Below, one piece after another: positions 1 through 64,000 of a stretch of 64,000 nt of DNA; position 1 is the stretch's first letter, and every line of letters begins with the position of its first letter. The notes under the pieces were generated by a model. That model saw nothing but the letters and a program-made list of their open reading frames with translations, was not told where the DNA came from and did no database searches. Origin of the DNA: Zhongshania sp. (GTDB lineage: Bacteria; Pseudomonadota; Gammaproteobacteria; Pseudomonadales; Spongiibacteraceae); NCBI RefSeq assembly GCF_029212375.1, contig NZ_JARGNU010000009.1, positions 1 to 64,000 of the forward strand, in the 5' to 3' direction. A program made the position numbers and the translations under genes.

Positions 1-39
1 AATAATTGACGGGTATTGTCTCTTATTAAGGCGTCCGGT

Positions 40-582
40 TCATTCAACCAGAACAGTGTGCAAAAAGAATTGGTAGAGTAAATTGCCTTCAATTGCGAAT
101 AACACCCAGTCTTTATCAAAGCCAATTAAGGCGGCGGGTAACCACCACAATACCCAGCTACCCGACAGGGCGAAGGTGAAATTTTGACGCAGAGCGGTTG
201 AAAAGTTCATGTGCGCTGAGGAGTGATGGGTTATATGGCCACTCCAGAACCAGCGCACTTTATGCATCATGACGTGGTTTACAAAAAAGCAGAAATCTAT
301 AAATACGATCAGCGCCAAAATACTGAGTACTGAGGCCTCGGGCTGCCACTGTAAACCCCACTCGTAAACACTTAAATAGAAAGCCTGTATGAATAACGCA
401 ATGGCGATGCCATCGACCACTTTGTAGGAGAATCCCGCCGCCAAATTGGCCAGTGTTTCGCGGGGGTGGTAAACCCCAGTTTGGCCAGTTTTACGCACAT
501 AAAGGTATTCGGCGCCGATAACCGCGAGGAATAATGCGCCAAAGGCAGTGACAAAAAACAGGGCGTGGAGAACGTCTTGCAC
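40..582 (-). CDS. Sterol desaturase / fatty acid hydroxylase family protein, apparently C-terminally truncated
   Basis: Integral membrane di-iron hydroxylase family, which oxidises lipid or sterol C-H bonds. Several hydrophobic segments are visible, plus two of the three histidine boxes of the family: H103-x3-H107 and H116-x2-H119-H120. The third box (normally in a TPSHHRVHH-like context) is absent. The protein stops at residue 180, right after FFLHTVLVE, where relatives continue for roughly another 100 residues. None of the three frames in the remaining 39 bases gives an obvious continuation, so this is probably a truncated or frameshifted gene. Start is GTG, with GAGGA about 7 bases upstream. 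It is divergent from the AraC-type gene at 754, a layout suggesting control by that regulator (inference). Confidence 0.72.
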   Translation of the reverse strand: MQDVLHALFFVTAFGALFLAVIGAEYLYVRKTGQTGVYHPRETLANLAAGFSYKVVDGIAIALFIQAFYLSVYEWGLQWQPEASVLSILALIVFIDFCFFVNHVMMHKVRWFWSGHITHHSSAHMNFSTALRQNFTFALSGSWVLWWLPAALIGFDKDWVLFAIEGNLLYQFFLHTVLVE

Positions 583-688
583 GGTAAATCCTCGTTGTCG
601 TAATTATTGAGTTACTAATACCTTACTCTTTGAAGTGTAGAGGATAAGTGGAATTATTAAATAGAGATTGACTAAGCCAGACAGCTTT

Positions 689-717
689 TTGACATTTAGC
701 GCCAATATGCCGATGAT
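689..717 (+). promoter_or_regulatory. Candidate sigma-70 promoter for the AraC-type gene
   Basis: A perfect TTGACA lies at 689-694. After a 17-base spacer comes GATGAT at 712-717 (4 of 6 matches to TATAAT). The predicted start of transcription is about 30 bases before the GTG at 754. It sits in the 171-base divergent interval shared with the hydroxylase gene. Assigned by eye only. Confidence 0.45.
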
Positions 718-753
718 GCTTGTCTCTAATGATTGGTGTTAGGAGTCGCAAAC

Positions 754-1764
754 GTGACGACATTACAGCTAGCGCAATTGCAGGTAAGCGGGGATTTAGC
801 GGGTTTACTCCGCGATTTCATGGAATCTGAGGGCGATATACACTGCGAGCTGTACACCCAATTACAGGCCTTTAGCGCCAGTAGTCGAATTAGTTTTGGC
901 CAGTGGTGGGCTTTATTAGACCGTCTGCAGCAACGCTTTCCAAAGCGTCACATCGGCTTAGAGCTGGGCCAGCGAGTTCGCCCCGCGCACCTGGGTATGC
1001 TCGGCTATTTAACCCTTGCCAGCGACACCGTGGCGGAGGCTTTGTTGGAGTTTCAGCGTTATCAAGGCTTACTTCACGACGGTGATCGGGCCAGTATTGA
1101 GCTGCTTGAAAAGCGTATGGTCTTGAGCTGGAGCGCTAATTACGGACCATCGACGAATTTATCGGATGAGGTATTGGTTGGCGGTCTCCTGCGCTTTGTG
1201 CAGTTGATGACCGGTCGCGACGATTTGCGTCCCCTCGCCGTGGATTTCACCTTTGTCGCGCCAGTAGATACTCAAGCTTATATTGAGGTGTTTGGCGCGC
1301 CAGTCCGGTTTGGACAGGCTTGTACCGCATTGGAGTTTCCGGTCGCGTATTTGGATTTGCCGGTAAGCAATAGCGATCCAGGTCTGAAATTATTGCTAGA
1401 GCGTCAGGCCCAAGCCGCGTTGGCGGTGCTGCCGCACAGCGAGGGTTTTATGCAAGGCTTGCGCAGAGCGCTGTTGCGGGCTATGCAGAGTGGCCGCGCC
1501 AATTCGGCGCAGGTTGCCACCAGCCTGAATATGTCAGAGCGAACTTTATTTCGACGGCTTAATGAGCAGGGCCTGAGCTTTAAAGTGATTTTGGCGCAAA
1601 CCCGTACCCAGTTGGCTCAGGAGTATCTGCGCGACAAGCGGCTGACCTTAAGTGAAATTGCTCTGCTATTGGGCTATTCGGAACAAAGCGCGTTTAATCG
1701 TGCCTTTAAACGCGAGACGGGCTTGTCACCGCGTCGCTACCAGCAGCAAGCCGACGGCACTTAG
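754..1764 (+). CDS. AraC family transcriptional regulator with AraC-type arabinose-binding-like N-terminal domain
   Basis: DNA-binding regulator of about 336 residues. The N-terminal two thirds resemble the Arabinose_bd domain (PF12625) of the OruR/ArgR-like AraC group, which senses small effectors. The C-terminal ~90 residues form the double helix-turn-helix, with the typical end motifs LSEIALLLGYSEQSAFNRAF and TGLSPRRYR-like. An earlier in-frame TTG exists at 733, but AGGAG at 741-745 lies 8 bases before the GTG at 754, so the later start is preferred. Likely target: the divergently transcribed hydroxylase gene (inference from layout). Its 3' end overlaps the convergent DUF1499 gene by 4 bases. 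Confidence 0.88.
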   Translation: MTTLQLAQLQVSGDLAGLLRDFMESEGDIHCELYTQLQAFSASSRISFGQWWALLDRLQQRFPKRHIGLELGQRVRPAHLGMLGYLTLASDTVAEALLEFQRYQGLLHDGDRASIELLEKRMVLSWSANYGPSTNLSDEVLVGGLLRFVQLMTGRDDLRPLAVDFTFVAPVDTQAYIEVFGAPVRFGQACTALEFPVAYLDLPVSNSDPGLKLLLERQAQAALAVLPHSEGFMQGLRRALLRAMQSGRANSAQVATSLNMSERTLFRRLNEQGLSFKVILAQTRTQLAQEYLRDKRLTLSEIALLLGYSEQSAFNRAFKRETGLSPRRYQQQADGT

Positions 1765-2189
1765 TTATTTTTTGCGGCATTAAATAGCTTGCGCAAGGTT
1801 TCGACCCGCTCGCGATTGACCTCAAAATCGTAGTAGCCAAGGTAGGAAGCGCTGCGCACCTCAGCCCGATTAGTATTTGGCTGATAGCGCAATTCGATAT
1901 CGTCGCGATAGCGCATAATTGCGCTGTGAGTGACGGCGTGCAGGTAATTGGCTTGGCGCTCGACCACGTTAGTGCGCGGCATATTGAGCAGCGTTTCCTG
2001 CAATAGCTGCCACTGCTCGACGGAGTTAACGGTAAGCGCTGCGATGTGCTTGCTGCCCACCTCCAAGCTCGACACACAGCGTGGGGCGCTGGGGCAGGGG
2101 CCGAATTGGGTGTTGGCAGCATTTTGCATTGGTGCTGTGCTACAGGCGCTAAGTGCGCTGGCGGCGAGTAGGATGATTAATTTATACAT
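1761..2189 (-). CDS. DUF1499 family lipoprotein
   Basis: A 142-residue small envelope protein of unknown function. The N-terminus is a lipoprotein signal peptide ending in the lipobox SALSAC (Cys16), so it is probably membrane anchored. The rest carries DUF1499 family marks: a CPSAPRCVSS-like motif early on, YLHAV in the middle, then RYRDDIEL and a SASYLGYYDFEVNRERVE-like C-terminal block. The family recurs in proteobacteria next to unrelated genes and has no established role. Convergent with the AraC gene (4-base overlap) and downstream of yaeQ on the same strand. Confidence 0.82.
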   Translation of the reverse strand: MYKLIILLAASALSACSTAPMQNAANTQFGPCPSAPRCVSSLEVGSKHIAALTVNSVEQWQLLQETLLNMPRTNVVERQANYLHAVTHSAIMRYRDDIELRYQPNTNRAEVRSASYLGYYDFEVNRERVETLRKLFNAAKNN

Positions 2190-2224
2190 TTGCTCTCTCC
2201 TGAACTCGCCTTACATACGCGTCG

Positions 2225-2254
2225 CGTAAATGGGGCTGGACCCCGAGTTTTACG
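2225..2254 (-). terminator. Hairpin between yaeQ and the DUF1499 gene
   Basis: GGGG (2232-2235) pairs with CCCC (2241-2244), and outer arms CGTAAA (2225-2230) pair with TTTACG (2249-2254). The position, just after the yaeQ stop, fits a terminator, but there is no long T-run on the minus strand. The function is a guess. Confidence 0.35.
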
Positions 2255-2302
2255 TTAACGTATTCATTTTAGAGCTTTTGAATTGATAGCCGCGTTTACA
2301 AA

Positions 2303-2839
2303 TTAGCAGCGGGTGATCAATTGCACATCAACATTACTGGTGGCGTCAGAAAACCACACTGAACCTTCGTCGATGGTGCACTGCAATTTCATGGTGCGCT
2401 GTGCCATGGCGGTAAGTACGGCGGAGTCTTCGGTATTTACTTCAATAACCCGCACATTGCCGTAGCGGCTGATTTTACTGCTGTGCTCATCCCACCACAT
2501 TTGCGCGGTGCGACCGCCGTAAATTAGCAGCACAACTTGCTTAGCAATGCCGCGGGCTTTGCGCATGCGTTTTTCGCTGGGCAGGCCGAGCTCGATCCAT
2601 AAGTCGATTTCACCGGTGAGGGACTTGAGCCATAAATCGGGTTCGTCGTCGGTGCTTAGACCTCTGGTAAATTCCAAATGCTCTTCGGCATAGAGGGCAA
2701 AGGCGAGTATGCGCAGCATCATGCGCTCATCGGTTTCCGAAGGATGACGGGCAACGGTAAATTGATGGGTTTGATAATAGTGACGGCGAATATCACTGAT
2801 ATCGAGGGTGGTTTTAAACAGCGTGGCATTTAGGGCCAT
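2303..2839 (-). CDS. yaeQ: YaeQ family protein
   Basis: A 178-residue member of the YaeQ family, a cytoplasmic protein with a restriction-endonuclease-like fold. E. coli YaeQ was proposed to compensate for loss of the RfaH antiterminator, but its biochemical role is unsettled. Family features: start MALNATLFK, the ERMMLRILAFALYAEEHLEFTRGLS block, DEPDLWLKSLTGEIDLWIELG, and the C-terminal LQCTIDEG segment. Length matches the family (about 180). It lies 49 bases after the YqaA-like gene and may share its operon. Confidence 0.9.
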   Translation of the reverse strand: MALNATLFKTTLDISDIRRHYYQTHQFTVARHPSETDERMMLRILAFALYAEEHLEFTRGLSTDDEPDLWLKSLTGEIDLWIELGLPSEKRMRKARGIAKQVVLLIYGGRTAQMWWDEHSSKISRYGNVRVIEVNTEDSAVLTAMAQRTMKLQCTIDEGSVWFSDATSNVDVQLITRC

Positions 2840-2888
2840 GGTCTAGCTCGCGGTATTTCAGGAGGCCTTATTCTACGCTGTTTTGCCT

Positions 2889-3314
2889 TTAAAAGGCGGC
2901 TAGGCCAATAATTACCAGTGCATAGCGCAGGCCTTTGCCAATGCCAACTAAGATAAAAAAGGCGGGGGCGGGCACCTTCATCATGCCGCCGACCACGGTT
3001 AAGGCATCGCCACCAATTGGCATCCACGACATGAGTAACGTCCATTTTCCGTAGCGGAGAAACCAATTTTGGGCGCGCTGCAAATCGACCTTGCGCGCTG
3101 GAAACCAGCGGCGGTCGGCGTATTGCACAAATTTAGACCCCATCCACCAATTCACGCCGGCGCCCAAGGTATTGCCGGTGGTTGCGGCCAGCCATAGCCA
3201 GCCAGGATGCAAACCTTCGCGCAATTGCGCGACCAAGAGTATCTCAGAGTAAAAGGGCAGTAAGGTGGCGGCGCCAAAGGCAACTGCAAAGAGTAGAAGA
3301 TAAGCAGAGATCAC
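2889..3314 (-). CDS. YqaA-like small DedA/VTT-type membrane protein
   Basis: Inner-membrane protein of the YqaA subgroup of the DedA/VTT superfamily, whose larger members act as lipid scramblases or flippases; YqaA itself is uncharacterised. Visible hallmarks are LLPFYSEILLVA near the N-terminus, GNTLGAGVNWWMG, WFLRYGKWTLLMSWMPIGGDALTVVGG and a C-terminal GKGLRYALV helix. A longer reading exists (to 3389), but the GTG at 3314 forms a GTGA overlap with the upstream stop and gives 141 residues, equal to E. coli YqaA (142). Last gene of the amidoligase operon, so it may handle that operon's product (inference). Confidence 0.8.
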   Translation of the reverse strand: MISAYLLLFAVAFGAATLLPFYSEILLVAQLREGLHPGWLWLAATTGNTLGAGVNWWMGSKFVQYADRRWFPARKVDLQRAQNWFLRYGKWTLLMSWMPIGGDALTVVGGMMKVPAPAFFILVGIGKGLRYALVIIGLAAF

Positions 3315-3976
3315 CGGCGCGCACTCGCTACTAAGTGCCGGAATAAATGTAATTGGCGCAATTGAAAAGGCAGGTATTCGGGGTGCCATTGCACACCAAT
3401 GCGGCAGCGGTGCTCGGGATCTTCCACGGCCTGAATAATATAATCGGCGTCGCGACCTGCAACCCGTAAACCTTGGCCAAGGTCTTTAATCGCTTGGTGG
3501 TGAAGGCTATTTATTTTGCACTGCTCTTTGCCAAAGATTTGAAAGAGTTTGCTATAGGTTTCTAAATGCAGGGTTTTACGTGGCAGCAGCATGCGCTTAT
3601 TTGAGGTTAAACGACGCATCATTGTTAGGTCGCTGTGCAGGGTGCCGCCGAGCACCACATTCAGTAATTGCGCACCGCGACAAATACCCAGTATCGGTAA
3701 ACCGCGGCTGAGGCTGAGTTCTAAGGCGATCATTTCGAAACGGTCGCGCTCGCGGTTGATGGGCGCTATTTCTGGCGCATCTGGCATATAAAGGCGCTGA
3801 TCGATATCGTCGCCACCACTAATAATAATGCCGTCTAAGTTTTCGGGGAGGGCGCTGCGGCTGGGGGTGAGTCGATAAGCCTCGGCGCCACAGCGCTGCA
3901 GCGCGAAGCGAATAAACCACCACGCCAGTGGCAGGCGAGTGTCGTCGCCGGTTACCCCAATAAGTGGTCGGCTCAC
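3311..3976 (-). CDS. Class I glutamine amidotransferase-like hydrolase (peptidase C26 / gamma-glutamyl hydrolase type)
   Basis: About 221 residues with a class I glutamine amidotransferase fold. The nucleophile elbow GICRGAQ places the catalytic Cys at 99, and QWHPE supplies the His199/Glu201 pair; SGGDD near residue 54 matches the PuuD/gamma-glutamyl-GABA hydrolase subgroup. Such enzymes either hydrolyse gamma-glutamyl bonds or supply ammonia. Its partner is the amidoligase immediately upstream: the GTG at 3976 overlaps the amidoligase stop by 4 bases (GTGA), and its own stop overlaps the next start in the same way. A longer reading from 3997 is less likely. Coupling of ligase and hydrolase suggests synthesis and trimming, or ammonia supply, for one amide-linked product (inference). 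Confidence 0.82.
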   Translation of the reverse strand: MSRPLIGVTGDDTRLPLAWWFIRFALQRCGAEAYRLTPSRSALPENLDGIIISGGDDIDQRLYMPDAPEIAPINRERDRFEMIALELSLSRGLPILGICRGAQLLNVVLGGTLHSDLTMMRRLTSNKRMLLPRKTLHLETYSKLFQIFGKEQCKINSLHHQAIKDLGQGLRVAGRDADYIIQAVEDPEHRCRIGVQWHPEYLPFQLRQLHLFRHLVASARR

Positions 3977-4989
3977 AGCAGCTCCGGTATTAACCATTGG
4001 CTAACACTGTGCGACCAGTTGGTGAATAGATTGGCGGTGGGGTTATCCAAATAATTGCGATAAGCCTGACACACTGTTTCTAGGCGGCTTTTGTCCATGG
4101 CCAAATTATCTACTTGCAGCCAGTCGCGGTAGGGGTGAATTAAACCCCACTGCGGATCGTCAATTAAGCTATTGGGCAGGCGGTAGTGCAGCGTGGGCCG
4201 CGCTTTAACGCGGTCGTCGTCGACTTTGGCACGCAGCCGTGGCTCGTCGATATGGGCGAACAGCGGCAGCATATCCAAGGCGCGGTTGCGGGTGGGATTG
4301 AACTCTAAGTAATCGTCAATTAGCTGGTCGATATTAGGTTGGTAACTTGGCTTGAGAATCTTGCGCACATAGTCTTTGCCAAAGGGGTCGACATAGGAAG
4401 TTAGGCGGCGACTAAAGTCGACATCGCAGCGCATTTTTAACCATTCGTATAAACATAAGAAAGCGCGCAGATAGTCGAGAATAGTAGCCGCCTCGCAGTC
4501 TGGCATTTCTGGGTTAAGCTGCAAGCCAAAGGCGTTTTTGGCCGAGGCGTGGGTGCCTTGGGCATCGAGATTGCGCAGGTTTACAAACAGGTCTTCTAGC
4601 TGCCATAAGTCGCTCATGGCAATGGGTGGTGCAACGACTTCGAACGGCACTAATTGCTTGGCGATGGCGCCAACAATGGCCTCGGCCAGTTCTTCTAAGT
4701 CATTAGTGTCGGCAGACTCATGACGCTCGCGGCTGATCCGTTTGATGTAGGAAAAGTCCAGTTCAACGCCAAATTGGCCCAGCGAGGTGTCGACAACATT
4801 CACCTCATAGTCAGAGAGCGGCTCGGCGTTACCGCCGTATTGCTGAATGATGGTGTCGACAATGCCGTCAATTTCCATGCCGGTAAATTCAATTTCCACG
4901 CCAAGACGGCGTACGGCGCCAGCTTTGGTATGCAATTGCAGGGGTAACGGCCAGAGTTGCTTTCGGTAGGCATCTAAGGGCTTAGTCAT
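3973..4989 (-). CDS. Putative amidoligase (Amidoligase_2 family, glutamine-synthetase-like fold)
   Basis: A 338-residue protein resembling the amidoligase family PF12224, predicted ATP-dependent ligases related to glutamine synthetase and gamma-glutamylcysteine ligase that join an amine to a carboxylate. It has the expected first-strand motif GVEIEF (residues 30-35, with metal-binding-type Glu32 and Glu34), FGVELDFSY about 45 residues later, and an AFGLQLNPE motif before the helical C-terminal half. The product is unknown for the family. Upstream it overlaps the AI-2E-type permease by 8 bases (ATGACTAA); downstream it overlaps the amidotransferase by 4. The glutamine-amidotransferase neighbour is a pairing described for amidoligases by comparative genomics. 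Family call fairly sure, reaction unknown. Confidence 0.75.
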   Translation of the reverse strand: MTKPLDAYRKQLWPLPLQLHTKAGAVRRLGVEIEFTGMEIDGIVDTIIQQYGGNAEPLSDYEVNVVDTSLGQFGVELDFSYIKRISRERHESADTNDLEELAEAIVGAIAKQLVPFEVVAPPIAMSDLWQLEDLFVNLRNLDAQGTHASAKNAFGLQLNPEMPDCEAATILDYLRAFLCLYEWLKMRCDVDFSRRLTSYVDPFGKDYVRKILKPSYQPNIDQLIDDYLEFNPTRNRALDMLPLFAHIDEPRLRAKVDDDRVKARPTLHYRLPNSLIDDPQWGLIHPYRDWLQVDNLAMDKSRLETVCQAYRNYLDNPTANLFTNWSHSVSQWLIPELL

Positions 4990-6055
4990 TGGTATTTCCT
5001 ATGATATGGGCAAGGGGAAGCAGGCGCTCGGTGTGCTGGCAAACCACCTGAAATAGCGTGAGTAGTGGCACCGCCAGCAATACGCCGGGGGCGCCCCACA
5101 ACCAGCCCCAGAAAAAAATCCACAAAAACACCACAATGGGATTGAGACTAAAACGAAAGCCGTGCACCAGCGGGTCTATAAATTGGCCCACCGCGGCAGT
5201 AAATAGTCCGTAGCCTAGTGGCACTGCGACCATCGCTGCGGGGGTGGGGTAGCTCACCGCGCTGACAATACTGAGTAATATTAGCGTCATGCTGACCCCG
5301 AGATAGGGGATATAACGCAGCAGCGCAGCCACGGCGCCCCACAGCGCGGGATCGGGGAAATCAAACAAATACAACGCTACCGTAGTAATGCAGCCAATCG
5401 CGACGTTGACAGCCGTTATCGTCATTAGGTAGCGGGACATTTGGGTCTGGGCGCGCTGCGCTATCCGCGTGACCACGGCTTTGTCTCTCTGGGTTGGCAG
5501 GCTGTGAATAAAGCGCCGCATTAATGCTTCCCCCGACGTTAGCAGGAAGAATAAAAGAATAATACTCAAGGTGCCGTAAACCCCAAAATTTTTCGCGGTT
5601 TCCCCCAATTCTGAACGCCAGCCCGCTTCACTAATAACGACCCGTGTCACCTCAGGGTTGCTGGGGCTGGCGCTAAGCTCTTGGGCCAGTGAATCGATGC
5701 TACGAGTGGCGGCGTCAACGTCGGGGCTGTCGGTATTAACGCTGCTGAGTTGCTCGCGAACGATCTCGACCGCCTCGGGTACCCGCTGCAACCACTGGCT
5801 GGCGGGTTTGGCAAGGGCGTAAATGCCACTGCCGGCGATGCTTAGGCAAATGCTCATTACGGTTAATGCGGCGAGGCTGCGAGGTAGGCGCAAGGCCTGT
5901 AAGCGACTCACAGCGGGGCTTAGTAATAGTGAGAAAATAAGCGCTAAGGTGATCGGCAGCATGACATCTCTGGCGACCTGTAAAGTGTACAGAATCGCGA
6001 GTATGGCAATGATTTTCAGCGGCCAGTCGGCCGGTTTATTGGGCATGGTTTCCAC
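4982..6055 (-). CDS. AI-2E family transporter (PF01594 permease)
   Basis: Polytopic inner-membrane protein of about 357 residues. It has two N-terminal membrane helices, a ~100-residue hydrophilic loop containing a coiled-coil-like stretch, then a block of membrane helices with the family marks RYIPYLG and GQFIDPLVHG. Members include TqsA (autoinducer-2 export) and various small-solute exporters; names rarely predict substrate. Two possible starts, GTG 6055 and ATG 6046, are not distinguished by a clear ribosome-binding site. As first gene of the operon with the amidoligase, it may export or import that pathway's metabolite (inference). Confidence 0.85.
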   Translation of the reverse strand: METMPNKPADWPLKIIAILAILYTLQVARDVMLPITLALIFSLLLSPAVSRLQALRLPRSLAALTVMSICLSIAGSGIYALAKPASQWLQRVPEAVEIVREQLSSVNTDSPDVDAATRSIDSLAQELSASPSNPEVTRVVISEAGWRSELGETAKNFGVYGTLSIILLFFLLTSGEALMRRFIHSLPTQRDKAVVTRIAQRAQTQMSRYLMTITAVNVAIGCITTVALYLFDFPDPALWGAVAALLRYIPYLGVSMTLILLSIVSAVSYPTPAAMVAVPLGYGLFTAAVGQFIDPLVHGFRFSLNPIVVFLWIFFWGWLWGAPGVLLAVPLLTLFQVVCQHTERLLPLAHIIGNTND

Positions 6056-6084
6056 GGGCGATTTATTTGGGTGTATTTACTGAG

Positions 6085-6270
6085 TTAATGGGGTTCACGC
6101 GGGCCGGTAAACCACCATATTGCGAGGCCAAATACGGGCAAAAATAGAATTAGTACGATCCATAATAGCTTGGTGGTAGAGCTTTCTTTGCTTTGCACGA
6201 TGTTGAGAATGGCCCAGATATCGGCAATAAAAATAAGAAATCCCAGTACACCGCTAATCTGAAGCTCCAT
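6085..6270 (-). CDS. Small PLDc_N-type membrane protein
   Basis: A 61-residue protein with two hydrophobic helices and the signature of the cardiolipin-synthase/PLD N-terminal domain (PLDc_N): DIWAILNI, then KLLWIVLILFLPVFGLAIWW. There is no PLD catalytic HKD domain, so it is a stand-alone membrane module of unknown function. It lies 29 bases upstream of the AI-2E-type permease and could be the first gene of that operon, although such stand-alone PLDc_N proteins are common in many contexts. Confidence 0.72.
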   Translation of the reverse strand: MELQISGVLGFLIFIADIWAILNIVQSKESSTTKLLWIVLILFLPVFGLAIWWFTGPREPH

Positions 6271-6395
6271 ATGTTTCCCCGTTGAGATAATAAAAATTCA
6301 ATAGTTCGCAAACTAGGCAAATATGACTGTGCTTATTTAGCGTAGCCGTAATATAGAGTAGCTGGATAGACGGGAGTTCACCAACCGGTGAAATT

Positions 6396-6413
6396 GCCCC
6401 GCGAACGCGGGGC
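6396..6413 (-). terminator. GC-rich hairpin downstream of dapD
   Basis: GCCCCGCG (6396-6403) and CGCGGGGC (6406-6413) form an 8-base inverted repeat with an AA centre. It lies 27 bases past the dapD stop; on the minus strand it is followed by CAATTT, a weak T-run. A possible terminator of the map-to-dapD block. Confidence 0.35.
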
Positions 6414-6440
6414 GAGGGGGCTTGCTGAAATTAACGGTGC

Positions 6441-7478
6441 TTAGTTATGGGCGTGGAGCATTTCGTTAAGGGCGATGGCCGATTTATTGGTTAGCACCTC
6501 AACGGCGCCATTTTTGGAATTGCGGCGGAATAGCAAGTCTGACTGACCAGATAGATCGCGAGCCTTGGTGGTGCCGGCAACCGCGCCATCGGCGTCGATC
6601 ATAGTGATTACCGAACCCGCAGTAATGTACAGGCCAGCTTCGATGGTGCAGCGATCACCTAGTGGAATACCGACGCCAGCATTGGCGCCAATCAGGCACT
6701 CTTTGCCCACCGAGATAATAATATTATTGCCGCCAGACAAGGTGCCCATGGTTGAGCAGCCGCCGCCAAGGTCGGAGCCCGCGCCAACCATAACACCCGC
6801 TGAAATACGGCCTTCAATCATGCCGGGGCCTTCGGTGCCAGCGTTAAAGTTAACAAAACCCTCGTGCATGATGGTGGTGCCTTCACCGAGGTAGGCGCCG
6901 AGGCGAACCCGCGCGGTGTGGGCAATACGCACGCCAGTAGGCACTACGTAGTTGGTCATTTTAGGGAATTTGTCTACTGACATCACTTCTAGCATTTCGC
7001 CTTTAAGGCGCGCATCGAGCTGGCGAGCTTTGAGTTCGCTTAGGTCTACCGCGCCTTTATTGGTCCACGCGACATTGGGCAGGGCGCCGAATAGGCCGGT
7101 AAGGTTGATTGTTTGTGGTTTAACGAGGCGGTGAGACAGCAAATGCAGCTTTAAATACCCTTCGGGTACGGAGCTTGGTGCGTCGTCGGTAGTGAGCAAG
7201 GTGACGACCAGGGGCTGGCTACCGCTGGCTAGTTGCACTGCGAGTTCGGCTTGGTCTTTATTGCCGGCAGCTTTAAGGGCCTCGGCAATTTGTGCCATTT
7301 GGTCTTTGGTGACTGCGCTGGCAGTATTGCCTTGTACTGGTTCGAGAACACTGAGGATGGCGTCTACCATTTTGGCCGCAGGTGCTAGTAGGGGTTGAGG
7401 GTAGAAGGTATCTAGCCACTCGCCTTTACGATTTTGGGTGCCGAGGCCGAGGCCGAGTGCGAAATATGTCTGGGTCAT
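6441..7478 (-). CDS. dapD: 2,3,4,5-tetrahydropyridine-2,6-dicarboxylate N-succinyltransferase
   Basis: Cytoplasmic enzyme of the succinylase branch of lysine/meso-diaminopimelate synthesis; it transfers succinyl from succinyl-CoA to tetrahydrodipicolinate. This is the long (~345-residue) DapD form found in pseudomonads and relatives rather than the ~274-residue enterobacterial form. The C-terminal half is a left-handed beta-helix of hexapeptide repeats, with GARIAHTARVRLG-like strands, a glycine-rich LGGGCSTMGTLSGGN loop and IGANAGVGIPLGD. The ATG at 7478 has AAGAGA at good spacing; an upstream TTG two codons earlier is less likely. Grouped with dapC two genes upstream, the next pathway step. 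Confidence 0.95.
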   Translation of the reverse strand: MTQTYFALGLGLGTQNRKGEWLDTFYPQPLLAPAAKMVDAILSVLEPVQGNTASAVTKDQMAQIAEALKAAGNKDQAELAVQLASGSQPLVVTLLTTDDAPSSVPEGYLKLHLLSHRLVKPQTINLTGLFGALPNVAWTNKGAVDLSELKARQLDARLKGEMLEVMSVDKFPKMTNYVVPTGVRIAHTARVRLGAYLGEGTTIMHEGFVNFNAGTEGPGMIEGRISAGVMVGAGSDLGGGCSTMGTLSGGNNIIISVGKECLIGANAGVGIPLGDRCTIEAGLYITAGSVITMIDADGAVAGTTKARDLSGQSDLLFRRNSKNGAVEVLTNKSAIALNEMLHAHN

Positions 7479-7499
7479 TTGCAATGTCTCTTAAGGTGT

Positions 7500-7859
7500 T
7501 TAAAGGGTGTGGTGGGTGAACAGCGACTGGTAATGATCGGCTTTAAAGCCGAGGTGTAACGCGCTGCCGGTGTCTAACAGGGGCCGCTTCATCAAGGTCG
7601 GGTGTTCTAAAAGTAGGGGAATAGCAGTGTCTATACATAGCCCTTCGCGTTGGGCGGGGCTAAGTTGCTTCCACGTGGTGCTGCGCTTATTGACTAAGGC
7701 TTCTACGCCTAGGTCTTGCAGCCAAGCTTGTAATTGTGGCGCGGTCAGTGGGGTTTCGCGCACATCGTGAAAAGTAAAGTCGACATTGTGCGTTTCTAAC
7801 CAGCGTCTGGCGGTGCGCACGGTGTCGCAGTTTTTAATGCCGTAGAGTGTGGTGCTCAT
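7500..7859 (-). CDS. ArsC/Spx-like thioredoxin-fold protein (YffB type)
   Basis: A 119-residue member of the ArsC family in the YffB subgroup. The N-terminus YGIKNCDTVRTARRWL gives a single active-site-type Cys near residue 11, and LMKRPLL supplies the conserved Arg. Members resemble glutathione-dependent arsenate reductases, but YffB-like proteins are not shown to reduce arsenate. It sits 21 bases upstream of dapD; this neighbour pair is conserved in many gammaproteobacteria and its meaning is unknown. Confidence 0.85.
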   Translation of the reverse strand: MSTTLYGIKNCDTVRTARRWLETHNVDFTFHDVRETPLTAPQLQAWLQDLGVEALVNKRSTTWKQLSPAQREGLCIDTAIPLLLEHPTLMKRPLLDTGSALHLGFKADHYQSLFTHHTL

Positions 7860-7944
7860 GGTTAGCTCTTGTGGTCAATGAGGGCGGAATTTACGGGCCG
7901 CTAAGGATAGCAAATTACTGCGCGCGGATCACGACGAGGTATTG

Positions 7945-8598
7945 CTACGGCTTGTAAACCGTCGGCGGCTTTTTACGTTTCGGATATAAAGTGGTGCATA
8001 TTTCGCACACGGTGCCGTCGCAGCCTCTGGCGCTGCAGTATTCGCGGCCATAAAAAATAATTTGCAGGTGCAGCGGGTTCCACTTTTCCTTGGGGAAGAG
8101 TGATTTAAGGTCTTTTTCAGTTTGCACCACATTCTTGCCATTGGTTAGCCCCCAGCGCTGAGCTAGGCGGTGAATATGGGTGTCGACGGCAAAAGCGGGT
8201 ACGCCAAAGGCTTGGGACATCACCACACTGGCGGTTTTGTGGCCGACACCTGGCAGCGTTTCTAGCGCGGCCATATTTGCAGGAACGACGCCGTTGTATT
8301 TTTCAACGAGAATTTCTGACAGGCGTTTAATAGCGCTGGATTTTTGTGGTGACAGGCCGCAGGGGCGAATGATCTGGCGGATAATTTCCACATTTTGCTC
8401 GGCCATATCAAAGGGATTGTCGGCTAACTCAAATAGCGCTGGGGTAATTTGGTTGACTCGGGCATCGGTGCACTGGGCCGACAGTAATACCGCAACTAAG
8501 AGGGTGTAGGGGTCTTTGTGGTCCAGCGGTATTGGTTGCTCGGGATACAGTTCTTGCAGGCGCTTTTCAATAAACGCAGCCCGTTCCTTCTTTAGCAT
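7945..8598 (-). CDS. nth: Endonuclease III (DNA glycosylase / AP lyase)
   Basis: Base-excision repair enzyme that removes oxidised pyrimidines and cleaves at the resulting abasic site. The helix-hairpin-helix LPGVGHKTA carries the catalytic Lys, and AFAVDTHIHRL the catalytic Asp. The C-terminal cysteine cluster is unusual: it reads C-x4-C-x4-C-x2-C (YCSARGCDGTVCEIC) rather than the C-x6-C-x2-C-x5-C of E. coli Nth. It may still bind a [4Fe-4S] cluster with altered geometry. The start overlaps the end of dapC by 7 bases (ATGCTAA), implying translational coupling. 217 residues, normal for the family (211 in E. coli). Confidence 0.93.
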   Translation of the reverse strand: MLKKERAAFIEKRLQELYPEQPIPLDHKDPYTLLVAVLLSAQCTDARVNQITPALFELADNPFDMAEQNVEIIRQIIRPCGLSPQKSSAIKRLSEILVEKYNGVVPANMAALETLPGVGHKTASVVMSQAFGVPAFAVDTHIHRLAQRWGLTNGKNVVQTEKDLKSLFPKEKWNPLHLQIIFYGREYCSARGCDGTVCEICTTLYPKRKKPPTVYKP

Positions 8599-9797
8599 GC
8601 GCCACGCTCAACTAGGCTTTGCACGTAGGCTTTTATACGATGCGCGGCATCGGCACACTGCTCTGCTTCAGCAACTAAGGCCATACGCACATAATTGGCA
8701 CCAGGGTTGAAACCATCTATCTCACGGGACAAATAGCTGCCGGGCAGTACGGTGACGTGCTGTTGCTCGAATAGGCCTTTTGCAAACTCGGTGTCGCTAA
8801 TCGGAGTTTTGGCCCACAGATAAAAGGAGGCGTCTGGGCGGCTAACGTCGAGGCAGCCATCGAGAATAGCAAGCACCTCGGCAAATTTCTGACGGTAGAG
8901 CTCACGATTAGCCTTAACGTGTGCTTCATCGCTCCATGCCGCTACGCTGGCCAGTTGGTGTTGAACTGGCATCGCGCAACCGTGGTAGGTGCGGTAGAGC
9001 AAAAAGTCTTTGAGAATAGCGGCGTCGCCGGCCACAAAGCCAGAGCGCAAGCCTGGCAGGTTAGAGCGTTTAGATAGACTGTGAAAAACCACGCAGCGCC
9101 GGTAATCATTGCGGCCGAGTTCCGCGCAGGCTTGGAGTAAGCCTGGCGGCGGGCTGGCTTCGTCAAAATACAGCTCGGAATAGCATTCGTCGCTGGCGAT
9201 TACAAAGTCGTATTGATCGGCTAGGGCGACGAGCTCTTTGAGTTGCGAACTGCTCATTACCGCGCCGCTGGGGTTGCCTGGGGTGCAGATATACAGCAAC
9301 TGGCAGCGCTGCCAAACGTCGGCACTCACTGCCGCAAAATCGGGAATAAAGCCATTTTCCACACGACAGGCCAGAAATTCTGGCGTGGCGCCAGCCAGTA
9401 GCGCAGCACCTTCGTATATTTGGTAAAAAGGATTGGGGCTGCACACTAGGGCGTTGGGGCCGGGGCTGACCACTGTTTGGGCAAAGGCAAATAGCGCCTC
9501 GCGGGTGCCGTTAACCGGCAGTATTTCGGTTTCGGGGTCGAGCTTGCTCAGGCTAAAGCGCTGGCATGCCCAGCTTGCGATCGCGTTTCTTAACTCGGGA
9601 ATCCCCTTGGTGGTGGGGTAGTTGCTGAGTTTGTCGATATTGCCGGTAATGGTTTTGGCGACAAAATCTGGCGAGGCGTGCTTGGGCTCGCCAATGGAGA
9701 GCGCGATATGGGCGAGTGCCGGGGTTTGAAGTCCGGCAAATAAGTCGCGCAATTTTTCAAAGGGATAGGCTTGCAGTGCCAATAAATGAGGGTTCAT
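8592..9797 (-). CDS. dapC: Succinyldiaminopimelate transaminase
   Basis: Class I PLP-dependent aminotransferase, 401 residues. It catalyses transamination of N-succinyl-2-amino-6-ketopimelate in the succinylase lysine/DAP pathway, the step after DapD. Visible: SDECYSELYFDE (the Asp that contacts the PLP ring) and the Schiff-base Lys in FHSLSKRSNLPGLRSG. The DapC call over a generic aminotransferase rests on the location between glnD and dapD, a conserved arrangement in gammaproteobacteria. The start overlaps the glnD stop by 4 bases (ATGA). Confidence 0.92.
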   Translation of the reverse strand: MNPHLLALQAYPFEKLRDLFAGLQTPALAHIALSIGEPKHASPDFVAKTITGNIDKLSNYPTTKGIPELRNAIASWACQRFSLSKLDPETEILPVNGTREALFAFAQTVVSPGPNALVCSPNPFYQIYEGAALLAGATPEFLACRVENGFIPDFAAVSADVWQRCQLLYICTPGNPSGAVMSSSQLKELVALADQYDFVIASDECYSELYFDEASPPPGLLQACAELGRNDYRRCVVFHSLSKRSNLPGLRSGFVAGDAAILKDFLLYRTYHGCAMPVQHQLASVAAWSDEAHVKANRELYRQKFAEVLAILDGCLDVSRPDASFYLWAKTPISDTEFAKGLFEQQHVTVLPGSYLSREIDGFNPGANYVRMALVAEAEQCADAAHRIKAYVQSLVERGAC

Positions 9798-12463
9798 AGG
9801 GGCTTGCTACTCGCTTTCTCGTCTAGTTCTCGGCAAATGGCCTGTTGTATTTCTTCGCAGAGCACAGGGTCGTCTATGGGCCGCTGGTTTTCGTCGGTGA
9901 TAAAAAAGACGTCTTCAACTCGTTCGCCGAGGGTGGCGATTTTGGCATTTTGTAAGCGAATATCGTATTGATTAAAAATTCGCGCCAAGCGTGCCAATAA
10001 GCCCGGACGGTCGGGGGTGATCACTTCGAGTACGGTGTGACCTTTATTTAGGTCGGTAGCCATACTGGTGCGGGTTGGAATTGAAAATAGTCGCATTTGT
10101 CTGGGGGTGCGGCGGTTGATGGTGGCGGGGAAGCGCTCGGGGTGCTCCAGATGTTCCTGCATAAATTCTATGATGTGGGCGATTCGGCTGGGGTTGTCGC
10201 CTATGGTTTCACCCTCGGCACCCAAAACATAAAAGGTATCCAAGGTATAACCGGTGCCGCTATTGTAAATGCGGGCGTCTTGAATACTCAGGTCGAGTTG
10301 CTCCAGCGCCTCGGCGAGCATGGCAAATAAACCAGCTTTGGCCTTGGTGTGCACAAAGATCTGGGTTGCGCCCTCGTGGTCGAGTAAGCCGCCTTCTTTG
10401 ACAAGGATTACGCTGGTATTGGCGCTAGTGCGCTGGGCGATAGCGCGGGTGTGCCAAACGATGTCGTCAATTTGTTCGCGAATAAAATAATCTTCGCCGG
10501 TGTCGGCCCACAGGGTGCGAATTTCGGTTTCGGTAAAGCCGTAGTCTTCGAGTTTTTCGATGGCGCCAGCTTGGGTCTCGTCGATCCACTCTTGTTTGTC
10601 GATGGGCGTCTCGAGGCCGCGGCGCAGTGCGCGCCGCGTTTCGGCATAGAGCTGACGCATTAGTGACGCCCGCCACGATGTCCATAAATTGGGGTTGGTG
10701 GCGTTAATGTCGGCCACGGTTAAGCAGAATAAATAATCGAGGTGCTGGATATCGCCCATCGTTAACGCGAAATCGCGAATTACCTCGGGGTCTTGAATGT
10801 CTTTGCGCTGGGAAACCGAGGATATTTCGAGGTGTTTTTCAACCAGCCACGCCACCAAATTGCCATCGCGTTTATTTAGGCCGATGTATTCACAAAACTC
10901 CCGCGCATCCACGGCGCCAAGACTGGAGTGGTCGCCGCCACGGCCCTTGGCTATGTCGTGGAATAAGCCCGCTAGATAAAGCAGTTCGTGCTTGGGCAGA
11001 CGCTGCATTATTCGGCAGGCCATGGGGTATTGGGCGACCATGCTGGGGTAGCGGAAGCGGCTGATATTTTTAATCAGCTCAAGGGTGTGCGCATCAACTG
11101 AGTATATGTGGAAGAGGTCGTGCTGCATTTGCCCGACAATATGGGCAAAGGCGGGTATAAATTTGCCGAGAATACGAAAGCGCTTCATGCGTCGCAGGCT
11201 CAGCGCAACCCGGTTGGGCGAGCGCAATAGTTCTAAGAAATAGCGCTTGTTTTTAGGGTCAGCGCGGAAGCGGTCGTCAATTAAATGCCGCGACTTACGG
11301 ATTAGGCGAATGGTGCTCGCTCTAACGCCGTCGATGCCCTCGTGATTGGCCATCAGCACAAATATTTCCATTAGCGCTGAGGGTGTCTTAGTAAAGACTT
11401 TGTCGTTGGCCGCTTCAATATGGCCGTTGCGAATGCGAAAACGGGGGTTAATCTCTAATACGGTTTCGGCTTCGCAGGCGCGCAGTATGGTTTCGTCAAA
11501 GTGCTGCATAAGCACGTCGTTAAGCTCGCCAAGGTGCATGGCCCAGCGATAGTACTGTTGCATAAATTGTTCAACGGCGAGCCTGCCATTGCCGTCGGTA
11601 AAACCGAAGGACTCTGCCAAGGTGCGTTGGTGGTCGAAGAGCAGGCGATCTTCTTCGCGACCGGCCAGAAGGTGCAGGGCAAAGCGAACCCGCCACAAGA
11701 AATCCTGACCTTCTTTTAAGGTGTCTAGCTCGTCTTGGGTGAGGAATTGACGTTCTAGCAATTCGTCGATGGATTGGGCGCCAAAATGCCGTTTGACTAC
11801 CCAGCCTATCATTTGAATATCGCGTAGGCCGCCCGGCGAACTTTTGATGTTGGGTTCTAAATTGTATTCAGAGTTGGCAAATTTGCGGTGGCGATGAATT
11901 TGCTCATCCCACTTTGCTCTAAAAAACTCACTGCTCGGCCAAATTTGATCGGGGCCGACTCTGCTCATTAATTCGTCGTAGAGTGCAGTGTTGCCTGCAA
12001 GTGGGCGAGACTCCATGAGGTTGGTGGCAACGGTAATGTCATCGGCGGCGGTTTGCTGGCACTGGCTAACCGTTCTGACGCTGTGACCAATTTCGAGATT
12101 GATATCCCATAACAGGGTGATCAGGCTTTCGATATTGTCGCGGTAGTCGCTGGCGTCATCGCTGGTCAGTATTAATAAATCGATATCGGAATAGGGGTGC
12201 AGCTCGCCGCGGCCATAGCCACCAACAGCGATCAGACTGATGTCGTCGCGCCACTGATAGCTAGCCCAGATGTTTTGCAATAGTGCGTCTATACGGTTAG
12301 AGCGCAGGGCAACTAAATCGCGAATATTTTCCTTGGCTTCAAAGCGGGCTTTTAGATCTTTGGCTAGTTCTTTGAGGTAGGTTTTGTACACCTTGATCGG
12401 TTTGCTAATACTTGGGTCTTGCTGGCTGAGGAGCTGTGGATCCGGTAGGGCCGCAATACTCAT
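9794..12463 (-). CDS. glnD: Bifunctional [protein-PII] uridylyltransferase / uridylyl-removing enzyme
   Basis: Nitrogen sensor of 889 residues that uridylylates or deuridylylates PII according to glutamine level. Domain order: nucleotidyltransferase, with GGYGRGELHPYSDIDL (Asp93, Asp95 as metal ligands); a central helical part; an HD hydrolase domain with HD at 502-503 in LFHDIAKGRGGDHS; and two C-terminal ACT domains (roughly 700-780 and 810-889) that bind glutamine. Length equals E. coli GlnD (890). Start and stop both overlap neighbours by ATGA (map upstream, dapC downstream). Confidence 0.97.
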   Translation of the reverse strand: MSIAALPDPQLLSQQDPSISKPIKVYKTYLKELAKDLKARFEAKENIRDLVALRSNRIDALLQNIWASYQWRDDISLIAVGGYGRGELHPYSDIDLLILTSDDASDYRDNIESLITLLWDINLEIGHSVRTVSQCQQTAADDITVATNLMESRPLAGNTALYDELMSRVGPDQIWPSSEFFRAKWDEQIHRHRKFANSEYNLEPNIKSSPGGLRDIQMIGWVVKRHFGAQSIDELLERQFLTQDELDTLKEGQDFLWRVRFALHLLAGREEDRLLFDHQRTLAESFGFTDGNGRLAVEQFMQQYYRWAMHLGELNDVLMQHFDETILRACEAETVLEINPRFRIRNGHIEAANDKVFTKTPSALMEIFVLMANHEGIDGVRASTIRLIRKSRHLIDDRFRADPKNKRYFLELLRSPNRVALSLRRMKRFRILGKFIPAFAHIVGQMQHDLFHIYSVDAHTLELIKNISRFRYPSMVAQYPMACRIMQRLPKHELLYLAGLFHDIAKGRGGDHSSLGAVDAREFCEYIGLNKRDGNLVAWLVEKHLEISSVSQRKDIQDPEVIRDFALTMGDIQHLDYLFCLTVADINATNPNLWTSWRASLMRQLYAETRRALRRGLETPIDKQEWIDETQAGAIEKLEDYGFTETEIRTLWADTGEDYFIREQIDDIVWHTRAIAQRTSANTSVILVKEGGLLDHEGATQIFVHTKAKAGLFAMLAEALEQLDLSIQDARIYNSGTGYTLDTFYVLGAEGETIGDNPSRIAHIIEFMQEHLEHPERFPATINRRTPRQMRLFSIPTRTSMATDLNKGHTVLEVITPDRPGLLARLARIFNQYDIRLQNAKIATLGERVEDVFFITDENQRPIDDPVLCEEIQQAICRELDEKASSKPL

Positions 12464-13257
12464 TTCGGCTCCTGAAAAAAAGGTTCGTCGGGGCGGGCGG
12501 TCAGTACTTCAACGCCGTTCGCCGTTACCGCCATGGTGTGTTCCCATTGGGCAGAGAGGCGGCGATCTTTGGTGGTCACGGTCCAGCCGTCTTTCATATT
12601 GAGCTTGGTTTGTTTTTTACCGGCATTGATCATTGGTTCAATGGTGAACGTCATGCCTTCTTTTAATACCAAATCATTGCGGCGGTTGTAGCCTTCGCCG
12701 TAATGGAGCACTTGGGGGTCTTCGTGAAACACTTGGCCAATACCGTGGCCGCAGTATTCTTCTACTACGCTGTAATGTTTGCCGCGTGCGTGTTTCGCGA
12801 TAATAGTGCCAATGTCGCTTAGCTTGCAGCCGGGCCTGACGATTTCAATAGCTTGATACATGCATTCCTGTGCTACCACGCAGAGACGCTTGGCGTGTTC
12901 GGGCACATTGCCCACATAAAACATGCGATTGGTGTCGCCGTGCCAGCCATCTTTTATAACAGTGACGTCAATATTCAGGATGTCGCCATCTTTTAAAACT
13001 TTGGCGTCCGACGGTATGCCATGGCAAATAACATCGTTTAGGGAGGTGCACACCGACTTGGGGAAGCCGTTGTAGTTCAGCGGCGCCGGAATGGCATTTT
13101 GCACATTCACTATATAGTCGTGGCAGATGCGGTCTAACTCGCCGGTGCTAATGCCTGGTTGGACATGGGGTGTGATCATTTCAAGCACGTCGGCGGCCAA
13201 GCGGCCAGCAATACGCATGGCGGCGATTTGCTCGGGGGTTTTAATGCTTACATTCAT
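12460..13257 (-). CDS. map: Methionine aminopeptidase type I
   Basis: Removes the initiator Met from nascent proteins; dinuclear metalloenzyme, 265 residues. The five metal ligands are recognisable: Asp in NIDVTV, Asp in GDTNRMF, His in GHGIG, Glu in FTIEPM and Glu in QWEHT. It is divergent from rpsB, the usual arrangement. Its stop overlaps the glnD start (ATGA), so glnD, dapC and nth may all depend on this promoter. No strong Shine-Dalgarno is seen. Confidence 0.97.
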   Translation of the reverse strand: MNVSIKTPEQIAAMRIAGRLAADVLEMITPHVQPGISTGELDRICHDYIVNVQNAIPAPLNYNGFPKSVCTSLNDVICHGIPSDAKVLKDGDILNIDVTVIKDGWHGDTNRMFYVGNVPEHAKRLCVVAQECMYQAIEIVRPGCKLSDIGTIIAKHARGKHYSVVEEYCGHGIGQVFHEDPQVLHYGEGYNRRNDLVLKEGMTFTIEPMINAGKKQTKLNMKDGWTVTTKDRRLSAQWEHTMAVTANGVEVLTARPDEPFFQEPK

Positions 13258-13389
13258 AACAAGAGTACCGTGCGCGGAATAATTGGGCGACTAAAGCCCG
13301 CTATTGTAAACCATCGCTTTGGGAGTGGCGAAGGTAGTGGGGATTTTTACGCTTGAAAGCGGTTTTGGCTTTATGTGGCAGGGCCTCTG

Positions 13390-13398
13390 TGGTATAAA
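13390..13398 (+). promoter_or_regulatory. Extended -10 promoter candidate for rpsB-tsf
   Basis: TGGTATAAA is an extended -10 element (TGn followed by TATAAA at 13393-13398). The best -35 at 17 bases upstream is poor (TTTATG), as expected for an extended -10 promoter. It gives a leader of about 135 bases before rpsB, enough to hold the hairpin at 13444-13507. Confidence 0.5.
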
Positions 13399-13443
13399 TA
13401 CGCGCCCCAATAATGGCTCAGGCTGTAATTGGTTAATCGACGC

Positions 13444-13507
13444 GCAAAAACCGACACGTAATCCCGGGTGCTCTAGCTTAGCTGGGGTTGGGTTGCGGGG
13501 TTTTTGC
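13444..13507 (+). promoter_or_regulatory. Structured rpsB leader, candidate S2 autoregulatory element
   Basis: GCAAAAACC (13444-13452) pairs perfectly with GGTTTTTGC (13499-13507), enclosing a GC-rich interior where CCC near 13463 can pair with GGGG at 13484-13487. S2-mediated repression through a conserved leader of rpsB-tsf is established for E. coli and other gammaproteobacteria. That this hairpin is that element is an inference from position and structure. Confidence 0.5.
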
Positions 13508-13541
13508 AAGTTAGTAACCCGATGTTAATTAAGGAAAAATC

Positions 13542-14291
13542 ATGTCACATATAAGCATGCGTGAAATGCTGCAAGCCGGCGTTCACTTTGGTCACCAGAC
13601 TCGCTACTGGAACCCAAAAATGGGTCCCTATATTTTTGGTGCCCGCAATAAGATCCACATAATCAATCTTGAGCACACTGTTCCTGCGATGAATAACGCG
13701 TTGGACGCAATTGCCAAGATGGCTGCAAATAAGAACAAAATCCTGTTTGTTGGCACCAAGCGTGCTGCAAGCAAGATCATTGGCGAGCAAGCTACCCGCG
13801 CCGGTATGCCTTTTGTGAGCCACCGCTGGTTGGGCGGCATGCTGACTAACTATAAAACCATTCGTCAGTCAGTGCGTCGTTTGCGCGAGCTTGAAGCTCA
13901 GCAATTGGACGGTACGTTTGACAAACTGACCAAGAAAGAAGCCCTGATGCGTCGCCGTGATATGGAGAAGCTTGAGCGCTCCATTGGTGGTATCAAGGAT
14001 ATGGCTGGTCTGCCAGATGCATTGTTCGTCATTGATGTTGATCACGAGCGGATTGCTATTCAAGAAGCCAACAAACTGGGTATTCCAGTATTTGGTATTG
14101 TTGATACCAACAGCAACCCAGATGGTGTTGATTTTGTTATTCCTGGTAACGACGACGCGATTCGCGCCATCAAGCTGTATGTTACTGCCGTTGCAGACGT
14201 TGCTATTAAAGCCGCTGCCAATGACGCCGTTGTAGCAGATGAGTTTGTTGAAGTTGCTGCTAGCCCAGAAGGCGAAAGCGCTGCCGAGTAA
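13542..14291 (+). CDS. rpsB: 30S ribosomal protein S2
   Basis: Small-subunit ribosomal protein of 249 residues. Diagnostic stretches include [19 protein letters not shown] at the N-terminus, [24 protein letters not shown], and [27 protein letters not shown]. Start ATG is preceded by AAGGAAAA. First gene of the rpsB-tsf unit, with tsf following after a terminator-like attenuator. An S2-responsive leader probably lies upstream. Confidence 0.98.
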
Positions 14292-14314
14292 ATCTCGCCG
14301 CTAAGCAGTCTACG

Positions 14315-14339
14315 AAAGGGGGCGCGGCCCCCTTTTTTT
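14315..14339 (+). terminator. Intrinsic terminator/attenuator between rpsB and tsf
   Basis: GGGGGC (14318-14323) pairs with GCCCCC (14327-14332) around a GCG loop. An AAA/TTT extension and seven T residues (14333-14339) follow. A partial terminator in this intercistronic gap is known in E. coli and sets the S2:EF-Ts ratio; the structure here is textbook. Confidence 0.85.
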
Positions 14340-14404
14340 GGATATCTATTGAGCAGGGCCGGTTTTGACGGTCGTGCTTAAGGTCAAAATACGAGGATTT
14401 TAGG

Positions 14405-15268
14405 ATGGCTGTATCAGCATCAATGGTTAAAGAATTACGCGATCGCACTGGCTTGGGCATGATGGAGTGTAAAAAAGCACTCAATGAGTCTAATGGCGAT
14501 ATCGAACTGGCAATTGAAGAGCTACGTAAATCAAGCGGCATGAAAGCAGCTAAAAAAGCCGGTCGTACTGCGGCTGATGGCGTTGTTACTACTAAAGTTG
14601 CGGAAGATGGTAGCTACGGCGTAGTGGTAGAAGTGAATAGCGAAACCGATTTCGCTGCTCGTGAGCCAGGTTTTCAGGCTTTTGCCGCACTGGTTACTGA
14701 TAAAGCGTTTGCCACTAAAGAAACCGACATTGCGGTATTGATGGCCGGTGAATTGGAAGCAGCTCGTGAATCGTTGGTTCAAAAAATTGGCGAGAACATT
14801 AGTGTACGTCGTGCGCTGGTAGTAACGGCCGAAGATGGCGTGGTTGATAGCTATGTTCACTCTAACAACCGTATTGCGGTATTGGTTGCATTGAAAGGCG
14901 GCGACGCTGAGCTGGCTCGCGATGTGGCTATGCACGTTGCTGCGGTTAACCCGCGTGTTGCTAAGGCAGAAGATATGCCTGCTGAAGAAATCGAAAAAGA
15001 GCGCGAAATCTTCACTGCCCAAGCGGCAGAGAGCGGCAAGCCTGCTGAAATCATTGAGAAAATGATTGACGGCCGGATCCGTAAGTTCCTGTCAGAAAGC
15101 TCGCTAGTTGATCAGGCCTTTGTTAAAGACCCTGAGGTGACTGTTGGCAAACTGCTGAAAAGCGGCGGTGCTGATATTCAAGAATTCGTCCGCTTTGAAG
15201 TGGGTGAAGGCATTGAGAAAGAAGAAGTGGATTTTGCCGCCGAGGTGGCTGCTCAGCTGAAAGGCTAA
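14405..15268 (+). CDS. tsf: Elongation factor Ts
   Basis: Guanine-nucleotide exchange factor for EF-Tu, 287 residues. The N-terminal UBA-like domain carries [16 protein letters not shown], followed by the core repeats with [14 protein letters not shown] and the HVAAVNP motif. Preceded by GAGGATTTTAGG. Lies 113 bases after rpsB, across the attenuator. Confidence 0.98.
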
Positions 15269-15274
15269 GCCACT

Positions 15275-15308
15275 TAGTAAATCGGGGCCTGCGGGCCCCG
15301 ATTTACTA
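15275..15308 (+). terminator. Perfect 15-bp hairpin after tsf
   Basis: TAGTAAATCGGGGCC (15275-15289) and GGCCCCGATTTACTA (15294-15308) form an uninterrupted 15-bp stem with a TGCG loop. The A/T part of the stem supplies AAAT on one side and ATTT on the other. It could act as a terminator or as a processing/stability element between tsf and pyrH. Confidence 0.7.
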
Positions 15309-15358
15309 TAGGCGATATACAAATTTTTAACATATCGTGCAATGTGGTGAGGTAAACG

Positions 15359-16111
15359 ATGTCTAGCCAAAGTCGGGATAAGAAATACAAGCGCATACTT
15401 CTAAAATTAAGTGGCGAGGCTCTAATGGGGAGTCTGGGGTTTGGTATTGATCCCAAGGTCTTGGACCGCATGGCGCTGGAAGTAGGGCAGTTAGTTGGTA
15501 TTGGCGTGCAGGTTGGTCTGGTGGTGGGTGGCGGTAATTTATTCCGTGGCGCAGCATTGCAGACGGCCGGACTCGACCGAGTCACTGGCGACCACATGGG
15601 TATGCTGGCAACGGTCATGAACGCACTGGCGCTACGTGATGCATTAGAGCGCAGTAATATAAAATCCTCAGTTATGTCGGCTATTCCCATGAGTGGCGTG
15701 GTAGATCACTATGATCGCCGCAAAGCGATTCGGGCTTTAACCCGTGGCGAGGTAGTTATTTTTGCCGCTGGCACTGGCAATCCGTTTTTTACCACGGATT
15801 CTGCTGCAGTGCTGCGGGGCATAGAAGTTGACGCCGACCTAGTGCTCAAAGCAACTAAGGTTGATGGGGTGTATAGTGCCGACCCAATGCGTGATCCAGA
15901 CGCAGTAAAATACGATTACCTCAGCTATGATGAGGTGCTGGATAAAAAACTCGAGGTGATGGATCTTACGGCAATCTGCTTGTGCCGTGATCACAATATG
16001 CCCTTGCGAGTATTTGCCATGGAGCAGCAGGGCGCTCTTTTGAATATTGTTGTGGGTGGCGAAGAGGGAACGCTAGTGGCCGCCACAAAGCGCGAGGAGA
16101 AGAAATCGTGA
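15359..16111 (+). CDS. pyrH: Uridylate kinase (UMP kinase)
   Basis: Bacterial-type UMP kinase of the amino acid kinase fold, hexameric; it makes UDP from UMP and ATP. Visible: [14 protein letters not shown] (nucleotide binding), [10 protein letters not shown], the [15 protein letters not shown] block, and [13 protein letters not shown] near the UMP site. 250 residues, slightly longer than E. coli (241). GAGGT precedes the ATG. The last codons overlap the frr start as GTGA. Confidence 0.97.
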
Positions 16112-16665
16112 TAAATGAACTGAAAGAAGATGCCAAAGTACGTATGGCAAAGGCGATTGAAGCCCTAGGTAGTAATTTTAATAAAATCCGTACCGGCCGC
16201 GCGCACCCGAGCTTATTAGATGGTGTGCGGGTATCGTATTACGGCACCGATACGCCGCTGTCGCAGGTGGCCAATATTGGCATCGAAGACGCGCGCACGC
16301 TTACCGTTACACCTTGGGAAAAGAACATTGTTCCCGATGTTGAAAAAGCCTTGATGAAGTCAGATCTGGGTTTGAACCCCAGTACCGCTGGCAGCGTGAT
16401 TCGCATTCCAATGGCAATGCTTACCGAAGAAACCCGTAAAGGTTACATCAAAACCGCACGTGCTGAAGCCGAGAGCGCGCGGGTGTCGATTCGCAGCGCC
16501 CGTCGCGATGTGCTTTCTGATATTAAAGACCTGCTAAAAGAAAAAGAAATTAGCGAAGACGATGAGCGTCGCGCGCAGGACGAAGTGCAGAAAATCACCG
16601 ATCAGTTTATCGCAGAAGTTGATAAGGCACTTGCGGCCAAAGAAACTGATTTGATGGTTATCTAA
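16108..16665 (+). CDS. frr: Ribosome recycling factor
   Basis: Splits post-termination ribosomes together with EF-G; 185 residues, the standard size. Hallmarks: [20 protein letters not shown], the [13 protein letters not shown] segment and the C-terminal helical [14 protein letters not shown]. The GTG start overlaps the pyrH stop by 4 bases, so translation is probably coupled. Confidence 0.97.
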
Positions 16666-16683
16666 GCGGCGAAATTCCTTGTC

Positions 16684-17442
16684 ATGGTAGTAAGTACGCG
16701 GTCCGCCGCATCCCCAAGTGTTCCGCGCCATGTTGCCATCATTATGGATGGCAACAATCGCTGGGCCAAGCGTCAAGGTTTGAAATCTTCGGCGGGTCAT
16801 CGCGCCGGTGTTGAAGTGATTCGGCCACTGCTCAAACTGACTCGCGAGCGGGGCGTTGAGATAGTGACCTTGTTCGCTTTCTCCAGTGAAAACTGGCGGC
16901 GCCCTACACTCGAAGTTCAGGCCTTGATGCGCTTGTTTTCCAGCTATCTGGACTCCGAAACTAAGCAACTTCACGCCGACGGAGTGCGTATGCGCTTTAT
17001 TGGCGAACGCAGTCAATTCTCGGCTGCTCTGCGCAAGCAGATGGACTACAGCGAGCAATTAACCCGCTTTAACCGCGATACCCAGTTAGTCATTGCGGTA
17101 GATTACGGCGGCCAGTGGGATATTGTGAATGCCGCAAAATCGCTGGCGGAGCAAGTGCAGGCAGGAGAATTAACGCCAGCAGACTTTAGTGTTGAGCTGT
17201 TTGATAAGCAAATGTCGCTTGCTGATGTTCCCAAACCGGATTTGTGTATACGCACGGCCGGTGAGCAGCGCATCAGTAATTTTTTATTGTGGCAGCTGGC
17301 TTATAGCGAGCTGTATTTTACCGATTGTTTCTGGCCGGACTTCGACGCTGCCGAGCTGGATCGTGCACTACATGCCTATGCCCACCGCGACCGCCGTTTC
17401 GGCGCTCGCGATAACGAGAATGACGCGGCAGGCACGGAGTAG
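16684..17442 (+). CDS. uppS: Undecaprenyl (di-trans,poly-cis) diphosphate synthase
   Basis: Cis-prenyltransferase that builds C55-PP, the lipid carrier for peptidoglycan and O-antigen. Catalytic Asp22 lies in IIMDGNNRWAK; SSENWRRP and the C-terminal DLCIRTAGEQRISNFLLWQ and AYSELYFTDCFWPDF motifs are typical. 252 residues. It lies 18 bases after frr and 12 before cdsA in a conserved order. Confidence 0.97.
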   Translation: MVVSTRSAASPSVPRHVAIIMDGNNRWAKRQGLKSSAGHRAGVEVIRPLLKLTRERGVEIVTLFAFSSENWRRPTLEVQALMRLFSSYLDSETKQLHADGVRMRFIGERSQFSAALRKQMDYSEQLTRFNRDTQLVIAVDYGGQWDIVNAAKSLAEQVQAGELTPADFSVELFDKQMSLADVPKPDLCIRTAGEQRISNFLLWQLAYSELYFTDCFWPDFDAAELDRALHAYAHRDRRFGARDNENDAAGTE

Positions 17443-17454
17443 GAGAGTCAATTT

Positions 17455-18291
17455 ATGCTGAAGCAGCGGGTCATCACTGCGGTGGTGATTGTTTTAGTGC
17501 TATTTACGGCATTGGCCTACTTGTCGATGCCGGCCTTGTCTGCGGTATTTGCGCTAGTTGTGCTAATGGCGGCGTGGGAGTGGGCCAATCTCAGTGGTTT
17601 TGCCAGTCGTGTCGGTCGCAGTGTGTATGTTGCTTGCTGCGCACTAGTCATCGCACTGGCGGGGCAGCAGACGGCCATTTTTACCGAGCTGAATTTTGTT
17701 GTGCTGCGCGAAATACTTGTGGCCGCCTGTGTGTGGTGGGCAATTGCCCTGTTGTGGGTTAAAGCCTACCCCCTAAGTGCTGGTTTGTGGGGCTCGCAAG
17801 CAATGCGCAGCGTGCTGGGTTTGCTGGTGCTGGTGCCCGCTTGGCTGGCGCTGAGCTATTTGCGCAGCTTAAGCGGTGGTGTTTATCTTATTTTGGTGGT
17901 TATTGGTTTGGTTGTGGCCGCAGATGTTGGCGCGTATTTTAGCGGCCGCGCATTTGGTAAGGCTAAGCTAGCGCCTGCAGTGAGCCCTGGAAAATCGTGG
18001 GCGGGATTTTGGGGCGGTTTGTTTAGCAGTGTATCGCTAATGGCTGGGCTGTGGTTGGTTTGGCCGGGCGGCATGCCGGTCGGATTAGTGCCAATGCTGT
18101 GCCTTGCGGTCGTCACCGCGCTGGCTTCCGTGTTAGGGGATTTGCTGGAAAGCATGGTTAAACGCCATCGCGGCATTAAAGATAGCGGTAATTTATTGCC
18201 GGGTCACGGTGGTATTATGGATCGTATCGACAGCATTACTGCCGCCGCGCCGGTATTTGCCCTTGGTTTAATCGTAATAGGGTGGGTGTAA
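17455..18291 (+). CDS. cdsA: Phosphatidate cytidylyltransferase (CDP-diacylglycerol synthase)
   Basis: Integral membrane enzyme converting phosphatidic acid and CTP to CDP-diacylglycerol, the branch point of phospholipid synthesis. 278 residues with multiple hydrophobic helices. The family signature is split between [12 protein letters not shown] and [25 protein letters not shown] near the C-terminus. The stop TAA shares its last A with the dxr start. Confidence 0.96.
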
Positions 18292-19469
18292 TGCAGTCGG
18301 TCACCGTATTAGGGTCTACAGGGTCTATTGGGCTAAGCACGCTTGACGTGCTCGGCCGCCATCGTGATCTTTATTCTGTCTACGCGTTAACCGCGAATAC
18401 GAGTGTGGATGAACTCTACGCTCAGGTTATTGAGTTTGCCCCGCGGTATGCAGTTTTGCGGGACGAGAGCTTGGCCCAAGAATTTGCTCAACGCCTTCGT
18501 GCAGCGGGCAGTAAAACCGAGGTGCAATGCGGCGAAACGGGCTTGTGTGAGGTTGCCGCCGCCGCGGATATTACCATGGCGGCCATTGTTGGCTCGGCGG
18601 GCTTGCTGCCAACTCTGGCAGCGGTAGAGGCCGGTAAGAAGGTGTTGCTGGCCAACAAAGAATCGCTGGTCATGGCTGGGCGCTTATTTATGGACGCGGT
18701 GGCACGGAGTGGCGCCACCTTATTACCGATCGACAGCGAGCATAACGCGATATTTCAGTGTCTCCCCATTGCGTGTGACGCGGGTATAAAGGCGCAGGGT
18801 GTGCAGCGCATTTTGCTCACCGGTTCCGGCGGCCCATTCCGTTCGACGCCACTTGCTGAGCTTGCCACGGTTACTCCAGATCAGGCTTGTGCCCACCCCA
18901 ATTGGTCGATGGGGCGCAAAATTTCGGTTGATTCAGCAACCATGATGAACAAGGGGCTTGAGTTAATTGAGGCCTGTTGGTTGTTTCATACCGATCCCGC
19001 CAGTATTGATATTATTATTCATCCGCAGAGTGTTATTCACTCTATGGTGGAATACGTTGATGGCTCGGTGCTCGCGCAGCTGGGTAATCCCGATATGCGC
19101 ACACCAATTGCTCATGCTTTGGCGTGGCCAGAGCGAATTCGGTCTGGGGTGTCGAGCTTAGACATTATTAGCCAGGCGCGTTTAGATTTTGAAGCGCCAG
19201 ACGACGTGCGTTTTCCCTGCTTGCGTCTCGCAAGAGAGGCGGCGATTCGAGGTGGTACCGCGCCGGCAGTGCTAAATGCCGCGAATGAAGTCGCAGTTGC
19301 GGCCTTTTTGGAGGGCGACCTCGCGTTTGCTAGTATTGCTACGCTCATCGCTGAGGTGATGGCCGAGCACGTAGTTGTTGAACCGCAGTCGCTGGCCGAT
19401 GTCCAACATGCCGATGCTTCTGCGAGGGCCTTGGCCGAAGCGATTATTGCTGGTAAAACATTGGTTTAA
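18291..19469 (+). CDS. dxr: 1-deoxy-D-xylulose 5-phosphate reductoisomerase
   Basis: Second step of the MEP isoprenoid pathway: NADPH-dependent conversion of DXP to MEP. Glycine-rich LGSTGSIG at the N-terminus binds [18 protein letters not shown] holds the metal-binding Asp/Glu, and [14 protein letters not shown] is the catalytic-loop region. The ATG at 18291 overlaps the cdsA stop by one base (TAATG) and gives 392 residues; a GTG nine bases earlier is less likely. IspG, later in the same pathway, is at 44083. Confidence 0.97.
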
Positions 19470-19539
19470 GTTCGAATAAAAATGTTAAGTGACCTAGTTT
19501 TAGGTTTGCTTTAGGGCTCAATTACAAGGAACGACAGGC

Positions 19540-20898
19540 GTGCTGGATATTTTGCAAACTATTGTTGTGACCATTGCGACCTTGGCGATATTGGTTGCTG
19601 TTCACGAATTTGGCCACTTTTGGGTGGCTCGGCGCTGCGGCGTCAAAGTTTTGCGTTTCTCAGTGGGCTTCGGTCGACCTCTCTTAAAATGGACTGACCG
19701 CAGCGGCACAGAATACGTGGTGGCCGGCATTCCCTTGGGCGGCTATGTAAAGATGCTGGACGAGCGCGAGGCGCCCGTGCCAGAAGAACTACAAAGCCAA
19801 GCGTTTAATCGCGCTTCGCCAAAATCACGAATCGCTATTGCGGCAGCTGGTCCGGTGGCTAATCTCATTCTGGCTGTGTTCGTATACTGGCTGATATTTT
19901 TAAATGGGGTTAGCGGCGTTGCGCCGATCGTTGCCGAGGTTGAAGCCGGCTCGCTGGCTGCTCGCGCGGGGATTGTGGCGGGCCAAGAGTTTATTGCCGT
20001 TGATGGCAAGGCCACACCAACTTGGGAAGCGCTGCAGATGCAGCTGCTTGAACGAATCGGTGAAGACGGCGATATTCATTTTTCTCTCAAATACCCCGAT
20101 TCCGATTTGGTATACCAAAGCTCCGTAGCATTGAACGCTTGGATGCAAGATGTCGATGAGCCAAATCCCGTACGGGAATTGGGTGTCACCTTATATATGC
20201 CTACGCTGCTAGCTAAACTCGACCAAATCGTCCCTGATAGCCCAGCGGAGCGCGCTGGCATGCAAACCGGTGATGTGGTGTTGCGTATTGATGGCAATGA
20301 GGTCAGTACGTGGAATGAATGGGTTGAGTTTGTTCGCGGCATCCCTGAGCAAACCGTTAACGTTGTTGTGGACCGCGCTGGTCAGCAGTGCGAATTACAG
20401 ATTACTCCCGAACGCAAACTGGACGAGGCCAATAACGCCTACGGTTACGTAGGGGTGAGCGTGGCCATGCCAGAATGGCCGAAAGAGATGCTGCGTAACG
20501 TCCAATATGGCGTGTTTGGCGCTGCAACAGCTGCTGTCGATAAAACGTGGCAGATGAGCGTTTTTACATTGACATCTATTAAAAAGATGCTGACCGGCTT
20601 GTTATCACCGAAAAACTTGAGTGGACCGATAACCATTGCTAAAGTGGCGAGCTCCTCAGTGCAGTACGGCTTCTTTTCTTGGCTGACGTTTTTGGCGCTA
20701 TTGAGTGTTAGTCTTGCCGTACTGAACTTACTGCCAATTCCTGTGTTAGACGGTGGGCATATTGTTTATGCCATTGTGGAGTGGTTAACCGGTAAGCCAG
20801 TAGCAGAGCAAGTGCAAGTCTGGGCGAACCAGCTGGGCTTGGTGTTGGTAGTTTTTGTCATGATATTTGCTTTATATAACGATGTGTTGCGGCTGTAA
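19540..20898 (+). CDS. rseP: Site-2 intramembrane metalloprotease RseP
   Basis: Inner-membrane zinc protease that cuts anti-sigma factor RseA during the sigma-E envelope-stress response. HEFGH at residues 22-26 supplies His22, Glu23, His26; the second metal site is the Asp of NLLPIPVLDGGH near the C-terminus. Two PDZ domains lie in between. 452 residues, as in E. coli (450). GTG start with AAGGA a suitable distance upstream. Directly followed by bamA, whose product's misfolding triggers this protease pathway. Confidence 0.96.
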   Translation: MLDILQTIVVTIATLAILVAVHEFGHFWVARRCGVKVLRFSVGFGRPLLKWTDRSGTEYVVAGIPLGGYVKMLDEREAPVPEELQSQAFNRASPKSRIAIAAAGPVANLILAVFVYWLIFLNGVSGVAPIVAEVEAGSLAARAGIVAGQEFIAVDGKATPTWEALQMQLLERIGEDGDIHFSLKYPDSDLVYQSSVALNAWMQDVDEPNPVRELGVTLYMPTLLAKLDQIVPDSPAERAGMQTGDVVLRIDGNEVSTWNEWVEFVRGIPEQTVNVVVDRAGQQCELQITPERKLDEANNAYGYVGVSVAMPEWPKEMLRNVQYGVFGAATAAVDKTWQMSVFTLTSIKKMLTGLLSPKNLSGPITIAKVASSSVQYGFFSWLTFLALLSVSLAVLNLLPIPVLDGGHIVYAIVEWLTGKPVAEQVQVWANQLGLVLVVFVMIFALYNDVLRL

Positions 20899-20988
20899 TT
20901 TACTGCCTTCGCGATGCTTTTTGTCTTACATATTGGCGCTGTTGGTTTTGTTTTGGCAGCCGCCCCGAGCCTTGGTTTTTAGCTGTTG

Positions 20989-23577
20989 ATGAAACGCTTT
21001 TTAGCACTTAGTCTTTTTCTGTGGTCGGCGAGCTTTTTCGCCTCGGCCCAAGATTCACTCGCCGTGTCGGATATTCGCGTAGAAGGTTTACAGCGCATAT
21101 CGTCGGAAACTGTGTTTTCGGCACTGCCCATTAGCGTTGGCGATCGCCTAGATCCCCGCGCTTTGGCCAATGCCTCACGAGCATTGTTTAATACCGGTAA
21201 TTTTGACGACATTCAAATCGGTATTGATGGCGACGTGTTGGTGGTGCGGGTGGTCGAACGCCCAGCAATCAGCGCAATCAATCTCGAGGGTAATAAGGCT
21301 CTTGCGACTGAAGCGCTGATGGACGGCTTAAAAAATGCCGGCCTTGCCGAGGGACAGGTCTTTAAACGCTCTACCCTTGAAACCATGGGTATGGAGTTAA
21401 CACGGCAATACGTATCCCAAGGCCGATACGACGCCAGCATCGAAACCGATGTGGTGGCCGAACCCCGCAACCGAGTTTCGATCAGTATTAATATCGATGA
21501 AGGCAGCAATGCGACCATCGAACATATTAATATTGTTGGCAACACTATTTACGACGACGATACCTTGCTCGATTTATTCGAATTGAAAACCGGTGGTTGG
21601 TTGTCGTTCTTTAGTAGCAGCAATAAATACTCCCGCGAAAAATTAAAAGGTGACCTCGAAAAGCTCAATTCTTATTACCTCGACCGCGGCTATTTATTAT
21701 TCAATGCCGATTCGGTTCAGGTCGCTATTAGCCCCAACCGCAAGTCAGTTTACATTACGGTCAATGTGGAAGAAGGCGAGAAATACACGGTCAGTGGCGC
21801 AGAATTGTCCGGTGATCTGGTGTTGCCAGAAGATGATTTGTCGCGTTTTGTCTTAGTTAAAGAAGGACAGGTTTTCTCCCAAGCATTGGTAACAAGTACT
21901 GAAGAGTTTTTAACCAAGCGTTTAGGCAATGAAGGCTATAACTTTGCCAAGGTTCGAGGCATTCCCGAACGTGACGAAGATGCGAAGACCGTTGCCCTAA
22001 AATTCTTTATTGACCCAGGTAAGCGTACCTACGTGCGCCGTATCGGCTTTGAGGGCAATTCGCGGACTTCTGATGAAGTGCTGCGCCGCGAGATGCGTCA
22101 GTTTGAAGGTGCACCTGCATCGGCAGATAAAATAGAATTGTCGCGGGTGCGACTGGAGCGTTTGGGTTATTTTAAAGAAGCGAAGGTTGACACCCTCGAA
22201 GTACCCGGTACCGATGATTTAATCGATTTGCATTATCAAGTTGAAGAGCAGAGTTCCGGTAGCCTTGGCGCCAGCGTTGGTTTCTCTCAAGACAGTGGCT
22301 TAATGTTAAGTGCCAATATTCAACAAAATAACTTTTTTGGTACCGGTCAGCAGGTTGGCTTTGGCGTGTCGCGCAGTGATTTCGCTACCAGCGCCAGCTT
22401 TAACTATATGGATCCGTACTTTACTGAAGACGGCGTGAGTCGCGGTTTTTCGGTGTACTACCGGACCACCGATTACGAAGAAATAAACGTTGCCAGCTAT
22501 ACCACAGACACCTATGGCAGCAGTGTAAATTTTGGCTACCCCATTTCTGAAACCGAGCGTTTGGGCTTTGATTTAGGTGTTAACCGCACGTCGATAACGG
22601 CGGGTGTGAGCGCGGTAAAAGAAATTAAAACCAGTCCACGCATATTTGACGCCGTTGATAATTACTTTGTTAGTACAAGGGATATCACTACCGGTAAATA
22701 CACTGTTGCAGAAGTGTTGGAAAACATCAGCCAGCTTGATCCCAGCGCTTTGACGCCTGTAGAGGAAGAGGGGTTTTTGGATAAGTACGGCGATGAGTTT
22801 GATAACTTTACTGCGGGTATGTCGTGGCGGCAGTCCACCCTAAACCGTGGCTTGCTGGCAACCCGTGGCGCGTCGCAATCCTTGTCGGTAGAGGTTGCTG
22901 TGCCGGGCTCAGATTTGGAATACTTTAAGCTGGGTTATGAAGGCCAGCTCTATGTACCATTAAGTAGCAGCTTCACTTTACGCTTCCGTACCCAACTGGG
23001 TTATGGCGATGGCTACGGCAATATAGAGAGCCTGCCGTTCTACGAGAACTTCTATGCCGGTGGTTTTGGGTCGGTGCGCGGCTATAAGAGCAACACCTTG
23101 GGACCGCGCAGTTCAACCGCAGACGTATACCGCATTAGTCAAGCGGCTACCGCGATTGATGCTGACGGCAATGCGCGGGCTTTATCGGCGCAGGGTGCTT
23201 ATGTTTTAGATCCGGCAACGGGACTACTTGTGGTTGATAGTGCCACTTCATATAATCGCGACCCTGATCCCTTTGGTGGTAACGTATTGGTAGAAGGTAG
23301 TATTGAATTGTTGTTCCCGCTGCCCTTTGTGAAGGATCAGCGTTCGGTGCGCAGTGGCTTCTTCTTTGATGCGGGCAATGTGTTCAGTACCAGCTGTAGC
23401 TCTAGTCAGCTTAACTGTACTACGCCTGGGGCTTCTGATTTGCGTTACTCAGCGGGGATTGGCGCAACATGGATCACCGGTTTTGGTCCCCTGACCTTTA
23501 GTTTAGGCCGAGCACTGAATCCAGAAAAAATTGACGATACTGAAATCTTTCAGTTCTCATTGGGTCGTAGTTTCTAA
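20989..23577 (+). CDS. bamA: Outer membrane protein assembly factor BamA
   Basis: Core of the BAM complex inserting beta-barrels into the outer membrane. A signal peptide (cleavage after ASA, about residue 20) is followed by five POTRA domains and a C-terminal 16-strand barrel. The conserved loop-6 motif VRGY and SLGRSF at the C-terminus (final Phe) are present. About 862 residues, longer than E. coli (810), mainly from longer surface loops, including the stretch after VRGYKSNTLGPR. No clear Shine-Dalgarno upstream. An in-frame TTG lies immediately before the chosen ATG. Its lipoprotein partner BamB is at 47285. Confidence 0.97.
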   Translation: MKRFLALSLFLWSASFFASAQDSLAVSDIRVEGLQRISSETVFSALPISVGDRLDPRALANASRALFNTGNFDDIQIGIDGDVLVVRVVERPAISAINLEGNKALATEALMDGLKNAGLAEGQVFKRSTLETMGMELTRQYVSQGRYDASIETDVVAEPRNRVSISINIDEGSNATIEHINIVGNTIYDDDTLLDLFELKTGGWLSFFSSSNKYSREKLKGDLEKLNSYYLDRGYLLFNADSVQVAISPNRKSVYITVNVEEGEKYTVSGAELSGDLVLPEDDLSRFVLVKEGQVFSQALVTSTEEFLTKRLGNEGYNFAKVRGIPERDEDAKTVALKFFIDPGKRTYVRRIGFEGNSRTSDEVLRREMRQFEGAPASADKIELSRVRLERLGYFKEAKVDTLEVPGTDDLIDLHYQVEEQSSGSLGASVGFSQDSGLMLSANIQQNNFFGTGQQVGFGVSRSDFATSASFNYMDPYFTEDGVSRGFSVYYRTTDYEEINVASYTTDTYGSSVNFGYPISETERLGFDLGVNRTSITAGVSAVKEIKTSPRIFDAVDNYFVSTRDITTGKYTVAEVLENISQLDPSALTPVEEEGFLDKYGDEFDNFTAGMSWRQSTLNRGLLATRGASQSLSVEVAVPGSDLEYFKLGYEGQLYVPLSSSFTLRFRTQLGYGDGYGNIESLPFYENFYAGGFGSVRGYKSNTLGPRSSTADVYRISQAATAIDADGNARALSAQGAYVLDPATGLLVVDSATSYNRDPDPFGGNVLVEGSIELLFPLPFVKDQRSVRSGFFFDAGNVFSTSCSSSQLNCTTPGASDLRYSAGIGATWITGFGPLTFSLGRALNPEKIDDTEIFQFSLGRSF

Positions 23578-23608
23578 TTAATAGCAAAATAACGAATAGG
23601 AGTTTTTC

Positions 23609-24118
23609 ATGAAGTTTTATAAGGTAGTTGCCGTTGCTGTAATGGCTCTTTGGGCTTGCGGTGCTGTTGCCGAAGGACGGATTGCGGTATTTGATGTTGA
23701 AGCTGCGGTGCTCAATACCGATATGGCTAAAAAGCGTTTAACAGCCATGCGCAATCAGGCTGAATACAAAAAAAATGTCGCTGAGCTAGAAAGCTTAAAG
23801 AAAAATTACGATAAGATTGTTGAACAGTTCCAAAAAGATTTTGACATTCTTAGTGCTGAACAACGTCAAACGACAAAGAACAAAATCGACGCAGCGCGGG
23901 CTGATGGCGAGCATTTGGCACGTAAAATCGAAGGTGCAAACCAGCAAGAAGCGCAGTCGATTCTTCAGGAACTAGGGCCAAAATTGCAGCAGATTCTGCC
24001 TCAGCTAGTAAAAGACGAAAATATTGGTTTGCTGTTGCCGCGCAAATCGGTACTTCATGCCGATAGCAGCTACGATATTACTGCTAAAGTGGCGGATAAG
24101 TTGAATCAAGCCAAGTAA
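23609..24118 (+). CDS. skp: Periplasmic chaperone Skp/OmpH family
   Basis: Holds unfolded outer-membrane proteins in the periplasm on their way to BamA. A 21-residue signal peptide ends at AVA, then [12 protein letters not shown] and a long charged helix-rich segment predicted to form the coiled-coil tentacles of the trimer. 169 residues. AGGAG lies before the ATG. Stop and lpxD start share one base (TAATG). Confidence 0.94.
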
Positions 24119-25161
24119 TGTCTGGGCAAAAAACATTCAGCTTAGCTGAGCTTGCGAAGGCCCTAGAACTTGAGTTTCAGGGCGATGGGGAGACGCGATT
24201 GATTGGCATTGCGCCACTCGCCACCGCAAATGCTGGTTATCTTAGTTTTTTGTCGAATATCAAGTTTAAGACTGCGCTGCAGACCAGCTCTGCCAGCGCA
24301 GTTATTCTCCACCCTGAATTGGCCGCAAGCTATACTGGTAATTGTTTAACAAGTGTTAATCCCTACCTCAGTTACGCGCAGGCCAGTGCCTTATTTGATC
24401 CAATGGAAAAGCCTCGCGCCGGCGTGCATCCCAGTGCTGTAGTGGTTGCAGAAGACGTCGATGACTCCGTTGCTATTGGTGCTAGCTGCGTTATTGAACA
24501 GGGTGCACAGATTGGCGCTGGCACAGTGATTGGTCCTGGTACTGTGGTTGGTGCTAACTCGCGAATAGGTAAAAACTGTTTTATTCATGCCAATGTGTCG
24601 ATATACCACGGTGTGAGCATTGCAGATGATGTAATCATACATTCAGGTGTAGTGATTGGCGGCGACGGTTTTGGCTTTGCACCTGGCGCAAGTGGTTGGC
24701 AAAAAGTTCACCAACTTGGCGGGGTTCGTATTGGCAGTCGGGTTGAAATCGGTGCCAATTCTTGTATTGACCGTGGCGCCCTCGATGACACGATAATTGG
24801 CGACGATGTAATTTGCGATGACTACACTATGATCGCGCATAATGTGGTGATAGGCGATGGCACTGCAATGGCGGCGGCCTGCCAGATTGCAGGTAGTACC
24901 GTGATCGGGAAAGCTTGCACCTTCGCAGGAAATGTTGGTGTTGTTGGCCATATTACGATTGCCAATAGGGTACATATCACCGCTAGAACAATGATTACCA
25001 AATCGATTTTAAAACCAGGCTCTTATTCCAGCGGCACCGGAATGATGGAAACTGGCTTGTGGCGGAAAAACGCCGCGCGCTTTGCGAAACTCGACGAATT
25101 GTATCGTCGGGTTATCTCCCTAGAAAAGCAGTTAAAAATTCAAGAGAAGGACGAAGGCTGA
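24118..25161 (+). CDS. lpxD: UDP-3-O-(3-hydroxyacyl)glucosamine N-acyltransferase
   Basis: Third step of lipid A synthesis: adds a hydroxyacyl chain from ACP to the glucosamine nitrogen. The N-terminal uridine-binding domain has [12 protein letters not shown]-like residues. A long left-handed beta-helix of hexapeptide repeats follows, with GGDGFGFAP and the catalytic-type His in [10 protein letters not shown]. 347 residues, typical. Followed by fabZ with a 3-base gap. Confidence 0.97.
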
Positions 25162-25164
25162 GCC

Positions 25165-25608
25165 ATGGTAATGGACATTAATGAAATCAAAGAGTATCTG
25201 CCGCAACGCTACCCATTTTTATTGGTTGATCGGGTGCTTGAGTTAAATTTGGGTGAGTCAATTGTTGCCTTGAAAAATGTTACAGGTAATGAAAATCACT
25301 TCAATGGGCATTTCCCTGAATTGCCTATTATGCCTGGGGTATTAATTATCGAGGCGATGGCGCAGGCGGCAGGTATTTTGGGTTTTAAAACTCTGAATAA
25401 AAAGCCTGCTGAGGGTTCAATTTATATGTTTGCCGGTGTAGATAAGGCGCGCTTTAAACGTCAGGTGGTACCTGGCGATCAATTGATCCTCAAGGCTCAG
25501 TACGTGTCTGATAAAAGCGGTCTGTGGAAGTTTGAGTGCCAAGCCTTTGTTGATGATAAATTAGCCGCTTCTGCAACGATATTGTGTATCGATCGGAAGA
25601 GTAAGTAA
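25165..25608 (+). CDS. fabZ: 3-hydroxyacyl-[acyl-carrier-protein] dehydratase FabZ
   Basis: Hotdog-fold dehydratase of fatty acid elongation; competes with LpxA/LpxD for hydroxyacyl-ACP, which explains its place here. Active-site His lies in [11 protein letters not shown] and Glu in [10 protein letters not shown]. 147 residues. Two ATG codons, 25165 and 25171, are both possible; the first is used. Confidence 0.97.
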
Positions 25609-25610
25609 TT

Positions 25611-26408
25611 GTGACTGAAAATATTCACTCAACTGCGATTATTGACCCGCGTGCGATTATAGATCCCAGTGCGGTGATCGGCGCTGGGGTGATTATTGGA
25701 CCGTGGACCATGGTTGGTGCCGATGTTGTAATTGGCGATGGCTGCGAGATTCGCTCCCATGTAGTGCTCATGGGGCCGACCACAATTGGTAAAAATAATC
25801 GCATTTTCCAGTTTTCAACCGTTGGCGACGACACCCCAGACCTTAAGTACAAAGGTGAAAAAACCGAATTAATTATCGGTGACGACAATGTGATTCGCGA
25901 GGGTGTAACAATTCATCGCGGCACTATTCAAGATCGTGGCAAAACGATTATCGGCAATAAAAATTTACTGATGGCTTATGTCCACGTTGGTCATGATTCA
26001 GTGATTGGCGATAACTGTATTCTGGTTAACAATGCCTCACTGGCTGGTCATGTGGTGGTGGGTGATTGGGCGATATTGAGCGGCTATACCCTTGTGCATC
26101 AATTTTGCTTTATAGGCGCCCACAGCTTTGCTGGTTTTGGCTGTGGCATTAGTAAAGATGTACCCGCTTACGTCACCGTGAGTGGCACGCCTGCTGAAGC
26201 GAAAACGATTAACAGTGAAGGCCTTAAACGCCGCGGATTTAGCGCCGAGAGTATCGCGGCAATTCGCCGAGCCTACAAAATTATTTATCGTCAAAATAAT
26301 ACGGTGGAAGAAGCGTTAACGGCACTGGCGCCGTTGATAGCGGAGTTTCCAGACGTACAATTATTGGCAGATTCTCTGACACAATCTCAGCGCGGCATTG
26401 TGCGTTAA
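25611..26408 (+). CDS. lpxA: UDP-N-acetylglucosamine acyltransferase
   Basis: First committed step of lipid A synthesis: O-acylation of UDP-GlcNAc from hydroxyacyl-ACP. Trimeric left-handed beta-helix with hexapeptide repeats, then a helical C-terminus. The catalytic-type His is in MAYVHVGHDS. 265 residues. GTG start 3 bases after the fabZ stop, in good coupling distance. Confidence 0.97.
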   Translation: MTENIHSTAIIDPRAIIDPSAVIGAGVIIGPWTMVGADVVIGDGCEIRSHVVLMGPTTIGKNNRIFQFSTVGDDTPDLKYKGEKTELIIGDDNVIREGVTIHRGTIQDRGKTIIGNKNLLMAYVHVGHDSVIGDNCILVNNASLAGHVVVGDWAILSGYTLVHQFCFIGAHSFAGFGCGISKDVPAYVTVSGTPAEAKTINSEGLKRRGFSAESIAAIRRAYKIIYRQNNTVEEALTALAPLIAEFPDVQLLADSLTQSQRGIVR

Positions 26409-26442
26409 ATCGCGCCTTTCGGCCGCGTAAAATGGCAATTCT

Positions 26443-27594
26443 ATGACTGCATTACGAATCGGTATTATCGCCGGAGAAGCCTCCGGCGATATTTTAGGCG
26501 CTGATTTAATCCGCGCAATCAAATTGCGTTACCCCCATGCCGAGTTCGAAGGTGTTGGCGGCCCACTCATGATGGAGCAAGGTTGTCGCAGTCTTTGTGA
26601 CATGGATCGGCTGTCGGTTATGGGTATTGTAGAGCCCCTGAAGCGCCTGCCAGAATTACTGCGCTTGCGTCGCTTACTTAAATCCCATTTTTTATGCTGG
26701 CAGCCCGCGATCGTCATTGGTGTTGACTCACCGGATTTCACCCTAAACATTGAACGCTATGTGCGCGAGCGCGGCATTAAAACCGTGCATTATGTAAGTC
26801 CCTCGGTGTGGGCTTGGCGGCAGGGCAGGGTGAAGGGCATCGCCAAGGCAGTGGACCATATGCTGACCTTATTTCCGTTTGAAGCACGCTTTTATCAGGA
26901 GCACGGGGTGCCCGTAACCTGTGTTGGGCATCCTTTGGCCGACCAAATACCGATGGATGATCAGCGCGCTACTGCCCGCGCCGAACTCGACGTTGAAGAC
27001 GGTCATCCGGTGCTGGCTATCTTACCGGGAAGTCGCGGCGGGGAAGTTGCGCAATTAATTAAGCCGTTTCTCGATACCGCCCAGTGGCTGCGCCGCGCTC
27101 AGCCCAATATAGAATTTTTAATTCCTGCAGCCAATGCCGAGCGCAAAATGCAAATTTTGCAGGCTGTTGCGGCGTTCTCTAACGACCTGCCGGTGCGTGT
27201 GGTCAGCGGTCAGTCGCGCACAGTGATGGCGGCGGCTGATGTGGTGTTGATGGCATCGGGTACCACCAGCCTTGAAGCGCTGCTTCTGCAGCGGCCGATG
27301 GTGGTGGCCTACCGATTTGGTAAATGGTCCTTTAAATTACTTTCGCGCTTAGTGAAAACACCGTTCTTTTCGCTGCCAAATTTGCTGGCCCAGCGCGCCT
27401 TAGTGCCTGAGGTGTTGCAGGACGAAGTGTGCGCTGAGGTGATGGGGCCTCTGTTATTAGAACAGCTTAACAATGCCAATCACCGCGAAACCTTGATTAA
27501 TGAATTTCAGAACATTCATCGCCAGTTAGCGCAGGGCGCAAGCGAGCGCGCCGCAGATGTGGTGCTTGCTTGCGTGGGAGTGAATAATGTCTGA
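26443..27594 (+). CDS. lpxB: Lipid-A-disaccharide synthase
   Basis: GT-B fold glycosyltransferase (family GT19) joining UDP-diacyl-GlcN and lipid X. Typical: [16 protein letters not shown] at the N-terminus, [24 protein letters not shown], and [11 protein letters not shown] near the nucleotide site. 383 residues. It ends in an 8-base overlap with rnhB (ATGTCTGA). Confidence 0.97.
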
Positions 27595-28198
27595 AATTGA
27601 TGATTTATTTGCAGAATTTGATGTGCCGGTTCTCACCGCTGGGGTGGATGAAGTCGGGCGCGGGCCATTGTGCGGCGACGTGGTAACGGCCGCTGTGATT
27701 CTCGATCCTGCTAAGCCCATTGCTGGTTTAAAGGATTCCAAAAAACTCACCGAGAAGCGCCGCGAGGCGCTGTTTGTAGAAATTCAGGAAAAAGCGCTGA
27801 GTTATTGCATTGCTAGAGCTTCGGTAGCTGAAATAGACGAGATCAATATTTTACAGGCGAGCCTATTGGCTATGCATCGCGCGGTAGCGGGTTTATCGAT
27901 TCAGCCAGAATATGTTTTGGTTGATGGCAATAAAGTGCCGAAATGGCCTTATCGCGCCGAGGCAGTGGTTAAGGGCGACAGCCGCGTGCCAGCTATTGCC
28001 GCAGCGTCAATCCTCGCTAAAGTAACACGGGATCGAGAAATGGTCGCGCTGGATAGCCAATACCCAGGTTATGGTATTGCCGGTCACAAAGGGTATCCCA
28101 CCAAGGCGCATATGGAAGCCCTGCAGCGCTTGGGTGTAACGCCAATTCACCGCCGCAGCTATGCTCCAGTGCGGGCTGCGCTCGAGGCTGAACAATGA
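27587..28198 (+). CDS. rnhB: Ribonuclease HII
   Basis: Cleaves RNA in RNA-DNA hybrids and single ribonucleotides in DNA. The metal-binding acidic residues are visible in [12 protein letters not shown] (Asp, Glu), YVLVDGNK and the [14 protein letters not shown] block; [13 protein letters not shown] follows the first motif. 203 residues. It overlaps lpxB (8 bases) and dnaE (ATGA), so all three are probably co-translated. Confidence 0.96.
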
Positions 28199-31100
28199 TG
28201 AACGACAGTTTTGTTCACCTGCGGGTGCACTCCGAATATTCGCTGGTTGATGGTCTCACTCGCGTAAAGGGGCTTACCAAACGGGTGGCTGAGCTGGGCA
28301 TGCCCGCGGTGGCGCTCACTGATTTAAATAATTTTTACGCGCTTATTAAATTTCAAAAGTCAGCGATGGGCGCGGGAATAAAGCCTATTTTTGGCTGTGA
28401 TTTACTGATGCGTGACGACGATGACCCAGATCAAACTTCGGTCATTTGTCTTTTGGTGCAAAATGAAAAAGGCTATCGCAATCTTACCGAACTGATATCC
28501 CGTGCCTACCAAGATGGCCAGTACTTAGGTAAAGCTTACGCCTATCGCAGTTGGATCGAACAGGCCAGTGAAGGCTTAATTGCTTTGTCGGGTGGACGCG
28601 AGGGTGATGTTGGTCAGGCGCTACTCAGTGGTAAGGCCGAAAATGCCCAGCGTAGTTTGTCGCGTTGGTTAACCGTATTTCCAGATCGTTTTTATCTGGA
28701 ATTGCAGCGCACGGGTCGTCAAAACGAAGACGATTATCTTCATGCCGCCATTGAATTGGCCGAGCGCAATGACTGCCCAGTGGTTGCCACCAATGATGTG
28801 CGCTTCCTCGATGCCGATGAATTTGAAGCTCACGATGCGCGGGTTTGTATCCGTGATGGTCGGGTGCTAGACGACCCGCGCCGGCCGCGTAATTACAGTG
28901 ATCAGCAATTCTTGCGCAGCCCCGAGGAAATGGCAGAGCTGTTTGCCGACATTCCCGAGGCGCTGCAAAACAGTGTGGAAATTGCCAAACGCTGCAACCT
29001 CACTATTAAGTTGGGGACCTATTATTTGCCGGAGTATCCGATTCCGGAAGGGCAGACCCAAGAAACATTTTTTCGTCAGCTCTGTCATGAAGGCCTAGAT
29101 GCGCGCTTAGACTTTTTATTCGACCGCAACTCGCCAGATTTTGAAGCGTATCAAACCGAATATCGTGAGCGCCTAGAATTTGAACTCAATGTTATTTTGC
29201 AGATGGGTTTTCCTGGTTACTTCTTGATCGTAATGGACTTTATTCAGTGGGCCAAGGATCACGATATTCCTGTTGGCCCCGGTCGAGGCTCAGGTGCCGG
29301 TTCGCTGGTTGCCTATGCGCTTAAAATTACCGACCTTGATCCCATACAGTACGATTTGCTGTTCGAGCGATTCTTGAATCCCGAGCGGGTATCCATGCCC
29401 GACTTTGACGTCGACTTTTGTATGGAAGGTCGAGATCGGGTTATTAATTACGTGGCCGACAATTATGGTCGCGACGCGGTAAGCCAGATTATTACTTTTG
29501 GCACCATGGCGGCCAAGGCGGTAGTGCGCGACGTGGCGCGAGTGCAGGGCAAGGCCTATGGTCTGGCCGATAAGCTGTCGAAAATGATTCCCTTTGAAGT
29601 GGGTATCACCCTTGCGAAAGCCTATGAGCAGGAAGAAGTACTGCGCGAGTTTTTAGCGGCAGATGAGCAAGCCCAAGAAATTTGGGATATGGCCACCCAG
29701 TTAGAGGGCGTGGTGCGCGGCGTGGGCAAACACGCAGGGGGTGTGGTTATCGCCCCCTCTAAACTGACCGATTTTGCGCCGCTGTACTGCGACGACGCCG
29801 GCGGCGGACTGGTTACGCAGTTTGATAAAAGTGATGTTGAAGAAGCGGGCTTGGTTAAGTTTGACTTCTTGGGTCTGCGTACCCTCACCATCATTCACTG
29901 GGCATTGAAAATTGTAAATGCGCAGCGCGCCAAACTCGGTGAAGAAGCCCTCGATATTATGTCGATTCCGCTCCAGGATCGGCCAACCTTTGAGATGCTA
30001 AAGCGCGCCGAAACCACCGCGGTATTCCAGTTGGAATCTCGCGGTATGAAGGATTTGATCAAACGCCTGTTGCCCGACTGCTTCGAAGATATTATCGCAC
30101 TGGTGGCCTTGTTCCGGCCTGGTCCACTGCAGTCTGGGATGGTTGATGACTTTATCAACCGAAAGCACGGCCGCGCTGAGCTGGCTTATCCGCATCCCCA
30201 GTATCAGCACGAATGTTTAAAACCGGTTCTTGAGCCAACTTACGGCATTATTCTGTATCAGGAGCAGGTAATGCAGATCGCCCAGGTGATGGGTGGTGTT
30301 AGCTTGGGTGGCGCCGATCTATTGCGGCGGGCAATGGGTAAGAAAAACGCCGCAGAAATGGATAAGCAGCGGAGCTTGTTTCAGAACGGTGCGGTAGAAA
30401 AAGGCTTCTCTGAAGAGCTGGCCTCGAATATTTTCGATTTGATGGAAAAATTCGCTGGCTACGGTTTTAACAAATCCCACTCCGCCGCTTACGCCTTGGT
30501 TTCCTACCAAACCGCTTGGCTAAAAATGCATTACCCCGCGCCGTTTATGGCGGCGGTAATGAGCTCGGAATTGGACAATACCGACAAGATCGTTATCTTC
30601 ATTGAAGAATGTCGGGAAATGAAACTGGACTACAAGTTGCCTTCGGTAAACGAAGGCGAGTATATGTTCACCGTTAATGATCGTGGCCAGATTGTGTATG
30701 GCTTGGGCGCCATTAAGGGTTTGGGTGAAGGCCCCGTAGAAAATATTATTGCCGCGCGCAACAGCGGTGGCCCCTTTAAAAACCTCTTTGAATTTTGCGA
30801 TCGCACCGATCCGCGTAAAGTGAATAAAAGGGCTATTGAGGCGCTTATCCGCTCTGGCGCCTTTGATGATCTTGGCGAAGACCGTGCGGTGCTGATGGCG
30901 GCCATGCCAGATGCCGTGCAGGCTGCGGAGCAGTCGGCAAAAAATGCCGAAAGCGGCATGATGGATTTGTTTGGCGGCAGCCTCGCCGTTGAAGATGAGG
31001 ATGTCTATGCGAACTTCAAGGACGTAAGGCGCTGGACCACCAAAGAGCGTTTACTTGGCGAGAAAGAAACCCTAGGCCTCTATGTTACCGGTCACCCCAT

Positions 31101-31677
31101 AGACGATTACGAAGTCGAATTACGTCGCTTTGTGCCCAAGAAAATTGTCGATCTCAATCCCGAGAAACATCCCCAGACCATTGCCGGTTTGGTGATGAGT
31201 ATGCGCACTATGAAAAACAAACGCGGCGACACCATGGCTTTTGTTTTGCTTGATGACCGCAGTGCGCGGATTGAAGTGGCGTTATTTAGTGATGCCTACG
31301 ATTCATGCCGTGAAAAGCTGATAAAAGACACCGTGATTGTGGTAGAAGGGGTGTGCAGCAATGACGAGTATAGCGGCGGCAAAAAAATGCGGGTCAAAGC
31401 CGTGCGCAGTATTGCTGAAGCGCGGGACCAGCACGCGCGGGAATTGCAGGTATCGGTGTCGGCGGAGCACGTTGACGATGAGGCGATAGCGCGCTTGAAA
31501 GGCGCCATATCTATCGCTAAGGGCGGCCGTTGTCCGGTGGTGATTAATTATCAGCGCGCGGAAGGGCGGGGTCAGATTCGTCTTGGTGACAATTGGCGGA
31601 TTCTGCCAAATGATGAATTATTACTGCGATTAAGCGAAGAGTGTGGCGCAAATAACGTGGTCATCAATTATGATTAA
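28195..31677 (+). CDS. dnaE: DNA polymerase III alpha subunit
   Basis: Replicative polymerase, 1160 residues, same size as E. coli DnaE. Domain order: PHP domain with [15 protein letters not shown]; palm with MPDFDVDF (Asp403 and Asp405 as catalytic metal ligands); fingers; the HhH/beta-clamp-binding region; an OB domain with [22 protein letters not shown]; and a C-terminal tau-binding tail. Start overlaps the rnhB stop by ATGA. accA follows after 82 bases that hold a promoter-like element. Confidence 0.98.
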
Positions 31678-31679
31678 CG

Positions 31680-31709
31680 TATAATCGCTCCATGAATAGG
31701 TCTATTCAT
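31680..31709 (+). promoter_or_regulatory. Consensus -10 plus 18-base palindrome upstream of accA
   Basis: TATAAT at 31680-31685 begins 2 bases after the dnaE stop. Seven bases downstream lies the palindrome ATGAATAG-GT-CTATTCAT (31692-31709; 8-bp arms), positioned at or just after the predicted transcription start. The -35 is poor. It could be an operator or a 5' mRNA hairpin controlling accA. Confidence 0.45.
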
Positions 31710-31759
31710 CTGCTAGTGATGTAGGCCTCACTAACAACGACAAGTGAATAAAGAGAACA

Positions 31760-32710
31760 ATGAATCCCAACTACCTTGATTTTGAACAACCTATTGCAGA
31801 GCTGGAAGCCAAGATTGAAGAGCTACAGCTGGTCGGCAGCGATAATGACCTGAATATTAGTGAAGAAATCACTAAACTTCGGGAAAAAAGCAGCAAACTG
31901 ACTGAGAAGATTTTTTCTAATTTGACGCCGTGGAATGTCGTGAAAATTGCCCGACACCCAATGCGCCCCTATGCGCTGGATTATATTCGCCGGATTTTTA
32001 CCGATTTTGACGAGCTGCACGGCGACCGTCATTTTGGCGACGATCCAGCGATTGTTGGCGGTATCGGTAAAATCAACGGTATGCCGGTAATGGTCATTGG
32101 CCAAGAAAAAGGCCGCGGCGTTACCGAGAAGGTAAAACGTAATTTTGGTATGCCCAAGCCAGAGGGCTATCGCAAGGCTCTGCGCCTAATGGAATTGGCC
32201 GAGCGTTATAAGCTGCCAATTGTGACCTTGATTGACACCCCTGGGGCCTACCCTGGAATAGACAGTGAAGAGCGCGGCATCAGTGAGGCTATCGCCCAGA
32301 ACTTGGCAGTAATGTCACGTCTGAAAACCCCAATTGTGTGTATCGTAATTGGCGAAGGTAGCTCTGGCGGGGCCTTGGGTATTGGTGTTGGCGATCACAT
32401 TGCCATGCTGCAATACTCAACCTACTTCGTTATTTCGCCAGAAGGCTGCGCCAATATTATTTGGAAAAGCACCGAGTTTGCGCCCGATGCCGCCGAGGCA
32501 ATGGGTTTAACCTCAACCATTCTTGAAGAGCTGGGTATTGTTGATGCCACGATCCCCGAGCCCCAAGGTGGCGCCCACCGCGATATCGACAGCAGTGCCG
32601 AGCGCGTGCGCGAGCATCTCGTGGCGCAGATCAAGCGCTTACAAGCCCTGCCTGAAAAAGAGCTGTTAGAAATCCGCTATGATCGCCTGATGTCTTACGG
32701 CACCAGCTGA
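31760..32710 (+). CDS. accA: Acetyl-CoA carboxylase carboxyltransferase subunit alpha
   Basis: One half of the carboxyltransferase that makes malonyl-CoA, the first step of fatty acid synthesis. Characteristic stretches: [17 protein letters not shown] at the N-terminus, [51 protein letters not shown] and [15 protein letters not shown]. 316 residues (E. coli 319). The partner accD is not in this window. Confidence 0.98.
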
Positions 32711-32723
32711 TTAAGGTACTTTT

Positions 32724-34085
32724 ATGGTGAGGGGGGCGGAGTCGGCAATGGCGGAGCTGCTACCTCTCATCGCAAAATCACTGGCGCCGTATTTGAGTCG
32801 GCGGGTTTGGTGGCTGGCCTTTAGCGGTGGCCTAGATTCTCAAGTTTTACTGCATTTAGTTTGGCGTTTGCGCGAGCGTGCGCGCTCCAGCAATACCCCC
32901 TTTCCAGAAATTCGCGCTATTCACATTAATCACCAATTGCAGGCGGCTTCGGCGGCGTGGGCAGCGCAATGTGAGCAGCAGTGCGCCGTTTACCATATTC
33001 CGTTTACCTTGAAAGTTGTGAATATTGAAGGCCGTCGTCGCGGCGTGGAAGATTTGGCGCGGGACGCCCGCTACCGAGAATTCGAGGCTGTTTTAAGCGG
33101 TGACGATTTACTGCTTTTGGCTCATCATCTCGATGATCAGGCCGAGACGCTGTTGCTGCGCTTGCTGCGCGGTGCTGGCGTAACGGGGCTGGCGGCAATG
33201 CCGGTAAGTCGCAGGTTGGGCGCGGGCGAGTTATATCGCCCATTGTTAACGACACCGCGTACTGAGCTGGAGGCCTATGCTGCGGCGCAGCAGTTAACGT
33301 GGCTTGACGATCCCAGTAACCTCGATACGCACTACCGTCGCAATTTTTTGCGCCAGCGAGTGCTGCCGCTGTTTGCACAACACTGGCCGGATTACCGCCA
33401 GAGCTTTGGTCGCGCCGCTGCTTTACAAACCGAAGCAGCGCAATTATTACACAGCTATATTAGCCAGGATCTAGTGAGTATGTGCGCCGAGGATGGTTCG
33501 CTCAATTTGCGGGCATTGGCGCTACTGTCGGAAATTCGCCAGCGTGCGGTACTGCGCCAATTCATTATAAACCGCAGTAATTTGGCGCTGTCGTCGGCGC
33601 AGCTTGAGACTATTGCATGGCAATTTCTTCATGCTGGTGACGATCGTCAGCCCCAATTTCGGCTTGCTGCAGGTGTTTTGTTGCGGGCTTATGATCAGCG
33701 CTTGTTTTGCGAGTTAGCCGTGACCGAGGCCCCAGTCCTGTTGCCAAGTGAGTTAACGTGGGATCTTGCGGAAGAGCTGCTTATTCCTGGTGTGGGGCGA
33801 TTGTTTGCAATCCAAGGTGGTAGTTTTGTACCGACGGGGTCGGTGTCGATCAGGTTTCGCCGCGGCGGTGAGCGCTGTCGTTTGGCCGGTCACGCCCATC
33901 ACCGACCGCTTAAAAAACTTCTGCAAGAGTGGCGGCTGCCGCCGTGGCAACGCGAGGTGCTGCCGCTAATCTATTGCGGCGACGAATTGGCGGCGGTTGC
34001 CGATCTCGCTATATGCGAGGGATTTAGCGCGGCGGCGGGTGAAGTGGGCTGGGCTATACACTGGGCGCCGGAGGCGCTGACCTAA
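32724..34085 (+). CDS. tilS: tRNA(Ile)-lysidine synthase
   Basis: Converts C34 of the CAU-anticodon tRNA-Ile to lysidine so that it reads AUA. The PP-loop SGGLDS is at residues 34-39; LAHHLDDQAETLLLRLLRGAG and RRNFLRQRVLP are family motifs, and the C-terminal domain includes a RFRRGGERCR segment. 453 residues. AAGG precedes the ATG; an alternative ATG eight codons later is possible. It lies 13 bases after accA, the conserved order. Confidence 0.95.
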   Translation: MVRGAESAMAELLPLIAKSLAPYLSRRVWWLAFSGGLDSQVLLHLVWRLRERARSSNTPFPEIRAIHINHQLQAASAAWAAQCEQQCAVYHIPFTLKVVNIEGRRRGVEDLARDARYREFEAVLSGDDLLLLAHHLDDQAETLLLRLLRGAGVTGLAAMPVSRRLGAGELYRPLLTTPRTELEAYAAAQQLTWLDDPSNLDTHYRRNFLRQRVLPLFAQHWPDYRQSFGRAAALQTEAAQLLHSYISQDLVSMCAEDGSLNLRALALLSEIRQRAVLRQFIINRSNLALSSAQLETIAWQFLHAGDDRQPQFRLAAGVLLRAYDQRLFCELAVTEAPVLLPSELTWDLAEELLIPGVGRLFAIQGGSFVPTGSVSIRFRRGGERCRLAGHAHHRPLKKLLQEWRLPPWQREVLPLIYCGDELAAVADLAICEGFSAAAGEVGWAIHWAPEALT

Positions 34086-34096
34086 AAGCTTAGGTC
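34079..34096 (+). terminator. Hairpin overlapping the tilS stop
   Basis: GACCTAA (34079-34085) and TTAGGTC (34090-34096) form a perfect 7-bp stem with an AAGC loop that includes the tilS stop codon. There is no T-run after it, so it may be a weak terminator or only a structured junction. Confidence 0.3.
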
Positions 34097-34132
34097 TGCT
34101 AGAATGTGCAGCTCGTAAAAAGAGTGCCAGCC

Positions 34133-34975
34133 ATGACTACAGTCGAACAATCTCCAGCAAACTCTCTAGGCAGTCCCTTAGACAATATCCGCATTGTTCT
34201 CGTAAATACCTCTCACCCAGGTAATATCGGCGCGGTTGCTCGCGCTATGAAGAATATGTGCCTGAGTCAGCTTTATTTAGTTGAGCCGAAAAAATACCCC
34301 CACGATGAGGCGACTTGGCGAGCCGCCAGTGCCGACGACGTGCTGAATTCGGCGGTGGTATGCGCGACTTTAGACGAAGCCATTGCCGATTGTCAGTTAG
34401 TGATTGGCACCAGTGCCCGGGAGCGCACTGTGCCTTGGCCGCTGCTGGATCCGCGGCATTGCATGACGCGGGGCTATGCCGAGGCGGCCGCTGGCCACAA
34501 AATTGCGCTGGTGTTTGGTCGTGAAGATCGCGGTTTAACCAACGAAGAGCTGCAGCGCTGTAATTTACACGTTCATATTCCCGCTAACCCAGAATACAGC
34601 TCCTTGAATATCGCCATGGCGGTGCAGGTTTTGGCCTACGAAGTTCGTATGCAGCACCTTAGCGGCGAGCTTAATAATAATGATATGGCCGACTGGGATG
34701 TGCCGGTTGCCGGTGCTCAGGATTTAGAGCGCTATTTGGTTCATCTTGAGGAAACCCTGCGCGATATTAATTTTTTGCGTCCAGAGGCGCCCAAAAAATT
34801 AATGACCCGCCTGCGTCGTCTCTATCAACGGACTCGGCTGGACGAGATGGAGGTGAATATTTTGCGGGGTATTCTCACCTCGACCCAATATTGGGTGCGC
34901 AAAGCCAAAGTAGATACCGAGGCCAATGTAAATAGTGCTGCTGGGCCAAATAGTGGTGCTGACGGGGCAGAGTGA
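34133..34975 (+). CDS. trmJ: tRNA (cytidine/uridine-2'-O-)-methyltransferase TrmJ
   Basis: SPOUT-class methyltransferase modifying position 32 in the tRNA anticodon loop. Typical: IRIVLVNTSHPGNIGAVARAMKNM, VIGTSARER, ALVFGREDRGLTNEEL and NPEYSSLNIAMAVQVLAYE, which forms the trefoil knot that binds AdoMet. The ATG at 34133 (280 residues) is preferred over a GTG at 34106. The C-terminal ~25 residues are low complexity (Asn/Gly/Ala), absent from E. coli TrmJ. trmJ directly before iscR is a conserved gammaproteobacterial order. Confidence 0.94.
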   Translation: MTTVEQSPANSLGSPLDNIRIVLVNTSHPGNIGAVARAMKNMCLSQLYLVEPKKYPHDEATWRAASADDVLNSAVVCATLDEAIADCQLVIGTSARERTVPWPLLDPRHCMTRGYAEAAAGHKIALVFGREDRGLTNEELQRCNLHVHIPANPEYSSLNIAMAVQVLAYEVRMQHLSGELNNNDMADWDVPVAGAQDLERYLVHLEETLRDINFLRPEAPKKLMTRLRRLYQRTRLDEMEVNILRGILTSTQYWVRKAKVDTEANVNSAAGPNSGADGAE

Positions 34976-35026
34976 TTATAATCACCGCTTCCCGCCGAGT
35001 TAAGTCCTACTAAATCCCTTGGTTAT

Positions 35027-35059
35027 ATAGTTGACCAATTTGCTTGGTTATTGCATAAT
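35027..35059 (+). promoter_or_regulatory. isc operon promoter with IscR type-1-like operator
   Basis: TTGACC (35031-35036), 17 bases, CATAAT (35054-35059) forms a good sigma-70 promoter. Over its -35 and spacer (35027-35051) the sequence fits the published E. coli IscR type 1 consensus at 20 of 25 positions by my count, with the ATA-GTTGAC half-site and TAT end conserved. Occupancy here by [2Fe-2S]-IscR would block RNA polymerase, as known for E. coli isc. Confidence 0.7.
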
Positions 35060-35086
35060 TGCATCGTAGATTAAACGGGTATGGCT

Positions 35087-35563
35087 ATGCGATTGACGAC
35101 AAAAGGACGTTATGCCGTAACAGCAATGCTGGATTTGGCGCTGTACGGCGACCGCGGCCCCATCAGCTTGGCAGATGTGTCTAGTCGGCAGGATATTTCG
35201 CTGTCTTATCTGGAGCAGTTATTTGCCAAGTTGCGCCGCAAAGAACTGGTTTCCAGTAGTCGTGGGCCGGGTGGAGGTTATCGCCTGAGTCGCCCCAGTG
35301 AAGAAATATTTGTCGCCGATATTATTGATGCGGTAGACGAGCGGGTAGATGCCACTGGCTGCGCTGGCAGTAGTGACTGCCAGGATGGTCACACCTGCTT
35401 AACCCATAATTTGTGGACTGATTTAAGTGATCAGATCCACCATTTTTTAAGTGACATTAGTCTCGCCAGCTTAGTTGAGCGGCGCGATGTGCAATCAGTT
35501 TCGGCGCGTCAAATACAAAAGGCGCGCAGTGCGCAGTCAATCATTCTGACTGCGGTAGATTAG
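35087..35563 (+). CDS. iscR: Fe-S cluster assembly transcriptional regulator IscR
   Basis: Rrf2-family winged-helix repressor that senses Fe-S status through a [2Fe-2S] cluster. With the start at 35087 ([14 protein letters not shown]) the ligands fall at Cys92, Cys98, Cys104 and His107, identical to E. coli numbering; another ATG at 35081 is possible. The recognition helix region is [18 protein letters not shown] and the wing [10 protein letters not shown]. About 158 residues. First gene of the isc operon and probably autorepressing at the site just upstream. Confidence 0.97.
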
Positions 35564-35612
35564 TCATTCGCTTGGTGCCGCTGGTAGCCGCATCAAGGTT
35601 TTGGAGAAGTGT

Positions 35613-36827
35613 ATGCAATTGCCAATTTACTTAGATTATTCTGCCACTACGCCGGTCGACCCCCGTGTGGCCGAAAAGATGATGGCTTGTTTAACCACGA
35701 CGGGTACCTTTGGTAATCCGGCGTCACGCTCACATATGTTTGGCTGGAAAGCGGAAGAAGCGGTCGAGAATGCCCGTCGCCAAGTGGCAGACCTGCTTAA
35801 TGCCGACCCCCGCGAGATTGTTTGGACCTCCGGCGCGACCGAGTCAAATAACCTGGCTATTAAGGGCGCTGCGCATTTCTACAGCAAAAAAGGTAAGCAC
35901 ATTATTACCTCTAAAATCGAGCATAAAGCGGTGCTTGATACCTGTCGCCAATTAGAGCGCGAAGGTTTTGAAGTTACCTATTTAGACCCAACTGAAAAAG
36001 GTTTAATTACCGCTGATGCGATTTCGGCTGCGCTGCGCGACGACACAGTTTTGGTCAGCATAATGCACGCCAATAATGAAATTGGCACCATTAACGATGT
36101 TGCCGCGATTGGCGAAGTATGTCGTGCAAAAGGCGTGGTGTTTCATGTTGATGCGGCGCAAACCGCTGGCAAAATAGTCATCGATATGGCGACTATGAAG
36201 ATCGATCTGCTCTCAATGTCAGCTCATAAAATGTACGGCCCCAAAGGCATTGGCGCGCTGTATGTAAGCCGCAAACCCCGTATTCGTTTAGAGGCCCAAA
36301 TGCACGGTGGTGGTCACGAGCGCGGTATGCGTTCGGGTACGCTGCCAACCCACCAAATTGTGGGCATGGGCGCGGCCTGTGAACTTGGCCGTTTAGAAAT
36401 GGCCCAAGACGCCGAGCATGCTTTGGCGCTGCGCAACCAGTTTTGGGACGGCCTCAAAGACATGGAACAGGTTTTTGTAAACGGTGACTTTGAGCAGCGT
36501 TTGCCAGGTAATTTGAATGTGAGCTTGGCCTTTGTTGAAGGCGAGTCGCTGATTATGTCGCTGAAAGATTTGGCGGTGTCATCGGGCTCAGCCTGTACCT
36601 CGGCGAGCTTAGAGCCGTCTTATGTACTGCGGGCGTTGGGCTTAAATGACGAGTTGGCGCACAGCTCACTGCGTTTTTCTTTTGGCCGCTTTACTACGGC
36701 AGAAGAAGTTGACTACGCGATTAAACAGGTACGCGCAGCAGTTGAAAAATTACGGGAATTGTCGCCCTTGTGGGATATGTATCAAGACGGCGTCGATTTA
36801 GACAGTATTGTATGGGCAGCTCACTAA
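35613..36827 (+). CDS. iscS: Cysteine desulfurase IscS
   Basis: PLP enzyme that pulls sulfur from cysteine as a persulfide and passes it to IscU, TusA and others. With the ATG at 35613 the protein is 404 residues, equal to E. coli. PLP Lys206 is in [12 protein letters not shown], and the persulfide Cys328 is in [17 protein letters not shown] sits just before this start; the in-frame TTG at 35601 overlaps that ribosome-binding site and is rejected. Confidence 0.98.
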
Positions 36828-36853
36828 GCTGCTCCGATTGAGAGGACGATATT

Positions 36854-37240
36854 ATGGCATATAGCGAAAAAGTACTCGATCACTACGAGAATCCGCGCAA
36901 TGTCGGTAAATTTGACGATAGCGCTGACGAAATTGGCACCGGCATGGTCGGTGCGCCGGCCTGCGGTGACGTAATGCGTCTGCAGATCAAGGTGAATGAG
37001 CAGGGTATTATTGAAGATGCCAAGTTTAAAACCTATGGTTGCGGATCAGCGATTGCGTCTAGCTCTTTGTTAACCGAGTGGGTTAAGGGTAAGACCCTTG
37101 ACGAAGCTGCGCAGATTAAAAACACCGAAATCGCTCAAGAATTGGCACTGCCACCAGTGAAAATTCACTGTTCAGTGTTGGCCGAAGATGCGATCAAGGC
37201 CGCGGTTGCTGACTACCGTCAAAAACGCACCGTATCCTGA
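36854..37240 (+). CDS. iscU: Fe-S cluster scaffold IscU
   Basis: Scaffold on which the new [2Fe-2S] cluster is built before transfer by HscA/HscB. Ligands Cys37, Asp39, Cys63 and Cys106 are all present at standard positions, as is the HscA recognition motif LPPVK at 99-103. 128 residues, identical in size to E. coli. GAGAGGAC precedes the start. Confidence 0.98.
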   Translation: MAYSEKVLDHYENPRNVGKFDDSADEIGTGMVGAPACGDVMRLQIKVNEQGIIEDAKFKTYGCGSAIASSSLLTEWVKGKTLDEAAQIKNTEIAQELALPPVKIHCSVLAEDAIKAAVADYRQKRTVS

Positions 37241-37275
37241 GTCGATAACTCGCATTAGATAGTAGGGGAGAGTGC

Positions 37276-37599
37276 ATGCCAGTTTCAGTAAGCAGCGCAG
37301 CAGCTAGTCACATTAAAAAGCAAATGCTTGGCCGTGGCCGAGGTTTGGGAATTCGCATTGGTGTGCGGACTTCTGGCTGCTCCGGTATGGCCTATGTGTT
37401 GGAGTTTGTCGACGAACCCCAAGCCGAAGATCAGGTCTTTGAAAAAGATGGCGCTGCGGTGTATATCGACCCTAAAAGCATGGTTTATTTAGACGGCACC
37501 GAGTTGGACTTTGTTAAGGAAGGTCTCAATGAAGGCCTGAAATTTAACAACCCCAATGTGTCGGCTGAGTGTGGCTGCGGTGAGAGTTTCACCGTCTAG
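37276..37599 (+). CDS. iscA: Iron-sulfur assembly protein IscA
   Basis: A-type carrier that delivers Fe-S clusters, especially to [4Fe-4S] targets. The three cluster ligands Cys35, Cys99 and Cys101 sit at the E. coli positions (GCSGMAY and CGCGESF contexts). 107 residues. Strong AGGGGAGAG upstream of the ATG. In place between iscU and hscB as expected. Confidence 0.97.
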
Positions 37600-37624
37600 C
37601 GGCACTGCCGGCTGGCCAAAACTT

Positions 37625-38164
37625 ATGTCTGTATTTAACCCCCAAGAAAATTACTTTGCGCTGTTGGGCGTGCCTCAGGCTTATGAAATTGAGGTTTCTG
37701 CCCTGACGAGCAGCTATCGCGCGCTGCAGCGCGAGGCGCATCCCGATCGTTTTGCCAATGGCTCTGAGCGCGAACTGCGTTTGGCGGTTCAGCAGTCCTC
37801 GTTTATCAATGAAGCTTACGAAACCTTGGTGTCGCCAACGCGGCGAGCTGCCTATTTACTGAAATTGGCGGGGGTGAATAGCGATATGTCCTCGACCACC
37901 TTTCAAGATCCCGAATTTTTGATGCAGCAAATGCAGTTGCGTGAAGAGTTGTCGGAATTGCAGGATGCCAAGGACCCTGAGCAGGCTCTTGATGTGTTTT
38001 ATCGTGATCTTGATGGGGCGGCAAATAGCCAAAAAAGCGCGTTTTCGCAATCGTATAATCAACAGCAATTCGATTTGGCTTTGGCGGCCTACGCCAAGCT
38101 CCAGTTTTTAGAAAAACTGCGCAGTGAAGCCGAGCTTAAAGAGAGCGAATTGCTCGACTACTGA
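37625..38164 (+). CDS. hscB: Co-chaperone HscB (J-domain protein)
   Basis: Brings IscU to the specialised Hsp70 HscA and stimulates its ATPase. N-terminal J-domain with HPD at 39-41 (REAHPDRF); the C-terminal three-helix domain binds IscU. About 179 residues from the ATG at 37625, close to E. coli (171). An earlier reading overlapping iscA is not supported. Confidence 0.95.
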   Translation: MSVFNPQENYFALLGVPQAYEIEVSALTSSYRALQREAHPDRFANGSERELRLAVQQSSFINEAYETLVSPTRRAAYLLKLAGVNSDMSSTTFQDPEFLMQQMQLREELSELQDAKDPEQALDVFYRDLDGAANSQKSAFSQSYNQQQFDLALAAYAKLQFLEKLRSEAELKESELLDY

Positions 38165-38203
38165 TTAAAGGCGTGAAAATCGCCGGGAGTTCAGAAACCC
38201 CTT

Positions 38204-40063
38204 ATGGCCTTGATGCAAATTTCAGAACCTGGACAAACCCCCGAGCCGCATCAGCGCAAGCTGGCGGTGGGTATTGATCTGGGCACCACCAACTCGCTGG
38301 TTGCTAGTGTGCGCAATGGCAACGCTGGCACCTTGGCAGACCTTGATGGCGAACATTTGCTGCCATCGGCGGTGTATTACCCCGAGACTGGTGTAACGGT
38401 GGTTGGCGCCTCAGCTTTAGCTGGAGCTAGTACTGATCCCCGCAATACCTTGTTGTCGGTAAAGCGCTTTATGGGCCGCTCTTTCGCGGATTGTGCTGCG
38501 GCGGCAGGGGCAAAAATGCTGCCTTACGAACTATTGGATCAAGGCCAAGATATGGTCAAAATCCGCACCCGCGCTGGCGATATATCGCCGGTGCAGGTGT
38601 CGGCTGAAATTTTGAAAAACCTTGCGCTGCGCGCGGAAGCAAGCTTGGGTGGTGAATTAACGGGCGCGGTTATTACCGTGCCGGCTTATTTTGATGACGC
38701 CCAGCGCCAAGCCACCAAAGATGCGGCCAAAATTGCCGGTATTCATGTGCTGCGCTTACTTAATGAGCCAACAGCGGCGGCGGTGGCCTACGGCCTAGAT
38801 CAGCAAGATGAAATGGCCATTGCGGTTTTTGATTTGGGCGGTGGCACTTTTGACATTTCGGTATTGCAGCTCACCAAAGGGGTGTTCGCGGTGCTATCTA
38901 CCGGCGGTGACTCGGCCTTGGGCGGCGATGATTTCGATCACGCCATTGCCGATTGGTTTGTGGCGGCGACGGGTTTGCAAGACCTCGATATGTTCCAGCA
39001 GCGCAGCTTACTGACAGCGGCGCGCAAGGCTAAAGAAGCCTTAAGCGACACTGATGCGGTTGAATTGGTGTTAGGCGATTTGAGCCAAAGCCTGAGTCGC
39101 GAGCAGTTTAACGCCTTGGTTGATCCTTTGATCGACACCGCGATTCGTGCCTGCAAACGCGCCTTGCGCGATGCTAAGTTGCGCAGCGAAGACATCGCTA
39201 ATGTGGTGATGGTTGGCGGCTCCACGCGGGTGCCCCGTGTGCGTGAGCGAGTGGCGCAGTGGTTTGGTCGCGAGCCCTTAGTCGATCTCGATCCGGATCG
39301 GGTTGTTGCCTTGGGCGCGGCCCTGCAAGCCGATCAGTTAGTGGGTAATCGTAGCGGCGACGAAATGCTGCTGCTCGATGTGATCCCGCTGTCTTTGGGT
39401 ATCGAGACCATGGGCGGCCTGACCGAGAAGGTGATTCACCGCAATACCACCATTCCCGTGGCGATGGCGCAGGAATTTACCACCTTTAAAGATGGTCAAA
39501 CCGCCATGGCCATTCATGTGGTGCAAGGCGAGCGCGAGTTGGTTGAAGATTGCCGTTCACTGGCGCGCTTTGAATTGCAGGGTATTCCGCCGATGGTCGC
39601 GGGCGCAGCGCGTATTAAAGTAAAGTTTCAGGTTGATGCCGACGGTTTGTTGCAGGTATTTGCCACCGAAGAGAGCACGGGGGTCGAGAGTCATATTGCG
39701 GTTAAACCGGCCTACGGTTTGAATGACACCGATATTGCTGACATGCTCAAATCTTCTTGGGAGGCCGCCGCGACCGACAAAGACGCCCGTGCCCTGCGCG
39801 AGCAGCAAATAGAGGCTGAAGCCTTATTGCAGGCGCTATCGTCGGCCTTGTTGCAAGATGGCGAGGCCATGCTTAGCGAGACCGAGCAGCAAGATTTATT
39901 GGCGAAAATGGAAGTGCTGCATCACGAGCGTGAGCAGGGCAGTGTGGCCAGTATTGCCAAGCATATTGAAATTGTCGGCAAGGCCAGTGAGCTGTTTGCC
40001 GAGCGGCGCATGGATGCCAGTATTAACCAAGCACTCGCCGGCCGGCAAGTAGACGAATTGTAA
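38204..40063 (+). CDS. hscA: Hsp70-class chaperone HscA
   Basis: Specialised Hsp70 that releases the cluster from IscU by recognising LPPVK. The ATPase domain has [26 protein letters not shown] and [11 protein letters not shown]; the substrate domain includes [26 protein letters not shown]-type residues. 619 residues (E. coli 616). It lies 10 bases before fdx. Confidence 0.97.
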
Positions 40064-40073
40064 GGAAGCCACG

Positions 40074-40412
40074 ATGCCACGCATCATAATATTGCCAAAC
40101 GAAGCACTGTGCCCAGAGGGCGACGTGATTGAGGCCGCCAGCGGTGAAACCATCTGCGACATTATGCTCGCCAATGGTATTAATATTGAACACGCCTGCG
40201 AAAAATCCTGTGCTTGCACCACCTGTCACGTGATTGTTCGCGAAGGCATAGATTCGCTGAATGAGGCCGACGAGCTTGAAGAAGATATGCTCGATAAGGC
40301 TTGGGGCTTAGAGCCTGATTCGCGCCTTAGCTGTCAGGCGGTGGTTAGCGATCGCGACTTGGTGGTCGAAATTCCCCGCTACACTATTAATATGGTGTCT
40401 GAACAACATTAA
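40074..40412 (+). CDS. fdx: [2Fe-2S] ferredoxin of the ISC system
   Basis: Adrenodoxin-type ferredoxin that supplies electrons for cluster assembly. Ligands Cys42, Cys48, Cys51 and Cys87 match E. coli Fdx exactly, and the extra conserved Cys46 is present too (ACEKSCACTTCH). 112 residues. AAGGAAG before the ATG. Confidence 0.97.
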   Translation: MPRIIILPNEALCPEGDVIEAASGETICDIMLANGINIEHACEKSCACTTCHVIVREGIDSLNEADELEEDMLDKAWGLEPDSRLSCQAVVSDRDLVVEIPRYTINMVSEQH

Positions 40413-40448
40413 TGGCCCGCAGGGCATAGGCTTAAAGAGAGGCTGGGT

Positions 40449-40649
40449 ATGGGGCTGAAGTGGACAGATGTGCTGGATATTGGGATTGAATTGGCAGAGA
40501 AATTCCCCGATGTGGATCCAACGTACGTTAATTTCGTTGATTTGCGGCAGTGGGTGATTGAATTGGACGATTTCGACGACGACCCAAAACGCAGCGGTGA
40601 GAAGGTGCTTGAGGCGATTCAAACCGCGTGGCTTGACGAGCAAGACTAA
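40449..40649 (+). CDS. iscX: Fe-S assembly protein IscX
   Basis: Small acidic protein (66 residues) that binds IscS and iron and tunes desulfurase activity. Typical: LKWTDVLDIGIELAEKFPDVDP, the DLRQWVIELDDFDDDP acidic helix and a WLDEQD end. Last gene of the operon. AGAGAGG upstream. Confidence 0.96.
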   Translation: MGLKWTDVLDIGIELAEKFPDVDPTYVNFVDLRQWVIELDDFDDDPKRSGEKVLEAIQTAWLDEQD

Positions 40650-40763
40650 AACGCCGGCGAGCAGTACAGGCTAATTCCGGCAGAAAAACCATTCTGCGCC
40701 GAAACCCATGCTATATCCTGCTGTCTGAGCCTCACTCGCGTACCTATTTGATGCTAATACGCG

Positions 40764-40802
40764 TATAATTCGACGATTTTTCGCGCTGGGTAAATTTTAC
40801 CC
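40764..40802 (+). promoter_or_regulatory. Consensus -10 and palindrome upstream of ndk
   Basis: TATAAT at 40764-40769, with a poor -35, would start transcription near 40776. The palindrome GGGTAAA-T-TTTACCC (40788-40802) lies about 12-26 bases into the transcript and 34 before the ATG. It could be an operator or a leader hairpin. Confidence 0.45.
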
Positions 40803-40836
40803 GTTGTTATTGTTCTACTTTTTTGGAGAAAGACCG

Positions 40837-41265
40837 ATGGGCGTTCAACGCACCCTTTCCATTGCCAAGCCAGATGCTGTTAGCAAAAACGTTATTGGTG
40901 AAATTTACAGCCGTTTTGAAAAAGCCGGTTTAAGCATTGTTGCTGCTAAAATGCTGCGTTTGAGCCGCGAGCAAGCTGAAGGTTTTTACGCTGAGCACAA
41001 AGGGCGTCCTTTCTTTCCCGCACTGATTGACTTCATGACCTCTGGTCCTGTGACTGTGCAGGTTTTAGAAGGCGAAGGCGCGGTACTTAAAAACCGCGAT
41101 CTAATGGGCGCAACCAACCCCAAAGAAGCCGCAGCCGGCACTATTCGCGCTGATTTCGCTGAATCAATCGATGCCAACGCGGTACACGGTTCAGATTCAG
41201 AAGAATCTGCCGCCCGTGAAATTGCATTCTTTTTCGCTACCAGTGAGCTGTGCGACCGCGTTTAA
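40837..41265 (+). CDS. ndk: Nucleoside diphosphate kinase
   Basis: Balances NTP and dNTP pools by phosphate transfer through a phosphohistidine. Active His117 is in NAVHGSDS and Lys11 in SIAKPDAV. 142 residues from the ATG at 40837, with GGAG suitably spaced; a longer in-frame reading from 40804 is rejected. ndk before rlmN is the conserved order. Confidence 0.98.
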
Positions 41266-41295
41266 GCACGTCCACACTCATTGCAGGGCACGATC

Positions 41296-42462
41296 ATGGC
41301 AACAGAAATTCAAACCGAAACCACCGAACTTGTAGCGCAGCCCCGAGTGAATTTGCTCGGTATGTCGCGCAAGAATATGGAGGCTTACCTCAGCTCTATT
41401 GGTGAAAAGCCATTTCGTGCCCAGCAGATCCTCAAGTGGATACACCACTCGGGGATCGACAATTTTGATGACATGACCAATCTCGGCAAACCCTTGCGGG
41501 CCAAGCTCCAGGAGCTTGCCGAGATTCGTCCTCCGACCGTAGTAAAACAGCTTGACTCCATCGACGGCACCCGCAAATGGGCGGTTGAGGTGGGTGGCAA
41601 TAACCTCGTTGAGACAGTATTAATCCCCGACGGTCAGCGCGGCACGCTATGCGTGTCTTCGCAGGTGGGTTGCAGCCTCGATTGCAGTTTTTGCGCAACG
41701 GGCAAACAGGGCTTTATGCGCGACCTTACCGCCTCGGAAATTATTGGTCAGGTATGGTTGGCGATTAAGTCCTACGACGGTTTTAATAACGGCAATAAAC
41801 GTATTGTGACCAATGTGGTCATGATGGGCATGGGCGAGCCACTGTTGAATTTCGACAATGTGGTGGAGGCCATGAGCCTAATGCTAGATGATTTTGGCTA
41901 CGGCTTGTCGAAACGCCGCGTTACCCTGAGTACCTCTGGGGTTGTGCCCATGCTCGACAAGTTGGGCGATGTATCCACGGTATCTCTGGCGATTTCACTG
42001 CATGCGCCAAACGATGAATTGCGCAGCCAGTTAGTACCCATCAACAAAAAATACCCAATTGCGGAATTACTCGCGGCCAGCAAGCGCTATATAGACAAGC
42101 AAGAAGACACCCACCGTGTTGTCACTATCGAATACACTTTGATCTCTGGGGTTAACGACAGCGTAGAGCACGCCAAAGAACTGGCTGAGGTGTTGCGGGA
42201 CTTGCCCTGCAAAGTCAATTTAATTCCCTTTAATCCATTTTCGCTGTCTAACTATAAGCGGCCAAGCAATAATGCAGTAAATCGCTTTTGGTTGGTAATG
42301 ACCGAGGCGGGCTACGTGACGACCGTGCGCACCCCGCGCGGTGATGATATTGATGCCGCATGTGGGCAATTGGCGGGTCAGGTTCAGGATCGTACCAAAC
42401 GCAGTGAGCGTCATCGCCAAAAGGCCGAACTCGAACTAGCGCAGCCTATTCGCCTAGTTTAA
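41296..42462 (+). CDS. rlmN: 23S rRNA A2503 / tRNA A37 C2-methyltransferase RlmN
   Basis: Radical-SAM enzyme methylating C2 of A2503 in 23S rRNA and A37 of some tRNAs. The cluster motif C-x3-C-x2-C is at Cys126, Cys130 and Cys133, and the mechanistic methyl-carrier Cys is in IDAACGQL near the C-terminus. 388 residues from the ATG at 41296; an upstream TTG (41281) is less likely. Needs Fe-S clusters from the nearby isc genes. Confidence 0.97.
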
Positions 42463-42484
42463 ATTTTATAAGGGAGCGTATTGC

Positions 42485-43285
42485 ATGTCGTTGTTAAGAA
42501 TAAAAGGCATCACCCTAAGCGCTCAGGTTTTGCTTGCCGTGTTGACGGTGACCGCATTACAAGCTTGCGTTACCACGACCAGTGACGGCTTTGCATCGAA
42601 AAAAGATGAGAAAAAGGCCTTTGACACTTCACTGCAATTGGCGCGCAACTATATTTCTCAAGGTAACTGGACTCAGGCCAAGCGCCATTTGCAGTACGTA
42701 GAAGAAAAAGACAAGAACAACCCCGAAACCTTAGAAGCATTGGCGCTGGTATTTCAAAATACCGGTGAACTGGAAATGGCTGAGAAATATTATCAGCGTT
42801 CAATTGCGACGGCGCCAAAGGTGTCGCGGGTCAGAAATAATTACGCGGCGTTTCTTTACGCGCGTGGTCGCTACGCCGAGGCGGCGAGTCAGCTTGAAGT
42901 GGTGGTGCAGGAGTTGCTGTACGAGAAGCGAGTAGAGGCCTTTGTAAATCTTGGTCGCTGCTATATGCAATTAAATGAGCTGCCTAAAGCAGAAGAGGCC
43001 TTTAAGCGCGCATTTCTAATGCAAGGCGATGATGCCAATGTGTTAATGTCACTGGCTGAAGTGTACTTTCGTATGGATCGTTTTGCTGAGGCCCAGCGTT
43101 ATTACGACGCCTTTCGCAGTAAAAATCCCAATCAATCTGCAAGTGCTTTGTGGCTAGGAATTCGCTTAGCCGATAAATTTGATGACAAGAATACCCACGC
43201 AAGCTTTGCGTTGGCGCTTAAGAATTTATACCCTAAATCCGAAGAGTATTTACTGTATAAAGCCTACATAGAGCAAGGTCGTTAA
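42485..43285 (+). CDS. pilW: Type IV pilus biogenesis lipoprotein PilF/PilW
   Basis: Outer-membrane pilotin that helps PilQ secretin assembly. Lipoprotein signal with lipobox LQAC (Cys28), then about six TPR-like helical repeats (NPETLEALALVFQNTGELEMAEKYYQR and following). 266 residues. GGGAG before the ATG. Lies between rlmN and rodZ, its standard neighbours in pseudomonads; the name pilF is used for the same gene. Confidence 0.93.
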   Translation: MSLLRIKGITLSAQVLLAVLTVTALQACVTTTSDGFASKKDEKKAFDTSLQLARNYISQGNWTQAKRHLQYVEEKDKNNPETLEALALVFQNTGELEMAEKYYQRSIATAPKVSRVRNNYAAFLYARGRYAEAASQLEVVVQELLYEKRVEAFVNLGRCYMQLNELPKAEEAFKRAFLMQGDDANVLMSLAEVYFRMDRFAEAQRYYDAFRSKNPNQSASALWLGIRLADKFDDKNTHASFALALKNLYPKSEEYLLYKAYIEQGR

Positions 43286-43294
43286 GGATTAATC

Positions 43295-44086
43295 ATGCCG
43301 GGAAATGAGCAATACTACCCGGGACCGCCGGGTTCAGTTCTGTACGATGCGCGTATTAGTGCGGGTAAAACCGTGCTTGAAACCGCTGAGGCGCTGAATT
43401 TACTCAATAGCTATGTTGAAGCGCTTGAGAATAATGACTACTCACGGTTTAACTCGCCACTCTTTGCGCGTGGTTATATTAAAAGCTATGCCCGCTACAT
43501 GGGCTTGGACGAAGTACCACTGTTGAAAGATTGCGATCGAATTTGTCGGCGCGAAGAAGACAGCAAAGAACAGAAGCCCGCTCGACTTCAAGGGCAAGCG
43601 AAAGCGCCGGGACATGCTGGATTGATTTCGGCCTTATTGCTGTCCTTATTTATTTGGTGTCTCACCGTGTGGATTTATGGCGGGACCCCAGAACCAGAAT
43701 TATCGGTTACGGTGTTGGCCGAGCGCATGGTACCGCTGAGTTTAATTCGTAGCGAACCCACTTTGGGTGAAGTATTACTGGGCGGAGAGAGTGGTGTACA
43801 CAAAGTAGACGCGCCGACTAAGGCAATCGATGGCGGTGGCGCATTAGCGGCGTTGGAGTTTGAATTTAACGAGTCGGTATGGTTGGAATTACGCGACGCT
43901 CAAGACCAAATGGTAATAAGCGGCGTGCAAGAAAAAGGTGTAAAACTGGACTTTGAGGTACCGGGCCCAGTAACGATTAGTATGGCGTATTGGCCGGCAG
44001 TCGTCAGCCGTTACAATGGTAGGAAAGTAGAGTTGAGTGCTTTGGTAAATAGCAACGCAGTGCGTATACAGGTAGGTGAATTATGA
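43295..44086 (+). CDS. rodZ: Cytoskeleton protein RodZ
   Basis: Bitopic inner-membrane protein linking MreB to the cell-elongation machinery. An N-terminal HTH_25 domain (about 15-80, with [17 protein letters not shown]), a charged linker, a transmembrane helix at roughly 108-129, and a periplasmic DUF4115-type beta domain. 263 residues, shorter than E. coli (337) because the periplasmic linker is compact. The stop overlaps the ispG start by ATGA. Confidence 0.92.
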
Positions 44087-45195
44087 AAATGGCCTCGCCG
44101 ATAAAGCGTCGGGTTTCTCGGCAGATATATATCGGTAAAGTTGCTGTGGGTGGTGATGCGCCAATTTCTGTGCAGAGCATGACCAATACCGAAACCTGTG
44201 ATGTTGCTGCCACTGTAGCTCAAATTAAACGCTTAGAAGCGGCGTGTGCTGATATTGTGCGGGTTTCTGTGCCCAGTATGGAAGCGGCGGAAGCGTTTCG
44301 CGAAATACGCAAGCAAGTGTCGGTGCCACTGGTCGCCGATATTCATTTTGACCATAAAATCGCGATTAAGGTTGCGGAGTACGGCGTAGATTGCCTGCGT
44401 ATTAATCCAGGTAATATCGGCCGCGAAGATCGCGTGCGCGCGGTTATCGACGCCGCCAAATACCACAATATTCCGATTCGTATCGGGGTGAATGCCGGTT
44501 CTTTAGAAAAAGAACTACAGCGCAAATACGGCGAGCCAACCCCTGAGGCCTTGGTAGAATCCGCCATGCGCCATATCGATATTCTCGATAAATTGGATTT
44601 CCAAAATTTTAAGCTCAGCGTAAAAGCCTCTGACGTGTTTATGGCCGTTGCCGCATACCGCCAGATTGCCACCCAAATTGACCAGCCTCTGCACTTGGGA
44701 ATTACCGAGGCGGGCGGCCTGCGTGGTGGCACGGTTAAATCGGCGGTGGGCTTAGGTCTGCTGCTAATGGACGGCATTGGCGACACTATTCGCGTGTCAT
44801 TAGCCGCCGACCCAGTAGAAGAAGTGAAAGTTGGCTATGAGATTCTAAAGAGCCTCAAGCTGCGCACCAAGGGCATCAACTTTATTGCCTGCCCAAGCTG
44901 CTCGCGCCAGAATTTTGATGTTATTAGCACCATGAATGAGCTGGAAGCACGTCTTGACGACGTGACCATTCCCCTCGATGTGGCGGTGATTGGCTGTATC
45001 GTCAATGGTCCCGGCGAGGCTAAAGAGGCCGAAATCGGCCTGACCGGTGGCACGCCCAATAATTTGGTGTATGTGGCGGGCAAGCCCGATCACAAAGTAA
45101 AGAACGAAGGCTTGGTAGATCATCTCGAGAAATTAATTCGCGAAAAGATTGCCGTTAAAGCAGAACAGGAAAAAGACCTAATAGCACGCAGCTAA
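44083..45195 (+). CDS. ispG: 4-hydroxy-3-methylbut-2-enyl diphosphate synthase (flavodoxin)
   Basis: [4Fe-4S] enzyme of the MEP isoprenoid pathway, converting MEcPP to HMBPP. Cluster ligands Cys270, Cys273, Cys305 and Glu312 coincide with E. coli numbering ([13 protein letters not shown] and [10 protein letters not shown]). 370 residues. Coupled to rodZ through an ATGA overlap. Works downstream of Dxr (18291). Confidence 0.98.
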
Positions 45196-45248
45196 GGCTT
45201 TTCGCATTTATTTAGCAGTGCTGCGGCAGCGGCAAACAGGAATCAGTT

Positions 45249-46526
45249 TTGGCACGTATACAATCAATTAGGGGCATGAACGATATTCTGCCCACAGAAA
45301 CGCCGTTGTGGCAGTATCTGGAAGGCCGCATTCGCGATGTGCTCAGTCGCTATGCCTATAGTGAAATTCGTTTCCCCATTGTTGAGCACACCGAGTTATT
45401 CAAACGCTCTATTGGCGAAGTAACCGATATTGTTGAAAAGGAAATGTACACCTTCGAAGATCGTAATGGCGACAGTCTAACCCTGCGTCCAGAGGGTACG
45501 GCCAGCTGTGTGCGGGCCTGCGACCAGAATGGTTTGTTGCATAATCAGATTCAACGCCTGTGGTATACCGGCCCCATGTTTCGGCACGAGCGCCCCCAAA
45601 AAGGTCGTCTGCGTCAATTTCACCAAGTTGGTGTAGAAACCTTTGGTATGACTGGGCCAGATATCGACGCTGAATTGATATTGCTCAGTGCGCGCTTGTG
45701 GCGAGAGCTTGGTATTACTGAGGCCCTGACCTTAGAGCTAAACAGTATTGGTAACGCCGAGTCCCGCGCCAATTATCGCCAGGCCTTAGTCGACTATTTG
45801 GCCGGCTTTAAAGACGAATTAGACGACGACAGCCTACGTCGGCTGGGTACGAATCCGCTGCGTATTCTCGACACCAAAGACCCCAAAACCAGAGAAATAT
45901 TACTGGCTGCGCCGGTGCTGGCAGATTACCTCGACGATGTATCGCGCAATCATTTTCAGGGTTTGTGCGCGCGTCTTGACGCCGCCGGTATTCCCTATAA
46001 GCTCAACCCGCAGTTAGTGCGCGGGCTGGATTATTACGGTCTTACAGTGTTTGAATGGACTACCGATAAACTCGGCGCTCAAGGTACCGTGTGTGCCGGT
46101 GGTCGCTACGACGGTTTGGTTGAACAACTTGGTGGCAAGGCAACCCCCGCAGTGGGCTTTGCCATGGGTATCGAGCGGTTGTGCTTATTGCTAGAAACCT
46201 TAGCTGTTGTGCCCGAAATGCCGGCTTTGGCCGATGTATTTATTGTATCTGTGGGCGAGGGCGCTGAAATTGCAGCGCTGACGATTGCTGAACAATTACG
46301 TACCGCCTTGCCCAGTGCAAGGGTGCTGATAAATTGTGGCGGCGGCAGCTTTAAAAGTCAGTTTAAAAAGGCCGACAAAAGCGGCGCTGCAGTCGCGATT
46401 GTACTTGGCGAAGATGAATTGACTAAGGGCCAAGCAGCAGTTAAATCACTGCGCGGCGCGCAGAGTGAACAACAGTTAGTGGCCTTGGCCGATTTGCCTG
46501 ACTACATTGGCAAACATTTTTTTTAA
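45249..46526 (+). CDS. hisS: Histidine-tRNA ligase
   Basis: Class II aminoacyl-tRNA synthetase. IRGMNDILP at the N-terminus, motif 2 around [17 protein letters not shown], the histidine-specific [15 protein letters not shown], and motif 3 in [11 protein letters not shown]; a C-terminal anticodon-binding domain follows. 425 residues. The start codon is TTG, supported by AGGA just upstream and by alignment with the usual N-terminus (no nearby ATG before IRGMN). Confidence 0.97.
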
Positions 46527-46530
46527 TACC

Positions 46531-46579
46531 TTTTTAAGATAATTTTTTACATATTATTTTTTAAGAATCTATTTTTAAG
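46531..46579 (+). repeat. Three TTTTTAAG direct repeats in an AT-rich gap
   Basis: Copies at 46531-46538, 46558-46565 and 46572-46579 (spacing 27 and 14 bases) lie in a very AT-rich 81-base gap between hisS and yfgM, unlike the surrounding ~50% GC. TATTAT at 46552-46557 could be a -10 element. They may be a promoter UP-like region or chance in AT-rich DNA. Confidence 0.4.
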
Positions 46580-46607
46580 GCACTGCCTACGTCGGAGAGG
46601 AAGTTAA

Positions 46608-47285
46608 GTGGAAACGTTTCGCACAGAAGAAGAACAAGTCGAAGCCATTAAAAGATGGTGGCAGGAAAACGGCAAGTCGACGGCTTTTGGTATTGCCCTA
46701 GCATTGGCGATTGTTTTTGGCTGGAAGGGTTGGCAGGGGCATGTTAAAGACCAAGCCGCTCAAGCGTCGAGTATCTTTGATAATTTAATGCTGGCAGACG
46801 CCGCTGTGCAACGCGACGGCACCAGCCGTGGCACCGCGCAGCATTTGGCTGACACCCTGAAAGATCAATACAGCAGTTCGAGCTACGGCCAATTCGCTGG
46901 CTTGTATAAAGCGAAATACGCAGTACAAGAAGGTAATTACGAGGCTGCGGCTAGCGAGCTAGAGTGGGTTCTGGCTCAACGCCCAGATGCTGCGCTAAAA
47001 GCACAAGCTCAAGTGCGCTTGGCGCAGGTGCATTTTGCATTGCAAGACAACGCTGCTGCACTGGTATTGTTAGGTGAGCTAGCTGATAGCGGCTACGCGG
47101 CGCAAGCGGCGGAATTGCGGGGCGATATTTTATTTGCTCAAGACGATAAAGCCGGTGCTTTGAGCGCGTATCAAGACGCTAAACGCCTGAGCCAAGCGCA
47201 AGAAATACCCAGCAATAACGCCTTGCTCGAGTTAAAAATCAACGATTTAAATATTGCCACTAATACTGCAGAAGGGGCTAAATAA
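46608..47285 (+). CDS. yfgM: YfgM family membrane-anchored TPR protein
   Basis: Ancillary SecYEG/periplasmic chaperone-network protein. A short cytoplasmic N-terminus (FRTEEEQVEAIKRWWQENGK), one transmembrane helix at about 24-43, and a periplasmic TPR_21 domain. 225 residues. GTG start with strong GGAGAGGAAG. It shares one base with bamB (TAATG); the yfgM-bamB-der order is conserved. Confidence 0.92.
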   Translation: METFRTEEEQVEAIKRWWQENGKSTAFGIALALAIVFGWKGWQGHVKDQAAQASSIFDNLMLADAAVQRDGTSRGTAQHLADTLKDQYSSSSYGQFAGLYKAKYAVQEGNYEAAASELEWVLAQRPDAALKAQAQVRLAQVHFALQDNAAALVLLGELADSGYAAQAAELRGDILFAQDDKAGALSAYQDAKRLSQAQEIPSNNALLELKINDLNIATNTAEGAK

Positions 47286-48436
47286 TGGCTTTACTACGCA
47301 AGCTCAGTCTCGTACTGGCTACGCTAATGGTTGTCGCCTGTGCCTCTGATCCAACGAGTCGCGATCCTGCCGAACTCACCGATTTTCAAGCGGAAAAAAA
47401 GCTGAAAGAATCCTGGTCCTATTCCTTGGGTGACGGCCAGGCGGAAGCGTTTCACCGCATAGCGCCAGTGATAGACGGCGATGAAATTTTTATCGCTTCA
47501 TCTAACGGTAAAGTGGCGGCGCTAAATAAAAACACCGGTAAGAAAATCTGGAAAAAATCCCACGATTTGCGTATTTCCGGTGGCGTTGGCGTGTCGGGTA
47601 CCATGTTGTTCCTTGGCACTTCAGATGGCGAAGTAGTCGCCCTAGACCGTCTGACCGGTAAAATTATTTGGACAACTCCCGTTAACAGCGAAGTGCTAAG
47701 CGCACCACAGAGTGATGGTGAGGTCGTTGTTGCTCAAACCTATAGCGGCGAAGTACACGGTTTTAGTGTGGCCGACGGTAAATTGTTGTGGAGCTACGCA
47801 GCGCAGGTGCCGCGCTTAACATTGCGCGGTACGAGTACCCCCCTAATCGTTCGCGGCGTAGTCATGGTTGGCTTTGCCAATGGCCGTGTTGTCGCTTTTG
47901 ATATTGAAAATGGTGCTGTGCGCTGGGAACAGCGAATTTCCGTGCCCCAAGGTAGTACTGAGATAGAACGCTTGGTTGATGTTGATGGCCGACTATTGGT
48001 ATTAGAAGATGGTCAAACCGTGGTGGCCACCGGCTATCAAGGTCAGGTTATGGGCATTGATATTGGCAGTGGTCGTCCGTTGTGGGTTAAAGAAACCTCG
48101 AGCTATGTAGGCGCGGCAAGTGCGTTGGGCAATATCTATGTAGTCGATGCCGATGGCAGCGTTAATGCACTCGATGGCAACGGCCAAGGTGCACGCTGGA
48201 CACAGACGGTTTTGGCCCGTCGTGAATTGACCGAACCAGTCGCCTTTGACGGCGCGATTGGGGTAGGTGATTTTGAAGGCTATTTACATATGTTAGCCCA
48301 GGTTGATGGTCATTTATTGGCGCGTACCCGCGTTGATAGTGACGGCCTGCGCGCACCTATGATTGCCGATGGTAAATTATTGTATGTCTACGGAAATAGC
48401 GGCGAACTCGTCGCTTATAAACTGCAAGACCGTTAA
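47285..48436 (+). CDS. bamB: Outer membrane assembly lipoprotein BamB
   Basis: Lipoprotein of the BAM complex that scaffolds BamA. Signal peptide with lipobox VVAC (Cys19), then an eight-bladed PQQ-type beta-propeller whose repeats show the AxDxxTGKxxW pattern (for example ALNKNTGKKIW and ALDRLTGKIIW). 383 residues. Partner BamA is encoded at 20989. Confidence 0.95.
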   Translation: MALLRKLSLVLATLMVVACASDPTSRDPAELTDFQAEKKLKESWSYSLGDGQAEAFHRIAPVIDGDEIFIASSNGKVAALNKNTGKKIWKKSHDLRISGGVGVSGTMLFLGTSDGEVVALDRLTGKIIWTTPVNSEVLSAPQSDGEVVVAQTYSGEVHGFSVADGKLLWSYAAQVPRLTLRGTSTPLIVRGVVMVGFANGRVVAFDIENGAVRWEQRISVPQGSTEIERLVDVDGRLLVLEDGQTVVATGYQGQVMGIDIGSGRPLWVKETSSYVGAASALGNIYVVDADGSVNALDGNGQGARWTQTVLARRELTEPVAFDGAIGVGDFEGYLHMLAQVDGHLLARTRVDSDGLRAPMIADGKLLYVYGNSGELVAYKLQDR

Positions 48437-48487
48437 TTTTTGATACGTTTTATACCGGCTGTGTGCCGAGCAGAGTTGTAAAATATT

Positions 48488-49897
48488 ATGGTTCCAGTAA
48501 TCGCCTTGGTAGGCCGACCCAATGTTGGCAAATCAACTCTGTTTAACCGGCTCACAAAAAGCCGCGATGCATTGGTGGCTAATTTTCCCGGTCTCACTCG
48601 TGACCGTAAATACGGTGAGGCGAGCCACGGCAGCCGCCGCTATATTGTTATTGATACCGGCGGTATCAATGGCGATGAAGAGGGCATCAATGGGCCAATG
48701 GCGCAGCAGTCGATGCAGGCTATTGATGAGGCCGATGCGGTATTGCTCATGCTGGATTCTCGCGCTGGTTTAATGCCCGCCGATGAAGGCTTAATAAAGC
48801 ATCTGCGCAGCTGCTCCAAGCCTGTGTTCTTTGTGGCCAATAAAGTCGACGGCGTTGATGCCGAAGTGGCCAAAGCAGAGTTTTACAAAACCGGCGCGGA
48901 GCATATCTACCCTCTAACAGCGACCCAAGGCAAAGGCGTGCGCGCCTTGATGGACGACGTGCTGGCCAAGTTTCCCCAAGAGGCGGAAGACAAGCAGGCG
49001 GCGCTGGCAACCGGTAAAAAAATTGCCGTGGTTGGCCGGCCGAATGTGGGTAAATCAACCTTGGTTAACCGCATGCTCGGTGAAGATCGGGTGGTGGTTT
49101 ATGATCAGCCTGGCACCACCCGCGACAGTGTATATATTAACTACCAGCGCGAAGGTGAAGATTACACCCTGATTGATACCGCCGGTATTCGCAAGCGCAA
49201 ACATATCTCGGAAGCGGTAGAAAAATTCTCTATTGTTAAAACCCTAAAGGCGATTGAAGACGCCAATGTTGTCATCCTAGTGATGGATGGTCGTGAGAGT
49301 ATCGTCGATCAGGATTTGCATTTGCTTGGCCAGGTGGTCGATTCTGGTCGCGCAGTGGTGGTTGCCATCAATAAGTGGGACGGCCTCACCGCAGACCAGA
49401 AAAATCATATAAAAAGTGAGCTGGATCGGCGTTTGCAGTTTATTGATTTTGCCGAGATTCACTTTATCTCCGCGCTGCACGGCACCGGTGTTGGGCATCT
49501 TTACGAGTCAGTAGAGAAGGCCTATGAGTCGGCAACTCGGCAATTACAGACGCGTATGCTTACCACGATATTGGAAGGTGCGGTGCACGGCCACTCACCG
49601 CCAATGATCAATGGTCGCCGTATTAAATTGCGCTATGCCCATCCAGGCGGCCAGAACCCGCCCATTATCGTTATTCACGGTAATCAGACTGACAAAGTCC
49701 CTGGCAGCTACACCCGCTATTTAGAGAAAGTATTCCGTCATGAGTTAAAAATGATGGGTACGCCGATCAAAATTGAGTATAAAACCTCGGAAAACCCCTT
49801 CGAAGGCAAAAAAAATGTGCTGACCAAGCGCCAGGTTGAACACAAACAACGCTTGAAGAAGTTTACCGCGAAAAAATCCAGCAAGAAGAAAAAATAA
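48488..49897 (+). CDS. der: Ribosome biogenesis GTPase Der (EngA)
   Basis: Essential GTPase of 50S assembly with two tandem G domains and a C-terminal KH-like domain. P-loops GRPNVGKST occur near residues 8 and 182; DTGG/DTAG switch II and NKVD/NKWD G4 motifs are visible in both. The protein ends in a Lys-rich tail. 469 residues. Followed by a strong terminator. Confidence 0.98.
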
Positions 49898-49925
49898 GTC
49901 GCCTAGCGATTTTCCTGTTAAAAGC

Positions 49926-49957
49926 GGGTTTGAGGCGCGGGCCTCAAACCCTTGTTT
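49926..49957 (+). terminator. Intrinsic terminator after der
   Basis: GGGTTTGAGGC (49926-49936) and GCCTCAAACCC (49941-49951) form a perfect 11-bp stem with a GCGG loop, followed by TTGTTT. It marks the end of the ndk/hisS-to-der block. Confidence 0.85.
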
Positions 49958-49972
49958 ACATCCAATTCTATT

Positions 49973-50389
49973 ATGACTAATTCACCAAATAAGCCCGACC
50001 TTGACAGCCCCGCGCATATTGCGACGTTTGTTGAGGCCTTTTATGCGCGTCTGCTTGCAGATAAGCGCTTGGCGCCTATTTTTGTCGATATTGCCAATAT
50101 CGATATTCGCGAGCATTTCCCTCGAATTCAAGCTTATTGGCAAAAATTGCTATTAGGCGACGACGCTTACCACCGTCACACCATGAATATTCATCGGCAA
50201 TTACATAATAAGCAAAACCTGCTTGCCAGTGATTTTGAGCTTTGGCTGACGTACTTTACTGCAACCGCCGACGAGTATTTTTGCGGTGAGAAGACAGAGC
50301 GCGCTAAAGTTGTGGCAGCCCGTATTGCTGCAAATATGGCCAAGGCATTGGTCCATAATGTAACTGGGGAGTCATCTGCTAAGGATTAA
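49973..50389 (+). CDS. Group III truncated haemoglobin
   Basis: Small haem protein of about 138 residues of the truncated globin group III (CtrHb-like), proposed to bind ligands such as NO or cyanide. It has FVEAFYARLLADKRLAPIFVD, the LLLGDDAYHRHTMNIHRQL segment that includes the proximal-side His, and LWLTYFTATADEYFCGE. ATG at 49973 chosen; a TTG at 49952 overlaps the terminator and is unlikely. Monocistronic between der and the tautomerase-like gene. Confidence 0.8.
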   Translation: MTNSPNKPDLDSPAHIATFVEAFYARLLADKRLAPIFVDIANIDIREHFPRIQAYWQKLLLGDDAYHRHTMNIHRQLHNKQNLLASDFELWLTYFTATADEYFCGEKTERAKVVAARIAANMAKALVHNVTGESSAKD

Positions 50390-50484
50390 GGCGCTGCTAG
50401 TTTCTTGTGCCGCGCTGGGTTAGTATTTCATTCGACATCGCAAGGATGCGGTGGTGCTGTAACAGGCTAATTGAAGGAATAATT

Positions 50485-50871
50485 ATGATTGTAATCTACG
50501 GCATTAAGGAACAACTTAATCCGATAAAGGCTAAACTGTCTGATGTAATCCACGAGTGTTTGGTCGCGGTTCTGGGTATGCCCGACGGCAAGCGAGCGCA
50601 TCGTTTTATTCCTTTAGAGCTCGATAATTTTTATTATCCGTCAGATCGTTCAGAGGCCTATACCGTCATTGAAATTAATATGATGGCTGGCCGCACAACA
50701 GCGACTAAAAAAGCCTTAATCAAGCACCTGTTTGAACGAATTAAAGCAGAGCTATTTATTTCCCCTGTCGACATTGAAATCACCATAAAAGAGCAGCCGG
50801 CCCATTGTTGGGGTTTCCGTGGAATGACTGGCGACGAAGTTACTGACTTGAGCTATTCAGTGAATATTTGA
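50485..50871 (+). CDS. Tautomerase-family protein lacking the N-terminal proline
   Basis: About 128 residues resembling the Tautomerase_2 group, trimeric small enzymes of the 4-oxalocrotonate tautomerase/MIF superfamily. Conserved stretches: GMPDGKRAHRFIPLE, the AYTVIEINMMAGRTTATKKALI beta-alpha unit, SPVDIEITIKEQPAHCWGFRGMTGDE. The catalytic Pro-1 normally exposed after Met removal is missing: the start reads MIVIYG, and no upstream in-frame Pro codon could place it. GAAGGAAT is well placed for this ATG. Activity may be lost or altered. Confidence 0.75.
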   Translation: MIVIYGIKEQLNPIKAKLSDVIHECLVAVLGMPDGKRAHRFIPLELDNFYYPSDRSEAYTVIEINMMAGRTTATKKALIKHLFERIKAELFISPVDIEITIKEQPAHCWGFRGMTGDEVTDLSYSVNI

Positions 50872-50884
50872 GTGTGCTAGGTGG

Positions 50885-50899
50885 GCGTTATTTTAACGC
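50885..50899. terminator. Hairpin between convergent genes
   Basis: GCGTTA-TTT-TAACGC (50885-50899) sits exactly between the convergent tautomerase-like and DUF454 genes. The stem is short (6 bp) and has no long T-run, so terminator function is tentative. Confidence 0.35.
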
Positions 50900-51322
50900 T
50901 CACTCTGATGTTGAGGTCTTGGTTGGCTCTGGTTGGCGAATAATATAGACCGAGACCAATCCGGCAATAATAATCATTGTTGCCGATAGCCAGACAATTT
51001 TCACAATGAGTAAAGCGCTGCTTAAAATCATAATCCACAAAAGGCTGAGAATAAGCACTTTGATACGTCGGGGAATACCCTCGCCGTTAAGGAAGTAGCG
51101 AATATACCTGCCCCACCAGCGGTGCTCGGTTAACCAAGTGTAAAAGCGCGGAGAGCTGCGTAGAAAACAAGCTGCGCTGAGCAATAAAAATGGGGAGGTG
51201 GGTACCACTGGAAGTAATAAACCGATCATGCCAAGCACAAAGGAAATCCAGCCAAGGCCGAATAAGGCATAGCGAATGATTGGATTGGGGTGTAGGTAGG
51301 GTGTTTTCATGCGGTGAGTCAA
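50900..51322 (-). CDS. DUF454 (YbaN) family inner-membrane protein
   Basis: Small membrane protein of unknown function, about 136-140 residues. Characteristic: LGWISFVLGMIGLLLPVVPTSPFLLLSAACF, then RFYTWLTEHRWWGRYI, and two C-terminal helices. Start is TTG 51322 or ATG 51310; GAGGG lies close to the former, so both remain possible. Confidence 0.85.
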   Translation of the reverse strand: MTHRMKTPYLHPNPIIRYALFGLGWISFVLGMIGLLLPVVPTSPFLLLSAACFLRSSPRFYTWLTEHRWWGRYIRYFLNGEGIPRRIKVLILSLLWIMILSSALLIVKIVWLSATMIIIAGLVSVYIIRQPEPTKTSTSE

Positions 51323-51535
51323 GCCCTCGCGCTGGTAGCGGCGTATTGATCCGTGGTTTGCTCTTACTCTAGAGTAAAGCCTAGGGCTTAGGCAAAGCCA
51401 AATGTTGAGATTTAGTCATATCAACGATTGACGCATTCATTTGTGTTAACTTTACAGCGTCAGGCGGCAATACTTGTTGCGCAAAATTGCCAATGTACGC
51501 TACTTTTTGTCTGGTAAATAATATGGAAATAGCTA

Positions 51536-53164
51536 ATGGCTACGCATTTTAACCTAGCTGATTTGTTCGAAACAGTTGTCGATACGGTGCCTGCGAGGGA
51601 AGCGCTAGTGTGCGGCGATAGTCGCCTCAGTTTTGCCGAACTCGATGCCGGTGCCAATCAACTGGCACACTATTTGGCTGGGCAAGGGGTGAAGGCGGGT
51701 GATCACGTTGGCCTCTATATGTACAACGGTAATGAATACCTAGAAGCCATGCTAGCCTGCTTTAAAATTCGGGCGGTGCCAATCAATGTTAATTACCGCT
51801 ATGTAAAAGCAGAGCTACTCTATATTTTTGATAATGCCGACATGGTGGCTTGCATTCATCATCGAGAATTTATCCCCGCAATTGCTGATGTGCGCGAGGA
51901 CGCCAAAACGCTTAAAACCCTAGTGTCTGTAGACGACCACAGCGGCGCTGCATTAGCGATGACTGGGTCAGTGAATTATAAAGCGGCTAAAGCTGGTCAA
52001 CGTAGCGACCGCAATTTTAGTGAGCGCTCCGGCGATGACTATTTTGTTATTTACACGGGTGGCACCACCGGTATGCCTAAGGGCGTTATGTGGCCGCATG
52101 AAGGTATTTTTTTTGCTGCGATGGGTGGTGGCGGTCACTTCTCGCCCCTGGGGCCATGTGAAAAGCCAGAGGATATTGCGAGTAGAATTACCGAGTGGCC
52201 AATGCGGGGGATCGCGCTAGCGCCATTGATACATGGCGCGTCATGGTGGTATGCGTGTATTCAGTTGTTGGCGGGCAATGCTTTAATTCTGAATCCTAAT
52301 CGCTCCTTCGACGGCGCTGCGGTGTGGCAAATAGTGGCCGACGAGAAGGTGAATGCCCTACAGATCGTCGGCGATGCCATGGCTATTCCGCTATTAGAAG
52401 CCTTAGCCGAGAATCCAGATCGCTGGGATTTGTCCGCCGTGTTTAGCATCGGTTCCGGTGGTGCAATTTTCTCGGATGTTAAACAAGCGGCGTTCAAAGC
52501 GTATTTTCCCAATGTATTTCTTACCAATAGTTTTGGCTCCTCCGAAAGCGGTCAAATGGGTATGGATAATGGCAGTAAGAAAACCGCAGCGGGTTTGGGT
52601 AATGTTAGTCGCAGCGATTATATGGACGTTATTATTGTTGAGGAAAGTGCGCCGCGTCGCGCCGAACTAGGCGAAACTGGCATCTTTGCCCGCATTGGGT
52701 ATACCTCGGCAGGCTATTACAAGGACCCAGTGAAAACCGCCGAGACCTTTGTTGAACTTGATGGCAAGCGCTACTTGCTCACTGGCGATGCTGCAAAACT
52801 TGAAGCAGACGGCTCAATTACCGTTTTGGGCCGAGGCAGCAATTGCATTAATAGCGGCGGTGAAAAGATTTTTCCCGAGGAAGTAGAAGGTGCATTAAAA
52901 GCCCATGCGGGTGTTTATGACGCCCTCGTCGTTGGCCTTGGCGACGAACGCTTTGGTAGCCGAGTTAGCGCTGTAATTCAGCCGCGACATGGTATAAACC
53001 TCGACTTAAGCACTATTCAGGAACATTGCCGAAAGCATATTGCCGGCTATAAAATTCCCCGCGAAATACACCTTATACAGGAGCTGCCCCGCGCACCGAG
53101 CGGCAAGCCAGACTACAATTTGGCGAGAGCTTATGCCGAAAGCGGTAAGGGTGCGGTGGGCTGA
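51536..53164 (+). CDS. Acyl-CoA synthetase (AMP-binding family)
   Basis: Adenylate-forming enzyme activating a carboxylic acid to its CoA thioester through an acyl-AMP. P-loop YTGGTTGMPKG at 173-183, LAPLIHGASWWYA, the NSFGSSESGQMG adenine-binding stretch, TGDAAKLEADGSITVLGRG hinge, and C-terminal Lys524 in APSGKPDYN. The sequence style resembles FadD-type synthetases for bulky side chains found in steroid- or terpenoid-degrading bacteria, but the substrate cannot be assigned. 542 residues. Stands alone; the upstream gap holds GGCAAT/ATTGCC (51466-51471/51486-51491), a possible operator. Confidence 0.88.
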   Translation: MATHFNLADLFETVVDTVPAREALVCGDSRLSFAELDAGANQLAHYLAGQGVKAGDHVGLYMYNGNEYLEAMLACFKIRAVPINVNYRYVKAELLYIFDNADMVACIHHREFIPAIADVREDAKTLKTLVSVDDHSGAALAMTGSVNYKAAKAGQRSDRNFSERSGDDYFVIYTGGTTGMPKGVMWPHEGIFFAAMGGGGHFSPLGPCEKPEDIASRITEWPMRGIALAPLIHGASWWYACIQLLAGNALILNPNRSFDGAAVWQIVADEKVNALQIVGDAMAIPLLEALAENPDRWDLSAVFSIGSGGAIFSDVKQAAFKAYFPNVFLTNSFGSSESGQMGMDNGSKKTAAGLGNVSRSDYMDVIIVEESAPRRAELGETGIFARIGYTSAGYYKDPVKTAETFVELDGKRYLLTGDAAKLEADGSITVLGRGSNCINSGGEKIFPEEVEGALKAHAGVYDALVVGLGDERFGSRVSAVIQPRHGINLDLSTIQEHCRKHIAGYKIPREIHLIQELPRAPSGKPDYNLARAYAESGKGAVG

Positions 53165-53186
53165 TTTGGCGCGGCCTTTAATGCGA

Positions 53187-54927
53187 CTAAAAGCGTTTTT
53201 CGGTAGTAAGCCGCCATTGATAATTAGATATATCGTCGCTGCGATCTAGCGGTTTAACTAAGTCCATGTGCAGCACGCCGTGGGCGCCTTCCTCTTTATT
53301 GCCGGTTCTGGTGGGCGAGAAGCGTAAGCCAATGCCCACGTCTTTAAGCCAACCGCTATTTCCTGCTGTCGTTGCTATGGCTGGGTCGTTGGTATCACCC
53401 CACGCGCGCCCAGCATCAAAAAACACCGCAGCGCCAGCGTGAAATAGCGAGAACCATTCTCGCTGCCCAAAAAAGTGTTGCTCCATGGTGAACAGAATTT
53501 TGCGGTCACCGGTTTGGTAGTGGCTGGGGTAGCCGCGCAGGCCGGTGTCGCCATCGAGTACAATATTGCTGTCTTGATAGAGCTTGTAACCTTTCATGCC
53601 CGATAATTGGGTTAGAAATTGACCGTTGCTCAGGTTTTTCCAATACCAAGACACCTCGCTCTCTAAGACGCTATTAACCAGGCCGGTATCGGTGTAGCGG
53701 CCATTAAACGCAATATTGTGTAAAATCATGTGGTGGTCATTAATTATCGTGCCGACGTTGTTTTCGGCCTGAATTATATATCCGTCGTCGTTAATACTTG
53801 ATTTTACATAGCCAAAGCGCGCTCGAAATTGATTGCCGAGATTAAAATATTCTGCGCGATTTATTTGCCGCACATTGCTGGTTTTTATATAACCGTCGTG
53901 AATTTTTTGGTATTCAATCCACACGCTATCGTCTGATCGGTCTTCTGGTAAGGTACTTGTTGTTAGCGTATCCACACTTGCTGTGAATTGGTCTTCCTCC
54001 TTGCTAACCCCAAAAATTAAGCGGCGCGCGTATTCGCCGTCTACCGAGAAATCGTCAAGCCGGCGACCATAATTTACCGCGTTAACAATTTTACGGTGGC
54101 CATAGCTGGCAATCTTTTCACCGCCCACATAACTCGATTCAGACAGGGTGGTATCGTCGTGATTAATCTCACCAGTCCACTTGGTGCTTAAATCTAAAAA
54201 GGGCCTGTTAAGGGTGATACGCTTTTCGATGCCGTCGTCATTGTCTGAATAGCGCAGCCGCAGTTGACTATTGTAGGCGCCGGTATTGGGGTCGTGGTAA
54301 TCAATAACACTGCCGGAGCGCTGCTCATTGCTAAAATGCATAATCGACACCGCTTTGCCGGTGCCGAGGAAATTACTGTCTTCAAAACCGTAGCTAGAAT
54401 TGCTATTACCGCCAGAGCGAGAGAAGCTGATTTTGGGTTTTAAAGTCCAAACATCGCGGACCTCGACATTGACTGCCGCTTTGTTAGAACAGGGTATGCT
54501 TGCTTGCTTGTTCTACTTTGGCTTGATTGAGATAGCGGCGGGTATTAAGTGAACGCTCGCTGCTGTTTAGCAGGTTTTGATCTATGGGGCTGCCGACCTT
54601 GAAAAGTAAATCGTCGCGAATAACTTTTTTTCTTGTCGGAATATGCAGTCGGTTAGCCAGACGAAACAGCCAATTGCTTTCTTTTGGGTTGTTTTCGTCA
54701 AATATAGGTTTAACCACAATGTTTATAGAATCTATTTGTTGATTTTCGGTGGGTGGTGCGGCTGAATTTTGCGACTTACTGTGGGCGTTATTTTGATTAT
54801 CTTTGTCGGTTAAACAGTCGATTTCTGTTGTGAAATTATTGCTAGTTTGGGCAATAGTGAGCGTGCTTACACTTAAACCAAAAGCAGTTAGTAGAATGAG
54901 TGCCGGAGTTTGGCGAGGCAGAAGCAT
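53187..54927 (-). pseudogene. Omp85/BamA-TamA family outer membrane protein, frameshifted at a (CAAG)3 repeat
   Basis: Two reading frames join into one Omp85-type protein if 4 bases are removed; the remaining 1737 bases make exactly 579 codons. N-terminal part (from 54927): signal peptide, a low-complexity Asn/Gln-rich segment, then a POTRA-like domain ending in SERSLNTRRYLNQA. It shifts frame at CAAGCAAGCAAG and stops after KHTLF. In the other frame the protein continues NVEVRDVWTLKPKISFSRSGG, SNFLGTGK, then a barrel with the GLRGY loop motif and a C-terminal Phe. Dropping one CAAG restores the frame. Could be an inactivated gene, a phase-variable locus or an assembly error. Confidence 0.8.
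54498..54510. repeat. Tetranucleotide repeat (GCTT)3 at the frameshift
   Basis: On the plus strand GCTTGCTTGCTTG (CAAGx3 on the coding strand). One unit fewer would put the Omp85 frames together. Three units is short for a classical phase-variation tract, but slippage of a 4-base unit changes frame as required. Confidence 0.85.
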
Positions 54928-55220
54928 AGCTAGCCCTTTTTGTTATTACCGCAATACCTGCAGGCTACACCGCTATTATTAAGTATTGCTTAAGAAATTT
55001 ATGATATTTACTGCCTTCGCGGTTAACTGGTCGGTAAAATTAGCTATGCGTAAAAAAGCTGGGATAAGCGCAGCTGCTATACCTTAGCGTTAGTGCCGCC
55101 TGCTGCGCTGATGTGATCTGTCGGTCTCGCGTTGTAAACCCTGCAAGCACCGTAGAGGTTGTCGGTGGACAGCGGCTTTTTAGGTTTTGGCTTGAGGGAA
55201 ATAGGCGGGGAGGGAGCGGC
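54928..55220. other. Intergenic gap without a recognisable gene
   Basis: 293 bases between the Omp85-like gene and the TesB-type thioesterase gene. It must contain the promoter of the Omp85-like gene on the minus strand; I see no RNA gene, clear promoter or conserved repeat. Confidence 0.5.
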
Positions 55221-56078
55221 TTAAGCGCCGCGTTTTTTCCGCATAATGCCTTCTTGAGTGCTGCTGGCGACTAAGCGGCCAGCGCGATCATAAATTTTTC
55301 CGAGTACAAATCCCCGTCCGTTAGAGGCGCTGGGGCTTTCCATATCGTAGAGCAGCCAATCGTTAAAGTTGAAGGGTCGATGAAACCACATGCTGTGGTC
55401 AATGGTGGCCATACGCATGTCTTCGGTCATAAATAGAATGTTGTGCGGTTGGCTTGCGGTAGATAAAAAGAAAAAGTCCGAGGCGTAGGCTAGCAAGTAA
55501 TTATGGATGCAGGGATTGGCGGGCAGTGGCCCATTGGGCCGCATCCACATGCGTTTGTTGGTGCTAACTTGGTCTGGGTCTTTATGGTTTGCGGCACGAA
55601 AATCGATGGCGCGCACCGCATTAAATTTTGGCAGCCACTCTTCGGGCGCCAGGCGGATTGCCTCTGCGGATAATTCTAACTCCTTGGGTAAATTGTCTGG
55701 TGGCGGCACTTCCGGCATAGCGCATTGGTGATCAAAGCCGTCGATATTCAACTGGAAGGAGCAGGTCATATAAAATATGGGCTGGCCGCGCTGCACTGCT
55801 TTTACTCGGCGGTTAGAGATAGTGCCGGCGTCTAGATTGCTCTCCACCTCAAAAATAATGGGGTAGTCGGGGTTTCCTGGTCGCAGAAAGTAAGAGTGAA
55901 ATGAATGAATGTGGCGGTCGGGGTCAACCTGCTGGGCGGCGGCCGACAACGCTTGGGCAATGACTTGGCCGCCGTAGACTCTGCCCCAGTCGGTGGCTTC
56001 GGACTGGCCCCGATATAGATTCTCGTCAATCTTCTCTAAGGTGAGCAGGGCGATTAGTTGCTGTAAAGGATCAGACAT
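55221..56078 (-). CDS. Acyl-CoA thioesterase II (TesB-like)
   Basis: Double-hotdog thioesterase hydrolysing acyl-CoA to free acid and CoA; cytoplasmic. 285 residues, like E. coli TesB (286). Family marks: NLYRGQS near the start, VYGGQVIAQALSAA, FHSYFLRPG and TIDHSMWFHRPF, which carries the active-site-type Asp, plus the C-terminal TQEGIMRKK with the Gln. Tandem with other acyl-CoA genes but separated by 66 bases from the next one, so possibly independent. Confidence 0.92.
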   Translation of the reverse strand: MSDPLQQLIALLTLEKIDENLYRGQSEATDWGRVYGGQVIAQALSAAAQQVDPDRHIHSFHSYFLRPGNPDYPIIFEVESNLDAGTISNRRVKAVQRGQPIFYMTCSFQLNIDGFDHQCAMPEVPPPDNLPKELELSAEAIRLAPEEWLPKFNAVRAIDFRAANHKDPDQVSTNKRMWMRPNGPLPANPCIHNYLLAYASDFFFLSTASQPHNILFMTEDMRMATIDHSMWFHRPFNFNDWLLYDMESPSASNGRGFVLGKIYDRAGRLVASSTQEGIMRKKRGA

Positions 56079-56144
56079 AAAAATAGCTCCGTAAATTACC
56101 CTGCCAGCATACCAGTGAATGCGCTTTCATAAAGTAGTTTTCGC

Positions 56145-56594
56145 TCAGGTTGAAGTGCTTGGCATAAGTGCTTTTAGTACGTTGCGGATCAGCTCTGGGA
56201 TTGGTACTGGGCGATTACTTTGGCGGTCAACATACACATGTACAAAGTGGCCTTTGGCGGCGGCATTTATGTCGTCGTTACGAAACAAAGCGGTTTCATA
56301 GCGCACACTGCTATTGCCTAAGTGAACGACTTTTAGGCCCACACTTACTTTGTCGGGAAAACTCACCGAGGAGAAATATTGGCACTGGGTTTCAATGACT
56401 AAGCCAATAGCGGGACTAGTCGCAATATCGAGTGCGCCGCTGGCAATCAAGTGCTGATTTACCGCGGTGTCAAAAAAGGAATAATAAATAACATTGTTTA
56501 CGTGCTGATACACATCGTTGTCGTGCCAGCGGGTTTGGATTTCGCAAAAATGTGGGTAGTCCTCTCGACTGGGAAGTGCGGGTTTATCACTCAC
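56145..56594 (-). CDS. 4HBT-type hotdog thioesterase (YbgC/FadM-like)
   Basis: 149-residue single hotdog domain of the 4-hydroxybenzoyl-CoA thioesterase group. The signature RWHDNDVYQHVNNVIYYSFFD includes the catalytic-type Asp; LGNSSVRYETALFR is the central strand. GTG start overlaps the stop of the iron-dependent alcohol dehydrogenase by 4 bases (GTGA), so the two are translated together and probably act in the same pathway. Confidence 0.88.
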   Translation of the reverse strand: MSDKPALPSREDYPHFCEIQTRWHDNDVYQHVNNVIYYSFFDTAVNQHLIASGALDIATSPAIGLVIETQCQYFSSVSFPDKVSVGLKVVHLGNSSVRYETALFRNDDINAAAKGHFVHVYVDRQSNRPVPIPELIRNVLKALMPSTST

Positions 56595-57742
56595 AAGGCC
56601 TCCTTATACAGCGCTATTGCGTCGTTTAATTGAATTTCGCGGGGGTTGTTAATTAGTAAACGGCTTTGTTTCATGGCGTCTTCCGCCAAAGCTGGAATGT
56701 TGCGCTTACTAATACCAACGTCCCTAAGACGGGTGGCAATACCCAGCTCTGCGGGCAGATTTTGCAAAAACTCAATGAGCATGGTGGCGCAGCGAAAACT
56801 GGTGCCGCTGGCTGCCGGATACACAACTTGAGCAAGTTCGGCATAGAGGGCTTCGGCTTCACTCATATTAAAGCGCAACACCGGTCCTAGCATTAATGAA
56901 TTTGATAAGCCGTGGGGAACATGAAAGCGTGCGCCCACGGGATACGCCAAGGCGTGGACGCCGCCAACGGGGGCATTGGCAAATGCCATACCTGCCAAGC
57001 AGGCCCCCAGCAACATATTTTCCCTTGCCTGAATATTATTGGGGTGTTCGCAGGCGGTGTGAATATTGGCCGACAGCAAGCGTAGGGCATCTTTGGCAAG
57101 GGCGTCAGATATTGGGTTTTTTAGGCGTTTGCTGGTATAGGACTCAATGGCGTGCACCATTGCGTCAATGCCAGTGGCAGCGGTAACGGCTACCGGCAGC
57201 CCAAGCGTTAAGCGGGCATCGAGCAGCGCGATATCGGGAAGGAGAATTGGCGACACCACGCCTTTTTTTTCATTTTCACCGGTAGTAACAATGGCAATGG
57301 CGGTCACCTCCGAGCCTGTGCCAGCGGTGGTCGGAACCAGTATTAACGGTAGCCGTGGGCCTTGGGCTTGGTTGACACCATACACCTCTGCTAGCGATTG
57401 ATCGCTGCCTGCAAGTAATGCAATCAATTTAGCCACGTCCATAGAGCTGCCACCGCCAAAGCCAATGATGCAGTCGGCATTGGCTGCCTTAGCAGCGGCG
57501 ATACCGGCGTAAATGACGGACTCGGGTGGATCGGCAAGCACCTCAGAAAATATACTCACGGCGATCTGCTGTAGTTCAAAGTTGGCGAGGGCGCGGTCGA
57601 GTAGTTGCGCGCCGAGCACGCCAGAGTCAGTAACGATTAAGACCGATTTACAGTGCATAGCTTGCACTCGCGCAGCAAGATTAAGCGCTGCGTCGCGCTC
57701 TACAATAATAGATTTGGTGGTGTGAAACTCAAAAGTACTCAT
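56591..57742 (-). CDS. Iron-containing alcohol dehydrogenase
   Basis: Group III metal-dependent alcohol dehydrogenase, NAD(P)-linked, 383 residues. The nucleotide site GFGGGSSMDVAK, the TTAGTGSEVT loop, metal-ligand regions GIDAMVHAIESY and VHALAYPVGARFHVPHGLSNSLML are all present. The substrate is not predictable; members oxidise or reduce small alcohols, 4-hydroxybutyrate or hydroxyacids. First gene of a two-gene operon with the hotdog thioesterase, divergent from an AraC regulator that likely controls it. Confidence 0.92.
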   Translation of the reverse strand: MSTFEFHTTKSIIVERDAALNLAARVQAMHCKSVLIVTDSGVLGAQLLDRALANFELQQIAVSIFSEVLADPPESVIYAGIAAAKAANADCIIGFGGGSSMDVAKLIALLAGSDQSLAEVYGVNQAQGPRLPLILVPTTAGTGSEVTAIAIVTTGENEKKGVVSPILLPDIALLDARLTLGLPVAVTAATGIDAMVHAIESYTSKRLKNPISDALAKDALRLLSANIHTACEHPNNIQARENMLLGACLAGMAFANAPVGGVHALAYPVGARFHVPHGLSNSLMLGPVLRFNMSEAEALYAELAQVVYPAASGTSFRCATMLIEFLQNLPAELGIATRLRDVGISKRNIPALAEDAMKQSRLLINNPREIQLNDAIALYKEAL

Positions 57743-57915
57743 TGCTAGGCGCCCTCAACAGCGGGTGAATCATTATTATGGTGTGCCTGTTTATAGTGCT
57801 TTAAATGTTAGCGAGTTAATCTTAAAGCTGGTAGCTCAAATAATAGCGCTACGCTTTTGTGAACCATCTAAAGTATATCGGCAATGTGATTAGGGCAAAT
57901 AGTATAAATGTTGAG

Positions 57916-57945
57916 CGACGGTATAGGTCTACCGCAGAACCGTCG
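57916..57945. promoter_or_regulatory. Inverted repeat in the divergent AraC/alcohol dehydrogenase promoter region
   Basis: CGACGGT (57916-57922) and ACCGTCG (57939-57945) with a 16-base spacer, inside the 297-base divergent gap. Candidate operator for the neighbouring AraC protein or a hairpin; no other element in this gap is recognisable. Confidence 0.35.
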
Positions 57946-58039
57946 TTGGTCTCCTGTTGAGTTAGGGCGTGCAACGGTGTGGAAATTAGGCGCGAACGCG
58001 CGCTTCGCCTACACTAGGGCTTTTCTGCGCTAATAATAC

Positions 58040-59080
58040 ATGCTTGTGCCTAAACAACGACCCATAAATCCCTTGCCTAGCGTGGCTGAGCGCACGGTGC
58101 ATAGCTCGGCATTTAAAGCCTTGTTCCAAGGCGCGCAAGCACTGGATGGGAATGTGGCTGTGCTTATTGCTGAGATTGGCCTTACACCGGCAGACTTGGA
58201 TGATGCCGAGCGGCGCTATCCGGTAGCAGATTTATACGTATTATATGAGCTGCTAGCGCAGCGAACCGCCACGCCAGATATTGGCGTGTATATTGGCCGC
58301 ATAGATTATATTCGCCATTTAAACCTGCAATTGTACGCCTGCTCCGGCTGCAGCACTTTTCGCGAATACCTCAATATTATGCCCAGTGTGCTGAGTATAG
58401 TTGGCGATATTGGTGAGTTTAAAGTGCGCCGCGATGGGGAGCTTATTCGCCTCGACTGGGAAGTGCTCACGCCACCAAACAACAATCAACGCTACGTCAG
58501 TGACGCCTCGCTTACCGTTGCGGCGGCCATTGTTAACTCGGCCTGTGTTCGTCAAATTCCGATCCGCGCGGCACATTTTCATTATGCGCAGCCAGATGAC
58601 CTTAGTGTCTTGAAACAAGCCTTTGGCGACAACTTACACTTTTCAAAAGCCAAGAGCTGCTTGTACTTAGACGCCGCCAGCCTCGATTACGTATTGATTC
58701 GGCCCGATAGCGAATGGGCGTTGGCTCTAGCCCAGCCAATTCGCCATTTGTTTGAAGACGGCGAAGATAACGACTTTATCGTTGCCCTGCGCAAAACCCT
58801 GCTCAAGCTGCTGCCCAGCGGCGATATCGGTTTAGATCGGGCGGCGTCATCACTTAATATCTCGCGCCGAACCTTGCAGCGGCGCTTGGCCGACGCCGGC
58901 ACCCAGTATTTGCAATTGCTGCAAAATTTGCGTTCCACACTGGCCGTTCAGTATTTACATGACGAGCGCCTGAGCATCACTGAAATTGCCTTTTTACTAG
59001 GCTATATGGATCAGAGTTCCTTTTCCGCCGCCTTCCGCAGTTGGCATGGGCAGTCACCGCGAGATTTCCGGAAAAAATAG
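58040..59080 (+). CDS. AraC family transcriptional regulator
   Basis: 346 residues, with an Arabinose_bd-type N-terminal domain (PF12625 style) and a C-terminal AraC double helix-turn-helix: LDRAASSLNISRRTLQRRL then LSITEIAFLLGYMDQSSFSAAF and GQSPRDFRK at the end. Same architecture as the regulator at 754 but clearly diverged. Divergent from the iron-dependent alcohol dehydrogenase operon and upstream of the enoyl-CoA hydratase; it may control either. Confidence 0.9.
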   Translation: MLVPKQRPINPLPSVAERTVHSSAFKALFQGAQALDGNVAVLIAEIGLTPADLDDAERRYPVADLYVLYELLAQRTATPDIGVYIGRIDYIRHLNLQLYACSGCSTFREYLNIMPSVLSIVGDIGEFKVRRDGELIRLDWEVLTPPNNNQRYVSDASLTVAAAIVNSACVRQIPIRAAHFHYAQPDDLSVLKQAFGDNLHFSKAKSCLYLDAASLDYVLIRPDSEWALALAQPIRHLFEDGEDNDFIVALRKTLLKLLPSGDIGLDRAASSLNISRRTLQRRLADAGTQYLQLLQNLRSTLAVQYLHDERLSITEIAFLLGYMDQSSFSAAFRSWHGQSPRDFRKK

Positions 59081-59467
59081 CTCTTGCTGCCTACTGGAAC
59101 GACGCGTGGCATAAAGTGCTACGACCGCAGCATGGTAGTGTTATCAGCGAGAGCGTTGTAATGATTGAAACCTCTATTTTCTCTGAAGTGCACGTCGCCG
59201 TCGCTTGCTGCGGGAATAGCCGTACTTGGAGGGATAATCACTTAGCCATTAGCCTTAAAGTATTTCGTGTGAAAAAAGTATCAGTGACGGTTAGCGTCGA
59301 GTTTCCGGTGAGTTAGCTGTTTGCATGATCTCGCACTGCGTAAAACACCTATATTTAAGCTCGCGAGTTGAGCTTAAGGGCAAAAAAGACGATAGTGTTA
59401 ACCGTGGTTTCGCTTAGCAGGGCTAGGTGTATCGCCAGCGCTAATAAGTTACATACAGGATAAAATA
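59081..59467. other. 387-base gap; holds an inverted repeat but no gene
   Basis: No convincing coding sequence. TTAAGCTC (59355-59362) and GAGCTTAA (59370-59377) form a perfect 8-base inverted repeat with a 7-base spacer, about 90 bases before the enoyl-CoA hydratase start. It may be an operator for that gene. Confidence 0.5.
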
Positions 59468-60274
59468 ATGAGTAATGATATCGCCCCAGTCAGTGTTCGG
59501 CGTCAAGGACGCGTGCTGTACGTTACCCTAAGCCGTCCCGCACTTAAAAATGCCATCAACGAAGATATGATCACAACCCTGTACCGCAGTCTGCGCGATG
59601 CCGCTCAGGATGACAGTATTGGCGCAGTAGTGTTAGAAGGCGCTGGTGACACGTTTTGCGCTGGTGCCGACATCAAAAACCTGGCCCTTGGCGCCGAGCA
59701 CACTCGTAAATATTCTACCGAAGTACTGTTGCGAGTGGGGGCGGAGGCGGCGATGTTGCTGCATGAAATGCCCAAGCCGACCATTGCGATGATTCGCGGC
59801 CCTGCTATGGGCGGCGGTTTGTCATTAGCGCTAGCCTGCGATTTTAGGCTTGCCGACAGCAGTGCCAGCTTAAGTTATGCCCACACCAAAATCGCCTTGT
59901 CGGGCGATTTCGCCGCTGCGTATTTCCTAAGTAAATGGATGGGCGCGGGTAAGGCTCGGGAGTTTTGCTTATTAAATCCGGTTTACGGCGCCCAAGAGGC
60001 TTTTGCCAGTGGCTTGTTGAGTAAAGTATGCGACGACGCCGAATTAGCAGACGATGTTGCGAAACTTGCTAAGCGCTTGGCCGAAGGCCCCACCAATGCC
60101 TTGGCTTGCATTAAGGCCAACCTTAAAAACGCCCAAGAAATGAGTTGTGAAAACTACATTGCTGAAGAAATTAAAAACTTTCAGCGCTGCCGCAATAGCG
60201 ATGAACATCGCGAAGCCCTCAAGGCCTTTATTGAAAAGCGCGAGCCTAATTTTCCTCGCCAAGCCCAGGGCTAG
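59468..60274 (+). CDS. Enoyl-CoA hydratase/isomerase family protein
   Basis: Crotonase-fold enzyme of acyl-CoA catabolism, 268 residues. The CoA/oxyanion motifs are visible: DTFCAGADIKNLALG and GPAMGGGLSLALACDFRLA, with the LSGDFAAAYFLSKWMG segment after it. Exact reaction (hydration, isomerisation or ring chemistry) cannot be assigned; the residue after the second motif lacks the canonical hydratase Glu context. ACAGGATAAAATA precedes the start. A strong terminator follows. Confidence 0.88.
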   Translation: MSNDIAPVSVRRQGRVLYVTLSRPALKNAINEDMITTLYRSLRDAAQDDSIGAVVLEGAGDTFCAGADIKNLALGAEHTRKYSTEVLLRVGAEAAMLLHEMPKPTIAMIRGPAMGGGLSLALACDFRLADSSASLSYAHTKIALSGDFAAAYFLSKWMGAGKAREFCLLNPVYGAQEAFASGLLSKVCDDAELADDVAKLAKRLAEGPTNALACIKANLKNAQEMSCENYIAEEIKNFQRCRNSDEHREALKAFIEKREPNFPRQAQG

Positions 60275-60313
60275 CCTACAGCGCTAAACCCCACGATTTT
60301 ATTATCTCACCAC

Positions 60314-60360
60314 CCCAAAACACCCGCGCTCATTGCATGGCCGCGGGTGTTTTGGGTTTT
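60314..60360 (+). terminator. Strong terminator after the enoyl-CoA hydratase gene
   Basis: CCCAAAACACCCGCG (60314-60328) and CGCGGGTGTTTTGGG (60342-60356) form a perfect 15-bp stem with a 13-base loop, followed by TTTT. The symmetrical A/T flanks suggest it can also work on the opposite strand. Confidence 0.88.
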
Positions 60361-60601
60361 GGTAGGCTCATTTCCTTAACTTAGGCGTTTTTTGGTTAGT
60401 CAACATCGCTGCTTGTCTATTCTGGTATTCCATAGCTTTATACTGGCTATTAATGGTGTTTTTTAGACTTCAAATATCATTTTAGAGCATTATTTAAGCA
60501 AAAATATTTGATGCTAGCCGTGTTTAAAATAAAATCTTCGCCAAGCTGGGTCTAGACTGTTGTTAAAGCTGTTGCGGCGTTAATAACAGGAAGTGTCGAA
60601 T
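60361..60601. other. Upstream region of the oxidoreductase gene
   Basis: With the terminator, this makes a 327-base gene-free gap. AT-rich; CAAATAT (60471-60477) and ATATTTG (60504-60510) form a loose inverted repeat. AGGAAG sits before the next ATG. No clear promoter recognised. Confidence 0.45.
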
Positions 60602-63600
60602 ATGGCCCTGTCTAAGTTTGCATTAAACATATCCCTTGAAGATAAGTACCGCCTCGATAGTACCCGCGCCTATATGACCGGTATTGAGGCCTTGGTAAGA
60701 CTGCCCATGCTCCAGCATCAGCGGGACCTAGAGCGCGGTTTAAATACCGCGGGCTTTATCTCTGGCTATCGCGGCTCACCGCTGGGCAATCTCGACCAAG
60801 CCCTGTGGCAAGCCAAGCCCTATCTCGATAAACACCATATTAAATTTGTACCAGGTATCAACGAAGACATGGCGGCCACCGCGGTGCGCGGCAGTCAGGA
60901 AGTGGGCTTATTCCCTGGTGCTAAATACGACGGCGTATTTGGCATGTGGTATGGCAAAGGCCCAGGGGTAGACCGCAGTATGGATGTGATCAAACATGCC
61001 AACGCGGTGGGCACTTCGCGCTATGGCGGGGTTTTGGCGGTAGCGGGGGATGACCACGCCGCTAAGTCATCAACCTTGCCCCACCAGTCCGAGCATATGT
61101 TTATGGGCGCCTCAATTCCGGTTTTGGCGCCCGCCAATGTGCAAGAGGTGTTAGACCTTGGTATTTTCGGCTGGGAGCTGTCGCGCTATGCCGGCTGCTG
61201 GGTGGGCTTTAAGGCCATTACCGAGAATATGGATTCGGCGATATCGGCGGTGATAGATGCGCACAGGGTAAACATTGTTTTACCAGAAGACTTTCAAATG
61301 CCAGAAGACGGCGTACACGCTCGCTGGCCAGACTCGCCACTGGCGCAGGAAAAGCGCCTTAATAAATACAAGATCTATGCGGCGCGGGCGTTTGCCCGGG
61401 CCAATAATCTCAATCGCATTGTGATTGATAGCCCCAAAGCGCGCCTCGGTATTGTGACTAGCGGCAAGGCCTACCTCGATGTTTTGCAGGCACTCGAAGA
61501 TTTGGGCATCGACCAGCAGCGCGCCGCCGCCATCGGTCTGCGGGTGTATAAAGTGGCCATGCCCTGGCCCTTGGAGCCAGAAACCACCCACGAGTTTGCG
61601 CGGGGGCTGGAAGAAATCCTAGTGGTGGAGGAAAAACGCTCGATTATTGAAGACCAAATTACCGGCCAATTGTATAACTGGCCGGTGGAAGATCGCCCCC
61701 GTGTGATTGGCGAGTTTGACGAACACGGCGCCGACTTGCTGCCCAACCTCAGCGAGCTAACCCCAGCCATGGTGGCCCGCGCCATTGCCTCGCGAATTCG
61801 TCGTTTTTACAAAAGCGAAGAAATCGAAAAACGCCTTAACTTTTATAATCAAAAAGAGCAGTCGATTGCCAATAAGCAGGGCGTTATTAATCGCACGCCT
61901 CATTACTGTTCGGGCTGCCCTCACAATACCTCGACCCAAGTGCCCGAGGGCAGCATCGCCCTTGGCGGCATTGGCTGCCATTATATGAGTACGTGGATGC
62001 CCTCGCGGCCCGCAATCACCTTTACCCAAATGGGCGGCGAAGGGGTGACCTGGGTGGGGCAGGCGGCCTTTACCGAGAATAAACACGTTTTTCAGAACCT
62101 CGGCGACGGCACGTATTTCCACTCCGGCAGCTTGGCGATTCGCCAGTCCGTTGCAGCAGGCGTCAATATCACCTACAAAATTTTGTATAACGACGCCGTT
62201 GCCATGACCGGCGGTCAGCCTATTGATGGCAGCTTGTCGGTGGCGCAGCTCATTTTGCAATTGCGCGGCGAGGGCATAAAGCGCATTGCGCTGGTGTCTG
62301 ATCATCCAGAACAATACGACACGCCCAGCGAAGCGGGATTAAGCGTTAATCACCGCGACGACTTACTCAGTATTGAAGAAGAACTGCGCGAGATCGAAGG
62401 CGTGTCGGTGCTGATTTACGAGCAAACCTGCGCGGCAGAAAAACGTCGGCGCCGCAAAAAAGGCACCATGGTCGATCCCGATCGCCGTATTTTTATTAAC
62501 GAGGCGGTGTGCGAAGGCTGTGGCGACTGCGGTAAAAAATCCAACTGCCTGTCGGTATTGCCAAAAGAAACCGAGCTGGGCCGTAAGCGCCAAATCGACC
62601 AAAGCGCCTGTAATAAAGACTATTCCTGCGTTAATGGTTTCTGTCCGAGTTTTGTATCGGTGATAGGCGGCGGGCTTAAAAAGCAAAGCGTGAATGCCGC
62701 CAGTGCCGATGGCTTTGGGGCATTACAAGAGCCGACCCTGCCCAGCTTAAATACCCCGTGGAATTTAGTGGTAACCGGCATTGGCGGCACGGGTGTGCTC
62801 ACCATTACCGCAGTGTTAGCCATGGCCGCCCATGTTGAAGGCAAGGGCTGCGCGACTATGAATCAAACTGGTCTCGCGCAAAAATTCGGCCCAGTGGTCA
62901 GCCATTTACGGGTTGCCAATCATCAGGAAGACATCAATGCAGTGCGTATTCCGGCGGGTGATGCCGATCTGTTACTAGGCTGCGATTTGGTGGTGTCGAG
63001 TTCCGATGAGGCTATCGCCAAGGTCAATATCGAGCGCAGTTTTGCTGTGATTAACGATACCGAGATGACCACTGCCGATTTTGTTTATCACCGCGATGCC
63101 CAATTCCCCGCCGATACCATGAAGCGGCTCATCGTTACCGAAGTGGGCGAGGGCAAGGTCGATTTTATTCAGGCCTCAGAGATTGCCAGCCATTTACTGG
63201 GCGACAGTTTGGCGACTAACTTCTTTATGCTGGGTTATGCCTTTCAGAAAGGCTATGTGCCGATCAGTTCAGAAGCGATTGAGCACGCGATTAAACTCAA
63301 TGGCGTCGCGGTAGCGTTTAATCAGCAAGCTTTTTTGTGGGGACGCCGCGCGGTCGACAATATGGCCGCGGTAATGGCCGCCGCTGGGGTAGCGGTAGAA
63401 CAGTGGCAGCCCCTAGAAAGCCTCGATGACATTATCGAATTCCGTTACCAGCATTTAATTAAGTACCAAGATCTTGCCTATGCTCAAGACTTTCGTCGTA
63501 GGGTCGAGCAAGTGCGCTCCAAAGAACTTGAAGTGAGCGGCGCAGCCGGCGACTTAACAGAGGCGGTAGCGCGCTCGCTGCATAAACTGATGAGCTATAA

Positions 63601-64000
63601 AGACGAGTACGAAGTCGCGCGGCTGTACAGTGACGGCGAGTTTATGAAAAAGCTCAAAGCCAGTTTCGATGGCGATTTTAAGCTGCAGTTTCATTTGGCG
63701 CCGCCCATCTTCTCAAAACGTGGTCGCGACGGCTTCCCCAAAAAACGGGTGTTTTCAGCGTGGATGTTCACGGCGTTTAGCTACTTGGCAAAGCTTAAAG
63801 GCCTGCGCGGCAGTGCTTGGGATATTTTTGGCTACAGCGCCGAGCGCAAGGCGGAACGGGCTTTGCTCGCCGAGTTTCAGCAAGACCTAGACAGTTTTAT
63901 TGGCCAAATCGACGCCGATAAAATGGTGCTAATCACTGAAATTATCAGCTTGGTTGACGAGGTTCGCGGCTTCGGTCACGTAAAAGAGCAAGCGATTGCT
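60602..64000 (+). CDS. Indolepyruvate:ferredoxin oxidoreductase-like 2-oxo acid oxidoreductase, alpha and beta fused (partial at 3' edge)
   Basis: Open for 1133 codons without a stop to the window end. TPP-dependent enzyme that oxidatively decarboxylates aryl- or branched 2-oxo acids to acyl-CoA, reducing ferredoxin. Domains in order: pyrimidine-type TPP domain (about 1-380, with GFISGYRGSPLGNLD); TPP PP domain, with HYCSGCPHNTS (Cys436, Cys439); ferredoxin-like cluster site Cys637, Cys640, Cys643, Cys649; and the gamma-type domain starting near GIGGTGVLT (about residue 724). Single-chain IOR fusions are known in proteobacteria that degrade aromatic amino acids. Its clusters would depend on the isc genes. 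End of the gene lies beyond the window. Confidence 0.88.
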   Translation, partial: MALSKFALNISLEDKYRLDSTRAYMTGIEALVRLPMLQHQRDLERGLNTAGFISGYRGSPLGNLDQALWQAKPYLDKHHIKFVPGINEDMAATAVRGSQEVGLFPGAKYDGVFGMWYGKGPGVDRSMDVIKHANAVGTSRYGGVLAVAGDDHAAKSSTLPHQSEHMFMGASIPVLAPANVQEVLDLGIFGWELSRYAGCWVGFKAITENMDSAISAVIDAHRVNIVLPEDFQMPEDGVHARWPDSPLAQEKRLNKYKIYAARAFARANNLNRIVIDSPKARLGIVTSGKAYLDVLQALEDLGIDQQRAAAIGLRVYKVAMPWPLEPETTHEFARGLEEILVVEEKRSIIEDQITGQLYNWPVEDRPRVIGEFDEHGADLLPNLSELTPAMVARAIASRIRRFYKSEEIEKRLNFYNQKEQSIANKQGVINRTPHYCSGCPHNTSTQVPEGSIALGGIGCHYMSTWMPSRPAITFTQMGGEGVTWVGQAAFTENKHVFQNLGDGTYFHSGSLAIRQSVAAGVNITYKILYNDAVAMTGGQPIDGSLSVAQLILQLRGEGIKRIALVSDHPEQYDTPSEAGLSVNHRDDLLSIEEELREIEGVSVLIYEQTCAAEKRRRRKKGTMVDPDRRIFINEAVCEGCGDCGKKSNCLSVLPKETELGRKRQIDQSACNKDYSCVNGFCPSFVSVIGGGLKKQSVNAASADGFGALQEPTLPSLNTPWNLVVTGIGGTGVLTITAVLAMAAHVEGKGCATMNQTGLAQKFGPVVSHLRVANHQEDINAVRIPAGDADLLLGCDLVVSSSDEAIAKVNIERSFAVINDTEMTTADFVYHRDAQFPADTMKRLIVTEVGEGKVDFIQASEIASHLLGDSLATNFFMLGYAFQKGYVPISSEAIEHAIKLNGVAVAFNQQAFLWGRRAVDNMAAVMAAAGVAVEQWQPLESLDDIIEFRYQHLIKYQDLAYAQDFRRRVEQVRSKELEVSGAAGDLTEAVARSLHKLMSYKDEYEVARLYSDGEFMKKLKASFDGDFKLQFHLAPPIFSKRGRDGFPKKRVFSAWMFTAFSYLAKLKGLRGSAWDIFGYSAERKAERALLAEFQQDLDSFIGQIDADKMVLITEIISLVDEVRGFGHVKEQAIA

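Follow-up and report, generated by a model that had tools for sequence, protein, structure and literature searches.

A conserved amidoligase and C26 hydrolase pair within a four-gene unit of Zhongshania: a candidate for gamma-glutamyl capping of an amine

What would a predicted amide-forming ligase make when it is encoded with a hydrolase and two membrane proteins? The question is raised by four genes in the window analysed here, a 64,000 nt stretch of the marine bacterium Zhongshania sp. (contig NZ_JARGNU010000009.1, positions 1 to 64,000). The first-pass annotation had described them as an AI-2E-type permease, a PF12224-like amidoligase, a class I glutamine-amidotransferase-like hydrolase and a YqaA-like membrane protein, in one direction and joined by overlaps of 8, 4 and 4 bases. 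We found all four on the minus strand with these overlaps (4982-4989, 3973-3976 and 3311-3314), and the family calls for the first, second and fourth genes held in profile scans. Both 4 nt overlaps assume GTG starts at 3976 and 3314; the longest ORFs begin upstream, at 3997 and 3389. The unit is flanked by yaeQ (2303..2839, minus strand), which comes 49 nt downstream of the DedA gene on the same strand, so the transcript may exceed four genes. On the other side is a DapD-like gene (6441..7484, minus strand; the label is our own, given without a family scan). In one congener (G010) all four genes are missing at this site, the YaeQ flank stays and the DapD-like and YaeQ homologues are 216 nt apart. 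A block wholly missing in one congener offers a clean genetic test.

The second gene (3973..4989, minus strand) encodes a 338 aa protein with no membrane segment by hydropathy, scoring 196.1 bits against the Pfam profile PF12224 (cut-off 22). It models as a glutamine synthetase (GS) catalytic-domain fold, in line with the ATP-dependent-ligase-type fold predicted earlier. The structure model (pLDDT 90) was matched to glutamine synthetase by VIA (Z 12.9, rmsd 3.5 Å, 219 residues aligned), and all 50 VIA matches listed are glutamine synthetases or GS-like ligases (Z 11.7-12.9), including GmaS (7cqw) and 1-naphthylamine GS (8x6z, 8wwu). Foldseek returned nothing for the model at E ≤ 0.001 (best 0.011), and sequence searches gave no credible PDB relative. 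The amidoligase profile had no significant match to E. coli YbdK or PuuA; the structural match is the single line to the GS fold. A non-significant profile alignment pairs E32 and E34 with the ELE motif of PuuA. These residues (ExE, codons of E32-I33-E34 at 4888..4896, minus strand), together with D78 and E117, are the candidate GS-type metal carboxylates and are conserved in 121/121 amidoligase sequences. N159, R234 and R264 are kept in all 121 as well, as are H268 and R270 of the HYRLP motif (codons of H268-Y269-R270 at 4180..4188, minus strand).

The third gene (3311..3976, minus strand; 221 aa from the GTG at 3976) encodes a predicted gamma-glutamyl hydrolase, again with no membrane segment by hydropathy. 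Its score against Peptidase_C26 (PF07722) is 154.2 bits (cut-off 20.5) vs 53.2 bits for GATase (PF00117), a PF07722 score that is not specific alone, because 14/14 control genomes pass this profile too. The solved structures ranked highest against its model (pLDDT 94.5) are PuuD (VIA Z 29.9), Lin1909 (29.8) and SpuA (27.9-28.9), whereas amidotransferase domains reach at most 22.4. The gamma-glutamyl peptidase GGP1 of Arabidopsis (9k7l) sits among these domains (Z 20.6), so fold distance does not sort every gamma-glutamyl hydrolase. The protein aligns with PuuD by hhalign (E 3e-32) and misses the PuuD equivalog cut-off (67.2 bits vs 266; NCBIfam PRK11366). The Cys-His-Glu triad is intact: Cys99 (GICRG, codon 3680..3682, minus strand), the predicted nucleophile, and His198 and Glu200 (WHPE, codons within 3377..3385, minus strand) occur in 111/111 hydrolases and are invariant in A4. 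In longer-ORF numbering they are C106, H205 and E207. The earlier label was apt as to the class I GATase-like family; judged from profile and model, the product reads better as a gamma-glutamyl hydrolase close to the PuuD/SpuA type than as a glutamine amidotransferase.

How far the arrangement extends was followed in 121 loci. These are 125 loci minus redundancy, and close relatives, e.g., three Salinivibrio, remain because only sequences with identical last 200 residues were merged. From at least 579 confirmed relatives the named sample takes the best 80 and thus leans to the query. One set of 22 matched genomes contributed 15 newly taken in, with six already in and G625 left out; wide flanks were taken for 12 of 23 matched genomes. 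Two PF12224 members (L062 in G315, L075 in G253) lie beyond the amidoligase profile at E 1e-4, and their neighbours are outside the 121. The hydrolase follows the amidoligase in 111/121 loci, and in 13/15 of the phylum part; because this order recurs, the four-gene arrangement is not a chance one. Distances among amidoligases and among hydrolases are correlated (r 0.84 over 111 pairs, shared ancestry still included; maximum of 200 permutations 0.10). Amidoligase and hydrolase are thus partners in many Proteobacteria. Had the neighbours been limited to close relatives, the earlier proposal would have fallen; conservation reaches further for this pair and partly for the DedA gene, downstream in 44/121 loci (one, L068, a weak match of 60 bits). 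The AI-2E gene is found on the same strand within 2.5 kb in 13/121 loci. Eleven of these come from the window's family, and the AI-2E permease is part of the unit mainly there.

Ten of the 121 amidoligases have no adjoining hydrolase. A genome-wide search detected no PuuD-like C26 protein in G618 (100% complete), G461, G424, G426, G846 and G847, and among the genomes of these ten a GGACT-type cyclotransferase adjoins the amidoligase only in Thiomicrospira. Therefore, some amidoligases seem to do without a hydrolase or cyclotransferase partner. Seven of 11 matched records of plasmid amidoligases were opened, and four of the seven have no hydrolase annotated next door.

Gamma-glutamyl enzymes of unrelated families adjoin the amidoligase in 13/121 loci: a GGACT cyclotransferase in five (four within 60 nt, one 4.5 kb off), a gamma-glutamyltranspeptidase (GGT) in seven and a class-II GATase (GATase_4) in one. 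They lend indirect support to the earlier proposal of a gamma-glutamyl-linked metabolite. Of the seven transpeptidase loci, six appear to form a single Pseudomonas-related group, and all 13 loci belong to the named sample, with 0/45 elsewhere. The families were first spotted by eye and counted later with profiles built from the cases found, so other gamma-glutamyl subtypes could be missed. The GGT and GGACT background covers 50 of the 80 genomes, hand-picked once the neighbours were known, and includes 6/7 GGT and 4/5 GGACT cases, which makes probabilities computed against it optimistic.

The operon, the folds, the conserved catalytic residues, the partnership and the gamma-glutamyl neighbours of other families are supported by computation. 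From these we infer that an amine, perhaps a lipid, is reversibly capped with a gamma-glutamyl group. It is somewhat probable, in our judgement, that the core of amidoligase and hydrolase puts on and removes such a cap and that the amine, compound X, is moved across the membrane. The GS-fold amidoligase, with ATP and a GS-type metal site, would convert the side-chain carboxyl of glutamate to an acyl phosphate and couple the activated glutamate to the amino group of X. The Cys-His-Glu hydrolase would reopen the amide of gamma-glutamyl-X by way of a gamma-glutamyl thioester. Passage of X or gamma-glutamyl-X over the inner membrane may be the task of the YqaA-type DedA protein, joined in the window's family by the AI-2E permease. 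Among the closest known systems is the PuuA/PuuD couple of the E. coli putrescine pathway, likewise a GS-fold ligase with a C26 gamma-glutamyl hydrolase, PuuD being tied with Lin1909 as the top structure. However, PuuA has no significant sequence match to the window's amidoligase and is of a different ligase family, and a scan of the four genes plus three neighbours showed neither the PuuB oxidase nor the PuuC dehydrogenase. With this conserved ligase/hydrolase pair, and with gamma-glutamyl-acting enzymes beside the ligase in some genomes, gamma-glutamyl amides become the bonds to look for, rather than amide bonds at large.

Alternatively, amidoligase and hydrolase may form one system by themselves, and the two membrane genes, unrelated to it, may just be carried along on its transcript. 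The first gene (4982..6055, minus strand) encodes a permease of 357 aa, membrane-bound by hydropathy and of the AI-2E family by profile (PF01594, 149.5 bits vs a cut-off of 34.3). The last (2889..3314, minus strand; 141 aa from the GTG at 3314) is a DedA-family (VTT) membrane protein of YqaA type, passing PF09335 (47.3 bits vs 33.9) and 45% identical to E. coli YqaA over 131 columns (E 3e-27); it fails the NCBIfam cut-offs for the undecaprenyl-phosphate translocase UptA (26.3 bits vs 300, 16.2 vs 250). The passenger explanation draws on the modest DedA and AI-2E counts above and on the 0/15 phylum-sample loci with a DedA gene. It fits, too, with the 4/15 genomes that have a high-scoring YqaA-type protein and no amidoligase, and with the separate contigs that carry the two in 3/11 genomes having both (G127, G201, G301). 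Against it, high-scoring YqaA-type proteins occur in 11/20 amidoligase genomes vs 4/349 others in the class sample, an enrichment uncorrected for kinship and obtained with a profile biased toward amidoligase-linked sequences, from which it was almost wholly made; the 200-bit line was drawn after the gap had been seen. The four genes are also missing together in the congener, and their identical order is seen again in an Oceanococcus MAG (L084). We therefore regard the passenger explanation as possible and somewhat doubtful.

A second alternative, which we think unlikely, is glutamine-dependent amidation: a C26 glutaminase would pass ammonia to the amidoligase, which would amidate a carboxylate, as MurT-GatD does or to give an amide osmolyte. 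The class I GATase-like fold with its intact triad suits this, the 4 nt coupling and correlated divergence suit a complex, and MurT-GatD is a precedent in peptidoglycan amidation (PMC3267633), although the window's partner is a PF12224 protein and a Mur ligase domain is absent among the four genes. The hydrolase model, however, matches PuuD, SpuA and Lin1909 better than any listed amidotransferase domain, with a margin of over 5 Z units (GGP1 scores in the range of these domains), and amidoligases without an adjoining hydrolase exist. In Thiomicrospira ALE5 (L141, G461), where a PuuD-like C26 was not found (best 43.7 bits), one GGACT was detected, 4 nt upstream of the amidoligase, and a cyclotransferase frees no ammonia. 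GGT and class-II GATases act on glutamine too, so only the cyclotransferase cases clearly oppose an ammonia-donor role.

Phage cassettes of the phiEco32, LUZ24 and RIO-1 type, as given in section 16 of PMC5498523, likewise combine amidoligase, gamma-glutamyl cyclotransferase and glutamine amidotransferase genes, the last of class II in the account of phage UFV-P2 (PMC3890496). Genes for a COOH-NH2 ligase and an ATP-grasp protein also belong to such cassettes. An envelope or peptidoglycan modification of the kind proposed for them, with the DedA protein handling a lipid carrier, would agree with their coupling of amidoligase and AIG2/GGCT genes (PMC5498523, PMC3890496, PMC5513430, PMC11945000), with the DedA protein of the unit and with the transpeptidases with lipoprotein-like N-termini and membrane-anchored cyclotransferases that adjoin the amidoligase elsewhere. 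This is distinctly improbable. None of the four genes encodes an ATP-grasp protein, a COOH-NH2 ligase or a class-II GATase, the hydrolase is free of membrane segments by hydropathy, and the solved structures nearest to it are those of enzymes with small-molecule substrates. No phage relative of the amidoligase was found at E ≤ 0.001 by tblastn of 50,697 INPHARED phage records or confirmed among six IMG/VR pattern matches (0/6), both searches reaching close relatives only. With no close viral relative confirmed in either, the phage amidoligases are distant.

Within the capping reading, the amine could be that of a membrane lipid: the amidoligase would cap its amino group with glutamate, the DedA protein would flip the lipid in capped or free form and the cytosolic hydrolase would uncap it inside, while elsewhere a membrane-anchored cyclotransferase or lipoprotein transpeptidase would uncap it on the periplasmic side. 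We offer this version as a long shot. PMC10127716 and PMC8679861, read jointly, imply that YqaA belongs to COG1238. Section 8 of PMC10127716 suggests COG1238 DedA proteins as carriers of uncharged or positively charged lipids, describes their function as known only from one indium-resistance report and gives no operon partner in its account of the YqaA subfamily. Inspection by eye shows no Lys or Arg in the W-x-P-x-G-G-D-A stretch of A5. Were the lipid reading true, PF12224 would gain a function and the COG1238 DedA proteins a class of substrate. The yqaA gene of E. coli K-12 is 72 nt upstream of gshA; this adjacency was considered as a second gamma-glutamyl link and rejected, with a gshA match in 0/20 YqaA-type stretches (7-16 kb each).

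The first-pass annotation also considered the pathway possibly undescribed, which is too strong for its core. The pairing of amidoligase and thiol hydrolase was reportedly proposed by Iyer et al. in 2009, and the Pfam text on PF12224 is reported to pair the family with a GAT-like thiol peptidase; both the family and the type of partner agree with the case here. Annotated Rhodobacterales plasmids name amidoligase and hydrolase genes side by side. To that pairing the present analysis adds the site that lacks the block, the AI-2E and DedA genes as further members and, in cellular genomes, GGACT, GGT and class-II GATase genes as neighbours. Among the papers listed in our literature search there was no work on a cellular amidoligase-C26-YqaA unit and no biochemical study of PF12224; such absence is a weak sign. 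The Pfam library used still names PF12224 putative amidoligase.

Many hosts come from marine and soda-lake settings, and an amide osmolyte was therefore considered; it gained no further support from the neighbouring families. We scanned 28/46 downstream neighbours and 50 upstream ones (49/68 and one of L148), with near-duplicates and, in the window's family, the YaeQ/DUF1499 genes set aside. No amine-catabolism or osmolyte theme appeared among the 25/63 and 25/42 Pfam families listed. The families that recur among those listed are DUF1451 (3), Exo_endo_phos (3), NhaA-type antiporter (2), MgtC (2), MFS_1 (2) and Acatn (2) upstream, and UPF0029 (2) and DUF1949 (2) downstream.

The four genes lie on the minus strand from 6055 to 2889, in the order AI-2E permease, PF12224 amidoligase, C26-type hydrolase and DedA-family membrane protein, and their overlaps of 8, 4 and 4 nt bear out the single-direction arrangement described in the first-pass annotation. 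The unit is flanked upstream by a gene that we label DapD-like (7484-6441) and downstream by YaeQ (2303-2839), which is on the same strand and separated from the DedA gene by 49 nt. After a further 113 nt, a DUF1499 protein (1761-2189) follows on that strand. YaeQ is found downstream of the unit in 7/7 genus loci compared and the DUF1499 protein in 2/7; YaeQ may be on the same transcript as the unit. The genome encodes one PF12224 protein, whose 93% identity to that of Zhongshania antarctica places the window in the Zhongshania/Spongiibacter group, and one high-scoring C26 protein (153.5 bits; the runner-up scores 40.8).

PF12224 is patchy. It was found in 23/57 relatives, 20/369 genomes of the class sample and none of 14 control genomes, and the profile of alignment A1 detected the amidoligase in 22/398 genomes of the phylum sample. 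Loci were pooled from relatives and class (30), from named genomes (76 non-redundant of 80, these being the best 80 of at least 579) and from the phylum (15). A same-strand hydrolase gene follows the amidoligase in 28/30, 70/76 and 13/15 of these, or 111/121; conservation beyond close relatives holds for the amidoligase-hydrolase pair. It extends in part to the DedA gene, with a YqaA-type gene at 15/30, 29/76 and 0/15 loci (44/121), and for the AI-2E gene (13/121) it stands in the window's family (11 loci) and elsewhere only in L064 and L084. The latter, from an Oceanococcus MAG, has the four-gene order of the window with gaps of -1, -4 and -4. In the class sample, 15/369 genomes have a YqaA-type protein scoring above 200 bits, and 11 of these are among the 20 that carry the amidoligase (Fisher p 6e-13, a value that ignores phylogeny and depends on a 200-bit line set at a visible gap and on a profile made almost wholly of amidoligase-linked sequences). 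The two genes are on separate contigs in three of these 11 genomes. That both membrane genes are passengers of the enzyme pair, a reading independent of the others discussed below, we consider rather doubtful. On plasmids (seven loci opened, of 11 matched records) a hydrolase is annotated beside the amidoligase in SC52, Dinoroseobacter shibae and Qingshengfaniella, and no adjoining one is annotated in Azospirillum, Microvirga, Indioceanicola and Rhodovastum. The hosts of the named loci include many that we take to be marine, halophilic or from soda lakes, the last seemingly including several with GGACT-linked amidoligases.

The modelled fold of the amidoligase is as had been anticipated. A model built on an alignment of 25 relatives (pLDDT 90) was compared with 617 chains by VIA-align and matched glutamine synthetase with Z 12.9 (3.5 A, 219 aligned); all 50 matches shown were glutamine synthetases or GS-like ligases. 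Foldseek returned nothing at E <= 0.001, and its top matches, all above that value, were plant glutamate-cysteine ligase, YbdK, Dop and glutamine synthetases. By sequence, the PDB chains held no credible relative (best E 0.13, PCNA). Nine residues (E32, E34, D78, E117, N159, R234, R264, H268 and R270) are invariant in 121/121 sequences. Hydropathy indicated a membrane segment in neither the amidoligase nor the hydrolase.

The third gene, initially described as glutamine amidotransferase-like, does belong to the GATase-like family, but scores higher with Peptidase_C26 (PF07722) than with the generic GATase profile. Its model (pLDDT 94.5) is structurally nearer to PuuD, Lin1909 and SpuA (Z 27.9-29.9) than to amidotransferase domains (Z 22.4 or less); Arabidopsis GGP1, also a gamma-glutamyl peptidase, gave Z 20.6. 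The Cys, His, Glu triad is kept in 111/111 hydrolases. At 67.2 bits the protein falls far under the PuuD equivalog cut-off of 266, and is thus PuuD-like rather than PuuD. The best explanation of the unit, and one we hold to be slightly favored overall, is a reversible gamma-glutamyl cap, which the amidoligase would place on an amine and the hydrolase would remove. Such a cycle would work like that of PuuA/PuuD, although the unit is not part of that pathway.

Other gamma-glutamyl enzymes are found beside amidoligases. The cyclotransferase family GGACT (PF06094) adjoins the amidoligase in L129, L133 (on the opposite strand), L141 and L155, and is 4.5 kb away in L130. A gamma-glutamyltranspeptidase (GGT) is directly upstream in seven loci, confirmed as PF01019 via Pfam in L092, L113, L149 and L150 and via a profile made here in L098, L101 and L121, and a class-II GATase (GATase_4) is alongside in L118. 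The remaining 45 loci, from relatives, class and phylum, yielded none of the three. The GGACT neighbors have an N-terminal hydrophobic stretch preceded by positive charges, and the five transpeptidases whose starts were examined open with a hydrophobic stretch that closes in a lipobox-like cysteine; judging from these termini, both may face the periplasm. Fifty of the 80 named genomes hold 84 GGT and 68 GGACT matches, and within 2 kb of their amidoligases there are six GGT (0.085 by chance) and three GGACT (0.068). The excess is real, but its magnitude is overstated, since the 50 genomes were no blind draw, the families were picked once the neighbors had been inspected, and a single Pseudomonas-related group seems to account for six of the seven GGT loci.

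In Thiomicrospira ALE5 (L141, genome G461) the sole GGACT detected sits 4 nt upstream of the amidoligase, and a genome search found no PuuD-like C26 protein (best 43.7 bits). As a cyclotransferase is unable to supply ammonia, this genome favors a gamma-glutamyl amide product over an ammonia-channelling amidation complex, which we regard as unlikely. An adjoining hydrolase is missing from 10/121 amidoligase loci. Four of these genomes (G026, G301, G459 and G548) have a C26 protein of at least 126 bits elsewhere, and the search returned nothing above 44 bits in the other six (G461, G424, G426, G618, G846 and G847; completeness is known for G618, at 100%). Some amidoligases thus seem, from gene content, to work without this hydrolase.

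The Pfam text, citing Iyer et al. 2009, reportedly states that the neighbor of PF12224 in proteobacteria is a thiol peptidase resembling glutamine amidotransferases, and in fungi an Aig2 cyclotransferase. Published reports describe amidoligase and AIG2-like genes in phage UFV-P2 (PMC3890496) and Arthrobacter phage cluster AL (PMC5513430), an amidoligase in Tn6164 with an AIG2-like gene next after it (PMC3485107), amidoligase and GATase in OM43 phages (PMC10580990), both with a cyclotransferase in a Planctomycetes phage (PMC10945688), and phage cassettes of amidoligase, cyclotransferase and amidotransferase for which peptidoglycan modification was proposed (PMC5498523, PMC11945000). Envelope modification of that kind is an improbable reading of the unit, and it overlaps the reversible cap, as a capped amine could sit in the envelope. 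The pairing and the cyclotransferase link were therefore known in outline, and the suggestion of an undescribed pathway is to be narrowed accordingly. The present analysis adds the YqaA link, the neighbors of chromosomal amidoligases (cyclotransferase, transpeptidase and class-II GATase), the structural assignment of the hydrolase, and a site without the block.

That site is in G010, a 100% complete genome and the one exception among 18 of the genus, 17 of which carry the amidoligase. The DapD and YaeQ homologs are 216 nt apart, versus 3.6 kb in the window; AI-2E, amidoligase, hydrolase and DedA genes of this type are all absent from the 12-kb stretch (L261, G010:C12:83000-95000), and the whole genome holds no PF12224 and no hydrolase of this type (best 28.5 bits). 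At this site the block was lost, or never acquired, as a whole. By eye, the 216-nt spacer is like a small ORF upstream of the window's AI-2E gene, a residual likeness usable to date the gain or loss. The sister-genus genome G018 also lacks the amidoligase and has DapD, but is uninformative about the site because it has no YaeQ. Elsewhere, a 7.2-kb contig (L232, G396:C209) with no amidoligase match has a YqaA-type gene after a 113-aa piece of C26 hydrolase, and resembles a copy of the unit that has decayed or been cut short.

E. coli YqaA and the window's DedA protein share 45% identity. Combining two reports, one tying a COG1238 homolog to indium resistance in Rhodanobacter (PMC10127716) and one naming that homolog YqaA (PMC8679861), lets us place the DedA protein in the COG1238 subfamily, a poorly understood group for which the former report proposed uncharged or positively charged lipids as cargo. 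In E. coli K-12 (L198, 8884-10941) yqaA is 72 nt upstream of gshA on one strand; gshA turned up in none of 20 other YqaA-type stretches checked. The permease is a PF01594 member. At L056, L180, L181 and L183 a divergent gene of ~780-810 residues, perhaps mechanosensitive-channel-like by eye, is upstream of the amidoligase, and two upstream proteins of A3, judged by eye from L132 and L148, match NhaA-type antiporters.
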